64,000 nt of DNA from Luteimonas wenzhouensis (GTDB taxonomy: Bacteria > Pseudomonadota > Gammaproteobacteria > Xanthomonadales > Xanthomonadaceae): assembly GCF_007859305.1 (NCBI RefSeq), contig NZ_VOHE01000001.1, forward strand, positions 1-64,000, written 5' to 3'. A model generated the notes under the pieces. The model made no database searches, had not been told where the DNA came from, and saw only the letters and a program-made list of their open reading frames with translations. Position numbers and translations under genes: made by a program. Shown one piece after another: positions 1 through 64,000 of this stretch (positions are counted from its first letter, which is position 1; each line of letters begins with the position of its first letter).

Positions 1-55
1 CGCCCTGCTTGAGCACGGCAATGATCTGGGTCTCGGTGAACTTCGACTTCTTCAT
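1..55 (-). mobile_element. IS3-family transposase OrfA, N-terminal fragment
   Basis: The minus strand reads a start codon at 55 followed by 18 residues beginning MKKSKFTETQII, the usual start of the small helix-turn-helix protein (OrfA) of IS3-family elements, which binds the IS ends. It runs off the left edge, so whether the element is complete cannot be told. Upstream of the start (56-140) is probably the non-coding IS end, but no terminal repeat could be proven. A fragment of the partner transposase lies at 241-350 in the opposite orientation, so at least two IS copies or a rearrangement are involved. Confidence 0.75.
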
Positions 56-240
56 ACAACCTCCTGGCGGGGAAAAGATGCCAGAAAGTTCTACTTATTG
101 GGTGTCTACCGACCGGGGAAGCTTACGCAGTCACCGATCACGCGGCTGGCGTGTTGCGGGAAAGGAGACGGAGGCAACTAAGACAGATTAACCACCTTCG
201 TCCCTGTTGCTCTGGATTAATCACCTCCGTCCACTTTAGC

Positions 241-350
241 TCGATTACATCGAGACCTTCTACAACCGGACACGCATGCACTCGGCTCTAGGCTACCAAT
301 CGCCGGCAAAGTACGAAGAGCGGCTCAATCGCCTGGGGTATGTGCCCTAG
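241..350 (+). pseudogene. IS3-family transposase OrfB, C-terminal remnant
   Basis: An open stretch ending in TAG at 348-350 encodes DYIETFYNRTRMHSALGYQS and a further PAKYEERLN-type tail. This is the conserved C-terminal end of the DDE transposase (OrfB) of IS3 elements. The frame is closed by a stop at 237-239, so only about 36 codons remain and the catalytic DDE residues are gone. The 30 bases after the stop (351-392) look like an IS right end, but this is not proven. Two similar 17-18 base stretches at 186-203 and 214-232 lie just upstream and may be junction scars. It marks the left border of the accessory module that follows. Confidence 0.75.
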
Positions 351-392
351 GTCCACTGTCCGAAGAACCCGGGTCACTCCACTCCGTACCCT

Positions 393-1055
393 TTAGCCAT
401 TTTCTTTCTTTTCCCTGAATTTTGCTTCTACAGCGCTGTTCACGACCTCGTTCTTCACGCGCTCCATGAGATCAAGAACTTGAGACTGTATAGACTCGTA
501 CGCCTCGCGATCAATATCTACATCTTCGCCATGGCAGATAGCATTTCTCTTTGCCAGCAATGCCTCATCGAGGAAAATACTGGCCGTCTCAAATGATGAC
601 ACATCAATTCCTGCGCAAGCGACTAATCCAATAAACCGATTCGCATTCAGATTAGATTCCGCGTCGATTAGCTTATCTGCCTTCAAGTCGACAGGCCTAC
701 TAAGCGATTCTTCGTAATCAACCAGTAGACGCACGCGATTCAATGAGCTCGGCGATAGTTCCAGCTGCCTCAGCTTGGATATAACCCCTCCCACGCGCAT
801 CGCTGGCGTGATCTCACGCAGCGTCAATCTCTGCATATGCACGTAACTAACATAGAGGCGCAGCGTCGCGACCACAAAACCTTCCCAATGTGCGTAGAGA
901 AGCGCTACTGAAGCTCTCAAGTAAGTGGCACGGGCGCTCGATGCACTCCTGTCAATAGCAGTCTTGAGATAGGAAAGTTCCTTTTTTCTCCAACCCAACT
1001 CGCCGTCTACAAGCTCTGCAAGTTGCGATAAGGTTCTGACTTTTGGCGTCGCCAT
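393..1055 (-). CDS. HEPN-domain protein, MAE_28990/MAE_18760 family (putative RNase)
   Basis: 220-residue, mostly helical protein. The N-terminal half has the 'SWRKKEL...LLYAHWEGFV' pattern (here around residues 20-60) that I associate with the MAE_28990/MAE_18760 HEPN family. Near the C-terminus, R170-N-A-I-C-H175 fits the HEPN R-x4-6-H motif that forms the metal-independent RNase site in active HEPN dimers. No signal peptide or membrane helix is seen. It starts 5 bases after the stop of the DUF262 gene at 1061, so the two are almost surely one operon and act together. The coding DNA is visibly richer in A/T than the flanking genes, a sign of transfer. Likely role: RNA-cleaving toxin or effector of a defence pair. 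The family call is fairly firm; the activity is inferred from the motif. Confidence 0.8.
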   Translation of the reverse strand: MATPKVRTLSQLAELVDGELGWRKKELSYLKTAIDRSASSARATYLRASVALLYAHWEGFVVATLRLYVSYVHMQRLTLREITPAMRVGGVISKLRQLELSPSSLNRVRLLVDYEESLSRPVDLKADKLIDAESNLNANRFIGLVACAGIDVSSFETASIFLDEALLAKRNAICHGEDVDIDREAYESIQSQVLDLMERVKNEVVNSAVEAKFREKKENG

Positions 1056-1060
1056 AGCGC

Positions 1061-2158
1061 CTACTTAAAGTGCGCCCGCGCAAACGGAACGATCTTAACG
1101 ATGCGAGTGGTGCCGCGTACGCCTGCGCCGGTGTTCTTCTTGAACGCATCATCGGACCACATGTCGGCAACCTTGGCCACAAGCGTGCCGGGCTTCTTCG
1201 CGATAGCAGCTAGGTTAGCCCGTACGCCTATAGCAAGAGCCTCAAATGCCGCATCCGAGAACGATCCAACTATACGCCCAGAGGACTCCCTTCTGAAAGC
1301 CTTCTGCCCGAGTGCCTTGTTGATTAAATTGAAAACATCCTTGAACTTTTTCTCCTCCGCCACGCGATCAAACTTTTTGTCAAGAGCTAGACTTACCACC
1401 CCTTCGTCCAAGTAATCATGCAGGTCCCACTCGGCCTTGTACTCGACCAAATTGAAGACCAAGTACTTGATCACCAGCTCAACTCCCCGCTGACGCTCCT
1501 TAGCGCTGGGAGTCAACTTCGTGCAGTCCAGAAAATCTTTGTTCGAACTTAGCTTCTCCAGCCAAGTCTGGAAGCTCTCATCTGCCATGATCACTGAGCA
1601 AGTTCTGATCTCTTGCCTAGTGAGCAACGAGCCTCCGGTGTTGAGTCGCTGGAACAGCTCGAATCGGCTACGTGGGCTGCTACCTGTTTGGAGTATTTCC
1701 ACCCGAATCCGGGCACGCTGCAATCGCAGCTTCAGCGGCTCCGGTAGAGCACCGGTTCCCTCCCAGGCAGCGCCTTCAAGCGCAGGCATAAGAGCTGTAC
1801 CGGAAAGTTTAGACGCTACCTGCCTCTTTCCGGACTTTCCACGAAGAACCCCTCTAAACTCGAGCAGAGTAGAAACTCGCTGAAGACCATCCACCAGCTC
1901 CCACTTGCCATCTGACGACTGGAAAACAAATATTGGCGGTATAGGAATGCCGATCAGAATGGATTCAATGAACTTGCTTTTCTGATCGAGTGACCACCGG
2001 AAGAGACGTTGATATCGAGGTGATATTTGAATCTCACCTTTTTCATAGATGCTAATTAGCTCGCCGATTGACATCTCATATCCGTCGGCTCGCACTTCCG
2101 CTTGCGCCGCCGACAACTGAGCCTCTAGCTCACCCTTCTTCGCCTTCTTCTGTGCCAC
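1061..2158 (-). CDS. DUF262-domain protein (GmrS/ParB-like N-domain), partner of HEPN
   Basis: 365-residue protein. The DUF262 core is at the N-terminus: ISPRYQRLFRW at residues 45-55 and DGLQRVSTLL at 90-99, the family's DGQQR-type motif with Q changed to L, a common variant in stand-alone DUF262 proteins. DUF262 is the N-domain of the modification-dependent endonuclease GmrSD/BrxU, where this motif is linked to nucleotide use. No DUF1524 HNH nuclease domain follows, so the nuclease is probably supplied by the HEPN partner. I chose the GTG at 2158 because GAGGAG lies at 2165-2170 with good spacing; the frame is open to a GTG at 2197 that overlaps the icmF stop. The gene is AT-rich for this genome and begins right at the end of icmF. 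Confidence 0.8.
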   Translation of the reverse strand: MAQKKAKKGELEAQLSAAQAEVRADGYEMSIGELISIYEKGEIQISPRYQRLFRWSLDQKSKFIESILIGIPIPPIFVFQSSDGKWELVDGLQRVSTLLEFRGVLRGKSGKRQVASKLSGTALMPALEGAAWEGTGALPEPLKLRLQRARIRVEILQTGSSPRSRFELFQRLNTGGSLLTRQEIRTCSVIMADESFQTWLEKLSSNKDFLDCTKLTPSAKERQRGVELVIKYLVFNLVEYKAEWDLHDYLDEGVVSLALDKKFDRVAEEKKFKDVFNLINKALGQKAFRRESSGRIVGSFSDAAFEALAIGVRANLAAIAKKPGTLVAKVADMWSDDAFKKNTGAGVRGTTRIVKIVPFARAHFK

Positions 2159-2193
2159 CGCGAACTCCTCATAAATAAACGTTCCGCGGAACT

Positions 2194-5100
2194 TCACATA
2201 TTCCGCCGATACTCCCCCCCCACCTCATACAAGGCATGACTGATCTGCCCCAATGAGTGGGTCTTGACCGCGTCCATCAGCGCCTCGAACACGTTCCCCC
2301 GGCGGCGCGCGGTGTCCTGAAGATAGCCCAGGCCGTGCCCGTCGTGGGCCTCGGTGGCGATGGTTTCAGGTGAATTGGAATCGTCGGTGGTGGGGGTGCC
2401 CCCATCCCGGCCTTCCCCCGCGGGCGGGGGAAGGAGCGAGGCAAGGCGGTTGCGGATGGACTGCCAGTTGCGGACGTTGGCGATCTGCTGGGCCTTCTCT
2501 TCCTCCGTCGAGCGGATCAGCTCGATCTCGGCGGCCACCTCGCCGCCGTGCTCCTTGGGCAGGAATGTGTTGACGCCGATCAGGGGCAGGCTGCCGTCGT
2601 GCTTCTTCTGCTCGTAGTAGAGGCTCTCTTCCTGGATCTTGCCGCGCTGGTACATGGTGTCCATGGCGCCGAGCACGCCGCCGCGCTCGCTGATGGCCTC
2701 GAACTCCTTGTAGACGGCCTCCTCCACCAGGTCGGTGAGCTGCTCGACGATGAAGCTGCCCTGCCAGGGGTTCTCGCAGTAGTTCAGCCCCAGCTCCTTG
2801 TTGATGATCATCTGGATCGCCACGGCGCGGCGCACGCTCTCTTCGGTCGGCGTGGTGATGGCCTCGTCGTAGGCGTTGGTGTGCAGGCTGTTGCAGTTGT
2901 CGAACAGGGCGTACAGGGCCTGCAGCGTGGTGCGGATGTCGTTGAACTGGATCTCCTGGGCGTGCAGGGATCGGCCGGAGGTCTGGATGTGGTACTTCAT
3001 CATCTGCGAGCGCTCGTTGGCGCCGTAGCGCTCGCGCATCGCTCTTGCCCAGATGCGGCGGGCGACGCGGCCGATGACGGTGTACTCCGGGTCCATGCCG
3101 TTGGAGAAGAAGAACGACAGGTTGGGCGCGAAGTCGTCGATCTTCATCCCGCGCGCCAGGTAGTATTCGACGATGGTGAAGCCGTTGCTTAAGGTAAAAG
3201 CGAGCTGGCTGATCGGGTTCGCCCCGGCCTCGGCGATGTGGTAGCCCGAGATCGACACCGAGTAGAAGTTGCGGACCTTGTGGTCGACGAAGTACTGCTG
3301 GATGTCGCCCATCATGCGCAGGGCGAACTCGGTGCTGAAGATGCAGGTGTTCTGGGCCTGGTCTTCTTTCAGGATGTCGGCCTGCACGGTGCCGCGCACG
3401 GTGGACAGCGTCTCGGCCTTGATTTTCGCGTAGGTCTCGGGGTCCACCAGCTGGTCGCCGGTCATGCCGAGGAAGGCCAGGCCGAGGCCGTCGTTCCCCT
3501 TGGGCAGCTCTCCGTGGTAGCGCGGGCGCTCACGGCCTTCGAAGAAGGCGTCGATCCTCGATTGCGCCTCGGCCCAGCGCTGCGGATCGGCCCGCAGGTA
3601 CTTCTCCACCTGCTGGTCGATGGCGCAGTTCATGAACATCGCGAGGATGATCGGCGCCGGGCCGTTGATGGTCATCGACACGCTGGTGGTCGGCGCGCAC
3701 AGGTCGAAGCCCGAGTAGAGCTTCTTCATGTCGTCCAGCGTGGGGATGTTGACGCCGGAGTTGCCGATCTTGCCGTAGATGTCCGGGCGCGGCGCCGGGT
3801 CCTCGCCGTAGAGGGTGACGCTGTCGAAGGCGGTGGACAGGCGCGCGGCCGGCTGGCCCAGGCTCAGGTAGTGGAAGCGGCGGTTGGTGCGCTCGGGCGT
3901 GCCCTCGCCCGCGAACATGCGGGTGGGGTCCTCGCCGGTGCGGCGGTAGGGGTACACGCCGCCGGTGTAGGGGTAGTAGCCGGGCAGGTTCTCCTTGCCG
4001 AGGAAGGCGAGCAGTTCGCCCCAGCTGCGGTACCTGGGCGCGGCGATCTTGGGGATCTTCTGGTGGCTGAGGGACTCTCGGTAGTTCTCGACCCGGATGG
4101 TCCTGCCGCGGACCTGGTACTCGTTGACCTCGTCGGTGATGGACTTCAGCCGCTGCGGCCACTCGCGCAGGTTGCGCAAATGCCCGGCTTCGATGGACTG
4201 GATGGCGTCGTTGTAGCGCTGGCGCAGGGTGAGCAGCGAGCGGTCGACGACCGCCGCCCCGTCCCCCGCGTGCGGGAGGTGAGGATGATCCGCTTGCGCG
4301 GCACTGCCGCGCGGACCGTCCGGGCGCCCGGCGCGCTGCGCGGAGCCGGACGGGTCGGGGTGGGGGGCGGCTTCGCTCGCGTCGGGCCCGCCCCCATCCC
4401 CCGCTTCGCGGGGACTTCCCCCGCTGGGCGGGGGAAGAGGGGTGCCGCCGCCGGCGAGCAGGTCGGCGGCGTCGTAGAGCTCGAGCGGCTTCGGCAGCCT
4501 GGGGTCGTCGAGCTCCTTCAGCGCCTGCCAGCAGGCCTGGGCGCGGTCGGCGGCCTCGGCCTGCTTCTCGATCGAGGCGTTGATGGCCCTGCCCTGCTCC
4601 GCGATCTCGGACAGGTAGCGGACCCGGTTGCCGGGGATCAGGACGGTGGCGCGCGGTTCGCGGACCGAGGTGTCGATGCGGGGGTTGAAGTCGCAGCGGG
4701 GGGCGGCGGGCACGGCCGCCGGGGCGGCTGCAGGAGCGGCTGTAGGAGCGGCTTCAGCCGCGACCGTCGCTCCAGGGGTTTCGTCGTTGGCCGGGGTTGG
4801 GGTCGCGGCTGAAGCCGCTCCTGCAGGGGCCACCGGGGTGCCCGGGAGGTTGAGTTTTTCGCGCAGCAGGCGGCACAGGTTCACGAACATCCAGCTGATG
4901 CCGGGGTCGTTGAACTGGCTGGCGATGGTGGGATAGACGGGAACGTCGTCGTCGGCGACGTTGAAGGCGGCGCGGTTGCGCTTCCACTGCTTGCGCACGT
5001 CGCGCAGGGCGTCCTCGGCGCCGCGCTTGTCGTACTTGTTGAGCACGATCAGCTCGGCGTAGTCGATCATGTCGATCTTCTCGAGCTGGCTGGGCGCGCC

Positions 5101-6108
5101 GTAGTCGCTGGTCATCACGTACATCGGGAAATCGACCAGGTCGACGATCTCCGAGTCGCTCTGGCCGATGCCGGCGGTCTCGACGATCACCAGGTCGTAG
5201 CCCAGGCCCTTGAGGAAGGCGATGCAGTCGGTGAGCACCGCGTTGGTGGCCACGTTCTGGCGGCGGGTGGCCATCGAGCGCATGTACACGCGGTGGCTGC
5301 GCAGCGAGTTCATGCGGATGCGGTCGCCCAGCAGCGCGCCGCCGGTGCGGCGGCGGGTCGGGTCCACCGAGACCACGGCAATGCGCATCTGCGGGAAGCA
5401 GGACAGGAAGCGGTTGAGCAGTTCGTCGGTCACCGAGCTCTTGCCGGCGCCGCCGGTGCCGGTGATGCCGATGACCGGCGTGGGACCGGCATGGCCGGCC
5501 GCGCCCGCGGCCCACCGTTTGCGCAGCATGGCCAGCTCGGCGTCGGAGTACGCGCCGTCCTCGATCGCGGAGAGCACGCGGCCGATGGCGATCTCGTCGT
5601 CCAGCGACGGGCGGGTGCCGGCCGGCTGGCGGGCCTCGGCCGCGCGCGCGTCGCGCGCCCTGGACACGCGCTCGACCACGTCCTCGATCATCTCCACCAG
5701 GCCCAGCTTCATGCCGTCGTTGGGGTGGTAGATGCGTTCGACGCCGTAGGCCTCGAGCTCGCGGATTTCCTCGGGCGTGATCGTGCCCCCGCCCCCGCCC
5801 ACCACGCGGATGTGGCCGGCGCCGCGCTCGCGCAGCATGTCCACCATGTACTTGAAGTACTCGACGTGGCCGCCCTGGTAGCTGGACAGGGCGATGGCGT
5901 CGGCGTCCTCCTGCAGGGCGGCGCGCACCACGTCCTCGACCGAGCGGTTGTGGCCGAGGTGGATGACTTCCGCGCCCTGGGCCTGGATCAGGCGGCGCAT
6001 GATGTTGATCGCCGCGTCGTGCCCGTCGAACAGGCTGGCGGCGGTGACGAAGCGCAGCGGGGTGGCGTTGGACTGGCGCGCGGGGAGCTGGTTGGCGGGC
6101 GTGGCCAT
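2194..6108 (-). CDS. icmF: Fused isobutyryl-CoA mutase IcmF
   Basis: 1304-residue adenosylcobalamin enzyme interconverting isobutyryl-CoA and n-butyryl-CoA. Order of parts: B12-binding domain (about 20-150, with D28-G-H30 as the base-off histidine motif), MeaI-type G-protein chaperone (P-loop GTGGAGKS at 217-224), linker, then the substrate-binding TIM barrel. F732 in RMFAGEG and Q919 in DQAQNT sit where methylmalonyl-CoA mutases carry Tyr and Arg; Phe/Gln is the isobutyryl-CoA signature. The ATG at 6108 is preceded by CCGGAG at suitable spacing; the frame is open for 105 codons upstream, but with no conserved sequence. Three Pro/Ala/Gly-rich stretches (about residues 426-462, 556-617, 1224-1238) are made by palindromic repeats lying in frame and match domain borders or loops. 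A run of eight G lies at 2214-2221 near the end of the gene. The family length without insertions is about 1,100. Confidence 0.95.
2214..2221 (-). repeat. Homopolymer G8 tract in icmF
   Basis: Eight consecutive C on the plus strand (G on the coding strand) in the VGGEY codons close to the icmF stop. A one-base slip here would change the last seven or so residues and extend or shift the end into the DUF262 gene start. No evidence that it does so. Confidence 0.9.
2396..2439. repeat. Palindromic repeat (cttccccc-gc...gggggaag type) inside icmF
   Basis: A copy of the intergenic palindrome found throughout the window (tccttcccccgc / gcgggggaaggccggg-atggggg), here within the icmF reading frame. 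It encodes [15 protein letters not shown] at about residues 1224-1238, just before the conserved C-terminal helix. It keeps frame, so it has become part of the protein. Confidence 0.8.
4258..4441. repeat. Cluster of palindromic repeats inside icmF
   Basis: Contains at least one full copy (4386-4441, cccccatccc...cttcccccgctgggcgggggaag) and degenerate arms (4261-4284 and about 4355-4380) of the window's intergenic repeat. All of it is translated as a Gly/Pro/Asp-rich linker of about 60 residues between the middle helical region and the mutase barrel of IcmF. Confidence 0.75.
4725..4832. repeat. REP-type palindrome pair (gtaggagcggcttcagccgcgac) inside icmF
   Basis: Two inverted copies of the gaggagcggcttcagccgcgacc-type REP element known from Xanthomonadaceae and Pseudomonas (left arm from about 4728, right arm ending near 4832), separated by about 55 bases. 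They are in the icmF frame and encode an Ala/Pro/Thr-rich linker after the G-protein domain. This is a different repeat family from the cttccccc type. Confidence 0.8.
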
Positions 6109-6452
6109 GGCGCACTCCGGAATGATTTCAGATGTGACCAATTGTAGCGCGGGGGTGTCGCGGCCTTCGGGCGGTTTCCTGCCTGCGCGGGGCGCGCAAC
6201 CGGGTCCAGCGTGCCATGCCTTTGCCACGCTTGGCGCGCCGCCCCCCGCCGACGCCAGCGTTTCCAGCGCGGAGGTTCGGGAGGGCATGGCGTGGCAGCC
6301 CCGGAACGGCGGCCAGCCTCCGCTGGACGCCCGCGGCTGCCCTTTCCAGCGGGGGGAAGGACAGTGCGTGGCGCAAATGCCACACTTGCGACCCCATCCA
6401 CCCCGCCCACCAGGCCCCGCCACGCCACGACGCCCCAGGACCCCGGCATCCG
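6109..6452. other. Divergent intergenic region icmF / PLD, with imperfect inverted repeat
   Basis: 344 bases between two divergent starts. The icmF Shine-Dalgarno (ggag on the minus strand) is at about 6114-6119. From about 6200 to 6390 there are several short stretches that recur in inverted form (ccatgcc...ccacgc against ggcatggcgtgg; tccagcgcggagg against cctccgctgga), suggesting a large imperfect hairpin or a decayed repeat element. No gene and no clear promoter were recognised. Confidence 0.4.
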
Positions 6453-8015
6453 ATGAAGCAGCGCATCAAACGCATCCTGGCCTGGGGCCTGTTCTCGCTG
6501 GCCATGCTGGTGGGCAGCGGCATGCTGCTGGCCGACCACCTGATGCCGCCGGCCACCGGCCTCCCCGGCTTCGCGCTGCCGGTGCAGCCGGGGCAGACCG
6601 AGCTCGACCGCGAACTGGAGCCGCTGCTGGCGCGGCACCCGGGCAAGACCGGGGCGATCCTGCTGCCCGACGGGCTGGATGCGTTCGCCGCCCGGGCCCT
6701 GTCCGCGCGCAAGGCCGGGCGCAGCCTCGACCTGCAGTACTACATCTGGCACGACGACCTCACCGGCCACCTGCTGATGCACGAGGCATGGAAGGCGGCC
6801 GAGCGCGGCGTGCGCGTGCGCATGCTGCTCGACGACATCAACACCTCGGGCAAGGACGCGGCGCTGCTGGCGCTGGACGCGCATCCGAACATCGAGATCC
6901 GCGTCTACAACCCGTTCCGCAACCGCGAGGGCCTCGGCCGCCTGGTCGAGATGGTGCAACGCATGTTCAGCATCACCTACCGGATGCACAACAAGGCCTG
7001 GATCGCGGACAACCGGGTGGCGATCGTGGGCGGGCGCAACGTGGGCACCGAGTACTTCGACGCCCACGGCGAGACCAACTTCCGCGACCTGGACGTACTG
7101 CTGTTCGGGCCGGAGGTGGAACAGGCCAGCGCCATCTTCGACACGTTCTGGAACAGCGACGCGGTGGTGCCGATCGACCGGCTCAACTCCAAGCCGCGGC
7201 AGAAGCTCGACACCGTGCTCACCGCGATCAAGGAGGAGGCGCGTGGCCGGCTCGCGCGGCGCTATCTCGACCGCGTGGACCTCTCGCCCAACCTGCGCGC
7301 CTACCTGGCCCAGGAACTGGAGCCGCACTGGACCGACCGGATCCGGGTGCTCTCCGACCCGCCGCTGAAGTGGAAGGAAACCCAGCCGGGCACCTACCTG
7401 GTGGCCGAGCTGTTCGAGGTGGTGCGCGAGACCCGGCGCAAGGCGCTGCTGATCTCGCCCTACTTCGTGCCCGGCGACGAAGGCGTGGCGGCGCTGGCGG
7501 CCCTGGTGCGCGAGCGCGAGGCGCACGTGGGCGTGATCACCAACTCGCTGGCGGCCAACGACGTGGTGGCCGTGCACGGCGGCTACGCCAACTACCGCAA
7601 GCGCCTGCTGCGCACCGGGGTGAAGCTGTACGAGATGCGGCCGCAGGTGACGCAGTCGGAGGCGAGCCTGTTCGGCAGCAGCGGGGCCAGCCTGCATACC
7701 AAGGCGTTCGTGGTGGACGACCGCTACGGCTTCGTCGGCTCGTTCAACATCGACCCGCGCTCGATCGACCTCAATACCGAGATGGGCGTGCTGTTCGACG
7801 ACGTGCCGCTGGCGCTCGCGTTGCGCGAGGAGTACCTGCGGCTGTCGGACAAGGACAACAGCTACTGGGTGTACCTGGACGGGGACGGCGAGCTGCGCTG
7901 GCTGGACCGCGCCTCGGAGCCGCCGGTGGTGCTCGACCACGAGCCCGAGTCCGGCCTGTGGCCGCGGATGCTGGCGCGACTGGTGGGGTGGCTGCCGGTG
8001 GAATCGCAGCTCTGA
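6453..8015 (+). CDS. Phospholipase D-family protein (ClsC/YmdC-like cardiolipin synthase)
   Basis: 520-residue membrane-anchored phosphatidyltransferase. Two HKD motifs (H-x-K-x4-D) are intact: H179-K181-D186 and H415-K417-D422, the pair that forms one PLD active site. Residues 9-27 form a single hydrophobic N-terminal helix, so the enzyme is probably periplasmic and anchored in the inner membrane. The pattern [11 protein letters not shown] and length fit the ClsC/YmdC branch, which makes cardiolipin from two phospholipids; a plain phospholipase activity is the alternative. The ATG at 6453 was chosen because it directly precedes the hydrophobic helix; the Shine-Dalgarno is weak. It is monocistronic, divergent from icmF, and followed by repeat sequence. 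Confidence 0.85.
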
Positions 8016-8047
8016 GGGATGGGGCCCTTCCGGCTCCCTCGCCGCCC

Positions 8048-8144
8048 GCCCCCACCCCGGCCCTCCCCGCAAGCGGGGGAGGGAGCCAACGCAGCCACGC
8101 TCCTGCCCCTTCCCCCGCTTGCGGGGGAAGGCCGGGATGGGGGC
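8048..8144. repeat. Two facing intergenic palindromic repeats
   Basis: The gap 8016-8366 contains a first unit (cccccaccccggccctcccc-gcaagcggggga, 8049-8087) and a second unit in the opposite arrangement (cttcccccgcttgcgggggaaggccgggatggggg, 8109-8144). A third half unit lies at 8171-8200. Such units can form strong stem-loops and may end transcription from the PLD gene. The rest of the gap holds the leader of the next gene. Confidence 0.85.
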
Positions 8145-8234
8145 ACGCCACGAAGCCGCGATGCCCGACCGTGCCCCCTCGCCCACCCCCGCCCTCCCCT
8201 GCCGAAAGTCACGGGCAATTTCCGCTTGCCGGCG

Positions 8235-8240
8235 TAGAAT
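8235..8240 (+). promoter_or_regulatory. Putative -10 element for leucine dehydrogenase gene
   Basis: TAGAAT, the -10 form that recurs upstream of several genes here, followed by a leader of about 120 bases to the start at 8367. No convincing -35 box was found. Confidence 0.3.
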
Positions 8241-8366
8241 TCGCTCACCTGAAACTTTCCGGCTGCCCCTGCGGGCGATCCAGACCGCCGGCCAACCCAT
8301 GCCATCCAGCCGAGCCTGGAAGGGCCCCGCGACCACGCGCGCGGCGCCCGCGACGGAGTTATATCC

Positions 8367-9467
8367 ATGATCTTCGAACAGATTGGACACTACGGCCACG
8401 AGCAGGTCGTGTTCTGCCACAACCCCGACGTCGGCCTGAAGGCCATCATCGCGATCCACAACACCGTGCTCGGCCCGGCCCTGGGCGGCACCCGGATGTG
8501 GCCGTACAAGAATGATGCCGAGGCCCTGGACGACGTGCTGCGCCTGTCGCGCGGCATGACCTACAAGAACGCTGTGGCCGGCCTGAACCTGGGCGGCGGC
8601 AAGGCGGTGATCATCGGCGACCCGGCCAAGGACAAGTCCGAGGCCCTGTTCCGCGCCTTCGGCCAGTTCGTCGATTCGCTGGGCGGTCGCTACATCACCG
8701 CCGAGGACGTCGGCATCGACGTCAACGACATGGAGTTCGTGTTCCGCGAGACACAGTTCGTCACCGGCGTGCACCAGGTGCACGGCGGCTCGGGCGACCC
8801 CTCGCCGTTCACCGCCTACGGCACGATGCAGGGCCTGATGGCCGCGCTCAACCGTCGCTTCGGCGACGAGGAGATCGGCAAGTACAGCTTCGCCGTGCAG
8901 GGCCTGGGCCATGTCGGATTCGAGTTCGCCAAGCTGCTGAGCGAGCGCGGCGCCAAACTGTTCGTCACCGACATCCACCAGGACCGCATCGACCGTGCGG
9001 TGAGCGAACTCGGCGCCGAGGCCGTGGCCCCGGACGACATCTACGACGTGGACGTGGACGTGTACTCGCCCTGCGCCCTGGGCGGCACGCTCAACGAGCA
9101 GACCCTGCCGCGGATCAAGGCCAAGGTGGTGTGCGGCGCGGCCAACAACCAGCTGGCCAGCAACGCGATCGGCGACGAGCTCGAGCGCCGCGGCGTGCTG
9201 TACGCGCCCGACTACGCGGTCAACGCCGGCGGCGTGATGAACGTGTCTCTGGAGATCGACGGCTACAACCGCGAACGCGCGATGCGGATGATGCGCACGA
9301 TCTACCACAACCTTACCCGCATCTTCGAGATCGCCGAGCGCGACGGCATCCCGACCTACCAGGCCGCGGACCGCCTGGCCGAGGAGCGCATCGCCACCAT
9401 CGGCAAGCTCAAGCTGCCGATGGGCCGCAGCGCCCCGCGCTTCCAGGGGCGGATGCGCGGCGGCTGA
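8367..9467 (+). CDS. Leucine dehydrogenase (Glu/Leu/Phe/Val dehydrogenase family)
   Basis: 366-residue NAD-dependent amino acid dehydrogenase that deaminates leucine, and usually valine and isoleucine, to the branched 2-oxo acids. The substrate domain has K67 (MTYKNA) and K79 (LGGGKAV), matching the two catalytic/binding lysines of Bacillus leucine dehydrogenase, and the GGTRMW segment at 40-45. The NAD domain has GLGHVG at 179-184. The length fits leucine dehydrogenases (about 365) rather than glutamate dehydrogenases (about 420-450). The ATG at 8367 has cggag 9 bases upstream. Its neighbour isovaleryl-CoA dehydrogenase acts two steps later in leucine breakdown, which supports the assignment. 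Valine or phenylalanine preference cannot be excluded. Confidence 0.9.
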   Translation: MIFEQIGHYGHEQVVFCHNPDVGLKAIIAIHNTVLGPALGGTRMWPYKNDAEALDDVLRLSRGMTYKNAVAGLNLGGGKAVIIGDPAKDKSEALFRAFGQFVDSLGGRYITAEDVGIDVNDMEFVFRETQFVTGVHQVHGGSGDPSPFTAYGTMQGLMAALNRRFGDEEIGKYSFAVQGLGHVGFEFAKLLSERGAKLFVTDIHQDRIDRAVSELGAEAVAPDDIYDVDVDVYSPCALGGTLNEQTLPRIKAKVVCGAANNQLASNAIGDELERRGVLYAPDYAVNAGGVMNVSLEIDGYNRERAMRMMRTIYHNLTRIFEIAERDGIPTYQAADRLAEERIATIGKLKLPMGRSAPRFQGRMRGG

Positions 9468-9516
9468 GGCTGCCCGCAAGTTCCAGCACCACGCCGGCGC
9501 ACCGCTTTCGCGCGCT

Positions 9517-9842
9517 ACTCCTTCCCCCGCTTGCGGGGGGGAGGCCGGGATGGGGGCCGCCTGGCCCTCGCTGTGGCATCCCCGTTCCCGTGCTCCGATG
9601 CCCCCACCCCACCCTCCCCCGCACGCGGGGTAGGGAGCCAAAGAAGCCGCGCCGCGCGCTCCTGCCCCTTCCCACGCTTGCGGGGGAGGGAGCCAAGGCG
9701 GTTGCGCCGCAAGCGCCCCGACTCCTTCCCCCGCTTGCGGGGGAAGGCCGGGATGGGGGCCACCTGGCTCTCGCCGTGGCATCACCGTTCCCGTGCTCCG
9801 ATGCCCCACCCCAACCCTCCCCCGCACGCGGGGAGGGAGCTG
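9517..9842. repeat. Array of five palindromic repeats with a ~203-bp tandem duplication
   Basis: This fills most of the 543-base gap 9468-10010. Units are near 9517-9560, 9598-9640, 9658-9693, 9718-9764 and 9800-9842. The segment from about 9550 (gggggccgcctggccctcgc) to 9635 recurs at about 9753-9838 with few changes, including the spacer tggcatc-ccgttcccgtgctccgatgcc, so a block of about 203 bases was duplicated. No gene is present; 9843-10000 shows nothing further. Confidence 0.85.
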
Positions 9843-10010
9843 GAGGTTGGCGCGTGGACGGTGGCCGCGTTCGCGTTTCGGGACACGCGAGTGGGTACGC
9901 TACGTGGATCTGGGCGATTGAAGCGGGCGCCGTGCCGGGTCGTCGGCGGGCGCGGCCGGTCCCGCCCGGCAAAGTAGTAGCATGTGAAACAGTCCATCAG
10001 GGAGCATGGA

Positions 10011-11168
10011 ATGCGGACGTTTCCGCTTGGCGAGGAGATCGATGCGCTGCGCGAGGCGGTGAGGCGGTTCGCCGAGGCCGAGATCGCGCCGCGCGCGGCG
10101 CGGATCGACGAGGAGAACGCGTTCCCGCAGGACCTGTGGCCCAGGCTCGGCGAACTGGGCCTGCTCGGCATGACCGTGCCCGGCGAGTTCGGCGGCAGCG
10201 ACATGGGCTACCTCGCCCACCTGGTGGCGATGGAGGAGATCTCCCGCGCGTCCGGCTCGGTCGGCCTGAGTTACGGCGCGCACTCCAACCTCTGCGTGTC
10301 GAACCTGTACGCCAACGGCAACCAGGCCCAGCGCGAGAAGTACCTGCCAAAGCTGTGCAGCGGTGAGTGGAAAGGCGCGCTGGCGATGAGCGAGCCGGGC
10401 GCCGGCTCCGACGTGGTCGGCTCGATGAGCTGCCGCGCCGAACTCAAGGGCGACCGCTGGATCGCCAACGGCAGCAAGATGTGGATCACCAACGGCCCCG
10501 AGGCCGACGTGCTGGTGGTCTACATGCGCACCGCCAGCCGCGAACTCGGCAGCAAGTGCATGACCGCCTTCATCGTCGAGAAGGGCTTCAAGGGCTTCCG
10601 CACCGCGCAGAAGCTCGACAAGCTCGGCATGCGCGGCTCCAACACCTGCGAGCTGGTGTTCGAGGACTGCGAGATCCCGGCCGGGAACGTGCTCGGCGAG
10701 GTCAACAACGGGGTCAAGGTGCTGATGAGCGGGCTCAACACCGAGCGCCTGGTGCTCACCGGCGGGCCGTTGGGGCTGATGCAGGCCGCGCTCGACATCG
10801 CCCTGCCCTACGTGCGCGAGCGGCGCCAGTTCGGGCAGCCGATCGGCAGCTTCGGGATCATGCAGGCCAAGATCGCCGACATGTACACCGCGCTGCAGTC
10901 CTCGCGCGCCTACGCCTACCAGGTGGCGCGCGACTACGACGCCGGGCACCGCTCGCGCATCGACGCGGCGAGCTGCCTGCTGCATGCCAGCGAGGCCGCG
11001 GTGCAGGTGGCGCTCGAGGCGATCCAGGCGCTGGGCGGGAACGGCTACATCAACGAGTACGCGACCGGGCGGATCCTGCGCGATGCGAAGCTGTATGCCA
11101 TCGGGGCAGGGACCAACGAGATCCGGCGGATGCTGATCGGGCGGGAGTTGTTCGCCGGGAACCACTGA
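10011..11168 (+). CDS. ivd: Isovaleryl-CoA dehydrogenase
   Basis: 385-residue FAD enzyme that oxidises isovaleryl-CoA to 3-methylcrotonyl-CoA in leucine breakdown, passing electrons to ETF. It has the acyl-CoA dehydrogenase signatures [10 protein letters not shown] (125-134) and [12 protein letters not shown] near the C-terminus. The catalytic base is E245 in [15 protein letters not shown], the position used by isovaleryl-CoA dehydrogenases; the usual C-terminal Glu of other acyl-CoA dehydrogenases is replaced by Gly ([11 protein letters not shown]). This separates it from short- and medium-chain enzymes. The ATG at 10011 has ggGAG at 10000-10004; a GTG at 9984 is also in frame but lacks a Shine-Dalgarno. 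No co-directional neighbour is close enough for an operon. Confidence 0.93.
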
Positions 11169-11329
11169 GGGCAGCAGCTCCTGCGGGGGCCTTGCCTGCG
11201 TTCCGGGCTTGCTTCCGGCCGTGACGGGCGAATGGCCGGCGGCTGCGCCCCTCCAGCCGGCCATCGGTGAAGGGGGCAGCGTCCCTGCCCCTGCCCCTGT
11301 TACAACCGTCCATCCCTTCCTCGTCCCAT

Positions 11330-14167
11330 TCAGAACGCCAGCAGGTATCGCAGGTGCGCCATGCGGTCGCCGCCGCGCGGTCCGAAGCGCTGGTCGACGC
11401 CCAGCTCCAGGCGACCAGCGCGGCCCAGCCAGGTGTCGAGGCCGAGGCCGACCAGGCCGCCCGGCTTCGCGGCGTCGGCCAGCGGCAGCGGCGACCAGCT
11501 GTCGATCCCGGCGAGGCTGGCCTGCAGCGCGAAGCCCTCGGCCTGCAGGGTCTGCTGCCATTCCGACCAGGCGCGGAGGCTTGCGCCGCGCCAGTCGCGG
11601 CGGGCGCGCAGGCCCACGGTGGCCTGGGTGCGGGCCAGCGTGGCATCGGCCGTGCGCAGGGCGAAGGCGCTGCCCCATTCCTCGAAGCCGTCGCTACGCA
11701 TTCGCACATGGTCGGCGCCCAGGTAGGGAGTGAGTCGCCACGCGCCGCGATGCAGGTGGCGGCCGGCCTCTACCGCGAGGCTGGCGTAGCCTCCGGAGGT
11801 GGTGCCGTGCACCCCGGCGCGGGCGTCCGGACCGTCGAACAGCCAGCGTTCAATGTCGCGATCGAAGCGGCCCGAAGTGGCCTGGCCCAGGGCGTAGCCG
11901 TCCGCGCCCAGGCGACCGAGGTAGACGCTGGCCGCCGTCTGCCGGCCGCGGCTGCGGTCGTGGTTGCCGCCCACCCGGCCTTCGGCGCGGACCTCGCCGA
12001 ACGCGAAGCCGGACACCAGGCCCGGCGCCGGCGCGTGGTCGCGGCCGATCATCCAGCCATCGAGGTGGAAACCGCCACCGGCGATGCCGGTGCCCTGCCC
12101 GCTCACGCCCAGCGCCTGGCGCCAGGCGCCGGCGGCGTTGCCGGGACCCATCCGCTCGACCCGCGCCGACAGCGCACGGCGGCCGATGTCGATCGCGTCG
12201 AAGGCCAGGCTGGTGGCCAGCGCGTGCGATTCGCCGGACAGGCTGTCGAGCGCGGACGCGGCAGCGCGTTCGTCCGCCAGGGCCTGGAAGCGGCCGGCCA
12301 GCGCGAGCACGGCATCGTCCGCCGCGTCCGCGCCGCCGGCGTCGATCCGCGCGAACGCCTGCTCCAGCCGCCGCGCCGCGGCCAGGCCCGCGGGCGATAC
12401 GGACGGCAGGCGCTTGGCGGCGGCCATGACGTCCAGGCGCGCGATCTCCAGGATCACCTCGTCCAGGTCGTAGTCGTAGGCCAGCCCGGCCTCCAGGAAC
12501 AGGCTCGCGGCGTAGCTCAGCGCATCGAACCGGCCTTCCAGGCCGCCGAGCGCGGTGAGCACGGTTTCGCTGGCCTGGGCCACGTAGCCCGGCGCGAGGC
12601 CGGACACGTGCAGCGTGCCGCCCTCGATGGTCGCCGTACCGTGCACCCTCAGCTGGCTGCCCACCTGCACCGACAGCGTGCCCGAGGCGGCCTGCACGTA
12701 GTCGCCCCGCGCGACCAGCGCGTTGTCGACGTCGACCGCCACCGTCCCGGAGTTGTGGATCTGCATGCCGATCCCGCCACGGCCGGTCAGGGTGCCGTCG
12801 CGACCGACCAGCACGCGGGTGTTGGCAAGCTCGCCATCGACCACGAGCGTGCCCGCCTCCACCCGCGTGTCGCCGCGGTAATCGCCTGGGGCGGTGAGCA
12901 CCAGGCGGCCGTCGCCGCGCTTGACGATGCCGCCGTCGCCGGTGATCGGGTTGCGCCAGGCCGAAGTGAGCCCGTCGAAGTCGGCGACCACGTCGCCCCA
13001 GTCCAGCCGCTCCGGTCCGCGCACCGCGGCGCCGACGTCGAGGCGCCCGTGGCCGAACACCGGGTCCACGCCCGGCGCACCGATGTCGGTGGCGGTGCCG
13101 AGCAGGGTCTGCCGCACCAGGTCGTTGTCGAAGTACGGGAACGCCTCCCAGACCAGGGCCGCGGCGCCGGAGACGATCGGCGCGGCGAACGAGGTGCCCG
13201 ACCAGCGCCAGTAGCTAGGCGCGTCGGGGGCATCGTCGGTGCCGGTCACCACCACCGTGCCCGGCGCGGAGAGGCAGTAGTCCATCGCCAGCCCGCAGGC
13301 GTTGGAGTAGTAGGCCAGCTGCGAGTCGCTGCCCTCGGCCAGCGCGGCCACCGCCAGCCAGCCGCGTTCGAGGTCGGCCGCGGGCCGGCTTCCGCCGCTG
13401 CCCGGCTGGCTCGGCAGCGCGGCCGTGTCGGACGGGTCTTCGAAGCCGGAGTTGCCCGCGGAGAACACCACCAGGCCGCCGCGCTCGACGACGAAGGGCC
13501 GGTATTCGGCGGCGATCTGCGCGGTCGCCGCGGGGTCGGTCCAGTACAGGCCGCCCCAGGAGTTGTTGATGATCCGCACGCCCTGCGCGACCAGGTCGTC
13601 GTGGATCGGGCCGATGCCCAGCGGGCCGGAGATCTCGTTGCCCTGGCCGCTGCCGTCGTCCTCGGGCGGGGTGTCGCTGATGATCCGCGCCGAGACGATC
13701 TCCGCACCCGGCGCCAGGCCGCCGGGCCATCGGCCGAACGGCCGGCCGGCGATCACCTGCGCCACCGCGGTGCCGTGGCCGTGGACGTCGTCGACCGACA
13801 GGTCGTTGCTGCGCGGATCGAGGTAATGGAGGTTGGCCACCACCCGGCCGGCGAGCGCGGGATGGTTGCGCTGCACGCCGCTGTCGATCACGCCGATGCG
13901 GATCCCGGCGCCGTCCAGCCCGGCTTCGTGCGCCTGCGCGGCGTTGGTCCAGGCGAGGTGGTGGCTGTAGGCGGGCTCGGGCGGCTGCACCACCGGCGGC
14001 GATGGCGGCGGCGCGGGCGGAGGCGGCGGCGGTGGCTCGGGCGGCGGGCCCTGCGGCGGCGGATCGGCGCGCGTGCCGCCTCCGCCACCCCCGCAGGCGC
14101 CCAGCGCCAGGGCGACCGCCAGTCCCACCGACAGCCGCGACAGCCAACCGCACGCCATTTGCGACAT
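11330..14167 (-). CDS. Lipidated autotransporter serine protease (subtilase S8 + beta-barrel)
   Basis: 945-residue secreted protease. The signal peptide ends in a lipobox LGAC (C25), followed by poly-Gly and a Pro-rich spacer (residues 34-66). The subtilisin triad is D95 (GVIDSGV), H131 (HGHGTAV) and S326 (SGTSFAAP). A passenger linker with autotransporter-associated repeats (GDYRGDTRVEAGTLVVDG type) comes next, and the last ~270 residues form the autotransporter barrel ending in an aromatic residue (LLAF). This architecture is like NalP of Neisseria, a lipidated autotransporter that processes other surface proteins. The ATG at 14167 has GGGAGGA upstream; another ATG follows 4 codons on. It is a single gene, convergent with ivd and divergent from the thiolase gene. 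Confidence 0.92.
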   Translation of the reverse strand: MSQMACGWLSRLSVGLAVALALGACGGGGGGTRADPPPQGPPPEPPPPPPPAPPPSPPVVQPPEPAYSHHLAWTNAAQAHEAGLDGAGIRIGVIDSGVQRNHPALAGRVVANLHYLDPRSNDLSVDDVHGHGTAVAQVIAGRPFGRWPGGLAPGAEIVSARIISDTPPEDDGSGQGNEISGPLGIGPIHDDLVAQGVRIINNSWGGLYWTDPAATAQIAAEYRPFVVERGGLVVFSAGNSGFEDPSDTAALPSQPGSGGSRPAADLERGWLAVAALAEGSDSQLAYYSNACGLAMDYCLSAPGTVVVTGTDDAPDAPSYWRWSGTSFAAPIVSGAAALVWEAFPYFDNDLVRQTLLGTATDIGAPGVDPVFGHGRLDVGAAVRGPERLDWGDVVADFDGLTSAWRNPITGDGGIVKRGDGRLVLTAPGDYRGDTRVEAGTLVVDGELANTRVLVGRDGTLTGRGGIGMQIHNSGTVAVDVDNALVARGDYVQAASGTLSVQVGSQLRVHGTATIEGGTLHVSGLAPGYVAQASETVLTALGGLEGRFDALSYAASLFLEAGLAYDYDLDEVILEIARLDVMAAAKRLPSVSPAGLAAARRLEQAFARIDAGGADAADDAVLALAGRFQALADERAAASALDSLSGESHALATSLAFDAIDIGRRALSARVERMGPGNAAGAWRQALGVSGQGTGIAGGGFHLDGWMIGRDHAPAPGLVSGFAFGEVRAEGRVGGNHDRSRGRQTAASVYLGRLGADGYALGQATSGRFDRDIERWLFDGPDARAGVHGTTSGGYASLAVEAGRHLHRGAWRLTPYLGADHVRMRSDGFEEWGSAFALRTADATLARTQATVGLRARRDWRGASLRAWSEWQQTLQAEGFALQASLAGIDSWSPLPLADAAKPGGLVGLGLDTWLGRAGRLELGVDQRFGPRGGDRMAHLRYLLAF

Positions 14168-14272
14168 CGCCGTGTCCTCCCGCTGCACGCCCGTCCCGGG
14201 CGCCCGATGACTCTATACGCGACGCGGGCCGCGCGACCAGCACCGGGTTTGCCGCCCCGCCGGCGCGGGCGC

Positions 14273-14278
14273 GATAAT
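14273..14278 (+). promoter_or_regulatory. Putative -10 element for thiolase gene
   Basis: GATAAT 37 bases before the thiolase start, in a GC-rich context where such a match is uncommon. No clear -35 box. Confidence 0.35.
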
Positions 14279-14315
14279 CGGGTTCCTTCTACTCCCCCAC
14301 CCCCGGAGTCCCGCC

Positions 14316-15488
14316 ATGAGCGACGTCGTCATCGTCGGTGCCAAGCGCACCGCCATCGGTTCCATGCTCGGCCAGTTCACCGGTGTGCCCACGCCCACCC
14401 TCGGCGCCGCCGCGATCCGCGCCGCCGTCGAGCAGGCCGGGGTCAAGGGCGAGGACGTGTCCGAGGTGATCATGGGCTGCGTGCTGCCGGCCAACCTCGG
14501 CCAGGCGCCCGCGCGCCAGGCCTCGCTCGCCGCCGGCCTGCCCAAGTCGGCCGGCTGCACCACCATCAACAAGGTCTGCGGCTCCGGCATGAAGGCGATC
14601 ATGCTCGGCCACGACCTGATCAAGGCCGGCTCGGCCACGGTCGTCGTCGCCGGCGGCATGGAGTCGATGACCAATGCCCCGCACATGGTCTCGGCGCGCC
14701 CGGGCCTGCGCTACGGCGACGCCAGGCTCGTCGACCACATGGCCTGGGACGGCCTGACCAATCCCTACGACGGCCAGTCGATGGGCGTGTTCGCGGAAGC
14801 CTGCGCCGACAAGTACGGCTTCACCCGCGAGGAGCAGGACGCGTTCGCGATCGAGTCGGTCACGCGCGCCAAGGCGGCGATCGAGTCGGGCGCGTTCAAG
14901 GACGAGATCGTCCCGGTGAAGGTGGCCTCGCGCAAGGGCGAGGTGGAGGTCGCCACCGACGAGCAGCCGGGCAAGTCCGACGTGGCCAAGATCCCGACCC
15001 TGCGCCCGGCCTTCCGCAAGGACGGCACGGTCACCGCGGCGAGTTCCTCGAGCATCTCCGACGGCGCCGCGGCCACGGTGCTCACCAGCGCCGACGAGGC
15101 TGCCCGCCTCGGGCTCAAGCCGCTGGCCCGCATCGTCGGCCACACCACCTGGTCGCAGGAGCCGGAGTGGTTCACCACCGCCCCGGTCGGCGCCATCCGC
15201 AACCTGCTCGACAAGGTCGGCTGGAAAGTCGAGGACGTGGACCTGTTCGAGGTCAACGAGGCCTTCGCGGTGGTGGCGATGGCGCCGATCCGCGAACTCG
15301 GGATTCCGCACGAGAAGCTCAACGTCAACGGCGGCGCCACCGCCCTGGGCCATCCGATCGGCGCCAGCGGCGCGCGCCTGGTGGTGACCCTGCTGCACGC
15401 CCTGCGTGCGCGCGGCGGCAAGCGCGGCATCGCCTCGCTTTGCATCGGTGGCGGCGAGGCCACGGCGGTGGCCGTGGAGCTGGTCTAG
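14316..15488 (+). CDS. atoB: Acetyl-CoA acetyltransferase (thiolase)
   Basis: 390-residue thiolase, condensing or cleaving acetoacetyl-CoA and related 3-oxoacyl-CoAs. The active-site residues are all present: nucleophile C88 (NKVCGSGMKA), H346 (ALGHPIGASG) and C376 (SLCIGGGEA). The length is typical for biosynthetic/short-chain type II thiolases. In this setting it would finish leucine breakdown (acetoacetyl-CoA to acetyl-CoA) and could also cleave 2-methylacetoacetyl-CoA from isoleucine. The ATG at 14316 has cccggag upstream. The exact substrate range cannot be told from sequence. Confidence 0.9.
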   Translation: MSDVVIVGAKRTAIGSMLGQFTGVPTPTLGAAAIRAAVEQAGVKGEDVSEVIMGCVLPANLGQAPARQASLAAGLPKSAGCTTINKVCGSGMKAIMLGHDLIKAGSATVVVAGGMESMTNAPHMVSARPGLRYGDARLVDHMAWDGLTNPYDGQSMGVFAEACADKYGFTREEQDAFAIESVTRAKAAIESGAFKDEIVPVKVASRKGEVEVATDEQPGKSDVAKIPTLRPAFRKDGTVTAASSSSISDGAAATVLTSADEAARLGLKPLARIVGHTTWSQEPEWFTTAPVGAIRNLLDKVGWKVEDVDLFEVNEAFAVVAMAPIRELGIPHEKLNVNGGATALGHPIGASGARLVVTLLHALRARGGKRGIASLCIGGGEATAVAVELV

Positions 15489-15547
15489 CCCTGCATCTGG
15501 TGGCGTCCGGTTAACATCCTGTTGACAAAATGGCCAGTGGATTCCGC

Positions 15548-15575
15548 TTGACAGCCGTCAACGGCTTGTCATCAT
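15548..15575 (+). promoter_or_regulatory. Putative sigma70 promoter of lipoprotein gene
   Basis: TTGACA at 15548-15553 and CATCAT at 15570-15575 with a 16-base gap, followed by a leader of about 50 bases to the lipoprotein start at 15632. The -35 is perfect and the -10 matches four of six. A second TTGACA lies at 15522-15527. Confidence 0.45.
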
Positions 15576-15631
15576 GTTGGCGGCGCGCAGGCTTGCGCGT
15601 TTTTCACCTTTTACGACGAGGAAGAAACGAC

Positions 15632-15967
15632 ATGACCATCAACAAGGCTCTGCTTGCGCTGGCCCTGGGCTTCGCCCTTGCCGCCTGCAGCAACGAGCAG
15701 CAGGCGCAGAACGCCGCTGCCGACGCCGCCGAGGAAGCCGCCGACGCTGCCGAGGCCGCTGCCGAGGCTGCGGGCACCGCGACCGAGGAGACCGCCCAGG
15801 CGGCTGCCGACGAGGCCGCTGCTGCCGCCGACGCCGCTGCTGACGCCGCTGCCGACGCGGCTGCCGCCACCACGTCCGAGGCCGCGGACGCGGCTGCCGA
15901 TGCCGCCGAGGAAGCCGAGGACGCTGCGGAAGCCGCTGCCGACGCCGCCGAGGAAGCCAAGCAGTAA
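15632..15967 (+). CDS. Small alanine-rich coiled-coil lipoprotein (first of a pair)
   Basis: 111-residue protein. The signal peptide ends in the lipobox LAAC, so C19 would be acylated and the protein exported, probably to the outer membrane (S20 favours outer-membrane sorting). The mature part is almost only Ala, Glu, Asp and a few Thr, in a repeating AADAAEEA pattern that predicts one long helix or coiled coil, reminiscent of murein lipoprotein Lpp/OprI. It ends in EEAKQ; a Lys near the end is the residue linked to peptidoglycan in Lpp, but it is not the last one here. GAGGAA lies 8 bases before the ATG. It has its own promoter and terminator. A structural or envelope-tethering role is inferred. 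Confidence 0.75.
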   Translation: MTINKALLALALGFALAACSNEQQAQNAAADAAEEAADAAEAAAEAAGTATEETAQAAADEAAAAADAAADAAADAAAATTSEAADAAADAAEEAEDAAEAAADAAEEAKQ

Positions 15968-15996
15968 TCCCGGCGTCGCCAAGCGACAGTCGAGGG

Positions 15997-16028
15997 AAGC
16001 CGCCGGCCATCCGGCGGCTTCTCTTTTT
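15997..16028 (+). terminator. Rho-independent terminator
   Basis: Stem aagccgccgg / ccggcggctt with loop ccat, followed by ctcttttt. It lies 30 bases after the stop of the first alanine-rich lipoprotein gene, so that gene is transcribed alone. Confidence 0.9.
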
Positions 16029-16117
16029 CTGAACATTCGGGTCCGCAAAATGACGGGGCGGCCACGGGGACCCGGGGCCGGTCGCGACAATCCAATCCCT
16101 TGCACCGGAGAGACCAT

Positions 16118-16456
16118 TTGAACGCCAAGCTCATCGCCATCGCCGCAGCGAGCGTGCTCGCCCTTGCCGCCTGCGAAAACACCGCCGACGGCGCCAGGCA
16201 GGACGCCGCCGCGGCTGCCGACGCCGCCGAACGGGCCGCGGCCGAAGCCGCTGCCGAGACCGAGCGGGCGGCTGCCGAGCTCGAAGCCGCCGCCGAGGAA
16301 GCGGCCGCCGAGGCCGACGCCGCCATGGATCAGGCTGCCGCCGAGGCCGAGCAGGCCGCGGACCAGGCTGCCGACGCCACCCGCGAAGCCGCTGCCGACG
16401 CTGCCGGCGCGGTGAAGGACGCCGCCGCGGAAGCCGAGGAAGCCGCCCGCGACTGA
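16118..16456 (+). CDS. Small alanine-rich coiled-coil lipoprotein (second of a pair)
   Basis: 112-residue relative of the lipoprotein at 15632. Signal peptide with lipobox LAAC (C19), then an acidic, Ala-rich helix with EAAAEA/DAAERA repeats to the end. The start is taken as the TTG at 16118, since GGAG at 16107-16110 is 7 bases away and this gives a normal signal peptide; another TTG at 16100 is in frame but would add a charged extension. Here E20 follows the Cys. It shares architecture and composition with the first gene, but its sequence pattern differs enough to suggest an old duplication. It has its own terminator. Function unknown; envelope-associated by inference. Confidence 0.7.
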   Translation: MNAKLIAIAAASVLALAACENTADGARQDAAAAADAAERAAAEAAAETERAAAELEAAAEEAAAEADAAMDQAAAEAEQAADQAADATREAAADAAGAVKDAAAEAEEAARD

Positions 16457-16478
16457 TCGCGGTTGGCATGACCGGAGA

Positions 16479-16510
16479 GAAGGCCCGCCAAGTGCGGGCC
16501 TTCTTGTTCT
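16479..16510 (+). terminator. Rho-independent terminator
   Basis: Stem gaaggcccgc / gcgggccttc with loop caagt, then ttgttct. It lies 22 bases after the stop of the second alanine-rich lipoprotein gene. Confidence 0.85.
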
Positions 16511-16520
16511 CCGAACACCT

Positions 16521-17045
16521 GCCCCTGCTGCCGCCTGTTGAAACGCCACCTCCCGCCCCTCCCCCGCTTGTTGAAACGCCACCACCGGCCCCTTCCCCGC
16601 TTGCGGGGGAAGGCTGGGATGGGGGCAGCCCACAGACGACAACCCATCAGCTGCACCGACACGACCCGCCCCCACCCCCAACCCTCCCCCGCACGCGGGG
16701 GAGGGAGCCGGTCGCCGCCCCTGCTGCCGCCTGTTGAAACGCCACCTCCCGCCCCTCCCCCGCTTGTTGAAACGCCCCCACCTGCTCCTTCCCCCGCTTG
16801 CGGGGGAAGGCTGGGATGGGGGCAGCCCACAGGCGACAACCCATCAGCTGCACCGACACGACCCGCCCCCACCCCCAACCCTCCCCCGCACGCGGGGGAG
16901 GGAGCCGGTCGCTGCCCCTGCTGCCGCCTGTTGAAACGCCACCTCCCGCCCCCTTCCCCCTCCTGTTGAATCGCCACCATCTGCCCCTTCCCCCGCTTGC
17001 GGGGGAGGGAACCGGTCGCTGCACTCCTTCCCCTCGTGGCGAAGG
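16521..17045. repeat. Tandem ~196-bp repeat built from palindromic units
   Basis: The gap 16457-17105 is filled by about two and a half tandem copies with starts at 16521, 16717 and 16914 (gcccctgctgccgcctgttg at each). Each copy holds the short motif gttgaaacgcc twice, one cttcccc-gcttgcgggggaag unit and one ccctcccccgcacgcgggg unit, joined by a spacer (cagcccaca-gcgacaacccatcagctg). The third copy is cut short and ends in further palindromes. The period (196-197) is not a multiple of three and no gene is present. Confidence 0.9.
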
Positions 17046-17105
17046 GGTCAGCGGACGGGGGGCCGGCTCACGTATCCTTCGGGTCCGCCCAACCGCCACG
17101 TACCC

Positions 17106-18713
17106 ATGACGGTCATCGAATCCCGGCTCGATCCCCGATCACAGGAATTCCGCGACAACGCGCAGTACCACCGCGCCCTGGTGGAGGAGCTCGAGCGCCG
17201 CCTGGCACGCGCCGCGGACGGCGGCGGCGAGGCCGCGCGTCGCAAGCACACCGGGCGCGGCAAGCTGCTGGCGCGCGACCGCATCACCGCCCTGCTCGAC
17301 CCGGGCTCGCCGTTCCTGGAAATCGCGCCGCTCGCCGCCGAGGACATGTACGACGGCGCCGCGCCCGCGGCCGGCATGGTCTGCGGCATCGGCCGGGTGA
17401 TGGGCCAGGAAGTCGTGGTCGTGGCCAACGACGCCACGGTCAAGGGCGGCACCTACTTCCCGATGACGGTGAAGAAGCACCTGCGCGCACAGGAGATCGC
17501 GCGCGAGAACCGCCTGCCCTGCGTGTACCTGGTCGATTCGGGCGGCGCCTTCCTACCGCTGCAGGACGAGGTGTTTCCCGACAAGGAGCACTTCGGCCGC
17601 ATCTTCTACAACCAGGCGCGGATGAGCGCGGAGAACATCCCGCAGGTCGCGGTGGTGATGGGCAGCTGCACCGCCGGCGGCGCCTACGTGCCGGCGATGT
17701 GCGACGAGAGCGTGATCGTGAAGGAACAGGGCACGATCTTCCTCGGCGGCCCGCCGCTGGTGAAGGCGGCCACCGGCGAGGTGGTCGACGCCGAGGCCCT
17801 CGGCGGCGCCGACGTGCACGCCAGCGTGTCCGGCGTGGCCGACCACTTCGCCGAGGACGACCGCCACGCACTGGAGATCGCGCGCCGCATCGTGGGCCAC
17901 CTCAACCGGCGCAAGACCCTGCCGGTCGCGGTGCGCGAGGCGCGCGAGCCGCTGTATCCGGCCGAAGAACTCTATGGCGTGGTGCCGAAGGACACCCGCC
18001 GGCCGTTCGACATCCGCGAGGTGATCGCGCGCATCGTCGACGGCAGCGAGTTCGACGAGTTCAAGGCGCGCTACGGCAAGACCCTGGTCACCGGGTTCGC
18101 CCACCTGCACGGCTATCCGGTGGGCATCGTCGCCAACAACGGCATCCTGTTCTCCGAGAGCGCGCTCAAGGGCGCGCACTTCATCGAGCTGTGCAACCAG
18201 CGCGGGATTCCGCTGGTGTTCCTGCAGAACATCACCGGCTTCATGGTGGGCCGCAAATACGAGAATGCGGGGATCGCCAAGGACGGAGCGAAGATGGTCA
18301 CGGCGGTGGCGTGTTCGAGCGTGCCCAAGTTCACCGTGGTGATCGGCGGCAGCTTCGGCGCCGGCAACTACGCCATGTGCGGCCGCGCCTATGGCGCCCG
18401 CTTCCTGTGGATGTGGCCGAACGCGCGCATCAGCGTGATGGGCGGCGAGCAGGCCGCGAGCGTGCTGGCGACCGTGCGCCGCGACGGCATCGAGGCTCGC
18501 GGCGGCCAATGGAGCGCGGAGGAGGAAGAGGCGTTCAAGGCGCCGATCCGCGAGCAGTACGAAACCCAGGGCAGCCCGTGGTACTCGACCGCGCGGCTGT
18601 GGGACGACGGCATCATCGATCCGGCCGATACGCGGCGGGTGCTGGCGCTGGGGATCTCGGCTTCGCTCAATGCGCCGATCGAGCCGGCGAGGTTCGGGGT
18701 GTTCCGGATGTAG
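17106..18713 (+). CDS. liuB: 3-Methylcrotonyl-CoA carboxylase, carboxyltransferase (beta) subunit
   Basis: 535 residues, full length for the family. It transfers the carboxyl group from biotin to 3-methylcrotonyl-CoA, giving 3-methylglutaconyl-CoA, and forms an alpha6beta6 complex with the biotin subunit encoded at 25205. The N- and C-terminal crotonase-fold halves are present, with the carboxybiotin/CoA oxyanion segments [13 protein letters not shown] in the first half and [16 protein letters not shown] in the second. The latter and the [13 protein letters not shown] segment are typical of MCC rather than propionyl-CoA carboxylase. The start at 17106 is tight against repeat sequence, and no strong Shine-Dalgarno is visible. 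It is separated from the alpha subunit by 6.5 kb, unlike the compact liu operon of Pseudomonas. Confidence 0.93.
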
Positions 18714-18784
18714 TGCGTGGGGGGTGGCGGCATCGCTGCGGCGACGTCCTGCCCCGGTCTCGGGGTTGGGACAGCGACCGCCCC

Positions 18785-19035
18785 CCACTCCTTCCCCCGC
18801 TTGCGGGGAGGGAGCTACGACCTGCTCCTTCCCCCCGCGTGCGGGGGAAGGTCGGGATGGGGGCAACTGCCGGAGGCTTGTCGTGCCCGTCGCAATGCCG
18901 CGTGCCCCACCCCAGCCCTCCCCCGCGTCGCGGGGGAGGGAGCCTGCGCCTGCTCCTTCCCCCGCTTGTGGGGAGGGGGCCGCCACCTGCTCTCCTTCCC
19001 CCGCTTGCGGGGGAAGGTCGGGATGGGGGCGACCG
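18785..19035. repeat. Array of palindromic repeats
   Basis: Four to five units of the cttcccccgc...gcgggggaag family occupy the 386-base gap between liuB and the GH8 gene (18714-19099). Some copies carry the gg-cgggatgggggc tail and others the opposite ccccaccccagccctc arm. No gene is present; a promoter for the GH8 gene would have to lie in 19036-19099 but none is clear. Confidence 0.85.
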
Positions 19036-19099
19036 CCGGAGAGGCGCTGCGCGATGCGTCTGGTACCTTCGGCCGCTCCCTGGCTTCGTTCCGGTGACC

Positions 19100-20428
19100 A
19101 TGCTCCAGACTTCCCATCGCGTCCTGCGCGCCTGCGTCCTGCTTCTCTCCGCATTCCTGCTGTCGTCCTGTGCCGGGCACCCGCAGCCTGGGGAGTCGCA
19201 GGCCGCCGGCGATGGCGCCACCACCAGGGCCGGCGCCGCGCACACGGGCGAATACCCCAACCTGTTCGTGGAAGCGGGTTACCCGCGCGACGTGGTCGAC
19301 GCCCGGATCGAAGCCGCGTTCGCGCAGCTCTTCCATGGCGATCCGGACAGCGAAGCGGTCTATTACGAAGCCGGCGGGAACGAGCACGGCCCGCTCGCCT
19401 ACATCCACGACGTCAACAGTGACGACGTGCGCTCGGAAGGCATGTCCTACGGGATGATGATCGCGGTGCAGATGGACCGGAAGCGCGAGTTCGACGCGAT
19501 CTGGAACTGGGCCCTGACCCACATGTACCACGACGACCCCGGCCACCCGGCGTACGGCTACTTCGCCTGGTCGGTGCGCACCGACGGCACCGCGATCGAC
19601 GAGATGCCCGCGCCCGACGGCGAGGAATACTTCATCACCGCGCTGTACTTCGCCTCGGCCCGCTGGGGCGACGGCGAAGGCCGCTACGACTACCGGGCGC
19701 ACGCCGATCGCCTGCTGCACCACGTCCTGCATCGCGAGCCGGTCACCGGCCCGACCAACCGCGGCACGATGACCGCGGTGAACCTGTTCGACCGCGACAC
19801 GAGGATGGTGCGCTTCACGCCCGACGTGGAGAACGCCGGCCACACCGATGCCTCCTACCACCTGCCTGCGTTCTACGAGCTCTGGGCGCGGGTGGGCCCG
19901 GAGGCCGACCGCGCGTTCTGGCGCGAGGCGGCGGCCGCCAGCCGTGACTACTTCGCCAGGGCCGCGCATCCGCGCACCGGGCTCACCCCCGACTACGGCA
20001 ACTTCGACGGCACGCCCTGGGCCGCGCCATGGCGGCCGGAGGCGGCGGACTTCCGTTACGACGCCTGGCGCACGGCGATGAACTGGTCGATGGACTGGTC
20101 GTGGTGGCGCGCCGACCCGCGCCAGGTCGAACTGTCCAACCGACTGCAGGCGTTCTTCCTCGACCAGGGCCTCGACGACCACCAGAGCCTGTACTCGCTC
20201 GACGGACAGCCCCTCGGCGGCGGCCGCACCACGGCCCTGGTGGCGATGAACGCCACCGCCTCGCTCGCGGCCGACCACCCGCGCCGGCTCGATTTCGTGC
20301 GCGCCCTGTGGGACCTGCCGGTGCCGACCGGACAGTACCGCTACTACGACGGGATGCTGCAGATGATGGCCCTGCTCCACCTCTCGGGCCGCTACCGGAT
20401 CTGGTGGCCGCCCGGCACCGCGCCGTGA
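19100..20428 (+). CDS. GH8 glycoside hydrolase lipoprotein (exo-oligoxylanase-like)
   Basis: 442-residue secreted lipoprotein: signal peptide with lipobox LSSC (C24), then an (alpha/alpha)6-barrel of glycoside hydrolase family 8. The catalytic acid is E113 in RSEGMSYGMM. D250 in HTDASYHLPAFYELWA matches the general base of the reducing-end xylose-releasing exo-oligoxylanases (Rex) and shares their SYHLPAFYE pattern, so xylo-oligosaccharides are the likely substrate; other beta-1,4-glucans or chitosan remain possible. The ATG at 19100 gives the best signal peptide; a GTG two codons upstream is the alternative. Shine-Dalgarno is poor. No other polysaccharide genes are nearby. Confidence 0.85.
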   Translation: MLQTSHRVLRACVLLLSAFLLSSCAGHPQPGESQAAGDGATTRAGAAHTGEYPNLFVEAGYPRDVVDARIEAAFAQLFHGDPDSEAVYYEAGGNEHGPLAYIHDVNSDDVRSEGMSYGMMIAVQMDRKREFDAIWNWALTHMYHDDPGHPAYGYFAWSVRTDGTAIDEMPAPDGEEYFITALYFASARWGDGEGRYDYRAHADRLLHHVLHREPVTGPTNRGTMTAVNLFDRDTRMVRFTPDVENAGHTDASYHLPAFYELWARVGPEADRAFWREAAAASRDYFARAAHPRTGLTPDYGNFDGTPWAAPWRPEAADFRYDAWRTAMNWSMDWSWWRADPRQVELSNRLQAFFLDQGLDDHQSLYSLDGQPLGGGRTTALVAMNATASLAADHPRRLDFVRALWDLPVPTGQYRYYDGMLQMMALLHLSGRYRIWWPPGTAP

Positions 20429-20594
20429 CCACGCGCGGCCGCGGCTCAACAAGATGCGCCAAGTGCTTGCCACGAAACGAATTCGGTGAGCCCCGTCACA
20501 GCGTGAAGCCGGTGTGTACGTGCTAGGCTCAGGCCCATTCCCCCGTCCGGCCGGCGTACCGGCCGTTCCCTGTCCAGCTCGAGGAACTCCGCGA

Positions 20595-21143
20595 ATGGCC
20601 ATCTTCAACTCCCAGAGCAACGCCCCCAAGAAGGACCAGCCCTCCTTCGCCGCCGACACGCCGGCCTCCGTGCCGCCGCGCGAGGCGCCGGCCGTCGCCG
20701 ATTTCACCCCGACCCAGGTCACCCCTCCGCGGGCGGCCCCGCCCGAGCCGGTGGCCAAGGAATCGCTGATCGCCGCCGACCTGACCATCGAGGGCAAGAT
20801 CGAGGGCAGCGGCCACGTCCGCATCGCCGGCAAGTTCAAGGGCGACGTGAACGTGCAGGGCAACCTGCGGATCGAGGAGGGCGCCAGGCTCAACGGTGGC
20901 GTCAAGGCCCGCCAGGTGGTGGTGGCCGGCGAGCTGGATGGCAACATCCAGTCGGCGGAGAAGGTGGAATTGCTCGCCTCGTCGGTGCTCACCGGCGACG
21001 TCAAGGCCGGCTCGATGACCGTGGCGGCCGGCTCGAAGATCCGCGGCCACGTCGAGTGCGGCTGGGACGCGTCCGAGGCGTCGGCGCGTCGCGGCGGCAA
21101 GGCCGAGGCGGTGGAGCAGCGCGAGCGCGCCACGGCCTCCTGA
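20595..21143 (+). CDS. Bactofilin (polymer-forming cytoskeletal protein)
   Basis: 182 residues. An unstructured Pro/Ala-rich N-terminal tail (about 1-55) and a short Ala/Glu/Arg C-terminal tail flank a right-handed beta-helix core (about 60-155) with bactofilin repeats such as GKIEGSGHVRIAGKFKGDV. Bactofilins form filaments without nucleotides at the membrane and help in cell shape, polar organisation or cell-wall modification. GAGGAA lies 9 bases before the ATG at 20595. The next gene starts 8 bases after its stop, so the two are one transcript. Confidence 0.92.
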   Translation: MAIFNSQSNAPKKDQPSFAADTPASVPPREAPAVADFTPTQVTPPRAAPPEPVAKESLIAADLTIEGKIEGSGHVRIAGKFKGDVNVQGNLRIEEGARLNGGVKARQVVVAGELDGNIQSAEKVELLASSVLTGDVKAGSMTVAAGSKIRGHVECGWDASEASARRGGKAEAVEQRERATAS

Positions 21144-21150
21144 GCTCCCG

Positions 21151-21546
21151 GTGAGCACCCCGAAGCCGGGCACGGCAGGTGCGACCCGCACCTGCCCCCA
21201 CTGCAAGACCACGATCCTGGCGAGCGCGGCGATCTGCCCGTCGTGCCGGCACTACCTGCGCTTTGATTCGCCGCGCGCCGAACCGGGCGCGGCGCCTGCC
21301 GAAAGCACCACTGCGCTGCAGGTCGAGGGCATGATCCGGCATCCGGCCGAGGGGGGCGCCTGGGAATACTCGGTGCTGCTGACCGTACGCGACGACGAAG
21401 GCAACGAACTGGCGCGACACGTGGTCGGTGTGGGCGCGATGCACGCCGGCGAGGAGCGCACCTTCCACCTGTCCGTGGAAGTGACCCCCACCAACGACAC
21501 GCGACGTCCCCCGCGCGCGCCCAGGCGGGTATTCAGCAAGCACTGA
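21151..21546 (+). CDS. Small zinc-ribbon protein downstream of bactofilin
   Basis: 131-residue protein of unknown function. The N-terminus carries two CxxC pairs, CPHC (15-18) and CPSC (29-32), a zinc-ribbon knuckle pattern. The remainder (about 50-115) looks like a beta-sandwich with EYSVLLTVRDDEGNELARHVVGVG, ending in a basic Arg/Pro tail. No signal peptide. It starts with GTG at 21151, seven bases after the bactofilin stop, so co-transcription and a link to bactofilin filaments are likely. No enzyme motif was found. Confidence 0.7.
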   Translation: MSTPKPGTAGATRTCPHCKTTILASAAICPSCRHYLRFDSPRAEPGAAPAESTTALQVEGMIRHPAEGGAWEYSVLLTVRDDEGNELARHVVGVGAMHAGEERTFHLSVEVTPTNDTRRPPRAPRRVFSKH

Positions 21547-21617
21547 CCGGCGCTGGCGAGGAACATCGGCGAGTCCTGCGTGTGTACTTGCCGTTGGACG
21601 CACGCGGATATGCCTGC

Positions 21618-21875
21618 CTGCTCCTTCCCCCGTTTACGGGGGAAGGTTGGGATGGGGCCGGGACCGAAGGCGGGGGGCATCCACTGCCGCGCCCGCTTTG
21701 CCCCCACCCCAGCCCTCCCCCGCAAGCGGGGGAGGGAGTTGTCTGCCCTTTCCCGCCAGCGGACGGAGTTGTCTGCCGTTCCCCGCGAGCGGTGGAAGGG
21801 GTGGTCTTTCCTCTCCTGTATGCGGGAAGGGGTCATCTGCTCCTTCCCCCGTTTCCGCGGAAGAAGCGGCTTTCC
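21618..21875. repeat. Array of palindromic repeats between convergent genes
   Basis: Several full and decayed units (tccttcccccgtttacggggg-aagg at 21620-21645; ccccagccctccccc-gcaagcgggggag at 21706-21737; decayed copies to 21875) fill the 372-base gap 21547-21918 between the convergent zinc-ribbon and FTR1 genes. Degenerate copies here show the family decaying in place. No gene is present. Confidence 0.8.
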
Positions 21876-21918
21876 TCCCTTGTCGGGGTTGGATGCCTGG
21901 CGTGGCGCTGGCGGCGGG

Positions 21919-23856
21919 TCAGGCAGCGGCCGCCCGCGCCTTGCGTCCGGACCAGGCGAAGCCAGCGACCAGCACCGCCACTACCAGCAGCTGCACGGCC
22001 ACGCCCAGCAGGGTTGGGGACAGCCCCAGCCACTCCAGGCGGGGCCAGCCGTCGAGCCAGGTCACCGGCAGCCAGCCCGCCTCCTGCAGCGCGGACACGG
22101 CCTTGCCGGCCAGCACCACCGCCAGCACCGCGATCAGGATCGCGCTGTAGCGGAAGAACCGCGCGATCGGCAGGCGGCGGCTCCAGCGCATCAGCGCCCA
22201 GCCCACCACCGCCAGCGCCAGCGCGCCGGCGGCGCCGCCAGCAACCACGCTGCTACGGCTGCCCTGGCCCCACAACGCGGCGAAGAACAGGATCGTCTCG
22301 AACACCTCGCGGTACACGACCACGAACACCAGCGCCAGCAGGAACAGGCCCGACCCGCGCCCCAGCGCCTGGCCGAGCTTCTCGCGCACGTAGCGCTGCC
22401 AGGCGTCGGCCTGGCCCTTGCCGTGCATCCAGATGCCGACCCAGACCAGCACCACCGCCGCCAGCAGCGCGCCGAAGCCCTCGGACAGTTCGCGGCTGGC
22501 GCCGCTGATGCCGATCACCCAGGTCGCCAGCGCCCAGGTCGCCGCGCCGGCCGCCAGCGCGGCGATCCAGCCGCCGTGCACCCAAGGCAGCATCTCGTCG
22601 CGCCCGGCCTTGCGCAGCAGCACGATCATCGCGACCACGATCAGCAGTGCCTCCAGGCCCTCGCGCAGCAGGATGGTGAAGGCGGCGAGGAAGCTCGCCG
22701 CAGACGAGGTGCGTCCCTGCCCCAGCGCCGCCTCGGCCTGCGCGAACAGCCCGTCCAGCGCGTCGACCTGGGCCTGCAGCACGCCAGGATCGGCGTTCGC
22801 GGCGATGCCCGAGCGCAGCTGCGCCATTGCGGCCTCGATCCGCACCATCAACGGCTTGTCGCGCGCGGCCAGCAGCGGTTCGACCGGTTCGAAGCCGTCG
22901 AGGTAGGCCGACAGCGCCCGCTGCCGTGCGCCGGTGGCATCGCCGGCGCGGTAGGCGTCCATCGCCTCGCGCAGCAGCCGGCGCGAGGTGGCAAGCGCCG
23001 CGCCCTCGGCATCGGTCGCCTGCCGCAACGCCTCGGGATGGCGGCGCAGGTAGGCGACGACCGCGGCCGCGTCCTCCGCCGATCCCAGTTCCGCGGCGAG
23101 GTCGGCGGGCGTCTGTCCGACGAAGCGCGCCAGGTCGAACGACGCACGCAGCGCCGGATCCCCGTCCAGTCGCGCCCTGCCCGCTTCCACCAGCGCTTCG
23201 GGGTAGGCCAACGCGCCGCTGTAGGTCGCCAGCGCCCACAGGTCGTCCGCCGGCAGGCCGCGGTAGCTCGCCATCGAGGTGCCCTCCAGGCCCTGCTCGA
23301 TGACCTGGTAGAGCGCGAACACGCTGCGCTCGTCGGCGCGTTCGCGGTCGGTGAAGTCGATCGGCGGCGGGTCCAGGCCCGCGCCGGCAGGGCCGTCGCC
23401 GGCGCCGGTCGGGCCGTGGCAGCTGGCGCACAGCCGGGCGTAGAGCTCGGCGCCGCGGGCATGGTGCGGCAGGGTGTCGGGGACCAGCGGGATCGGATGC
23501 GCCTGCACCAGCAATGCCGCCAGCCCGCGTGCGCGTCGGGCGATGTCCACCGGGTCGCCCTTGTCCAGGATCGCCTGCCGCAGCGCCTGCGCATCGCCCT
23601 GCAGCCGGCCGGCCTCGGGCGTCGGCGGCAGCGCCGCGATGGCCTCCGCCGCGGTCTGCGAGAACTCGAGCATCTCGTCGTACTCGAGCTGGTTCACGAC
23701 TTCGCCCTCGGCCACGGCCTCGCGGTAGTCCACCGCGATGTAGTCGAGCAGCCGCCAGGTGGTGGCCACGCTGGACTCGGAGGCGCCGGCGGGGAGGCAG
23801 GCGAGGATCAGGGCGAGACCGGATAGCAGCGTCGCCAGCAGCAGGCGTGGGGACAT
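21919..23856 (-). CDS. FTR1-family iron permease with N-terminal cytochrome c domain
   Basis: 645 residues. Signal peptide (1-26), a helical periplasmic segment, a c-type cytochrome domain with C143-A-S-C146-H147, a further helical linker, and then seven or so membrane helices of the FTR1/EfeU iron permease. Both iron-motif copies are present: REGLE around 398-402 and REVFE around 516-520. FTR1 proteins move ferric iron made by oxidation of Fe(II). A fused cytochrome c is known in several proteobacterial FTR1 proteins and suggests electron transfer from iron to the respiratory chain in place of a multicopper oxidase. The ATG at 23856 gives the best signal peptide; an ATG at 23880 is possible. 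No other iron genes are next to it. Confidence 0.85.
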   Translation of the reverse strand: MSPRLLLATLLSGLALILACLPAGASESSVATTWRLLDYIAVDYREAVAEGEVVNQLEYDEMLEFSQTAAEAIAALPPTPEAGRLQGDAQALRQAILDKGDPVDIARRARGLAALLVQAHPIPLVPDTLPHHARGAELYARLCASCHGPTGAGDGPAGAGLDPPPIDFTDRERADERSVFALYQVIEQGLEGTSMASYRGLPADDLWALATYSGALAYPEALVEAGRARLDGDPALRASFDLARFVGQTPADLAAELGSAEDAAAVVAYLRRHPEALRQATDAEGAALATSRRLLREAMDAYRAGDATGARQRALSAYLDGFEPVEPLLAARDKPLMVRIEAAMAQLRSGIAANADPGVLQAQVDALDGLFAQAEAALGQGRTSSAASFLAAFTILLREGLEALLIVVAMIVLLRKAGRDEMLPWVHGGWIAALAAGAATWALATWVIGISGASRELSEGFGALLAAVVLVWVGIWMHGKGQADAWQRYVREKLGQALGRGSGLFLLALVFVVVYREVFETILFFAALWGQGSRSSVVAGGAAGALALAVVGWALMRWSRRLPIARFFRYSAILIAVLAVVLAGKAVSALQEAGWLPVTWLDGWPRLEWLGLSPTLLGVAVQLLVVAVLVAGFAWSGRKARAAAA

Positions 23857-24005
23857 GGCAGAAGTGAGAATGGGACTCATCCAGTGTACGCCATGTCCCG
23901 GCCGCCGCACACTCCGGCCGCCCCGCCGATGCCCCGCCCGTGGCCCGGCCAGCGCCGGGGGCTGTGGCTATCATGGCTGCTCGCTTCCAGCCGCCCTGCC
24001 ACGCC

Positions 24006-24794
24006 ATGACAGAACCGCTTTCGACCCGCCGCGCGGGCCCGGTCGTGCACCTGGTGCTCGACCGCCCTGCCCTCCACAACGCCTTCGACGCGGCCCTCAT
24101 CGCCCGCCTGACCGGCGCCCTGGAGGAGGTCGCGGCGGACGATGCGGTGCGCGTGGTGGTGCTGTCGGGCGCCGGCGCCTCGTTCTCGGCCGGCGCCGAC
24201 CTCAACTGGATGCGCGGCATGGCTGCCGCCGGCGAGGCGGAGAATCGCGCGGACGCCCTCGCCCTCGCCCGGCTGATGCGCACCCTCGACGAACTGCCCA
24301 GGCCGACCATCGCCCGGGTGCATGGCGCGGCCTTCGGCGGCGGCGTGGGCCTGGTCGCGTGCTGCGACATCGCCATCGGCGTGCCCGGCGCGAAGTTCGG
24401 CCTCACCGAGAGCCGCCTGGGCCTGCTGCCGGCGGTGATCTCGCCCTATGTGGTGGCCGCGATCGGCCCGCGTCAGGCCCGGCGCTGGTTTGCCACGGCG
24501 GAAGTCTTCGACGCGGCGCAGGCCTTGCGCATGGGGCTGCTGCACGAGGTGGTCGAACCCGAGGCCCTGGACGCCGCGATCGAACGCCAGATCGCCCTGC
24601 TGCTCAAGGCCGGCCCGATTGCCTCCGCCCGCGCCAAGCGCCTGGTGCGCGAGGTCGCCCTGCAGCCCGACCGCGACCGGCTCGACCGCGCCAACGCCGA
24701 CCTGATCGCCGCGCTGCGGGTCTCGCCCGAGGGCCAGGAGGGCCTGGGCGCCTTCCTCGACAAGCGCGCCCCGCGCTGGGTGCAGGAGGACTGA
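24006..24794 (+). CDS. liuC: Methylglutaconyl-CoA hydratase-like enoyl-CoA hydratase
   Basis: 262-residue crotonase-fold enzyme. The oxyanion segments SAGADLNWMR (about 61-70) and HGAAFGGGVGLVACCD are conserved. LNWMR and the location in front of liuD and liuE match LiuC, which hydrates 3-methylglutaconyl-CoA to HMG-CoA. A short-chain enoyl-CoA hydratase with broader substrate range is the alternative. The ATG at 24006 has a weak Shine-Dalgarno; TATCAT at about 23968 could be the operon's -10. It is the first gene of the tight unit liuC-VOC-liuD-liuE-PAS/GGDEF/EAL. Confidence 0.88.
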   Translation: MTEPLSTRRAGPVVHLVLDRPALHNAFDAALIARLTGALEEVAADDAVRVVVLSGAGASFSAGADLNWMRGMAAAGEAENRADALALARLMRTLDELPRPTIARVHGAAFGGGVGLVACCDIAIGVPGAKFGLTESRLGLLPAVISPYVVAAIGPRQARRWFATAEVFDAAQALRMGLLHEVVEPEALDAAIERQIALLLKAGPIASARAKRLVREVALQPDRDRLDRANADLIAALRVSPEGQEGLGAFLDKRAPRWVQED

Positions 24795-24797
24795 AGG

Positions 24798-25205
24798 ATG
24801 ATCGACCACATCGGCCTCACCGTCGCCGACTATGCCCGCAGCCGGGCGTTCTACGAGCGCGCGCTCGCGCCGCTGGGCTACCGCCTGGTGATGGAACTGA
24901 CTCCGGAGCAGACCGGCGGCAGCTACCATGGCGGCGGGTTCGGCGACGGCAAGCCGGACTTCTGGATCGGCGCCGGCCGCGACGGCCAGACGCCGACCAC
25001 GTCCATGCACGTCGCCTTCGCCGCGAACAGCCGCGCCGCCGTCGATGCCTTCCACGCCGCGGCGCTGGCCGCCGGCGCGCGCGACAACGGCGCGCCGGGG
25101 CTGCGCCCCGATTACCACGCCAATTATTACGGCGCGTTCGTGATCGACCCGGACGGCCACAACATCGAGGCGGTCTGCCACCTGCCCGAGGACGCGAGCC
25201 GCTGA
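24798..25205 (+). CDS. VOC (glyoxalase/bleomycin resistance-like) family protein
   Basis: 135 residues with one complete vicinal-oxygen-chelate fold: MIDHIGLTVADYARSRAFYE at the start and FVIDPDGHNIEAVCH at the end, with His and Glu in the usual metal positions. VOC proteins include lyases, epimerases and dioxygenases; the substrate here is unknown. It lies 3 bases after liuC and its stop overlaps the liuD start by one base (TGATG), so it is made together with leucine-breakdown enzymes. A CoA-ester epimerase or detoxification role is only a guess. Confidence 0.85.
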   Translation: MIDHIGLTVADYARSRAFYERALAPLGYRLVMELTPEQTGGSYHGGGFGDGKPDFWIGAGRDGQTPTTSMHVAFAANSRAAVDAFHAAALAAGARDNGAPGLRPDYHANYYGAFVIDPDGHNIEAVCHLPEDASR

Positions 25206-27202
25206 TGTTCCGCAAGATCCTGATCGCCAACCGCGGCGAAATCGCCTGCCGCGTGATCCGCACCGCGCGCCGGCTCGGCATCCGCACCGTGGCCGTGTAT
25301 TCCGAGGCCGACGCCGACGCGCTGCACGTGCGCCTGGCCGACGAGGCCTGGCCGATCGGCGGCCCGCGCCCGGCCGACAGCTACCTGCGCGGCGACGCGA
25401 TCGTGCGGGCCGCCCTCGACAGCGGCGCCGGGGCCATCCACCCCGGCTACGGCTTCCTGAGCGAGAACGCCGGGTTCGCCGACGCGGTCGAAGCGGCGGG
25501 CCTGGCGTTCATCGGCCCGAAGGCCGCATCGATGCGGAAGATGGGCAGCAAGGCCGGCGCCAAGGAGCTGATGCAGGCGGCCGGGGTGCCGGTGGTGCCC
25601 GGCTATACCGGCGAGGACCAGTCGCCGCAGGCCCTGGCGCGCGAAGCGGAGCGGATCGGCTTCCCGCTGATGATCAAGGCCGCGCACGGCGGTGGCGGCA
25701 AGGGCATGCGCGTGGTGCGCGACGCGGCGGAGTTCCTGCCCGCGCTCGAGAGCTGCCGGCGCGAGGCGGCCAACGCGTTCGGCCGCGACCGCGTGCTGCT
25801 CGAGCGCTACATCGAGTCGCCGCGCCACATCGAGATCCAGGTGTTCGGCGACGCGCACGGCAACGTCATCCACCTCAACGAACGCGAATGCTCGGCCCAG
25901 CGCCGCTACCAGAAGGTGCTGGAGGAGTCGCCCTCGCCCTTCCTGACCCCGCCGCTGCGCGCGGCGATGGGCGAGGCGGCGGTGCTGGCCGCGCGCGCGA
26001 TCGACTACACCAACGCCGGCACGGTCGAGTTCATCGTCGACCCCGACGGCGGCTTCTACTTCATGGAGATCAACACCCGGCTGCAGGTCGAGCATCCGGT
26101 GACCGAGATGACCACCGGCCTGGACCTGGTGGAATGGCAGCTGCGCGTCGCCGCCGGCGAGCCGCTGCCGCTGGCCGCGGACGCGGTCCGCAGCCACGGC
26201 CACGCGATCGAGGTGCGGCTGTACGCGGAAGACCCCGACGCCGGCTTCCTGCCCGCCTCCGGCCGCCTGCACCACCTGCGCCTGCCGCGGCCGTCGCCGC
26301 ACGTGCGCATCGACGCGGGCGTGACGCAGGGCGACACGGTGAGCATCTTCTACGACCCGATGATCGCCAAGCTCATCGTCCACGACCGCGATCGCCCGGC
26401 CGCCCTCGCCCGCCTGCGCGAGGCGCTGGCGGCCTGCTCGGTGGACGGGCCGAAGACCAACATCGCCTTCCTCGAGGCGCTGGTGCGGCATCCCGCGGTC
26501 GTCGAGGCGCGGATCGACACCGGCTACCTCGACCGCCACCTCGACGAGTTCATCGCCGCTGCGGCGGTGGACGAACCCGCGCTGCTGCTGGCCGCCGCCA
26601 CCGCGTACCTGCTCGACCAGGAACGCGCGCAGCGCGACGCGGCCGCGGCGTCCGCCGACCCCACCTCGCCGTGGGCGCTGGCCGACGGCTGGCGGCTGGG
26701 CCACGCCGGGCAACGGCCGCTGGCGTTCGAGCACGCCGGCGGCCGCATCGACCTGCTGGCGCGCGGCCACGGCGGCGACTACCACATCACCCTGGACGGG
26801 CGCACGGTGGCGATCGAGGGCGCACGGCTGTCCGGGGACGCGCTCTGGCTGCGTATGGACGGCAAGGGGAGCCGTTTCCATCTCGCGCTGCAACCCGGGC
26901 GCATCGAGGTGCACGACGGTGACCGCCGGATCACGCTGCGGCCACTGGCGGCGTACCGGCACGAGGAGTCCGGACAGTCGGCGGCCGACGATCGCGTGCG
27001 TGCGCCCATGCCCGGGCGCGTGGTGGCGCTGCGCGTCGCGGCCGGTGACCGGGTGGAGGCAGGACAGGAGCTGGTGGTGCTCGAAGCGATGAAGATGGAA
27101 CTGGCCCTCAAGGCTCCGCGCGCGGGCGCGGTCGCCGAACTGCGCGCCGCGGCCGGCGACTTCGTCGAGGCCGACGGCGTGCTGGTGGTGCTGGAGGACT
27201 GA
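25205..27202 (+). CDS. liuD: 3-Methylcrotonyl-CoA carboxylase, biotin (alpha) subunit
   Basis: 665 residues. It carries out the ATP-dependent carboxylation of its own biotin for 3-methylcrotonyl-CoA carboxylase, with the beta subunit from 17106. Biotin carboxylase domain at 1-450 (start [19 protein letters not shown]-grasp loop [11 protein letters not shown], active-site segment [14 protein letters not shown]), a middle BT domain that binds the beta subunit, and a C-terminal biotinyl domain with K630 in EAMKMEL. The start overlaps the VOC stop (TGATG), so translation is coupled. Propionyl-CoA or geranyl-CoA carboxylase are the alternatives; the liuC/liuE neighbours favour MCC. Confidence 0.93.
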
Positions 27203-27203
27203 G

Positions 27204-28106
27204 GTGGCCCTGCCCGACCGCGTGCGCATCGTGGAGGTCGGGCCGCGCGACGGCCTCCAGAACGAACGGGCCATGGTGCCCACCGCGGCCAAGATCGAGC
27301 TGGTCGACCGCCTCTCCGCCACCGGGCTGCAGACGATCGAGGCAACCAGCTTCGTCAGCCCGAAGTGGGTGCCGCAGCTGGCCGATGCCGCCGAGGTGTT
27401 CGCCGGCATCACCCGGCGGCCCGGCGTGTCCTACCCCGTGCTGGTGCCCAACCTGCAGGGCTACGAACGCGCGCTCGCGGCCGGTGCGCGCGAGGTGGCG
27501 GTATTCACCGCCGCTTCCGAGGCGTTCAACCTCAAGAACACCAACGCCGGGATCGACGCGTCGCTGGAGCGGTTCGCGCCGGTGCTCGAGCGCGCCCGCG
27601 CCGACGGCGTGCGCGTGCGCGGCTACGTCTCGACGGTGCTCGGCTGCCCTTACCAGGGCGAGGTGCCGCTGGCCGACGTGGTCCGCGTCGCCCGCGCCCT
27701 GCACGCGATGGGCTGCTACGAGGTCTCGCTCGGCGACACCATCGGCGTCGGCACGCCGATGCGCGCGCGGGACATGCTGCGCGCGGTCGCGGCCGAAGTG
27801 CCGATGGCCGCACTGGCGGTGCATTTCCACGACACCTGGGGCCAGGCGCTGGCGAACGTGCTGGCCTGCCTGGAGGAAGGCGTGGCGGTGGTCGACAGCG
27901 CCGTGGCCGGCGCCGGCGGCTGCCCCTACGCGCGCGGCGCCTCGGGCAACCTCGCCAGCGAGGATCTGGTGTACATGCTCCACGGCATGGGCCTCCACAC
28001 CGGCGTGGACCTCGACCGGCTGGCCGACACCGGCCGCTGGCTGGCCGGCCTGCTCGGACGCGAGACCGGCAGCAAGGCGGGCCGGGCACTGGCGGCGGGC
28101 GGATGA
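27204..28106 (+). CDS. liuE: Hydroxymethylglutaryl-CoA lyase
   Basis: 300-residue TIM-barrel enzyme cleaving HMG-CoA to acetoacetate and acetyl-CoA, the last step of the leucine pathway. It has the metal/acid start motif [23 protein letters not shown], the His pair in VHFHDTWGQ, and the signature loop [17 protein letters not shown] with its catalytic Cys. GTG start at 27204 with gGAGgac immediately upstream, one base after the liuD stop. Its stop overlaps the ATG of the next gene by four bases (ATGA). Confidence 0.94.
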
Positions 28107-30652
28107 CGACGGCGGACCTTCCGGGCATCGCCCGCCCGCCGGAGGATGCGGCGGGAATCGCGGCCGGCCTGGAGGCCGCCAGCCGCGACCCCACCCTGCC
28201 GGCCGGCCTCCGGGCACTGCTCGCCGCCGCGCGCGACGCGCTGGTCGCGGCCGTGGGCGAAGCCGAGGACGCGCGCCTGGGCTACCGCGCCCTGTTCGAC
28301 GCGGTGCCCGACCCGGTGAGCATCATCGACGAGGACGGCATCGTCCTGGACCTCAACAAGGCCGGCATGGCGGCCTACCGCCGGCCGCGCGAGGAGATCG
28401 TCGGCCAGCCGATCGAGGTGCTCAACCCCGACCTGCCGCGCGACCACATGGTGCCGGTGCTCGAGGCGCTCGACCGCGGCGAGACCTACGTGATCGAGGT
28501 CGCCAACATGCGCGGCGACGGCAGCCGCTTCCCGGTCGAGGTACACTCGGCCGGCTTCATGTACGGCGGCCGCCGCTGCATCGTCGCGGTGGCGCGCGAC
28601 CTGACCGCGCGGCGCATGGCCGAGCTGCGCTACGGCCAGCTGATGGAGGTGATCGACAAGGGCGTGCTGGTGCTCGACGGCCGCGGGCGCATCGTCCAGG
28701 CCAATGCGGCGGCGATGCGCATCCTCGGCGCCGAAGGCCATGCCGACCTGCGCAGCTGGTGGAATCCCGACGACTGGACCATGGTCGACAAGGACGGCCG
28801 CCCGCTCACCTTCCGCGAACTGCCGCCGGCGCGCACCCTGCGCACCGGGCGCGCCACCGGCAGCGAGGTGGTCGGTCTGTACCACCGCCCCGAGCGGCGC
28901 CTGCGCTGGCTGTCGGTGAGCAGCGTGCCGCTGTTCGCGCCGGGCGCCAGGCGCCCGAGCCAGGCGCTGTCGTTCTTCAGCGACGTCACCGAACTCAAGC
29001 GCGACAGCGCCCTGTTCGACCGCGCCCAGGCCCTGGCCCGCATCGGCGGCTGGGAATGGGAGGTCGACCGCGACGCGCTGTACATGACCGACCAGGCGCT
29101 GCGGATCCTGGGCGACCGCCCGGTGCGCCGGATCGCCGACCTGCTCGTCGCGCTGGCCCGCGAGGACCGCGCGCGCCTGGAGCAGGCCCTGCGCAGCGCC
29201 ACCACGGACGGCGGCACCGTGGACCTGGAGGTGCAGGCTTCGCGCGCCGACGGCAGTCCGCTGTGGCTGCGGATCATCGGCGAGGGCGAGGCCGGGCGCA
29301 GCGAGGGCACCAGCATCACCGGCACCTTGCAGGACATCACCGAGCGCATGCTCGAGCGCGAGACCCTGCGCGTGCGCGCGCGCACCGATCCGCTCACCGG
29401 CCTGCTCAACCGCGATGCGATGCTGTACGAGATCGAGACCCGCCTGCGCGAGCCGACCCACGGCGGGCTGGCGGTGCTGTACATCGACCTCGACCGCTTC
29501 AAGATGGTCAACGATGTGCTCGGCCACGCCGCCGGCGACGAACTGCTCGACGCCGCCGCGCGCCGGATCTCGCGCGCGGTCGGCACCGAGGGGCTGATCG
29601 CGCGCTTCGGCGGCGACGAGTTCCTGGTCGCCTGCAACACCCGCGACGACCCCGAGCGCCCCGAGCGCATCGCCGACGCGATCCTCGAAGCGTTCACCGA
29701 GGGGTTCCGCTTCGGCTCCGAGGAGTTCGCGATCACCGCCAGCATCGGCATCGCCCGCGCGCCGCGCGACGGCGACCGGCCGCAGCTGCTGATCCAGAAC
29801 GCGGATGCGGCGATGTACGACATCAAGCGCCGGATCCGCAACGGCCGCCAGGAGTTCACGCCCGAGCTCGCGCAGTCGCAGGAGACCCGGCTGCGGATGG
29901 AAACCCAGCTGCGCCGCGCGACCGACAACGCCGAGTTCCGCCTGCTCTACCAGCCGCAGGTGGACCTGCGCGACGGCCGCACGGTCGCGGCCGAGGCGCT
30001 GATCCGCTGGCAGAACCAGCAGTTCGGCGGCATGCGCCCGGACCATTTCATCGGCCACGCCGAGAGCACCGGCGACATCGTGCGCATCGGTGGCTGGGTC
30101 CTGCGCGAGGCCTGCCGCCAGGTGGCGCAGTGGCGCGACCAAGGCCTGGGCCTGGTGCGGGTGGCGGTGAACGTGTCCTACCGCCAGTTCCTGGTGGAAG
30201 ACTTGGCGCGCGCGGTGCGCGAGGCGCTGGAGGAGCACGACCTGCCCGGCCCCGCCCTGGAGCTGGAGTTCACCGAACGGGTGCTGATCGAGGACGCGCC
30301 CGACACCCTGCGCACCTTCGAGGCGCTGCGCGAGATGGGGGTGATGCTGACCATCGACGACTTCGGCGAGGGCTACAGCGCGCTCAACTACCTGCGTCGG
30401 CTACCCATCCACGGCCTCAAGCTCAGCCAGCTGTTCGTGTCCGGGGTGCCGGGCAACCAGTCCGACGTCGCGGTCTGCCAGGCGGTGGCCGGCATCGCCC
30501 GCAGCCTCGGCCTCGGGCTGGTGGCCGAGGGCATCGAATCCGATTCGCAACGGCGCTTCCTGCTCGAGCTCGGCATCCAGTTCGGCCAGGGCTTCCTGTT
30601 CGCGCCGGGCCTGCCCCCGGACGAGTTCGCGCGCCGCTTCGCCAACCGCTGA
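28103..30652 (+). CDS. PAS-PAS-GGDEF-EAL cyclic di-GMP signalling protein
   Basis: 849 residues, cytosolic (no membrane helix). Sensory part: PAS around 60-175, a second PAS-like unit around 175-300 and a third at about 310-425 (each ending in DxTE/DxTA-type linkers). GGDEF domain with an intact G503-GDEF507, but no RxxD inhibition site upstream. EAL domain with E631-[30 protein letters not shown] and FGQGF, so the residues needed for c-di-GMP hydrolysis (E, N, E, D, D, K, E, Q) all appear present. It may make, break or switch c-di-GMP according to the PAS signal. The ATG at 28103 overlaps the liuE stop by four bases, tying its production to leucine catabolism. Confidence 0.92.
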
Positions 30653-30693
30653 CGCCGGCCGGCGGGCGCGCCGGCCGGCCGGGCGCGGCAGGC

Positions 30694-30699
30694 TAGAAT
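30694..30699 (+). promoter_or_regulatory. Putative -10 element for SDR gene
   Basis: TAGAAT 30 bases before the SDR start, in a GC-rich gap; the -35 is unclear. Confidence 0.35.
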
Positions 30700-30729
30700 G
30701 GGCACCTGTTTTCCTGACGGCAGTCCTCC

Positions 30730-31500
<771 letters not shown>

Positions 31501-31551
31501 GCCCGCCAGCGCCCGCTCCCGTCCCTCCGAACCCTCCCCCACCACGACCGT

Positions 31552-32118
31552 ATGAAAGCTTCCGAGATCAAGAAGGGCACCGTCGTCGAGCACAACGGCG
31601 GCGTCTACCAGGTGCGCGACATCGAGCGCAGTTCGCCGCAAGGGCGCGGTGGCAACGTGCGCTACCGCTTCATCATGTACAGCGTCCCCGGCGGGAACAA
31701 GCTCGACGCCAGCTTCGACGCCGAGGACCAGCTGGCCGAGGTCGAACTGCTGCGCCGCCAGGCCACCTACTCCTACCGGGACGGCGACGCCTTCGTGTTC
31801 CTCGACGACGAGGACTACACGCCCTACACGCTCGACGCGGACGCAGTGGGCGAAGCGGCCGGCTACATCACCGACGGCCTGTCGGGCTGCCATGTGCAGC
31901 TGATCGACGAGCAGCCGGTGGCGCTGCAGCTGCCGCAGCACGTGGTGCTGGAAGTGGTCGACACCCCGCCCGAGCTCAAGGGCGGCACCGCCACCAAGCG
32001 GCCGAAGCCGGCCAGGCTCAGCACCGGGATCGAGATCATGGTGCCCGAGTACATCGGCAACGGCGAGCGCGTGCTGGTGAACACCACCACCGGCGAGTTT
32101 GGTGGTCGCGCCGACTGA
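31552..32118 (+). CDS. efpL: Elongation factor P-like protein EfpL (YeiP)
   Basis: 188 residues with the three beta-barrel domains of EF-P: KOW-like domain I (1-64), OB domain II and OB domain III ending in [12 protein letters not shown]. In the loop that reaches the peptidyl-transferase centre EF-P has a modified Lys or Arg; here the loop is SSPQGRGGN with R32 and is longer than in EF-P, as in EfpL (YeiP), which helps ribosomes past proline runs. This is relevant in a genome with Pro-rich proteins such as the autotransporter at 11330. Start ATG 31552; no strong Shine-Dalgarno. Confidence 0.88.
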
Positions 32119-32133
32119 ACGTCCGGTGCCGGC

Positions 32134-33948
32134 TCAGTCCGGCGCTTCCGCGGCGAGCGCGCGCAGGCGTTCGCCGATCCGTTCCAGGTTGCCTTCGGCG
32201 TCCCGCAGCCGCCTGCGCTGCCGCTCCGGCAGCCAGGCGAGCGCGGTCTCGTACAGCCCTGCATGCGCCGCGCGCAGGCGCGCGTCGACCTCGGCGACGC
32301 GCGTGGCAAGCAGCTCGCGTTCGGCCTCCTGCGGCAGCCCGTAGCCGGGGCCGGGCAGCAGCACGGCCGGCCGGCCCGCGCCGGCGCCGTCCGACCACAG
32401 CGCCTGCAACAGCGCTTCGACCGTGCCGTCCCCCTCGCCATCGCGGCGGTAGCGGCGGCGCAGGGTCTCGCGCGCCCGCGCCTGCTCCTGCCGCAGCGCC
32501 GCCTCCTCCAGCACCAGCAGGGCCGCTGTGGCGCGCAGGCCGCCGCGCACGAGCCATTCGCCGCGTACCGCCGGATCGAGTCGCAGCCAGGCATCGGCGT
32601 TGCGCGCCGGCAGCGCCAGTTCCGCGGAGGCGACCGCGTACATCTGGCCGAAGTGGCGCGCCAGGGAATCGAAGCGATGCCCCAGGCGCAGCGCCTCGGC
32701 CTCGTCCCCGAACACCGACGCGTCGGCGATCCCGGCGCGTTCCAGGCGCCGCAGCAGCCCGGTGGGCGTGATGCTGCGCATGCGCTGGCCATCGAGCCCG
32801 GGCAGCGCGTCGTTGAGCAGCTTCCAGGCTTCCACCGCGCAGTTGCTGGTGACGAACCGGTAGCGGCCGTCGTAGCTCCAGTGCACGCGCGCGGCGCGTT
32901 CGAGCAGGCGTGCGACCTGGTCCGGCCCCAGCCGCAGCGGCACCGAGCGCAGGCCGCGCAGTTCGATCCGGGTGTACTCGTCCACCACCTGCGCCAGCGG
33001 AAGCACGAACAGGCGCGAGGGATAGCCGCCGGTCAGGCCGCGCCAGTTCGAGACCTGGAGGTCGTCGACGAAGGCGCGGAACGAGAGCACCAGGTGGTGT
33101 TCCAGGTCGAGCCGGCAGTCCGGCCCTGGCGCACGGCCGGGCGCGCACACCACCAGCCGCAGCATGCCGTGGCCCCAGCGGCTCATCGGCGAGGCGTCGG
33201 GTTCGGCGAGCAGGTAGTCCACCCCGGCGACGCGCGCCGGATCCAGCGCCAGCAGCTGCAGGCCCGCCCCGGCCTCGCCGGCGGCTACCAGCGGCAGGGC
33301 ATCGTCGCAGTCCACCTCCGGCAGCCGGGGCGCTCCCAGGCGCGCGACGAAATGGCGATGCAGCGCCGGCCGGCGGCAGGCGTAGGCGGGGTCAAGGAGG
33401 AAGTGTTCGAGGTTGACCGCGAGGAATTCGGCCGGGGACGCCAGTTCGTAGGGATCCGGGCTGCGGTCGCGGAAATCGTTGCGCCCGGTTCGCAGGCCCA
33501 GCCGCAAGGGGCGCACCGGCCAGCCGGCCAGGTCGAGCAGGCGCGGATCGCGCGACAGGCCGCCCGCGGGCGAGCGGTCGAGGACGTGCGCCAACTCGTG
33601 CAGCAGCGCCGCCAGCGCGGCGCGTGCGCGCGGATCGTGGTCGTCGGCCCGGTCGCGCGCCATCCAGCCGGCCAGCAGGCGGCGGTCGAGGCCGATGCGG
33701 CCGTTGCGGGTGCGGCCGTGTACGCGCTCAGGCAGGTCGTCGCGCCAGCGCAGCATGACCTCGCGATCGAGTCCGGCGGCCAGACGCGGCGGCAGGCGCG
33801 AGGTCGCCGCCGCCACGAGGTCACGGCTGGCGGCCAGCTCGGCAGGCGACAGCCCCTCGCCGTCGACCGCCACGCGCGGCTGCGCCGCGGCCGCCGCGGC
33901 GCAGGCCAGCAGCCCGGAGAGGCAGAGCGCGCGGAAGCGTCCGCGCAC
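32134..33948 (-). CDS. DUF4105 envelope protein with HELAH metalloprotease-like motif
   Basis: 604 residues. A signal peptide (1-22, ending AAAQ) predicts export. In the first third, LLHELAHVLD resembles the HExxH zinc-protease motif. The middle carries the DUF4105 (Lnb-type N-terminal) segment: SPMSRWGHGMLRL...LSFRAFVDD and the SNCAVEAWKLLND region with a Cys that may be catalytic in a papain-like fold. The C-terminus is helical, charged and likely coiled. GTG start at 33948 with a poor Shine-Dalgarno. It lies five bases after the DUF2388 gene, a pairing also seen in Pseudomonas, so the two act together, probably in the envelope. Substrate unknown. Confidence 0.75.
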   Translation of the reverse strand: MRGRFRALCLSGLLACAAAAAAQPRVAVDGEGLSPAELAASRDLVAAATSRLPPRLAAGLDREVMLRWRDDLPERVHGRTRNGRIGLDRRLLAGWMARDRADDHDPRARAALAALLHELAHVLDRSPAGGLSRDPRLLDLAGWPVRPLRLGLRTGRNDFRDRSPDPYELASPAEFLAVNLEHFLLDPAYACRRPALHRHFVARLGAPRLPEVDCDDALPLVAAGEAGAGLQLLALDPARVAGVDYLLAEPDASPMSRWGHGMLRLVVCAPGRAPGPDCRLDLEHHLVLSFRAFVDDLQVSNWRGLTGGYPSRLFVLPLAQVVDEYTRIELRGLRSVPLRLGPDQVARLLERAARVHWSYDGRYRFVTSNCAVEAWKLLNDALPGLDGQRMRSITPTGLLRRLERAGIADASVFGDEAEALRLGHRFDSLARHFGQMYAVASAELALPARNADAWLRLDPAVRGEWLVRGGLRATAALLVLEEAALRQEQARARETLRRRYRRDGEGDGTVEALLQALWSDGAGAGRPAVLLPGPGYGLPQEAERELLATRVAEVDARLRAAHAGLYETALAWLPERQRRRLRDAEGNLERIGERLRALAAEAPD

Positions 33949-33953
33949 GGGGA

Positions 33954-34253
33954 TCAGCGGGCCAGGATCGCCCGGGCCAGGTCCAGGTCGCTGGCCCCGC
34001 GGGCCGCCGCGTCGTGCTCGCGCAGCTGGCGCAGGGCCGCCTCCAGGCGCGCGCCGCGGATGGCGCCGTCGCTGGCCACGAACAGGGCGGCGTCGTCGCG
34101 CGCGGCCAGCACCACCTTGTCGTCGCCCGAACTGCTGCCCGACGAGGCGGACGTCCCGGCCGAGGTGGCGCCGCCCGTGGTCCCGGCGAAACTCCCGGCC
34201 CAGGCCGGCGCGGTGCAGGCCAGCAGGGCGGCGGCCAACAGCAGTCGCTTCAT
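33954..34253 (-). CDS. DUF2388 periplasmic protein
   Basis: 99 residues: signal peptide (1-19, AWAG), a Gly/Ser/Thr-rich spacer and a conserved end KVVLAARDDAALFVASDGAIRGARLEAALRQLR typical of DUF2388. Small secreted proteins of this family are found next to DUF4105 genes. AGGA lies 8 bases before the ATG at 34253. First gene of the two-gene operon with 32134-33948. Function unknown. Confidence 0.8.
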   Translation of the reverse strand: MKRLLLAAALLACTAPAWAGSFAGTTGGATSAGTSASSGSSSGDDKVVLAARDDAALFVASDGAIRGARLEAALRQLREHDAAARGASDLDLARAILAR

Positions 34254-34335
34254 CGCGGATGTCCTGAGGGAAAACGTGGCGGAAGCATATCGCGGCCTCT
34301 GCGGCAGCGGCTGAACAGCACTCTGGCGGCGGGCC

Positions 34336-35721
34336 TCAGGGATCGAACAGCTTGCCCGGGTTCATCAGCCCGTCCGGATCGAGCACGCGGCGGATGCCGC
34401 GCATCACCTCGATCTCCGCCGCGCTGCGGGTCGAGGACAGGTAGGGCTTCTTGACCAGGCCGATGCCATGCTCGGCCGAGATGCTGCCGCCGTGGCGCTG
34501 GAGCGCGCCGGCCAGCAGCCTGGTCACCCGTTCGCAGTCGGCCACGAATGCGTCCTGGGCCATGTCGTCGGGCTTGAGCACATTGATGTGCAGGTTGCCG
34601 TCGCCGATGTGGCCGAACCAGACCACGTCGAAGTGCGGGTACTCGCGCGCCAGCAGGGCCTGGGTCTCGGCGAGGAAGGCCGGCATCGCCGAGATCCGGA
34701 CCGAGACGTCGTTCTTGTAGGGCACGTAGCGGGCCACGCTCTCGGTAATCCCTTCGCGCAGCCGCCACAGCTGCGCGGCCTGGGCCTCGCTCTGGCTGAT
34801 CACGCCGTCCACCACCCAGCCCTCGCCCACGCAGTGCTCGAAGGCCTCCAGCGCCGCGGCCTCCTCCGCTTCGCCGGCGGCGAATTCGGTGACCACGTAG
34901 AACGGGTACGTCTCGGCGAACGGCGGCTGCGCGCCGTGCGCGACCACGTGGTGCAGGGCGCGGTCGGTGAGGAACTCGAAGGCCTCCAGCCGCAGCCGCG
35001 CGCGCAGGGTGGAGAACACCTGCATGAGCGCCTCGAAATCCGGCAGTGCCAGCAGCATCACGCTGGTCGGCGGCGGCGGGTCGGCCAGGCGCAGGGTGGC
35101 CTCGACGATGATGCCGAGCGTGCCCTCCGAGGCCACGGTCAGGTGGCGCAGGTCGTAGCCGCTGGAGTTCTTGACCAGGCCACGGCCGACGTCGAGCAGT
35201 TCGCCGCGCCCGTCCACCAGCTTCAGCCCGGCCACCCACTCGCGGGTGTTGCCGTAGCGGATCACGCGGATGCCGCCGGCGTTGGTGGCGATGTTGCCGC
35301 CGATGCTGCACGAGCCGCGCGCGGCGAAGTCCACCGGGTACGCGAGTCCGCGTTCGCGGGCGGCGTTCTGCACCGCCTCCAGCGGCGTCCCGGCCTGGAC
35401 GGTGAGCGTGCGGTCGACCGGGTCGAAACCCAGCACCCGGTTCATCCGTTCCAGGCTGACGACCAGCTCGCCGTTGGCCGCGACCGCGCCACCGGACAGG
35501 CCGGTGCGTCCGCCGGAGGGCACGATGGCCACCCCGGCCCCACGTGCCCAGCGCACGATGGCCTGCACCTGCGCCACCGAGGACGGCAACGCGACCGCCA
35601 GCGGCGCGGGCGTCCAGCGCCGGGTCCAGTCGCGGCCGTAGTGCTCGAGGTCGGCGGGATCGGTGAGCAGGCGCAGGTCGGGCAGCGTCTGCACGAGCCC
35701 GGCCAGGCGCGGGTCGGTCAT
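34336..35721 (-). CDS. FAD-linked oxidase, probable D-2-hydroxyglutarate dehydrogenase
   Basis: 461 residues, with the FAD_binding_4 (PCMH) domain (VPSGGRTGLSGGA; GSCSIGGNIATNAGG) and the FAD-oxidase C-domain (WFGHIGDGNLHINV; SISAEHGIGLVKKPYL, holding the metal/substrate His residues). These enzymes oxidise D-2-hydroxy acids (D-lactate, glycolate, D-2-hydroxyglutarate) and pass electrons to ETF or quinones. It is divergent from serA. In Pseudomonas D-2-hydroxyglutarate dehydrogenase recycles the D-2-hydroxyglutarate made by SerA, so this substrate is favoured. D-lactate is the alternative. The ATG at 35721 gives the normal family length; the frame is open upstream. Confidence 0.85.
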   Translation of the reverse strand: MTDPRLAGLVQTLPDLRLLTDPADLEHYGRDWTRRWTPAPLAVALPSSVAQVQAIVRWARGAGVAIVPSGGRTGLSGGAVAANGELVVSLERMNRVLGFDPVDRTLTVQAGTPLEAVQNAARERGLAYPVDFAARGSCSIGGNIATNAGGIRVIRYGNTREWVAGLKLVDGRGELLDVGRGLVKNSSGYDLRHLTVASEGTLGIIVEATLRLADPPPPTSVMLLALPDFEALMQVFSTLRARLRLEAFEFLTDRALHHVVAHGAQPPFAETYPFYVVTEFAAGEAEEAAALEAFEHCVGEGWVVDGVISQSEAQAAQLWRLREGITESVARYVPYKNDVSVRISAMPAFLAETQALLAREYPHFDVVWFGHIGDGNLHINVLKPDDMAQDAFVADCERVTRLLAGALQRHGGSISAEHGIGLVKKPYLSSTRSAAEIEVMRGIRRVLDPDGLMNPGKLFDP

Positions 35722-35955
35722 CGTCGGGAGTGCGTGCGGCGGGAGCGCAAGCGTGCCAGTCGCGATGTCGGGCGTCCAGCGCAGGCGCATTCGCCATCGC
35801 CTGGGGAACCGGTCGACCCGGCGCGTGACACTGCGCTCGACGCGGTTCGTTTCCGGCGCAACGAACCCCGCGCGCAGTGTTCCGTCCATCGCGGCCGTTG
35901 TTCCGCATGCCGCGCCAAAAATGTCCTTGTGCAGCGCGGAAAACCCCGTCGCTTC

Positions 35956-35964
35956 TGGGATAAT
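35956..35964 (+). promoter_or_regulatory. Extended -10 promoter element of serA
   Basis: TGGGATAAT (TGn plus GATAAT) ends 37 bases before the serA ATG. No good -35 hexamer at 17 bases, as expected for extended -10 promoters. The 280-base divergent gap (35722-36001) shows no other gene. Confidence 0.45.
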
Positions 35965-36001
35965 GCCAAGCCCATCCACACAGCACGGGACTCCCACGCG
36001 C

Positions 36002-37240
36002 ATGACCCCCCTCACCTCGTTCCCCAAGCAGGACATCCGCGTGGTGCTGTTCGAGGGCATCAGCCAGAGGGCGGTGGAGGTGTTCCATGACGCAGGCTAC
36101 CGGCAGGTGGAGCTGCTGCCCAAGTCGCTCACCGGCGACGAGCTGATCGGGAAGGTGTCGGGCGCGCACATCATCGGCATCCGCTCGCGCACCCAGGTCA
36201 CCGCCGAGGTGATCGCGCATGCGCGCAAGCTGATCACGATCGGCTGCTTCTGCATCGGCACCAACCAGGTCGACCTGGAAGCGGCGCAGCTGGCCGGCAT
36301 CCCGGTGTTCAATGCGCCCTACTCCAACACCCGCAGCGTGGCCGAGCTGGTGGTGGCCGAGGCGATCATGCTGATGCGCGGCATCCCGCAGAAGAACGCC
36401 GAGTGCCACCGCGGCGGCTGGAGCAAGTCGGCCGCCGGCAGCCACGAAGTGCGCGGCAAGACCCTGGGCATCATCGGCTACGGCCACATCGGCACCCAGG
36501 TCGGCGTGCTGGCCGAGGCGCTGGGCATGCACGTGCTGTTCCACGACATCGAGGCCAAGCTGTCGCTGGGCAACGCGCGCGCCGCGGCCAGCCTCGACGA
36601 CCTGCTCGAGCGCTCGGACGTGGTGACCCTGCACGTGCCCGAGACCCCGGCCACCCGGATGATGTTCGGCGCCGCGCAGATCGCGCGGATGAAGTCCGGT
36701 GCACACCTGATCAATGCTTCGCGCGGCACGGTGGTCGATATCGACGCGCTGGCCGCGGCGCTCGAATCGGGCCACATCGGCGGCGCGGCGGTGGACGTGT
36801 TTCCGGTCGAGCCCAAGGGCAACGGCGAGCCCTTCGAGTCGCCGCTCACCCGCTTCGACAACGTGATCCTGACCCCGCACGTGGGCGGCAGCACGCTCGA
36901 GGCCCAGGACAACATCGGCGCCGAGGTCGCGGCCAAGCTGGTGCGCTACAGCGACAACGGCTCCACCCTGTCGGCGGTGAACTTCCCCGAGGTCACCCTC
37001 CCCGAGCACGCCGGCAGCCACCGCATCCTGCACATCCACCGCAACGTGCCGGGCGTGCTGTCGCGGATCAACGAGCTGTTCTCGCGCGAGGGCGTGAACA
37101 TCAACGGCCAGTTCCTGCGCACCGACGCCAAGGTCGGCTACGTGGTGATGGACATCGCGTCCACGCCGGAGATCACCTCGCGCCTGCGCGCCGCGCTCAA
37201 CGCCATCGAAGGCACGCTGCGCACCCGCGTCCTGTACTGA
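36002..37240 (+). CDS. serA: D-3-phosphoglycerate dehydrogenase
   Basis: 412 residues, the size of the E. coli-type enzyme with a C-terminal ACT domain. First step of serine synthesis: 3-phosphoglycerate to 3-phosphohydroxypyruvate with NAD; this type also reduces 2-oxoglutarate to D-2-hydroxyglutarate. The Rossmann motif is GIIGYGHIGTQVG (about 155-167), with NASRGTVVD and the catalytic His in LTPHVGGSTLEAQ. ACT domain at about 340-412 (HRNVPGVLSRINELF), the usual site of serine inhibition. The ATG at 36002 follows an extended -10 element. Confidence 0.95.
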   Translation: MTPLTSFPKQDIRVVLFEGISQRAVEVFHDAGYRQVELLPKSLTGDELIGKVSGAHIIGIRSRTQVTAEVIAHARKLITIGCFCIGTNQVDLEAAQLAGIPVFNAPYSNTRSVAELVVAEAIMLMRGIPQKNAECHRGGWSKSAAGSHEVRGKTLGIIGYGHIGTQVGVLAEALGMHVLFHDIEAKLSLGNARAAASLDDLLERSDVVTLHVPETPATRMMFGAAQIARMKSGAHLINASRGTVVDIDALAAALESGHIGGAAVDVFPVEPKGNGEPFESPLTRFDNVILTPHVGGSTLEAQDNIGAEVAAKLVRYSDNGSTLSAVNFPEVTLPEHAGSHRILHIHRNVPGVLSRINELFSREGVNINGQFLRTDAKVGYVVMDIASTPEITSRLRAALNAIEGTLRTRVLY

Positions 37241-37424
37241 GCGGCCGCGCAAGCCGGCGTCGTCCGCGCGGCCGGCGGAGACGCGGCGGCCGGCACGGAA
37301 CCGTGGCGTCGGCGGGCCGCCATCGCGCCTTCATCGGCCGTGGCTATGCTGGGCGGGTCCGCAGCACGCCGGACCGCCCGCGCCGATGCAGGCAGTAACG
37401 GCGCCCATCGCAGAGGAGTCCGCA

Positions 37425-38108
37425 ATGCCCCGAGTTCCCACCGCGTTCCTGTTCGACCTCGACGGCACCCTCGTCGACAGCGTCTACCAGCACGTGCTGG
37501 CCTGGAAGGAAGCGCTCGACCGTGAAGGCGTGGACCTGTCGGTCTGGCGCATCCACCGCAAGATCGGCATGAGCGGCGGCCTGTTCACCAACATCCTGCT
37601 GCGCGAGACCGGGCTGGAGATCACCGAAGACCGGCTCGAGCGCCTGCGCGCCTGGCACGCAGAGGCCTACAACCGCCAGGCCGCGGCCGGCGCGATCCGT
37701 CCGCTGCCCGGCGCGCCCGAACTGCTCGCCTACCTCAGCGCCGAAGGCATCCCCTGGGCGATCGCGACCAGCGGCCGGATGGAGACCGCGGCGCCGAACA
37801 TCGCCGCGCTCGGGGTCGATCCGGCAAAGGTGCCGGTGATCACCCGCGACCAGGTGCGCTACGCCAAGCCCGACCCGGACCTGTTCATCGCCGCCGCCGA
37901 ACGCCTGGGCGTGGACATCGCGCATTCGCTGGTGATCGGCGACAGCATCTGGGACATGCTGGCCGCGCAGCGCGCCCGCGCCCTGGGCGTGGGCCTGCTC
38001 TCGGGCGGCTACGGCCGCGAGGAGCTCGAGCGCTCGGGCGCGTTCCGGGTGTACGACGACCCGGCCGACCTGCTCCGCCACGTGGACGAAGTCGCGGCGC
38101 GGCGCTGA
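37425..38108 (+). CDS. HAD-family hydrolase (phosphoglycolate phosphatase-like)
   Basis: 227 residues. HAD motif I is FDLDGTLVDS (nucleophile D10, acid D12), motif II is the Thr/Ser in IATSGR, and motifs III/IV are KPDPDLF and GDSIWDM. The cap is the small alpha-helical type, as in phosphoglycolate/beta-phosphoglucomutase-like phosphatases. The exact substrate cannot be told. GAGGAG precedes the ATG at 37425. It lies 184 bases after serA in the same direction; that gap shows no other feature. Confidence 0.85.
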   Translation: MPRVPTAFLFDLDGTLVDSVYQHVLAWKEALDREGVDLSVWRIHRKIGMSGGLFTNILLRETGLEITEDRLERLRAWHAEAYNRQAAAGAIRPLPGAPELLAYLSAEGIPWAIATSGRMETAAPNIAALGVDPAKVPVITRDQVRYAKPDPDLFIAAAERLGVDIAHSLVIGDSIWDMLAAQRARALGVGLLSGGYGREELERSGAFRVYDDPADLLRHVDEVAARR

Positions 38109-38130
38109 CGCGGCCGCCGCGGCGGCCGGC

Positions 38131-38697
38131 TCAGGCCGGCGCCGGCGACCGTTCCACCAGCCAGCGCCGCGCCATCCGCCGCAGCGAGGGATCGGCACCG
38201 GCGTCCGCGGCCACCGCCTGGATCCCGCGCCACGCCAGCGCCAGCGATTCCTCGCCGACCACGAAGTCCTCGTCGTCCCCCGCCCGGACCACGTAGCGCA
38301 CGTCGTAGTGCCAGTGGCCCGGCACCCCGCGATGCTCGGGGATCCAGTGCCGGTCGAGGTCGAAGATGGCCGGCTCCACCCGCAGGCCGTGCAGTCCCGA
38401 CTCCTCCTGCGCCTCGCGCAGCGCCACGCGGGCGAGATCGCGGTCGCCGTCGGCATGCCCGCCCGGCTGCAGCCAGCGGCCGAGCTTGCGATGGTGGGTG
38501 AGGAGCGTGCGCGATCCGGTGCGGTCCACCAGCCAGGCCGAGGCGGTGAAGTGCCCCTCCAGGCGCTCGCGCACGAACGGATCGGCCCGGTCCTCCAGCA
38601 GCCGCGCGAACCCGGCCGCCTCCGTGGCCTGGGCGGGGTGGCGGCGTGCAAACCCCGACAATGCCCGCGCCAGCCGCGCCCGTGCGTCCACGTCCAC
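38131..38697 (-). CDS. Nudix hydrolase
   Basis: 188 residues. The Nudix box reads GGHADGD...REAQEESGL; the REUxEExGU core is intact, while the first Glu of the consensus is Asp. Nudix enzymes hydrolyse nucleoside diphosphates linked to another group; this one is not assignable to a substrate. I chose the GTG at 38697 because of the strong GGGGAGGGG just upstream; an ATG at 38727 and others further up lie in the same open frame. It is convergent with the HAD gene and divergent from the permease gene. Confidence 0.8.
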   Translation of the reverse strand: MDVDARARLARALSGFARRHPAQATEAAGFARLLEDRADPFVRERLEGHFTASAWLVDRTGSRTLLTHHRKLGRWLQPGGHADGDRDLARVALREAQEESGLHGLRVEPAIFDLDRHWIPEHRGVPGHWHYDVRYVVRAGDDEDFVVGEESLALAWRGIQAVAADAGADPSLRRMARRWLVERSPAPA

Positions 38698-38840
38698 CGC
38701 ATCCCCTCCCCGGTCCAGGCCCCGCATTCTCGCCCATGCGGAGGGGAATGTTGTGCGACGCATCGCCGCCCGGTAAGGTCGCGACGGTAACCTTTCGTCC
38801 TCGCGCATCGCGCCAGGTCCATTCTCCAGGGGAAACGCCA

Positions 38841-40346
38841 ATGTCGAAGAGTCTGTTCAGGGTCAAGCCGGTCGAGCCGGCGCCGCACGTGGATGCGGGC
38901 GAACCGGTCGAGGGCTCCCTGCACGGCGAGGCGACGCTCAAGCGGACCCTGACCGCGCGCCACCTGGTACTGCTGGGCGTCGGCGCGGTGATCGGCGCGG
39001 GGATCTTCGTCCTCACCGGCCAGGCAGCGGCCAACCATGCCGGCCCGGCGATCATGCTCAGCTTCGTGTTCGCGGGGATGGCCTGCGCCCTGGCCGGGCT
39101 GTGCTACGCCGAGTTCGCGGCAATGATGCCGGTCTCCGGCAGTGCGTATTCGTACTCCTACGCCACCCTGGGCGAGTTCACCGCCTGGTTCATCGGCTGG
39201 TGCCTGGTCCTCGAATACCTGTTCGCGTCCTCCACCGTGGCGGTGGGCTGGTCGGGGTACATGGTGAGCTTCCTGACCACCACCCTCGGCGTGCCCTTCC
39301 CCGCCGAGCTGGCCACGGCCCCGATCACCTGGTCCAACGGCGAATTCGTGCGCACCGCCGGCATCGTCAACCTGCCGGCGATCCTGATCGTGGCCGCCGT
39401 CAGCGGTCTGTGCTACGTCGGCATCACCCAGTCGGCGTTCGCCAACGCAGTGGTGGTGGCGATCAAGGTGGCGGTGATCGCCGCGTTCCTGGGCTTCGGC
39501 GTGATGTACGTCGATCCGGCCAACTGGACCCCGTTCATCCCCGCCAACGAGGGGCCGGGCCAGTTCGGCATGGACGGGGTGTTCCGCGCCGCGACCATCG
39601 TGTTCTTCGCCTACATCGGCTTCGACGCGGTTTCCACGGCCGCCGGCGAGGCCAAGAACCCGCAGCGCGACATGCCGATCGGCATCCTCGGTTCGCTGGT
39701 GGTATGCACGCTGATCTACATCTCGGTGTGCGCGGTGCTGGTGGGCATGGCGCCGTTCCGCGAACTCGACACCGCCAAGCCGGTGGCCACCGCGATCGAA
39801 CTGGCCATGCGCGCCGACCCGGGCGCCAACCTGGGATGGCTCAAGACCGCGGTCGAGGTGGGGGCCATCGCCGGCCTGTCCTCGGTGATCCTGGTGATGC
39901 TGATGGCGCAGCCGCGCATCTTCTACTCGATGTCGCGCGACGGCCTGCTGCCCCGCGTGCTGGGCAAGGTGCACCCGAAATACCAGACCCCGCACGTGGG
40001 CACGATCCTGGTCGGCGTGGTCGCCTGCCTCCTGGCCGGGTTCATGCCGCTGAGCGTCCTGGGCGAACTGGTGTCGATGGGCACCCTGATCGCATTCGCC
40101 ACGGTCTGCCTGGGCGTACTGGTGCTGCGCTTCACCCGCCCCGACTTGCCACGTCCGTTCCGGGTACCGCTGTTCTGGCTGGTCTGCCCGCTCGGCGTGC
40201 TCGCCTGCCTGTTCCTGTTCCTGCAGTCGTTCATGGAGCACTGGCTGATCTTTGTGTTGTGGACCCTGCTGGGCCAGGTGATCTACTTCGCCTACGGCTA
40301 TCGCCACAGCCGGCTCAACCGCGCCGCGGGCGCCGCTACCGCCTGA
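38841..40346 (+). CDS. APC-family amino acid permease
   Basis: 501 residues with about 12 membrane helices, starting after a 35-residue hydrophilic N-terminus. The first helix has GAVIGAGIFVLTG, the substrate-binding GxG bend of APC transporters; FAYIGFDAVSTAAGEAKNPQRDMP is the helix 6 / loop signature of the cationic amino acid transporter (CAT/YfnA) branch. It imports amino acids by proton or exchange coupling; the substrate is not certain. AGGGG lies upstream of the ATG at 38841. The next transporter gene begins 63 bases after its stop. Confidence 0.9.
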   Translation: MSKSLFRVKPVEPAPHVDAGEPVEGSLHGEATLKRTLTARHLVLLGVGAVIGAGIFVLTGQAAANHAGPAIMLSFVFAGMACALAGLCYAEFAAMMPVSGSAYSYSYATLGEFTAWFIGWCLVLEYLFASSTVAVGWSGYMVSFLTTTLGVPFPAELATAPITWSNGEFVRTAGIVNLPAILIVAAVSGLCYVGITQSAFANAVVVAIKVAVIAAFLGFGVMYVDPANWTPFIPANEGPGQFGMDGVFRAATIVFFAYIGFDAVSTAAGEAKNPQRDMPIGILGSLVVCTLIYISVCAVLVGMAPFRELDTAKPVATAIELAMRADPGANLGWLKTAVEVGAIAGLSSVILVMLMAQPRIFYSMSRDGLLPRVLGKVHPKYQTPHVGTILVGVVACLLAGFMPLSVLGELVSMGTLIAFATVCLGVLVLRFTRPDLPRPFRVPLFWLVCPLGVLACLFLFLQSFMEHWLIFVLWTLLGQVIYFAYGYRHSRLNRAAGAATA

Positions 40347-40409
40347 CCGCCGCGGGCCGGCGACGCCGGCCCGCTCCACGCAGACGTATCGATCCAGCCA
40401 GCGCACGCC

Positions 40410-41918
40410 ATGAGTTCTCCCGCCCCCCGAGCGCCCAGCCTGCTGCAGGCGCTGACCCCGCTGCTGTTCCTGGTCGCGCTGCTGGTGCTGGGCATCATGC
40501 TGTTCGCCGACGACGCGGTGTACGGCGCCAGCCAGATTGCGCTGCTGCTCGCCAGCGGGGTGGCCGCCCTGGTCGGCCTGCGCAACGGGATGCGCTGGAA
40601 GGAGATCGAGGACGCGATGGTCCAGGGCGTCGCCCACTCGGTCGGCGCGATCCTGATCCTGCTCTCGGTCGGCGCCCTGATCGGCAGCTGGCTGCTCAGC
40701 GGCACCGTGCCGACCCTGATCGTGTACGGCATGAAGCTGCTGCACCCGGCCTACTTCTACCCGGCCGCGTGCCTGGTCTGCGCCGTGACCTCGCTGGTCA
40801 TCGGCAGCTCCTGGACCACGGCCGGAACCGTCGGCGTGGCCCTGGTGGGGATCGGCCAGGGGATGGACATGTCGCTGCCGATCACCGCCGGCGCGGTGAT
40901 CTCCGGCGCGTACTTCGGCGACAAGCTTTCGCCACTGTCGGATACCACGATCCTCGCACCCGCGGTCAGCGGATCGGAGCTGTTCTCCCACATCCGCAAC
41001 ATGGCCTGGACCACCTTGCCCTCGCTGCTGATCGCACTGGGCATGTTCACGGCGGCCGGCCTGCTGGGACAGGCGCCGTCCGGCGAGGCGACCTCGGCCG
41101 GCATGGCCGCCACGCTGGAAGCGCAGTTCAACCCGGCCTGGTACCTGCTGCTGCCGATGGTGCTGGTGTTCACGCTGGCGTTCCGCCGCTTCCCGGCGTA
41201 TCCGACGATCCTCGTCGGCGCCCTGGTGGGACTGGCGTTCGCGGTCGTGTTCAACCCCGACCGTGTGGTGGCGCTGGCGGGCAACGAGGCGCTGTCGCGG
41301 CCGATGGCGCTGGTGGCCGGCGCCTGGACCGCGCTGTTCAACGGCTACCAGGCGCAGACGGGCAATGCCGCGGTCGACGAGCTGCTCAGCGGCGGCGGCA
41401 TGTCCAACATGCTCAACACCGTGTGGCTGGTGATCTGCGCCATGTGCTTCGGCTCGGTGATGGAGCGCACCGGCCTGCTGGAGCGCATGGTGCGGGGCGT
41501 GCTAGGCTGGGCGACCACGGCCCGATCGCTGATCGCCGCGACCCTGGTAACCGCGTTCGGCACCAACGTGGTGACCGCCGATCAGTACATGTCGCTGGTG
41601 CTGCCGGGCAAGCTTTACCAGTCCGAGTACGCGCGTCGCGGGCTGTCGCCGCTGAACCTGTCGCGCGCGCTGGAGGACGGCGGCACGATCACCTCGCCGC
41701 TGGTGCCCTGGAACACCTGTGCCGCGTTCATGGCCGCCACCCTGGGCGTGGCGACGCTGGACTACCTGCCGTTCGTGTTCTTCAATCTGGTCAACTTCGC
41801 GCTGGCCTTCCTGGCGGCCGCGGTCGGCTTCCGGATCCTGCCGCGGCAGCCCGACGAAGGCCCGGCCGCGGCCCTGGCGCCCGGGGCGCCGGTCGCGGAC
41901 ACCGCCAGCAGCCCCTGA
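40410..41918 (+). CDS. nhaC: NhaC-family Na+/H+ antiporter
   Basis: 502 residues, 11-12 membrane helices. Signature stretches of NhaC: SSWTTAGTVGVAL, GAYFGDKLSPLSDTTILAPA in the first half and TNVVTADQYMSLVLPG and LEDGGTITSPLVPWNTC in the second, where the two inverted halves carry the ion-binding polar residues. It exchanges Na+ for H+; some relatives exchange malate/lactate. Start ATG 40410. It ends 29 bases before mtnB, but mtnB seems to have its own promoter. Confidence 0.88.
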   Translation: MSSPAPRAPSLLQALTPLLFLVALLVLGIMLFADDAVYGASQIALLLASGVAALVGLRNGMRWKEIEDAMVQGVAHSVGAILILLSVGALIGSWLLSGTVPTLIVYGMKLLHPAYFYPAACLVCAVTSLVIGSSWTTAGTVGVALVGIGQGMDMSLPITAGAVISGAYFGDKLSPLSDTTILAPAVSGSELFSHIRNMAWTTLPSLLIALGMFTAAGLLGQAPSGEATSAGMAATLEAQFNPAWYLLLPMVLVFTLAFRRFPAYPTILVGALVGLAFAVVFNPDRVVALAGNEALSRPMALVAGAWTALFNGYQAQTGNAAVDELLSGGGMSNMLNTVWLVICAMCFGSVMERTGLLERMVRGVLGWATTARSLIAATLVTAFGTNVVTADQYMSLVLPGKLYQSEYARRGLSPLNLSRALEDGGTITSPLVPWNTCAAFMAATLGVATLDYLPFVFFNLVNFALAFLAAAVGFRILPRQPDEGPAAALAPGAPVADTASSP

Positions 41919-41935
41919 ACGCGCGCCGGATCGCC

Positions 41936-41941
41936 TAGAAT
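41936..41941 (+). promoter_or_regulatory. Putative -10 element of mtnB, leaderless arrangement
   Basis: TAGAAT ends six bases before the mtnB ATG at 41948, so transcription would begin at or next to the A of the start codon. No Shine-Dalgarno is seen between them, which agrees with a leaderless mRNA. Confidence 0.4.
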
Positions 41942-41947
41942 CGGCGC

Positions 41948-42589
41948 ATGAGCGACCTTCCCTACGACCGCCAGCGCCTGGCCGCGCGCGCCGACGAGAT
42001 CATCGTCAACGTGCGCGAGCTCGCGTCCCTGGGCTGGACCCCGGCCACCAGCAGCAACTTCTCCTCGCGCCTGGACGAGGGCCACGCGGCGATCACCGTG
42101 TCCGGCCGCGACAAGGGCCGGCTGGTGCCCGACGACATCATGGTCGTGAACCTGGACGGCAAGGCCGTGGGCAGCGACCACCGGCCGTCCGCCGAGACCC
42201 TGCTCCATACCCAGCTGTACCGCCGGTTCCCGGACGTGGGCTGCGTCCTGCACACCCATTCGCGCAACCAGACCGTCGCCTCGCGCCTGTTCGCCGGCGT
42301 CGGTCACGTGCGCCTGGCCGGCTACGAGCTGCTCAAGGCGTTCCGCGGCAACGAGACCCATGAGACCGCGCTCGACCTGCCGGTCCTGCCCAACAGCCAG
42401 CACATGCCCACCCTCGCCGCCCAGGTCGACGCGCTGCTCGACCGCCGCCCGATGTGGGGCTACCTGATCGACGGCCACGGCCTGTACGCCTGGGGCCGCG
42501 ACATGGCCGAGGCCCGCCGCCACCTGGAGGCGTTCGAGTTCCTGCTGGGCTGCGAGCTGGACCTGCGCCGGCTGTCCACGGTCCGCTGA
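41948..42589 (+). CDS. mtnB: Methylthioribulose-1-phosphate dehydratase
   Basis: 213 residues, class II aldolase fold. It dehydrates 5-methylthioribulose-1-phosphate in the methionine salvage pathway. Zinc ligands are visible in HTHSRNQT and in [21 protein letters not shown] near the N-terminus is typical of MtnB. Followed by mtnD and mtnC in pathway order with gaps of 111 and 68 bases. mtnA and the upstream nucleosidase/kinase steps are not in the window. Confidence 0.93.
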
Positions 42590-42700
42590 CCGCCCGCGTT
42601 GCGGCTCGCGAACGCCGGTGTTGCACCGATGCCGGCCACGGCGGCGGCGCCAGCTGCTAGCCTGTCGTTCTGCCCCACCATCCCTGCGAGGGAGCCCGCG

Positions 42701-43258
42701 ATGAGCCGACTGCGCATCTTCTCAGACACCAACCCCGACGCGCCCGATTTCACCAGCCACGACGGCGACGAGATCGCGCGCGAGCTGGCGAAGATCGGCG
42801 TCCGCTTCGAGCGTTGGCAGGCCAGCCAGCCGGTCGCCGCCGGCGCCAGCCAGGAGGAAGTGATCGCGGCCTACAAGGCCGACATCGACCGGATTTCGGC
42901 CGAGCGCGGCTTCACCACCGTGGACGTGATCAGCATCAGCCCGGACAACCCGAAGAAGGATGAGCTGCGCGCCAAGTTCCTCGACGAGCACTACCACAAG
43001 GAAGACGAGGTGCGCTTTTTCGTGGAGGGCTCGGGCCTGTTCACCCTGCACGTGGGCGACAAGGTCTACGAGATCGAATGCGTCAAGAACGACCTGATCG
43101 CCGTGCCCGACGGCACCACCCACTGGTTCGACATGGGGCCGGAACCGAACTTCGTGGCGATCCGCTTCTTCCAGCAGCCCGACGGCTGGATCGGCCACTT
43201 CACCGGCACCGACATCGCGCAGAAGTTCCCGCGCTACGACAAGCGCGGCGCCGCCTGA
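42701..43258 (+). CDS. mtnD: Acireductone dioxygenase
   Basis: 185-residue cupin enzyme. It converts acireductone to the keto acid precursor of methionine plus formate with Fe(II), or off-pathway to CO and methylthiopropionate with Ni(II). Metal ligands H97, H99 and E103 ([12 protein letters not shown]) and H141 (GTTHWFD) are all present. GAGGGAG lies upstream of the ATG at 42701. Middle gene of mtnBDC. Confidence 0.95.
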
Positions 43259-43326
43259 GCCACCGCCCCGGCCGCCCGCCGCGCGGCCGTGGGTTACGCT
43301 CTCCCGTCCCAGTCTCCGGGCCTGCC

Positions 43327-44022
43327 ATGCGCACCGTGATCCTCACCGACATCGAGGGCACCACGTCCTCCATCTCGTTCGTCAAGGACGTGCTGTTCCC
43401 GTACGCGCGCCGCGAACTCCCGCGTTTCGTCGCCGAGCACGGCCACGAGCCGGAGGTGCGGCGCTGGCTGGACCAGGTGGCGATCGAGAACGGCGGCCTG
43501 TGCCAGGACGCGATGATCGTCGAGACCCTGCAGGGCTGGATCGACGAGGACCGCAAGCACACCGCGCTCAAGGCGCTCCAGGGCATGGTCTGGACCGCCG
43601 GCTACCGCAACGCCGACTTCACCGCGCCGGTGTACCCCGACGCGGTCGCCGCGCTGCGCCGCTGGCACGGCAACGGCCACCGGCTGGCGGTGTACTCCTC
43701 CGGCTCGGTGCCGGCGCAGAAGCTGCTGTTCTCGCACACCGACGCCGGCGACCTGTCGGGCCTGTTCTCGGGCTGGTTCGACACCACGGTGGGCGGCAAG
43801 CGCGAAGCGGCGAGCTACGCCCGCATCGCCGGTGAACTGGGGGTCGAGCCCGGCGCGATCCTGTTCCTGTCCGACGTGGTGGCCGAACTCGACGCCGCGC
43901 GCGAGGCCGGGCTGCGCACCACCCTCGTCGACCGCGCCAGCGACTACCCGGAGCCGCGCACGGGTGCGGCTGCGGGCGGCCACCCACGCGTGACCGGGTT
44001 CGACGAGGTCGCGGTGGCGTAA
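43327..44022 (+). CDS. mtnC: Enolase-phosphatase E1
   Basis: 231-residue HAD-fold enzyme that enolises and dephosphorylates 2,3-diketo-5-methylthiopentyl-1-phosphate to acireductone. Motif I is the MtnC type, [10 protein letters not shown] (D8, E10), with SSGS as motif II and [12 protein letters not shown] as motif IV. Its stop overlaps the ATG of the next gene (taATG), so the peptidase gene is translationally coupled. Confidence 0.94.
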
Positions 44023-44993
44023 TGCGCCGGCCGGGGGCCGCGGGCGGACCGGGCGATGCGCGAAGGGCGCGCGCGTCCCGCTCTGCCTGGCTCTGGCTGG
44101 CGCTGCTGGTGGCCGCCTTCGCCGGCAACACCCCCGCCGCTGCGCAGGGGCCCGAGGGGCCGGACCCCGCCGGTCCCGCAGGCGACCAGGCCACCGCTCC
44201 GGACGAGGCCACCGCGCGCGACCGCGCCCTGATCGACGACCGGCTGTCGCGGATGCCGCCCCAGCGCCCGGGCCAGGTCGACCTGTTCGCCCTGGCCGTG
44301 GCCGGCGACGGGCGCGAGAACGTGTTCCGCAACGAGGCCGCCTATTTCGAAGACCTGGCGACGGCACGCTACGGCGCGCAGGGCCGCACCCTGGCGCTGG
44401 TGAACCACCCCGACAGCGTCGGCCCCACCCCACGCCCGCTCGCCACTCCCGACAGCCTGCGCCATGCGCTGACCGGAATCGCCGCGCGCATGGACCCGGA
44501 CGAGGACATCCTGCTGCTGTTCGCCACCAGCCACGGCAAGCGCCCCCACGCGCTGGTGCTGCACCAGCCAGGCGCCTTCGACCTGTCGCTCACGCCGACC
44601 GACCTGCGCGCCGCCCTCGACGACGCCGGCATCCGCCACCGGGTGCTGGTCGTCTCGGCCTGTTTCTCGGGCGGCTTCATCCCCGCGCTGGCAGGCCCCG
44701 ACAGCATCGTGATCACCGCCGCCCGCCGCGACCGCAGTTCGTTCGGCTGCGGCGACGCCACCAGCGCCACCTGGTTCGGCCGGGCCCTGCTGGTGGAGGG
44801 ACTCAACCGCGACGGCGGGCTGCTGGACGCCTTCGCCTACGCCCAGCGCCAGGTCGAGCGTCGCGAGAAGATGGAGGGCCATGCCCCCTCGCATCCACAG
44901 ATCCACGTGGGCGAGGCGCTGCGTGCGCGCCTGCTGGCCTGGGAGGCGCAGCTCGAACGCGGGCCGCCGCTGCCCTACCCGCATCCGCTCTAG
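44022..44993 (+). CDS. Secreted C13 (legumain-like) family cysteine peptidase
   Basis: 323 residues with an N-terminal signal peptide (hydrophobic 22-40, cleavage after AAA or AQ) and an acidic Pro-rich spacer. The peptidase C13 core has the catalytic pair H171 (FATSHGKRP) and C214 (VVSACFSGGF), in the caspase/legumain order H-G...A/S-C-F-S. C13 members cleave after Asn or Asp, or act as transamidases (GPI8). It is the last gene of mtnBDC, with its start overlapping the mtnC stop by one base. Nothing in the methionine salvage pathway needs a protease, so it may be a passenger. The function in the periplasm is unknown. Confidence 0.8.
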   Translation: MRRPGAAGGPGDARRARASRSAWLWLALLVAAFAGNTPAAAQGPEGPDPAGPAGDQATAPDEATARDRALIDDRLSRMPPQRPGQVDLFALAVAGDGRENVFRNEAAYFEDLATARYGAQGRTLALVNHPDSVGPTPRPLATPDSLRHALTGIAARMDPDEDILLLFATSHGKRPHALVLHQPGAFDLSLTPTDLRAALDDAGIRHRVLVVSACFSGGFIPALAGPDSIVITAARRDRSSFGCGDATSATWFGRALLVEGLNRDGGLLDAFAYAQRQVERREKMEGHAPSHPQIHVGEALRARLLAWEAQLERGPPLPYPHPL

Positions 44994-45136
44994 CGCCCCC
45001 GGGGCGCGGGACGGCTGCCCGCCCGGCGCCCGCGGCGATGTCCCCTTTATCTGGCCGAAAGCGTTAGCCATGATGGCCCCGTTGGCCGCCGTCGGGAGCG
45101 ATTGGGGATGGAACCAGCGATGGACCGGTACTGGCG

Positions 45137-46948
45137 ATGAACGTGCGCAGGTGTCTCCTGGCATGGCTGGCTACGCTGCTGAGCCTGCCCGCCTTCGCCG
45201 GCCCGGCGCTGGAGCTCGCGCCCGGAGTGCGTAGCGTGGCGCTCTCGCCCCACCTGAGCTACCACCACGACCGCCAGGCCAGCGACCGGCCGGTGGACGC
45301 CTGGCGGCGCGTGGCCGACGGCGGATTCGAACCCCTTCCCGACGGCAAGGACGCGTTCGGATTCCAGCGCGGGGCGTTCTGGTTCCACGCCACCATCGTC
45401 AACCACGCCCCGGACGAATCGCGCTGGCTGCTGGTGCAGGAGTATCCGCTCAGCGACCGGCTCGAGATCTACCTGCGCTATCCCGACGGACGCGTGGTCG
45501 AATACGTCGGCGGCGACCATGTGCCGTTCTCCGAGCGCGCCGTCCGCTACCGGCACCCCAACTTCTTCGTCGACCTGCCCGCCGGCACCCCGGTGGAGTT
45601 GCTGCTGCGGGTGAAGAGCGAAAGCTCGATGCAGGTGCCGCTGCAGCTGTACACCCAGGCCGCGTTCACCGAGGTCTCGCGCGACGCGCAGCTGGCGATC
45701 GGCCTGTACTACGGGATCCTGCTGGCCCTGTTCTTCTACAACCTTGTGCTGTGGATCTCGCTGCGCGACGCCAGCTATTTCTGGTACCTGTGCCACATCA
45801 CCGCGTTCGGGCTGGTGCTGTTCACGCTCAACGGCCTGGGCTTCGAGTACCTGTGGCCGCGCTCGCCGTGGCTGGCCGACCACATGGTGCCGATCTCGAT
45901 CTGCCTGGCGCTGGTGGCGATGCTGCAGTTCGCGCGGATCTTCCTCGAGCTGCCGGACCGCGCGCCGCGGCTCAACGCGGGCACCGTGGCGCTGATCGCG
46001 TTCTTCGTGGTGTTCGGCGTGGCCTCGGTGTGGCTGCCCTACCGTATCTCCACCCCGGTCGCTTCGCGCGCGGTGCTGCTGGGCGTGCTATGGATCGTGC
46101 TGGCAACGCTGTACGTCCTGCGCCGCGGCTACACGCCCGCCCGGCTGCTGCTGCTGGCCTGGTCGATGTTCCTGCTCGGCACCGCGATCTTCACCCTGCT
46201 GGCCTTCGGCGTGCTGCCGAAGAACTTCGCCACCGAGTACGGGGTGCAGATCGGCTCGGCGCTGGAGATGCTGCTGCTTTCGGTCGCGCTGGGCTACCGC
46301 TACGCGCAGCTGCGCAACGAGAACCAGCGCATCACCGCCGAGGCCAACCGCCGGCTCGAGCGCAGCGTCGCCGAGCGCACGCGCGAACTGCAGAAGGCGC
46401 TGTCGCAGCTGGAGGAGACCCATGAACGGCTGCAGGATTCCAGCCGCCGCGACGCGCTCACCGGGCTGTACAACCGCAGCTACTTCCACGAGGGCTTCGA
46501 ACGGCTGCTCTCGCGCTGTCGCCAAGCGCGACGCCCGCTGTCGTTGCTGATGGTGGACCTGGACCATTTCAAGTCGATCAACGACCGCTACGGCCACCTC
46601 GTCGGCGACGACTGCCTGCGCTGGGCCGCGCAGCGGATCGGCCGCACCCTGCGCCCGCACGATGCGCTGCTGGCGCGCTTCGGCGGCGAGGAGTTCGTGG
46701 TGGTGCTGCCCGACCACGACCTGCGCTCGGCGGTGGCGGTGGCCGAGGAGGTGCGCAGGTCGCTGGTCGCCGAGGCCTGCGAATCGCAGGGCGTGCGGCT
46801 GCGGGTGTCCGCCAGCATCGGGGTGCACACCATCGCCCCGGACGCGGCCGACGACATCGACGACGCGCTCGACACCGCCGACAAGGCGCTGTACGCGGCC
46901 AAGGCCAACGGCCGCGACTGCGTGCGCACCTCGATCACGGCGGCGTAG
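45137..46948 (+). CDS. 7TMR-DISM diguanylate cyclase
   Basis: 603 residues. Signal peptide (1-22), periplasmic 7TMR-DISMED2-type beta domain (about 25-180, possible carbohydrate binding), seven membrane helices (about 185-385), a coiled coil (ERTRELQKALSQLEETHERLQ) and a GGDEF domain with G516-GEEF520, the active form. It makes c-di-GMP in response to a periplasmic ligand. An RPHD stretch before the active site resembles the RxxD inhibition site but is one residue further away than usual. Single gene, 143 bases after the C13 peptidase gene; no motif was recognised in that gap. Confidence 0.92.
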   Translation: MNVRRCLLAWLATLLSLPAFAGPALELAPGVRSVALSPHLSYHHDRQASDRPVDAWRRVADGGFEPLPDGKDAFGFQRGAFWFHATIVNHAPDESRWLLVQEYPLSDRLEIYLRYPDGRVVEYVGGDHVPFSERAVRYRHPNFFVDLPAGTPVELLLRVKSESSMQVPLQLYTQAAFTEVSRDAQLAIGLYYGILLALFFYNLVLWISLRDASYFWYLCHITAFGLVLFTLNGLGFEYLWPRSPWLADHMVPISICLALVAMLQFARIFLELPDRAPRLNAGTVALIAFFVVFGVASVWLPYRISTPVASRAVLLGVLWIVLATLYVLRRGYTPARLLLLAWSMFLLGTAIFTLLAFGVLPKNFATEYGVQIGSALEMLLLSVALGYRYAQLRNENQRITAEANRRLERSVAERTRELQKALSQLEETHERLQDSSRRDALTGLYNRSYFHEGFERLLSRCRQARRPLSLLMVDLDHFKSINDRYGHLVGDDCLRWAAQRIGRTLRPHDALLARFGGEEFVVVLPDHDLRSAVAVAEEVRRSLVAEACESQGVRLRVSASIGVHTIAPDAADDIDDALDTADKALYAAKANGRDCVRTSITAA

Positions 46949-46998
46949 GCGGGTCCGGAACCGCACGCCATGGGCGCGTTGGACCGCCGGGCTCGGGC

Positions 46999-47040
46999 GT
47001 GCCCCGCACCGGCCCTCCCCCGCGCGCGGGGAGGGGCAGG
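46999..47040. repeat. Single palindromic repeat unit
   Basis: One unit (gccccgcaccggccctcccccgcg-cgcggggaggggcagg) in the gap between the convergent diguanylate cyclase gene and hisIE. It could serve as a bidirectional transcription end for the his operon. Nothing else was recognised in 46949-47104. Confidence 0.7.
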
Positions 47041-47104
47041 CCGGGCGAACCCGGTCATCTGCTGCGCGTTCCGCGGCAAGGGTGGCTGGCGCCGCGGGGG
47101 CCCT

Positions 47105-47716
47105 TCAACGCCGCCGCGTGCGCAGCTTCGCTTCCACGTCCTCCAGCCCCAGCCCGCGGGCGCGCAGCAGCACAAGCAGGTGGAACACCAGGTCGGCCGC
47201 TTCGCCCAGCAGCGCGTCGTCGTCCTGGGCCACGGACGCGAGCGCCGTCTCGACCCCCTCCTCGCCCACCTTCTGCGCGATCCGGCGCACCCCGCCCTCG
47301 AACAGCTTCGTGGTGTAGCTGCCTTCCGGCCTCAGCGTCGCGCGCGCCTCCACCAGCGCCGAAAGTTCGGCCAGGGTGGCGCCCGGCGCGGAATCGAAGC
47401 AGCTCGCGCGCTGCAGGTGGCAGGTCGGGCCGCGCGGGCTGGCCTGCACCAGGAGGGCGTCGCCGTCGCAGTCCACGTCCACCGACACAAGGTCGAGGAA
47501 GTGGCCGGACGACTCGCCCTTGGTCCACAGCCGGCCCTTGCTGCGGCTGAAGAACGTCACCCGGCGGCCGGACAGCGTGGCCTCGAGCGCGGCGCGGTCC
47601 ATGTAGCCGAGCATCAGCACCCGCAGCGTGCGCGCGTCCTGCACCACCGCCGGCACCAGGCCGCCGGCCTTGTCCCAGTCGATGGCCTCCAGCGCCCCGG
47701 TCCGGACCTCAGTCAT
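47105..47716 (-). CDS. hisI: Bifunctional phosphoribosyl-AMP cyclohydrolase / phosphoribosyl-ATP pyrophosphatase
   Basis: 203 residues. The N-terminal HisI domain has [14 protein letters not shown], the metal Asp/Cys segment [13 protein letters not shown] and [12 protein letters not shown]; the C-terminal HisE domain has [12 protein letters not shown]. It performs steps 2 and 3 of histidine synthesis. The start at 47716 overlaps the end of hisF by eight bases. Last gene of the his operon. Confidence 0.95.
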
Positions 47717-48482
47717 CGCGCACCTCCACCCCGCGCCCGCGCAGGTAACGCTTCAGTTCCGGGATCCGCAGCTTGCCGCTGTGGAAGACGCTCGCGGCGA
47801 GGGCGCCGTCGACGTCGGCCTCGCGGAACACCGCTTCGAAATGCGCCGCCTCGCCGGCGCCGCCCGAGGCCACCAGCGGCACCGAGCACAGCGCCCGCAC
47901 CGCGCGCAGCTGTTCGATGTCATAGCCGCGGCGCACGCCGTCGCTGTCCATGCAGTTGAGCACGATCTCGCCCGCGCCCAGGCGCTGGGCCTCCACCACC
48001 CAGTCCAGGGTGCGCACCTTCGGCGCCCGCATCCGGTCCGGGTCGCCGGTGTGGGTGCGCACGCGCCACTCCCCGTCCGGCTCGCGGAGCGAATCGATGC
48101 CGACCACCACGCACTGGACCCCAAAGGCCTCGGCCAACTCGCCGATCAGCGCCGGGCGCTCGAGCGCCGGCGAATTGATCGAGATCTTGTCGGCGCCGGC
48201 GTGCAGCACCGCGCGCGCGGTGTCCACGTCGCGGATGCCGCCGGCCACGCAGAACGGGATGTCCAACTGTGCCGACACGCGCTCCACCCAGCCGCGGTCG
48301 ACCGAGCGCCCCTGCGGGGTGGCGCTGATGTCGTAGAACACCAGCTCGTCGGCGCCCTCGTCGCGGTAGCGCAGGGCCAGCTCGACGATGTCGCCCATGT
48401 CGACGTGGTCGCGGAAGCGCACGCCCTTGACCACGCGGCCGTCGCGCACGTCCAGGCAGGGGATGATGCGGCGCGCGAGCAT
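47709..48482 (-). CDS. hisF: Imidazole glycerol phosphate synthase, cyclase subunit
   Basis: 257-residue TIM barrel. It uses ammonia from HisH to turn PRFAR into imidazole glycerol phosphate and AICAR. Catalytic Asp residues are in [16 protein letters not shown] (D11) and LNCMDSDG. The start overlaps the hisA stop by one base (TGATG). Confidence 0.95.
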
Positions 48483-49243
48483 CAGGCCGGCTCCGGGCCG
48501 GCGGCCACGCGTCCGATCGCATCTGGCAGCTCCAGCCTGCCCTCGAGCAGCGAGCGGCCGAGCACGATGCCGGCGCAGCCCAGTTCCCGCGCCGCGAGCA
48601 CGTCGGCCAGCTCGCGCACGCCGCCGGAGGCCTGCAGCGCCACCCCCGGGACCTCGGCCGCGAGCAGCCGGTACAGCTCGAGGTTCGGACCGGTGAGCAT
48701 GCCGTCGCGGCTGATGTCGGTGCACAGCAGGTGGCGCAGGCCGCGCTGCGCATAGCGTCGCGCCATCTCCTGCAGGGTGCCGGCCGCGGTCTCGGTCCAG
48801 CCGTGCACCGGCAGGCGCCAGGTGCCTTCCCGGTCCCGCCGGGTATCGAGGGCCACGGTGATGCGCTCGGCGCCGAACTCCTCGATCCAGCCAGCCACCA
48901 TGTCCGCCTCGCGCACCGCCAGCGAGCCGACCACCACCCGGGCCGCGCCGGCGTCGAGGATCCGCTGCACGTCCTCGCGCGAACGCACCCCGCCGCCGGT
49001 CTGCACCTGCAGTCCCGCCTCGCCCGCGATCCTGCCGACCAGCGTGGCGAGGGTGTAGCCGCCGGCGCGCGCCGCGTCCAGGTCCACCAGGTGCAACCAG
49101 CGCGCACCTTGCGCCGCGTACTCGCGCGCCAGCGCCAGCGGATCGTCGCCGTAGCGCGTCTCCTGCGCGTAGTCGCCCTGGGCCAGGCGGACGATGCGAC
49201 CGCCGCGGACGTCGATCGCCGGATACAGGGTGAAGCTGTCCAT
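48482..49243 (-). CDS. hisA: ProFAR isomerase
   Basis: 253-residue TIM barrel, the fourth step of histidine synthesis (Amadori rearrangement of ProFAR). Catalytic residues: D8-type Asp in [14 protein letters not shown] and the second Asp in [10 protein letters not shown]. It shares fold and ancestry with HisF. One base separates it from hisH. Confidence 0.95.
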
Positions 49244-49244
49244 A

Positions 49245-49844
49245 TCAAGGGTCCACCTGCAGGAAGTTGGCCAGGAGCCTCGCGCCGGCCCCGGCCGAAC
49301 GCTCGGGATGGAATTGCGCGCCCATCACGTTGCCACGCCGCACCACGGCCGCGAACTCGCGCCCGTGGCTGGTGCTGGCGATGCAATCGGCGGTGACGTC
49401 GGCGGCGTAACCGTGCACGAAATAGGCGTGGTCGCCCCCGGCGAAGCCGGCCAGCAATGGATCCCCGCGCAGCGGGCGCAGGCGGTTCCAGCCCATGTGC
49501 GGCACGCGCAGGCCTTCCCCGGCCCGCAGCCGGCGCACGCGGCCCGGGAGCAGCCCGAGGCACGCGGTGTCGTCCTCCTCGGAGTGCTCGAACAGCAGCT
49601 GCATGCCCACGCACACGCCCAGCAGTGGCTGGCGCAGGCCGCGCAGGGTCTCCACCAGTCCGAGCTCGCGCAGCCGGCCCATCACCGTGGCCGCGGTCGA
49701 GACCCCGGGCAGGACCACCCGGTCGGCCAGGCGGATCGCCTCGGCGTCGCACGCCAGCACCGGCTCCACGCCCAGGCGCCGCAGCGCGTAGCGGACCGAG
49801 CCGAGGTTGGCGCCGCCGGCGTCGACCAGGACCACCCGCCTCAC
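49245..49844 (-). CDS. hisH: Imidazole glycerol phosphate synthase, glutaminase subunit
   Basis: 199-residue class I glutamine amidotransferase that feeds ammonia to HisF. The nucleophile is C78 ([10 protein letters not shown]) and the His/Glu pair is in [11 protein letters not shown] start at 49844 overlapping the hisB stop by four bases (GTGA). Confidence 0.95.
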
Positions 49845-50917
49845 AGCACGCCCTTGGTGCTCGGCAGCTCCGCGCCTTCGCGCCGCACCGCCATCCGCAG
49901 CGCCCGCGCGAAGGCCTTGAAGCAGGCCTCCACCTTGTGGTGGTCGTTCTCGCCCTCGACCTTCAGGTTGAGGTTGAGCGCGGCCGCGTCGCAGACCGAA
50001 CGGAAGAAGTGCTCGACCAGCTCGGTCGGCATGTCGCCCACCTTCTCGCGCCGGAACGAGCCCTCGAAGACCAGGTACGGGCGGCCGCCCAGGTCGAGCG
50101 CGGCGCTGGCCAGGGCCTCGTCCATCGGCAGGGTGAAGCCGTAGCGCGCGATGCCGCGCTTGTCGCCCAACGCCTGCCTCAGCGCCTGGCCCAGGGCGAT
50201 GCCGGTGTCCTCGATGGTGTGGTGCTCGTCGATGTGCAGGTCGCCCTCGGTGCGCACCTTCAACGCGATGCCGCCATGCTTGCCGACCTGGTCGAGCATG
50301 TGGTCGAAGAACGGCAGCCCGGTCGAAACCTCGGCGTCGGCGACGCGGTCCAGGTCCAGCTCGACCCGGATCCGGGTCTCCTTCGTGTTGCGCTCCACCA
50401 CCGCGCGGCGCGGCGCGTCGGCCAGTTCATGGGCGATGCCGGCCCAATCCCATTCGCCGCCGAACTGCTCCGTGCGCAGCTGGAAGCCGCGGATGCCCAG
50501 GTTGGCGGCGAACTGCAGGTCGGTCTCGCGGTCGCCAACCATGGCCGAGGCGTCGAGGTCGATGCTGCGGTCGCGCAGGTAGTGCTGCACCAGGCCGAGC
50601 CCGGGCTTGCGCGTGGGCGCGTTGTCGGCGGGGCAGCTGCAGTCGATCAGGACCTCGCGGAACACGATGCCCTGGCTCTCGAATACCTGCAGCATGAGGT
50701 CGTTGGGGCCGTCGAAACGCTCGCGTGGATAGGCCTCGCTGCCCAGCCCGTCCTGGTTGCTGACGATCACGAACTCGAAGCCGGCGTCGCGCAGCTTCAG
50801 CATGGCCGGGATCACGCCGCGCACGAAGCGCAGCTTCTCGTAGGCGTCGATCTGGAAATCCGCGGGTTCCTCGATCAGGGTGCCGTCGCGATCGACGAAC
50901 AGGATCCTGGTGGCCAT
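49841..50917 (-). CDS. hisB: Bifunctional histidinol-phosphatase / imidazoleglycerol-phosphate dehydratase
   Basis: 358 residues. The N-terminal HAD phosphatase has [12 protein letters not shown] (D9, D11) and the zinc loop CSCPADN. The C-terminal IGP dehydratase has the His-rich manganese sites [12 protein letters not shown] and [10 protein letters not shown], and [10 protein letters not shown]. Fused HisB of this type is normal in gammaproteobacteria. The start overlaps the hisC stop by one base. Confidence 0.95.
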
Positions 50918-52053
50918 CAGCGCCCTCCTCCTCCGGCGGCATCGCTCATCCCCGGCGGGACGGCGGTGGACGGACGCAGGGCCGACAGCACCGACAGCAC
51001 GCGTGCGTTCTGCTCCGGCGTCCCGATGGTGATGCGCAGGGCGTCGCCCAGCGCGGGCGCGGCGCGCTGGTCACGGACCACGATGCCGGCGCCCAGCAGC
51101 GCGTCGAACGCGGCTTGCGCGTCCTCGAAGCGCACCAGCAGGAAATTGCCCTGCGAGGGATACACGCGGCGCACGCCGGACAGGCGCGCCAGTGCGGCCG
51201 CCAGTCGCGCGCGTTCGCTACGCACCTGGGCGATGCGCGCGGCGGTGGCCGCGCGCGCTTGCGGCGACAGCCCGGCGACCGCCAGCGCCGCGCACGGCGT
51301 GGGCACCGGGTACGGCGCCTGGCAGCGGCGCAGCACCCCGGCCAGGGCCGGATCGGCGATCGCCGCGCCGATCCGCGCCGCGGCCAGCGCATGCGCCTTG
51401 GACAGCGTGCGCAGCACCACCAGGTTCGGGTGCGCCTGCAGCAGGGTCGTGGCCGACGGGAGGTCGGAAAACTCGGCATACGCCTCGTCGACCACCACCA
51501 GCGACCGCCCTTCGAGGGCCCGGGCGAGCGCGGCGATGTCATCCAGGGTGATCGCCTGCCCGCCCGGGTTGGACGGCGAACACAGGAACACCAGCTTCGC
51601 GCCGCCCCCGCCGGCCGCCCGTGCGATCGCCGCGAAGTCGGGCACCAGGCCCTGCCCCGGATCGTCGAGCAGCGGCACCTCCAGCAGCGGCGCGCCCTGC
51701 AGCCGCGCGCTCACCGCATACATGCCGAACACGGGCGGCGTCACCAGCACCGCGTCGCGCCCCGCCTCGCAGGTGGCACGCACCAACAGGTCGATGGCTT
51801 CGTCGCTGCCGCGGCCGACCACCAGGCGCTCGGGCGCCACCGCATACAGGTCGGCCAGCGCTGCGCGCAGCGCCTCCGGCTGCGGATCGGGATAGCGCCG
51901 GCAGGTGGCGTCGGCGTCGGCGGGGTTCGCCCAGGCGGATTCGTTGGCATTGAGCCACACCTCGCCCTGCAGGCGCGACGAACGGGCCGAGCTGTAGCCG
52001 GCGAAGTCGCGCAGGTCCTCGCGTACCAGGGCGAGCACGTCGTCCGCGCTCAC
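50917..52053 (-). CDS. hisC: Histidinol-phosphate aminotransferase
   Basis: 378-residue fold-type I PLP enzyme; transfers the amino group from glutamate to imidazole acetol phosphate. The PLP lysine is in [16 protein letters not shown], and the cofactor-binding Asp/Tyr in [12 protein letters not shown] start at 52053 overlaps the hisD stop by four bases (GTGA). Confidence 0.94.
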
Positions 52054-53375
52054 GCCGCCTCCCGCTCGTCGGGCCGCCGCAGGCGCAGGCGTACTGCGTT
52101 CGCGTGCGCTTCCAGCCCCTCGGCCTCGGCCAGGGTCATCGCGCAGGGGCCGATCGCGCCGATCCCGGCGCGGCTGGCTTCCTGCACGCTCACGAAGTTC
52201 TGGAAGCTCGCCACCGACACCCCGCTGTAGGCATGCGCCGCGCCGCCAGTGGGCAGCACGTGATTGGTGCCGCTGCAGTAATCGCCCAGCGCCTCGGGCG
52301 TGCAGTCGCCGAGGAACACCGAGCCGGCCGCCTCCACCCGGTCCAGCCAGGGGCGCGGCTCGCGCAGGGCCAGGATCAGGTGCTCGGGCGCGTAGGCGTT
52401 ACTGATGTCGAAGGCCGCGTCCAGCGTCGGGACGCGCACCAGGCGCGACTGCGCCAGCGCCTGGCGCGCGATCTGCGCCCGCGGCAGCACGGCCAGCTGC
52501 GCCTCCAGTTCGGCTTCCACCCGGTCGAGCAGCCCCTGGTCGTCGCTCAGCAGCAGCACCTGCGAATCGGGCCCGTGCTCGGCCTGCGACAGCAGGTCGG
52601 CGGCGACGAAGGCCGGATCCGCGCCAGCATCGGCGATAACCAGCACCTCGGAGGGACCGGCGGGCATGTCGATCGCCGCCACGCCGGCCTGCGCCACCTG
52701 CTGCTTGGCCTCGGTCACGTAGCTGTTGCCCGGCCCGAACAGCTTGGCGCAGCGCGGCACGCTGGCGGTGCCAAAGGCCATCGCCGCGATCGCCTGCGCG
52801 CCGCCGAGCTTGAACACGCGGTGCACCCCGGTCAGGCGCGCGGCCACCAGCACGGCGGGATCCGCGCTGCCGTCCCTGCGCGGCGGCGTGCACAGCACCA
52901 CCTCGCGGCAGCCGGCCAGCCGGGCCGGCACCCCGAGCATCAGCGCGGTGGACGGCAGCGGCGCGCTGCCGGCCGGCACGTACAGGCCCACGCGCGCGAT
53001 CGGCCGCACCACCCGCTCGCAGGTCACGCCGGGCGCGGTCTCGACCGCGTAGCCCTGGGCCATGCCGGCGCGGTGGAAGCGTTCGATCCGCGCCGCCGCC
53101 TCCTCCATCGCGGCCCGGAGCTCCCCGGGGACCGCCGCTTCGGCGGCCGCGAACTCATCCGCGGTGACCTCGAACGACGCCGGCGCGACGCCGTCGAAGC
53201 GCAGCGTGATCTCGCGCAGCGCATCATCGCCGCGCGCGCGCACCTCGTCGATGAGCCTCGACACCGCCGCCCGCGTGCGCGCCTCCACCGCCTGGACCGG
53301 CCGTTGCAGGGCCTGCGCGCGCGCCGCGGCGTCGAGCACCTCCCAGTCCAGCCGCTGGACGAGGCCGGCGCTCAC
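52050..53375 (-). CDS. hisD: Histidinol dehydrogenase
   Basis: 441-residue zinc enzyme for the last two steps of histidine synthesis (histidinol to histidine with two NAD). Signatures: [53 protein letters not shown] with the zinc His, and [11 protein letters not shown] with the catalytic His. The GTG at 53375 overlaps the hisG stop by four bases. Confidence 0.95.
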
Positions 53376-54286
53376 GCCAGCATCCTCTCGACCGGCAGCA
53401 CCATCAGCCCGCGCGCGCCGGCACGCTTGAGGTCCTCCAGCCGCTGCCAGGTCATCGCGCCGTGGCACAACGCCTGCAGCGCCAGCGTGTCGGCACCGTC
53501 GACCTGCAGCACCGTGGGCTGCTCCGCGTCGGGCAGCATCTCCAGCAGGGCCGGCACCTGCGAACGCTGCGCCTGGAACATCAGCAGGCGGCTGTCCCGC
53601 AACCGCAGCACGCCATCGAGCCGCCGCAGCAGCATCTGCGCCAGTTCGCCGCGGATGTCGGCGAACGGCTGCAGCGGGCCGGCCAGCACCGCCTCGCTGC
53701 GCATGATCGTGGCCACCGGCCGCAGCTGGTTGGCGGTGAGCGTGGCGCCGCTGGACACCAGGTCGCAGACCACGTCGGCCTGGCCCAGGCGCGGCGCGAT
53801 CTCCACCGAGCCCGACAGCACCACCACCGACGCCTCCACGCCCTGCTCCGCCAGCCAGCGACCCAGCAGGCCGGGGTAGCTGGTGGCGATGCGCAGGCCC
53901 TGCAGGTGCTGCGGACCCTCCCAGTCCCAGGCTTCGGGGATCGCGACATCCAGGCGGCAACCGCCGAAACCGAGCGCGCGCACCTCCTTCGATACCTGGG
54001 GCTTGCCCTCGGCCGCGCGCAGCGCCGCCTGCTCGTCGAGCACGTTGCGGCCGACGATCCCGTAGTCGCACACGCCGTCGGCGAGCAGGCCGGGGATGTC
54101 GTCGTCGCGAACGAGCAGCAGGTCGACCGGCAGGGTCTCGCCGTAGCAGAACAGCTTGTCGCGGCTTTCGCGCCACGACAGCCCGCACGAGGCGAGCAGC
54201 GCCCGCGCCGGGTCGCTCAGGCGTCCGGATTTCTGGATGGCGATGCGCAAGCGGTCGCGCGCCGCGGGGACGGCCGTAGGACTCAT
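53372..54286 (-). CDS. hisG: ATP phosphoribosyltransferase (long form)
   Basis: 304 residues; first and feedback-controlled step of histidine synthesis. [17 protein letters not shown] opens the protein, the PRPP-binding loop is in [15 protein letters not shown], and the last ~75 residues form the ACT-like regulatory domain that binds histidine. This is the long HisG that works without HisZ. AGGAA lies 8 bases before the ATG at 54286; the repressor gene ends 12 bases upstream. Confidence 0.95.
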
Positions 54287-54298
54287 CGTGTGGTTCCT

Positions 54299-54625
54299 TC
54301 AGTGGCCCGGCGCGAGCCGGGGGTACTGGCGCCGGACGGCGGCGGCATAGCCGCCCGCGCCATGCTCGAGCGTGCGCGCGACGCGGCCGACGGTGGTCAC
54401 GCTGACCTGGGTGCGCTCGTGGATCTCGCGGTAGGGCAGGCCCTGCAGCAGCAGCGGGACCACGCGCCAGCGGTCGGCCATCGCCTCGAGCTCGGCCGGG
54501 GTGCACAGGTCCTGCAGGAAGGCGGCCACCTCGTCCACCCGCTCGAGGCTGGCAAGCGCCTTGGCCAGTGCCCGGAAGGAAGCGTTGGCATCGGATTCGG
54601 GCAGGGGATCGAGGCGCTGCTTCAT
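54299..54625 (-). CDS. TrpR/YerC-family transcriptional repressor, probable his operon regulator
   Basis: 108-residue, all-helical protein of the YerC/YecD (TrpR-like) family. The helix-turn-helix is [24 protein letters not shown] at about 63-86, preceded by the TrpR-type dimer helices ([17 protein letters not shown]). It is the first gene of the his operon, 12 bases before hisG, and a palindrome lies 9 bases upstream of its own start. It probably senses histidine or a related metabolite and represses the whole operon. Ligand and target are inferred from position. Confidence 0.85.
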
Positions 54626-54633
54626 AATGCGCT

Positions 54634-54657
54634 AATGTAATAGCACGTTATTACATT
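54634..54657. promoter_or_regulatory. Palindromic operator upstream of his operon
   Basis: Perfect inverted repeat aatgtaata / tattacatt with a 6-base spacer (gcacgt), AT-rich in a GC-rich region, located 9-32 bases upstream of the repressor start. It also supplies TATTAC/TAATGT-type -10 candidates, so bound repressor would block RNA polymerase. Length and symmetry fit a TrpR-like dimer site. Confidence 0.7.
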
Positions 54658-54880
54658 GGTCAAGCGCGCGATCGTGCACACCGCTCGCCCTGCCCGCTCG
54701 ACGCGCAGGTGCCGACCCGGCACGCCGATGACTGGCGGCCGTCCTGCGGCGGCCCGCCCTCATGGGCACGGGCGGCGCGAAACCTGGAGTCAGGGCGAAA
54801 ACCTATCGCTAATGATCTGATTTATATGGCGAATGCCATGGACGCGTGTGTCGTGGACGGGTCGAGGGGTGACGACTGTG

Positions 54881-54980
54881 CGCCCCGCCCCCTTTTGCGG
54901 GGGAAGGCCGGGATGGGGGTCGGCTCCGAGGCGACCCACTGCCCCCCACCCCAACCCTCCCCCGCAAGCGGGGGGTGCCG
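54881..54980. repeat. Two facing palindromic repeats upstream of his operon
   Basis: Units at 54882-54919 (cgccccgcccccttttgcgggggaaggccgggatgggg) and 54942-54976 (gccccccaccccaaccctcccccgcaagcgggg). They lie in the 488-base gap 54626-55113 between the his operon and the membrane-protein gene. 54661-54880 and 54981-55113 show no gene or further motif. Confidence 0.8.
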
Positions 54981-55113
54981 CAGCAACTGGTGCCATGCAG
55001 AAGGCGCACCAGTGTCCTCCGCCCCCGCCCGGCATCGCCTTGCACGCCCGGGCATGGCCGGCCAGGCGCCACGGACGTCCAGCGAGCGCCCCTGAGGCGC
55101 CGGCGCCTTCGCC

Positions 55114-55482
55114 TCACTCCCCCGGTGCCGGTCCCCGCCCACGCGCCAGCACCCAGCCGGCGACCACGCCCGCCAGCGCACCGCACCACTCCATGAACAC
55201 GCGGGTGCCGAGGGAATCGGCGTCGTGCATCTTCGCCAGCGCGATCCGCGCATACAGCGGCGATTCCAGCCGGACCACGCCGAGGTAGAACAGGTTCCAG
55301 CTGTCGATCCCGGCCGCGATCGCGACCGCGCACACGCAGGCCCAGCCGATCGCGCGCGACTGCGGCCAGCCCGCGCGCAGGGCGATCCAGCGCCAGGCCA
55401 GCAGGCACAGCACGCCGACGGCGAACGCGATCAGCGTCGCCTCCAGCACGCCCAGCCAGCCCAGGTGCAGCGGCAGGTTCAC
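55114..55482 (-). CDS. Small integral membrane protein, unknown function
   Basis: 122 residues with three or so hydrophobic helices (about 8-30, 40-62, 95-115) and a charged loop containing LESPLYARIALAKMHDADSLG between the second and third. GTG start at 55482, 16 bases after the stop of the ammonia-lyase gene, so it is the third gene of hisS-lyase-membrane protein. No domain was recognised. The start is uncertain because the frame is open upstream. Confidence 0.6.
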   Translation of the reverse strand: MNLPLHLGWLGVLEATLIAFAVGVLCLLAWRWIALRAGWPQSRAIGWACVCAVAIAAGIDSWNLFYLGVVRLESPLYARIALAKMHDADSLGTRVFMEWCGALAGVVAGWVLARGRGPAPGE

Positions 55483-55498
55483 CCGCCCCGCCCTGCCG

Positions 55499-57388
55499 TC
55501 ATCGGCCGATCGCCTCGAGCAGCGTGCCGTCGGCGACCAGTTCCACGGCCGCCGCGACGTCGGCGTCGAGGGCGCGGTCGCGGTCGAGGAACGGGATCCG
55601 CCGCCGGATCGCCGCGTGCGCCGCGGCCACACGCCGGCCCGGATGGAACGGCTCGGCCTGGGCCAGCTCCTGGCGCAGCGCCTCGACCTCGGCGACGAAC
55701 GCGGGATGGCGCGGATCGCCTTCCGGTACGCCGTGGACCTTGCGCAGCAGCGCCTGCACGTCGCCGCGCCGGGCGAGGTCGCGCGCGGCGTTGATCATGT
55801 CCAGGCGCAGGTCCAGCGCCTGCGCCGCGGTGTAGAGCTCCAGCGCCAGCACCTTGCCGAGGTCGTCGACCATCGACAGCACGTGCCGCGCCTCGTTGGT
55901 GCCCATCGACACGTGGTCCTCGGCGTTGGCGCTGGTCGGGATCGAGTACACGCTGGCCGGGTGCGCACGGGTGGCGAGGTCGTTGACGATCGCCGCCGCG
56001 GTGTACTGCACGATCATGAAGCCGGACTCGGTGCCGTCCTCGTTGCCGATCAGGAACCCCGGCAACCCGTCGCTGGTGGCCGGGTCGACCAGCTTGTTGA
56101 GCCGGCGCTCGCTGATCGAGGCCAGCACCGGGATCGCCGCCTTGACCGCGCTCATCGCCAGCGCCAGCGGCATGCCGTGGAAATGGCCCGCCGAGATCAC
56201 CTGCTGCTCGACGTGCTCGGCCTCGCGGTCCGGGAACACCAGCGGGTTGTCGGTGACCGCGTTGAGCTCGACGTCGAACACGCGCGCGGCATGCGCCACC
56301 GCGTCGCGTACCGCGCCGTGCACCTGCGGGATGCAGCGCAGCGAATAGCTGTCCTGCGGCTGGTGCTTCTTGCCGCCGCGGAACGGCTTGAACCGGGTGT
56401 AGAACTTCTCGCGGCCGTGGCGCTGGTCGCTCGGCACCCAGTTCCAGCCGATGTCGAAGCTGAGCTGGCGCGACCCGGGCGTGTCCCAGCTCGCCGGCAG
56501 CCAGGGCCGGAACAGCGGCACCAGGTGGTAGGGGATGTCGGCCAGGGTCGAGCCTTCCAGCAGTTCGCGCAGGCGCGCGGCCGTCTGCACCTGCCCCGGA
56601 TGCGGGCGCAGCGCGTGCACGTCCTCGGCGAACGCGCCCAGTCGCCCGGCGAAGGCGTCGATGGTCATCGCCGCGGCCAGGTCGGCGGTGTCGAGCATGC
56701 GCTCGAGCCGGTGCAGCGCCAGCGCGCCGGTCGCCAGCATCTGCGCGGTGCCGTTGTTGAGCGCCAGGCCTTCCTTGTACGACAGCCGTACCGGCGCCAG
56801 GCCCGCGGCGGCCAGTGCCTCGGCGCCTGGCATGCGCCGGCCCTGGTAGAACGCCTCGCCGCCGCCCAGCAGCACGATCGCCAGGTGCGACAACGGCGCG
56901 AGGTCGCCCGAGGCGCCCACCGAACCGAGTTCGGGCACCACCGGCACCACGCCGGCGTTGAGCAGCGCGGCGAGCGCTTCGAGCGTCTGCACGCGGATGC
57001 CGGAGTGTCCGCGGAGCAGCGTGTTGATGCGGATGCACAGCATCGCCCGGACCACGTCGGCCGGCAGCGGCGGGCCCACGCACACCGCGTGGGTGACGAT
57101 CAGGTTGTGCTGCAGCTCCTCGTGCAGGGAACGGCCCGAGGGCTCGGCGCCCGGCAGTTCGTCGCGCAGCGGGTGCGCGCCCAGCAGCTTGTCGGCATTG
57201 CTGCCGAAGCCGGTGGACACGCCGTAGATCGGTTCCTCGCGCCGCACCTGCTCGGCCAGGAAGTGGGCGGCGCGCGCCACCGCGCGCAGCGCCTCCGGGT
57301 CGAGCCGCACCGCCGCGCCGTTCGCCACCGCGACCAGCTGGTCGCGGGTCAGCGACCGTCCGTCGAGCAGGACGATGCCGTCGCCCAT
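55499..57388 (-). CDS. Aromatic amino acid ammonia-lyase (HAL/PAL/TAL family)
   Basis: 629 residues. The self-forming MIO cofactor triad is A159-S160-G161 in GSVGASGDLAPLSH; YGVSTGFG (55-62) holds the catalytic Tyr, and later VTDNPLVF and NQE-type segments are conserved. It removes ammonia from histidine or an aromatic amino acid to give urocanate, cinnamate or coumarate. It is about 120 residues longer than HutH (about 510), with an extra stretch around FDIGWNWVPSDQRHGREKFYTRFKPF and a longer C-terminus. The selectivity spot reads NLIVTH100, nearer to HAL-type (S-H) than to the TAL (H-H) or PAL (F-L) forms. No hutU/hutI genes are close; it follows hisS by five bases. The substrate is left open. 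Confidence 0.8.
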   Translation of the reverse strand: MGDGIVLLDGRSLTRDQLVAVANGAAVRLDPEALRAVARAAHFLAEQVRREEPIYGVSTGFGSNADKLLGAHPLRDELPGAEPSGRSLHEELQHNLIVTHAVCVGPPLPADVVRAMLCIRINTLLRGHSGIRVQTLEALAALLNAGVVPVVPELGSVGASGDLAPLSHLAIVLLGGGEAFYQGRRMPGAEALAAAGLAPVRLSYKEGLALNNGTAQMLATGALALHRLERMLDTADLAAAMTIDAFAGRLGAFAEDVHALRPHPGQVQTAARLRELLEGSTLADIPYHLVPLFRPWLPASWDTPGSRQLSFDIGWNWVPSDQRHGREKFYTRFKPFRGGKKHQPQDSYSLRCIPQVHGAVRDAVAHAARVFDVELNAVTDNPLVFPDREAEHVEQQVISAGHFHGMPLALAMSAVKAAIPVLASISERRLNKLVDPATSDGLPGFLIGNEDGTESGFMIVQYTAAAIVNDLATRAHPASVYSIPTSANAEDHVSMGTNEARHVLSMVDDLGKVLALELYTAAQALDLRLDMINAARDLARRGDVQALLRKVHGVPEGDPRHPAFVAEVEALRQELAQAEPFHPGRRVAAAHAAIRRRIPFLDRDRALDADVAAAVELVADGTLLEAIGR

Positions 57389-57393
57389 GGCGG

Positions 57394-58779
57394 TCAGGCC
57401 CGACCCGCGGTGCCCAGGGCCCGCCACTGCTCGCGCTCGACCAGCAGGGTCTGCGCCAGCTCGGCGTCGGGCACCTCGAACTGCTCGCCGCGGCGCAGGT
57501 CCTTGACCGCCACCATGCCGCGCGCGGCCTCGTCCTCGCCGCGGATCACCACGAAGCGGATCCCGGCGCGGTCGGCGTACTGCATCTGCTTGCCGAGCTT
57601 GCGCGGCTCGAGCTGGGTCTCGACGTTGAGCCCGGCGGCGCGCAGCTGCTGCGACAGGCCCAGCGCATGGTCCAGGCCCCCGTCGTCGAACAGGGTCACC
57701 AACACGTCCACCGAGCTGTCCGCGGTCTGCACCAGCCCCGCCTCGCGCAGCTGCCAGAACAGGCGCGTGAGGCCGATCGAGATGCCCACGCCGGGCAGCT
57801 TCGACCGGGTGTAGTGGCTGGCGAGGTTGTCGTAGCGGCCGCCCGAGCAGATCGAGCCCAGGCCCGGATTGGCGTCGAGCGTGGTCTCGTAGACGATGCC
57901 GGTGTAGTAGTCCAGGCCGCGCGCGATCGAGAGGTTGATCGCATAGCGCGACTCCGGCACGCCCAGGGCCTTGAGCCGGCGCAGCACCTCGCGCAGTTCC
58001 TCGCGTCCTTCCTCGAACAGCGGCGTGCCGGCGCCGAGCGCCTCGAGCCTGGCCAGCGCGTCGTCATGGCCGCTGGAGCGCACGCGCGAGAACGCCATCA
58101 GGCGGTCGATCACCTCGTGCGACAGGCCGAAGCCCTCGCCCGCCAGGGTCGCGCGCACCGCGTCCTCGCCGCGCTTGTCGAGCTTGTCGATCTCGCGCAG
58201 CACCGGCACCTGGGCCTCGTCCGCGATGCCCTGGCCCTCGAAGTAGCCGCGCAGCATCTTGCGGTGGTTGAGGTGGATGGTGAAGTCGCCGATGTCAAGC
58301 GCCTCGAACACCGCGCTGATCACCGCCGGGATCTCGGCGTCGTGGCGGGTGGACAGCGCGTCCTTGCCGATCACGTCGATGTCGCACTGGTAGAACTCGC
58401 GGAAGCGCCCGCGCTGGGCGCGCTCGCCGCGGTACACGCGCTGCATCTGGTAGCGGCGGAACGGGAACGCCAGCTCGTGCTCGTGCTCGGCCACGTAGCG
58501 GGCCAGCGGCACGGTCAGGTCGAAGCGCAGGGCGAGCTCCGGCAGGCCCTCGCCGCCTTTTTCCAGCGCGCCGGTGGACTGCACGAAGTACACCTGGCGT
58601 TCGGTCTCGCCGCCGGACTTGGTCAGCAGCACCTCGGACAGCTCGAACACCGGGGTCTCGATCGGCAGGAAACCGAAGCCCTCGAAGATCCGCCGGATCG
58701 TGTCCAGCATGCGCTGGAACGCGATCTGGTCGCGGGGCAGCAGTTCCATGACGCCGGGGGGGGTTCTGGGCTTGATCAT
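57394..58779 (-). CDS. hisS: Histidyl-tRNA synthetase
   Basis: 461-residue class II synthetase that charges tRNA-His. Motif 2 is [18 protein letters not shown], the histidine-specific loops are [13 protein letters not shown] and SGGRYDNLA, motif 3 is [12 protein letters not shown], and the C-terminal anticodon-binding domain is at about 365-461. The ATG at 58779 is the first in the conserved part ([15 protein letters not shown]); the frame is open upstream. It is divergent from the FNR-like gene; the 173-base gap contains both promoters, of which TATGAT at 58930-58935 may be the FNR gene's -10. Confidence 0.95.
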
Positions 58780-58952
58780 GCCTGGACGGGCCGAAACGGC
58801 GGGGAAAGACGGCCATTCTACCCGTCCGGCCCGCCGCTGCCGGCCCCCGGCCGGTCCCACCGGAGGCGCCGGGGCCCGCCCGTGCGCGCGGTTGGACAAT
58901 TTATCCCCCTGCCCGCGCCGCACGGACGCTATGATGGCCGGGCGAACCTCCC

Positions 58953-59690
58953 ATGAGCAGCCAGCCCCTCCCCCGCTGTCGCCAGCACGCCCGAACCGTG
59001 GTGCCGCTGGATTGCGCGCGTTGCGCGGTCCGCGACCTGGCGGTGTGCTCGTCGCTGCCGTCGCCCGAGGCCGATGCGCTCGAACGGCTGGTGTCCTCGA
59101 TCGAACTCCAGCCCAACGGTGAACTCGCCCGCGCCGGCCAGCCCTGCCGCCATGCCTATAGCGTGACCGCCGGCATGCTGCGCGTGGTGCGCACGCTGGC
59201 CGACGCGCGCCGCCAGGTCGTGGCCTTCGTGACCCCGGGCCACTTCGTCGGCCTGTCGGGGCACCAGGTCCACCGCTACGCGATTGAGGCGGTGACCGCC
59301 AGCCGCGTGTGCGTGTTCGGGATCGAGGGCATCGACGAGCTGCGCCGGCGCTTTCCCTCGTTCGAACACACCCTGCTCGAGCGCGCCTGCCGCGACCTGG
59401 ACGATGCCCACGACTCGATGCTGCTGCTGGCGCGGCTTTCGCCGCTGGAACGGCTGGCGAGCTTCCTGGTGCGCCTGCGCCAGCAACTGAGGATCCGCGC
59501 GGACGACCCCTGCGTGGCGCTGCCGATGGGCCGCGGCGACATCGCCGACCACCTGGGTCTGACCGTGGAGACGGTCAGCCGCAGCTTCACCCGCCTGCGC
59601 GAGCAGGGCGTGATCGCCCTGCCCGACCCGCACCGGGTGGAAATCCTCGACCACGCCGCGCTCGAAGGACTGGCCTCGGCCCTGCACTGA
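58953..59690 (+). CDS. FNR-like Crp-family transcriptional regulator
   Basis: 245 residues: an N-terminal cysteine cluster C21-x2-C24-x7-C32 plus C120, a cNMP-binding-like beta-roll, a dimer helix and a winged helix-turn-helix ([21 protein letters not shown]) with the E..SR contact residues of FNR for TTGAT half-sites. E. coli FNR has C20, C23, C29, C122; the x7 spacing here is that of FnrL-type proteins. It probably carries an oxygen-labile [4Fe-4S] cluster and controls low-oxygen genes. The cAMP-independent Clp of Xanthomonas lacks this cluster, so Clp is unlikely. Possible -10 TATGAT at 58930. Confidence 0.85.
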
Positions 59691-59701
59691 CCCGGGACCC
59701 C

Positions 59702-59731
59702 TTGCCTCGCGGCGCCCCGGTTCACTAAAAT
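59702..59731 (+). promoter_or_regulatory. Promoter of tRNA-Pro
   Basis: TTGCCT (59702-59707) and TAAAAT (59726-59731) with an 18-base gap, so transcription would start about 8 bases before the tRNA. Confidence 0.5.
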
Positions 59732-59745
59732 ACGCGGCTCGCCGT

Positions 59746-59822
59746 CGGGGTGTAGCTCAGCCTGGTAGAGCGCTACGTTCGGGACGTAGAAGTCGCAGGT
59801 TCAAATCCTGTCTCCCCGACCA
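59746..59822 (+). tRNA. tRNA-Pro (CGG)
   Basis: 77-base tRNA with encoded CCA. D arm gctc-agcctggta-gagc, anticodon arm ctacg-ttCGGga-cgtag (anticodon CGG, reads CCG), T arm gcagg-ttcaaat-cctgt. The acceptor stem cggggtg / ctccccg pairs in six of seven positions with a T-T mismatch at the sixth. CCG is a heavily used proline codon in a genome of this GC content. Confidence 0.95.
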
Positions 59823-59830
59823 ACCGATCC

Positions 59831-59865
59831 ACGCGGAAAGCCGGCCCAGCGCCGGCTTTCCGCGT
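59831..59865 (+). terminator. Strong hairpin after tRNA-Pro
   Basis: A 15-base-pair perfect stem (acgcggaaagccggc / gccggctttccgcgt) with a 5-base loop, 8 bases after the tRNA. The following T tract is poor (tcctg), yet the position and strength fit termination of the tRNA transcript. Confidence 0.75.
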
Positions 59866-60082
59866 TCCTGGACCCGCGGCGGCGACCGGCGACCGTCCGC
59901 GCGGCCCGCGGGTCAGGAAACTCCTACACCCGACCGGGCCACGCGCCGACTGTGCCGCCGTCGCCGCCCGGCCGACACTGGCCGCGTCCTGCCGCTCCGG
60001 TCGCACCACGGACGAGGGGTGTACCCGGCCACGGACAGGCCGCAGCCGTTGGCAGGGCGCTGTTCGACTGATGGAGGCGGCG

Positions 60083-60301
60083 ATGTCCGGATCGATCCTG
60101 CGCCTGCTGCGCAGCGGCGGCGGTTGGCAACTGCTCGACGGCGAAACGCCGATCTTCTGGTTCCCCGAACGCGCCAAGGGCCTGGAGATCGCGCAGCTCA
60201 TGGCCGAGGCGCGCGCGCTCAACCATGGCGAACCGGTCACGGTGCAGGCCCAGACCGACGACGGCGAGCTGGAAACGCTGGCCACGCCGGGCGTGGCCTG
60301 A
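60083..60301 (+). CDS. Small conserved-looking cytosolic protein
   Basis: 72 residues, start at the ATG at 60083 with a strong GGAGG (gatGGAGGcggcg) just upstream; an ATG at 60071 is in frame but would overlap the Shine-Dalgarno. Sequence: a short beta strand unit (GWQLLDGETPIFWF), a helix (RAKGLEIAQLMAEARAL) and a second strand unit (PVTVQAQTDDGELETL). The pattern is a little like DUF2188 proteins but the similarity is weak. No signal or membrane segment. It lies alone between the tRNA and proA, convergent with proA. Function unknown. Confidence 0.6.
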   Translation: MSGSILRLLRSGGGWQLLDGETPIFWFPERAKGLEIAQLMAEARALNHGEPVTVQAQTDDGELETLATPGVA

Positions 60302-60329
60302 GGCGGCCGGCGCCGCGCCCGCGCGGCGC

Positions 60330-61586
60330 TCAGCGGTGGAGGTTGCGGGTCTGGCCCTCGCCGCGGACCACGAAGCGCTCGACGGTCAGCGCTTCCAGCC
60401 CCATCGGGCCATAGGCGTGCAGGCGCGTGGTCGAAATCCCGATCTCGGCGCCCAGCCCCAGTTCGCCGCCGTCGGAGAAGCGCGACGAGGCGTTGACCAT
60501 CACCACCGCCGAGCGCAGCGCGTCCACGAACGCCGTCGCCGCGGCCGGGTCGCGCGCGGCGATCACCTCGGTGTGGTCCGAACCGTGGCGGCGGATGTGG
60601 GCGATCGCCTCGTCCAGCGAACCGACCACGCGCACCGCGATCACCAGGTCGAGGTACTCGGCGTCGTAATCCGCTTCGGTCGCCGGAACCACGTCGGCGA
60701 CGAGGCCACGGGTGGCCTCGTCGCCGCGCAGCTCGACCCCGTGCGCGCGCAGCGCCTGCGCCGCGCGGGGCAGGAACTGCGCGGCGACATCGCTGTGCAC
60801 CAGCAGCGTTTCCAGCGCATTGCAGGCGCTCGGCCGCGACACCTTCCCGTCCACCAGCAGGCCCAGCGCCAGGTCCAGGTCCGCGCTGGCGTCGACGTAG
60901 AGGTGGCAGACGCCCTTGTAATGCTTGATCACCGGCACCCGCGCGTGCTCGGCGACGAACCGGATCAGGCCCTCGCCGCCGCGCGGGATCGCCAGGTCGA
61001 CGATGTCGGTGAGCTGCAGCAGCGCGACCATGGTCTCGCGCCGCAGGTCCTCGACGATGGTGACCGCGGCCGCCGGGACCCCGGCGCGCTCGAGCGCCTT
61101 GCCCAGCGATGCGGCGATCGCCATGTTGGAGCGCAGCGCCTCGCTGCCGCCGCGCAGGATCACCCCGTTGCCGGCCTTCAGGCACAGTGCCGCGGCGTCG
61201 GCGGTCACGTTCGGCCGCGCCTCGTAGATCATCGCCACCACCCCCAGCGGGGTGCGCACGCGCTCCACCGCGATCCCGTTCGGGCGGGTGTCGCGGCGGG
61301 TCACCATGCCGACCGGATCGGGCAGCGCGGCGACTTCGCGCAGAGCGTCGGCCACCCCCGCCAGGCGGGCGTCGTCCAGGCGCAGGCGGTCGAGCATCGC
61401 CTCGCCGATGCCCTTTTCCCGCGCCGCGTCCATGTCCGCGGCGTTCGCCTCCAGGATCGCCGGCGCGTCGGCCAGCAGCTGGTCCGCCATGTCGCGCAGC
61501 ATCGCGTTCTTGGCGTCGGTCGGCAGCCGGGCAACGGCCCGTGCGGCGTCGCGGCAGGTCAGGGCGAGCTGGCGGATGTCGTTCAT
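60330..61586 (-). CDS. proA: Gamma-glutamyl phosphate reductase
   Basis: 418 residues; second step of proline synthesis, making glutamate semialdehyde with NADPH. Aldehyde dehydrogenase fold, with catalytic Cys in [14 protein letters not shown] and the NADP segments [29 protein letters not shown]. The ATG at 61586 lies 39 bases after the proB stop. Last gene of argH-yciI-proB-proA. Confidence 0.95.
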
Positions 61587-61625
61587 GGCTTCGAGTCGGT
61601 CGATCGGTGTCGGGTTATGCGCCGG

Positions 61626-62765
61626 CTAGACCAGCATCAGGTCGTCGCGGTGGATCACGGTGCCGCCGTAGCTGTAGCCGAGGATGCCCTCGATCTCGCG
61701 CGAGTGGCGGCGGGCGATGCGCCGGATGTCAGCGGCCGAGTACTGGCTGACACCGCGCGCCACGCGCCGGATGCCGGCGTCCTCGCGCAGCATCACCTCG
61801 ACCATGTCGCCGCGGCGGAAGTCGCCCTCGGCGGCCACGACCCCACCGGGCAGCAGCGAGGCCCCCTTCTCGACCAGGGCGTTGGCCGCGCCGGCATCGA
61901 TGAAGATGCCGCCCGGCTCGGCCGGTGCGTTCTGCAACCAGTGCTTGCGCACCGCGACCCGGGTGCGCAGGGCGTGCACGCGGGTGCCGCGCAGGCGATC
62001 GCGGGCCAGGGCCTGGAGCACGTCGGCACGGGTACCGTTGAACAGCACCGTGGCCACCCCGGCCGCGGCGGCGCGCTGCGCGGCCTCGAGCTTGGTGCGC
62101 ATGCCGCCCGTGCCCACCGCGCTGCCGGAACCGCCGGCGGCCGCGAGCAGCGCCGGCGTGAGTTGGGACACCATCTCCACCGGCCGCGCCTCGGGGTTGC
62201 GGCGCGGGTCGGAATCGTAGAGGCCGTCGATGTCGGTGGCGATGAACAGCACGTCGGCATCGACCAGCGCGGCCACGATCGCGGCCAGGTTGTCGTTGTC
62301 GCCGAGCTTGAGCTCGTCCACCGAAACGGTGTCGTTCTCGTTCACCACCGGTACCGCGCGGTGCCGCAGCAGGGCCGACAGGGTGGCCCGGGCGTTGAGG
62401 TAGCGGCGGCGGTTGCGCAGGTCGTCGTGGGTGAGCAGGACCTGGGCCACCTGGCGGTCGAGCAGCGCCTGCCAGAAGCCGATCAGGCGCGCCTGGCCGA
62501 GCGCGGCCAGGGCCTGGCGCTCGGCCATCTCGGCGCCGTCGTGCGGCTGTTCGCGCATGATCGCCCGCCCGGCCGCGACCGCGCCGGAGGACACCACGAC
62601 CACTTCCCGGCCCATCCGGTGCGCGGCGACCACGAAACCGGCGATCGCGCCGGCGTACTCGGTCGACAGGCCGCCGCCATTGGCCGCCAGCAGGCTGCTG
62701 CCGACCTTGAGCACGGCGCGCCGCCAGGGCGGCAGCATCTGTTCGGTGAAGTCGTGGGGTGCCAT
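61626..62765 (-). CDS. proB: Glutamate 5-kinase
   Basis: 379 residues; first, proline-inhibited step of proline synthesis. Amino acid kinase domain (VLKVGSSLLAANGGG at the start, VVVVSSGAVAAGR, NENDTVSVDELKLGDND) and a C-terminal PUA domain (about 285-375). The ATG at 62765 is four bases after the yciI stop. ProB and ProA usually work as a complex. Confidence 0.95.
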   Translation of the reverse strand: MAPHDFTEQMLPPWRRAVLKVGSSLLAANGGGLSTEYAGAIAGFVVAAHRMGREVVVVSSGAVAAGRAIMREQPHDGAEMAERQALAALGQARLIGFWQALLDRQVAQVLLTHDDLRNRRRYLNARATLSALLRHRAVPVVNENDTVSVDELKLGDNDNLAAIVAALVDADVLFIATDIDGLYDSDPRRNPEARPVEMVSQLTPALLAAAGGSGSAVGTGGMRTKLEAAQRAAAAGVATVLFNGTRADVLQALARDRLRGTRVHALRTRVAVRKHWLQNAPAEPGGIFIDAGAANALVEKGASLLPGGVVAAEGDFRRGDMVEVMLREDAGIRRVARGVSQYSAADIRRIARRHSREIEGILGYSYGGTVIHRDDLMLV

Positions 62766-62769
62766 GGCG

Positions 62770-63033
62770 TCAGCGGGAGTTCCACTCGTGCACGGTGAGG
62801 TCGGAAGCGCCCTGGGCGACCAGCGGGTCGCGCATCGCGATCGCGCGTGCCTCCTCCAGCCCCGACAGGCCGTGCAGCAGGTAGGCGCCGCCGCTGCGGT
62901 CGCCGAAGCCGCCGCTCAGTTCGAGCACGCCCTGCGCGCGCAGGTCGTCGAGGAATGCGAGGTGCGGCGCGACCAGCGCCTCGTCGAAGCCGGGGCGCCG
63001 CATCAGCACCACCAGGTAACGCGGCGCACTCAC
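62770..63033 (-). CDS. YciI-family protein
   Basis: 87 residues with the ferredoxin-like fold of the YciI/YCII family: [11 protein letters not shown] at the start, the conserved His ([10 protein letters not shown]) and Asp ([12 protein letters not shown]), and a C-terminal strand. Some relatives are dehydrochlorinases; most are of unknown function. GTG start at 63033 overlaps the argH stop by four bases (GTGA), and proB starts four bases after its end, so it is made as part of the arginine-proline operon. Confidence 0.85.
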
Positions 63034-64000
63034 AGCGCCTCCCAGCGCGCCCGCAGCGCGTCCAGGCGCAGGTCCGCGGCGGCCCCCGGCGAGGTGCGCG
63101 CGGCCAGGCTGCCCTCGGGCGTGCGCCCCTGCCCCGCCGTGGCCGCCCCCTCGGCTGCGGCGCGGTACGCCTCGCGGAACGGCACCCCGGTGATCGCCGC
63201 GTCCACCGCCACGTCGGTGGCGTACATCCCCGAGTCGATCGCCGCCCGCAGGCGGTCCTCGCGCCACTCCAGGTTGGCCAGCAGCGCGGGCAGCAGCTCG
63301 AGCGCGGCCATGCCGCGGCTGAAGCCGTGGAAGATCGCGCCCTTCGAGGCCTGCAGGTCGCGCTGGTAGCCGGACGGCAGCGACAGCAGCTGCTCGATCT
63401 CGGTGCGCGCGGCGGCGACGCTGGCGTGGGTGGCGCGCATCAGTTCGATCACGTCCGGGTTGCGCTTGTTGGGCATGATCGAACTGCCGGTGGTGTACTG
63501 CGGCGGCAGCGACACGAAGCCGAACTCGGAGGTCGTGTACAGCGACAGGTCCCAGGCCAGGCGGCGCAGGTCGAGCGTGGCGCTGCCCAGCGCCTCGAGC
63601 GCGGCCAGCTCGAACTTGCCGCGCGAGAGCTGGGCGTACACCGGGCTGACCTGCATCCGCGCGAAGCCGAGCGCGGCGGTGGTGTGGTCGCGGTCCAGCG
63701 CCAGGTTCACGCCATAGCCGGCGGCGGTGCCCAGCGGATTGCAGTCGACCAGCGCCAGGGTGTCGCCGGCGCGCACGGCGTCGTCGATGAAGGCCTCGGC
63801 CCAGCCGGCCCACCACATGCCGGCCGAGGACACCACGGCGCGCTGGATGTGGGTGTAGCCCGGGATCGGCAGGTTCTTCTCCGCGGCGGCGCGGTCGAGC
63901 GCCACCTTCGCCACCTCCCGCGAGAGCCCGGCCACGCGGGCGAGCTTCTCCTTCAGCCACAGCCGGGTGGCGACCAGGATCTGGTCGTTGCGGCTGCGGC
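63030..64000 (-). CDS. argH: Argininosuccinate lyase (3' part; gene continues beyond the window)
   Basis: The frame is open to the right edge and begins inside the conserved RNDQ(V/I) segment, so about 320 C-terminal residues are present. The last step of arginine synthesis: argininosuccinate to arginine and fumarate. Present are the PGYTHIQRA His segment, the flexible active-site loop [16 protein letters not shown] with its catalytic Ser, and the C-terminal helix domain. Its stop overlaps the yciI start. Confidence 0.95.

Follow-up and report, generated by a model that had tools for sequence, protein, structure and literature searches.

A DUF262–HEPN gene pair behind icmF in Luteimonas wenzhouensis, probably an anti-phage system related to PD-T4-2

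Introduction

The first genes of the 64,000-nucleotide stretch of Luteimonas wenzhouensis DNA analysed here (the window) encode a DUF262 protein and a HEPN protein, lying side by side behind icmF. What does such a pair do, is it a known system, and what kind of site does it occupy? A first-pass annotation took the layout for a new candidate defence system in which the DNase half of GmrSD had been replaced by a HEPN RNase. We compared both proteins and their arrangement with known systems, with copies in viral contigs, plasmids and genomes, and with the region behind icmF in related strains.

Results

Architecture of the locus

The window begins at a contig edge, and segments of positions 1–392 were found again on three further contigs of the genome (3.4 Mb). 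The features at this end are presented in Table 1. The neighbouring gene icmF, which we take to encode a fused isobutyryl-CoA mutase, stops 35 bases ahead of the DUF262 GTG on the same strand, and a five-base gap (1056–1060) separates the DUF262 and HEPN genes. The ORF list places the DUF262 start at 2197 (378-aa ORF); we favour 2158 (365 aa) because GAGGAG precedes this GTG by six bases and because of the starts of related proteins. No sigma-70-like promoter was found ahead of the pair on its strand. GC content was 51–53% in the first two kb of the window compared to 68–76% in each kb from 4 kb on, which bears out the earlier observation that both genes are AT-richer than the rest; their placement between IS3 remnants (named by eye) and the end of icmF likewise held.

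Table 1 Features at the start of the window.
Feature	Position	Strand	Remarks
icmF ORF	2194..6423	-	From the ORF list; true start probably further inside; 3′ end forms the variable slot
icmF 3′ end, 28 bases, low-GC synonymous codons	2196..2223	-	Pattern match with 1 mismatch
GAGGAG, Shine-Dalgarno-like	2165..2170	-	Putative; read from the sequence, ahead of GTG 2158
DUF262 (GmrSD_N) sensor-like protein, 365 aa, GTG start	1061..2158	-	ParB/Srx-like N-domain plus helical domain; DGLQR at residues 90–94
HEPN protein, 220 aa, ATG start, R170-x4-H175	393..1055	-	Pfam; likely RNase effector
IS3-type OrfB C-terminal remnant	~245..350	+	By eye from translation; approximate ends
IS3-type OrfA N-terminal remnant	~1..60	-	At contig edge; by eye from translation; approximate ends

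Within the icmF frame, a GC-rich stretch (2389–2446) with many copies in this and related genomes looks as if a repeat had been inserted in frame, and a stretch resembling it by eye lies at ~4260–4440.

Domain composition and invariant residues

The DUF262 protein matched Pfam GmrSD_N with 76.4 bits (cut-off 33.2). This was its sole Pfam match at E values up to 1, so that no nuclease domain (DUF1524/HNH) was detected in it, and residues 24–365 of its predicted model aligned with residues 1–419 only of BrxU, without the BrxU nuclease end. The first-pass description of a DUF262 protein carrying DGLQR and no nuclease domain was correct in both respects. The (I/V)DGQQR motif of GmrS forms an NTP pocket and DGQQR is retained in SspE (PMC10952713); DGLQR of the window protein is the counterpart of this motif. 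Fifteen DUF262 positions were invariant in 61/61 aligned pairs, including most of this motif (P47, Q50, R51, W55, S66, P72, P74, D90, G91, Q93, R94, F169, R171, N173 and R185). Amongst the PADLOC models, NsnA scored best (2e-59), followed by PD-T4-2_A (1.6e-33, residues 43–364 of the 378-aa ORF). Searching PDB sequences with the DUF262 profile gave short matches to DUF262 proteins, SspE and BrxU.

The R-x4-6-H motif is the hallmark of the HEPN superfamily, and it is present within the helical bundle of the window protein, intact as the first-pass annotation had it (R170, H175) in a gene five bases behind DUF262. This protein matched the Pfam families PF18735 (93.7 bits, 1.7e-26; cut-off 28.4) and PF18737 (92.8 bits, 4.5e-26; cut-off 26.8), and E58, R170 and H175 were kept in 61/61 aligned pairs. 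Its AlphaFold model (pLDDT 95.3) is almost all helical. The best-ranked HEPN amongst its fold matches was 7ae6, a HEPN-MNT-type toxin, whilst AbiV and other HEPN antiphage RNases (PDB 9bj5–9bj7) gave a fold score not above that of unrelated helical bundles. No PADLOC family matched the HEPN protein at E up to 1, and the HEPN profile picked up only two interferon-gamma sequences from the PDB (E 0.06 and 0.11), which are chance matches. Neither protein matched NCBIfam at E up to 1, and Foldseek gave no match below E 0.001 for either model.

The two genes as a conserved unit

We scanned viral contigs with DUF262 alone as the seed. This yielded 78 loci, 57 of which were complete and non-identical once loci with identical DUF262 (11), truncated loci (6) and loci without a DUF262 ORF of 330 aa (4) were left out. 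A HEPN gene lay directly downstream, defined as a start from 250 bases before to 400 bases after the DUF262 end, in 50/57 loci. R-[NDHQ]-x3-HG was present in the HEPN proteins of 49 of these 50 pairs, and the HEPN ORF start preceded the DUF262 ORF end in 45. In three of the seven loci without a HEPN gene downstream the neighbour is ATPase-like, as in Menshen, and in three others it is a small protein. These small proteins (L282, L285 and L286) miss the HEPN profiles and hold R-N/D-x3-H; they are possibly divergent HEPNs. Across the wider family, an ATPase-like gene follows DUF262 in L003, L004, L287, L288 and L290, and the genes of the cyanobacterial locus L003 match NsnA and NsnB (NsnB, 4e-125).

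Searches of genomes and plasmids gave the same arrangement. Six of 369 genomes of the class, the window's own included, matched the HEPN protein, and all five others carried an adjoining DUF262 gene. Amongst 72,556 plasmid records, 6 matched HEPN and 713 matched DUF262. Nine were opened: five of the six HEPN matches, the sixth being another Psychrobacter record of identical length, plus four of the top-ranking DUF262 matches. HEPN lay directly behind DUF262 in 9/9. In the Leptospira plasmid DUF262 is annotated as two pieces, and in the Enterobacter plasmid it spans the record start. Distances between the partner proteins were strongly correlated (Mantel r = 0.873; 61 pairs, being 66 less 5 near copies), with 0 of 2000 permutations as high; this demonstrates co-inheritance and not contact, because shared ancestry alone gives a high value. 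The DUF262 and HEPN genes are one conserved, co-inherited unit.

No convincing copy was found in 100 relatives; a match at E 7e-4 in a genome of the same genus (G019) was rejected as a HEPN pair, neither profile matching the locus (L002). A single-sequence DUF262 scan of genome contigs returned three relatives, and around the match in the Gracilibacteria contig there was no ORF of 100 aa (table 11).

Copies on plasmids, phages and prophages

The first-pass annotation had proposed a neighbourhood survey of DUF262–HEPN pairs for enrichment in defence islands; amongst the copies opened here the context was partly defence-like. Restriction-modification genes adjoin two of the nine opened plasmid copies (Psychrobacter and one Corynebacterium) and a methyltransferase gene lies near a third (Paraburkholderia), whereas the other six have no restriction or methyltransferase gene annotated close by. 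Some copies are on small plasmids. The pair also occurs in phages and prophages: in a Terrisporobacter phage a methyltransferase gene comes after the pair, with an integrase gene further along; related pairs are present in two Peduoviridae phages; and an E. coli prophage copy sits between repressor and integrase genes, a pair that 10 of 5,426 E. coli genomes contain with coverage of at least 80%. The region behind icmF, described below, adds to the defence context.

Relationship to known systems

The layout itself is already known. PD-T4-2 of E. coli (Vassallo et al. 2022) likewise combines DUF262 with a PF18735-type HEPN, and is listed under both families in PMC10952713. Deleting it from the native strain increased plaque formation by T4, and it is active in K-12 as well (PMC9519451). 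A two-domain system that protects against T4 had therefore been described, and the claim of a new candidate system falls. Furthermore, the 2013 survey of Anantharaman et al. (PMC3710099) lists the HEPN families PF18735/PF18737 (Ribo L-PSP, MAE_28990), which are the window's Pfam models, as 'operon with ParB', and also gives an operon with ParB nuclease and DNA methylase genes; this too removes novelty from the layout, the work being a survey by sequence.

Similarity to PD-T4-2 is partial. The first gene of the window pair matches PD-T4-2_A, though NsnA scores higher. The window HEPN fails the PD-T4-2_B model, which is narrow, being matched by only 2/11 other HEPN partners, both from E. coli (L027, 1.4e-8; L012, 4.4e-4). 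The model had no match in 185 genomes of the class. The window DUF262 shares 25% and 21% identity with those of the two E. coli copies, these copies and the PADLOC models standing in for the PD-T4-2 reference sequence in this comparison. Because its HEPN fails the PD-T4-2_B model, we file the window pair, on sequence comparison, as a putative sister variant of PD-T4-2.

A DUF262 tree of 71 proteins (5 near copies dropped) was consistent with this placement. The window fell in a group of 55 rows, 54 of them with HEPN partners (support 93/89, not starred), separate from L012 and L027, which match both PD-T4-2 models. The ATPase-partnered clade comprised 5 rows (99/99) and did not include the window. 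HEPN-partnered rows did not form one clade, with five changes in the best tree, at least three of them forced by starred branches.

Two other memberships were rejected. The Nsn models (NsnABC) are presumably those of the Menshen system, which has a homologous DUF262 component, NsnA being the best PADLOC match of the window protein; however, its partner is the NsnB ATPase whereas that of the window is HEPN, and no NsnB-type partner lies downstream. GmrSD and BrxU share the DUF262 domain with a DG-x-QR motif, but GmrSD, BrxU, SspE and DndI carry a DUF1524/HNH nuclease where the window has a separate HEPN gene, and membership of GmrSD was dismissed for want of a nuclease domain.

Occupancy of the region behind icmF

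A search with the icmF 3′ end gave some match in 51/52 genomes of the genus, with 41 (window included) matching over more than 720 bases. In the five relatives compared, homology to the window ended at the icmF stop or at most 20 bases past it. We surveyed up to 15 kb behind icmF in 40 genus relatives (L068–L107; stretches of 0.1 to 15 kb). A low-GC gene (<59.5% GC, plus strand) started within 2.6 kb behind icmF in 36/40, and within 400 bases in 33 of these 36. The exceptions were G002, G035 (where the icmF end was not found), G037 and G041. Of the 37 genomes with a low-GC ORF of at least 120 aa, 35 had the first such ORF codirectional with icmF (binomial P = 1e-8). Only 12/36 genomes had a slot gene family in common with another genome, the cargo being mostly of unrelated kinds. 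In three genomes (G003, G016 and G019) a common right flank resumes 1.7, 2.4 and 4.4 kb behind icmF and the genes between differ, which is in-place exchange; inspection of five loci by eye gave no shared right-hand boundary sequence.

Defence models were frequent amongst the cargo. One gene per genome was scanned with PADLOC (n = 36; 34 first and 2 second genes; threshold 1e-6) and 18/36 matched, a figure that includes one weak match (G014) and some generic models (methyltransferases, ATPases). Matches included SIR2, PtuA-type (three), dGTPase, retron and DRT reverse transcriptases, MzaC, Vsr and methyltransferases. Three of four further second genes also matched (HerA, PtuB, and PDC-S35 with weaker TIR matches). 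Controls were taken from these loci at distances of more than 9 kb and picked for high GC, hence representing resident genes rather than other foreign genes; they matched in 1 to 3 of 29 cases (P = 0.001 at the upper figure).

Two kinds of cargo deserve mention in their own right. In G017 and G027, two species, a common cassette lies directly behind icmF (L070:260-2288 and L071:13166-15194). Its first gene, for a protein that by eye resembles radical-SAM enzymes, has no PADLOC match in either, and its second encodes a membrane-type protein; it is a candidate new defence system. The slot of G019 (L086:13238-15166) holds another DUF262-type protein (642 aa; HEC-05, 3e-16) and a second gene without a PADLOC match.

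No link between icmF or isobutyryl-CoA mutase and anti-phage activity was found in the literature searched. Methylmalonyl-CoA mutase had no mention in the passages of defence papers covered by that search, and the main text of a Stenotrophomonas defence-island paper (PMC11680222) contains neither 'mutase' nor 'icmF'. Judging from this literature search alone, the icmF slot may be unreported, and a newer observation than the pair.

The end sequence of icmF

The 28-base pattern at the end of icmF occurred in 39/52 genomes of the genus and in 126/297 of the family (27/54 genera), mostly once per genome; the reversed pattern had no match in the same genomes. Outside the genus its place was checked in 60 family genomes only. 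A GC-rich version of the end coincided with the lack of a low-GC gene in the first 1.2 kb in G041, G037 and at the first copy of G028. In G041 low-GC genes appear on the opposite strand from 1.4 kb, and a strong hairpin lies right behind the icmF stop in G041 and G028. In G028 another end, of the low-GC type, follows 1.7 kb further along and has the low-GC slot gene behind it, and the duplicated icmF 3′ end of G029 is arranged likewise. Counter-examples are the first end of G029 and the end of G002, both low-GC in type yet followed by high-GC DNA. A second end copy (at most 7/28 mismatches) behind icmF was found in only 2/40 loci (G028 and G029); flanking direct repeats are therefore not the rule. 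In L084, L076, G549, G522, G469 and G520, cargo is enclosed by repeated end sequences or by duplicated icmF 3′ ends.

Across the 60 family genomes, a non-random sample ordered by icmF match score from the 88 matching of 109 and leaving out same-genus genomes and a few others, end type and downstream GC were correlated (rank correlation 0.40, P = 0.0015). The preset split (at least 7 mismatches = GC-type) put only 2 genomes in the second class, both against the association. A split by the asparagine codon, chosen post hoc, gave downstream GC <60% in 25/36 genomes with AAT versus 5/24 with the other codon (P = 4.8e-4). Exceptions occurred both ways; in G507 and G487, for instance, a GC-rich end is followed by low-GC DNA. 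The icmF end sequence tracks occupancy loosely, with exceptions, and we read the icmF 3′ end as a slot exchanged by some mechanism, not as a proven attachment site.

Discussion

Taken together, the pair is probably a two-gene anti-phage system of the DUF262–HEPN kind, acquired horizontally and sister to PD-T4-2. The simplest reading of its architecture is that DUF262 would control HEPN, because DUF262 lacks the nuclease end and has, in 50/57 viral-contig loci, a HEPN neighbour with an intact motif. The first-pass picture of a GmrSD whose DNase half has given way to a HEPN RNase thereby keeps its structural part (a conserved pairing, and a protein resembling BrxU without its nuclease end, beside a HEPN neighbour), with RNase activity as the putative part. 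In SspE, DUF262 couples NTP hydrolysis to modified-DNA recognition and nuclease control, and the same has been hypothesised for BrxU (PMC10952713). The window protein would bind and hydrolyse a nucleotide when phage DNA is encountered, probably in modified form or as a replication product, and would then change shape as SspE and BrxU do, releasing or driving HEPN. We infer that HEPN would in turn cut RNA and so stop phage production, perhaps via cell arrest. Expression of the pair may come partly from read-through from icmF.

Tight or overlapping genes (45/50 viral pairs), carriage on small plasmids and phages, and the rank of the HEPN-MNT-type toxin 7ae6 amongst the fold matches would also suit a toxin-antitoxin or addiction module, with HEPN as a constitutive toxic RNase held by DUF262, serving its carrier element and defending the cell incidentally. 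We consider this unlikely: DUF262 is longer than HEPN (365 versus 220 aa), its pocket motif and BrxU-like architecture would exceed the needs of a neutraliser, and PD-T4-2, its sister, has been tested as a defence system and is absent from the toxin-antitoxin-like list of PMC9519451. GmrS was once taken for an endonuclease (PMC4619093), and DUF262 could by that precedent be the nuclease or main effector, with HEPN an accessory dimerisation or RNA-binding partner. This is quite improbable given that the protein lacks a DUF1524/HNH domain and aligns with BrxU only to residue 419, that R170 and H175 of HEPN are kept in 61/61 pairs, and that an ATPase replaces HEPN in the Menshen clade, as expected for an exchangeable effector partner. 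Least probable of all is a pair without present function in this host, carried as cargo by an inserted or decaying element, as the contig edge, the IS3 remnants, the lack of a convincing copy in 100 relatives and the failure to find a sigma-70-like promoter might suggest, since both frames and the conserved motifs are intact and the slots of relatives hold open, often defence-like genes.

For the site, we put forward a tentative reading, which we hold with less confidence than an anti-phage role for the pair. The icmF 3′ end could be a dedicated one-cassette defence slot across the family, in which cassettes lie just behind the stop and nearly always in the direction of icmF, ahead of its terminator and so expressible from icmF, bring their own last ~28 bases of icmF, and are swapped in place without a cassette recombinase. 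The DUF262–HEPN pair would be one such cassette.

DUF262 is found with DNases (GmrSD, BrxU), with ATPases (Menshen) and with HEPN proteins, and the large HEPN-partnered clade makes DUF262 sensing and effector switching testable by partner comparison. If it holds up, the icmF slot would offer a defined locus for gathering defence cassettes from one genome after another. It would also pose a recombination puzzle, namely how cassettes with no evident recombinase are exchanged behind a single gene. If the slot reading is true, the half of the tested cassette genes without a defence match would be a place to look for new systems.
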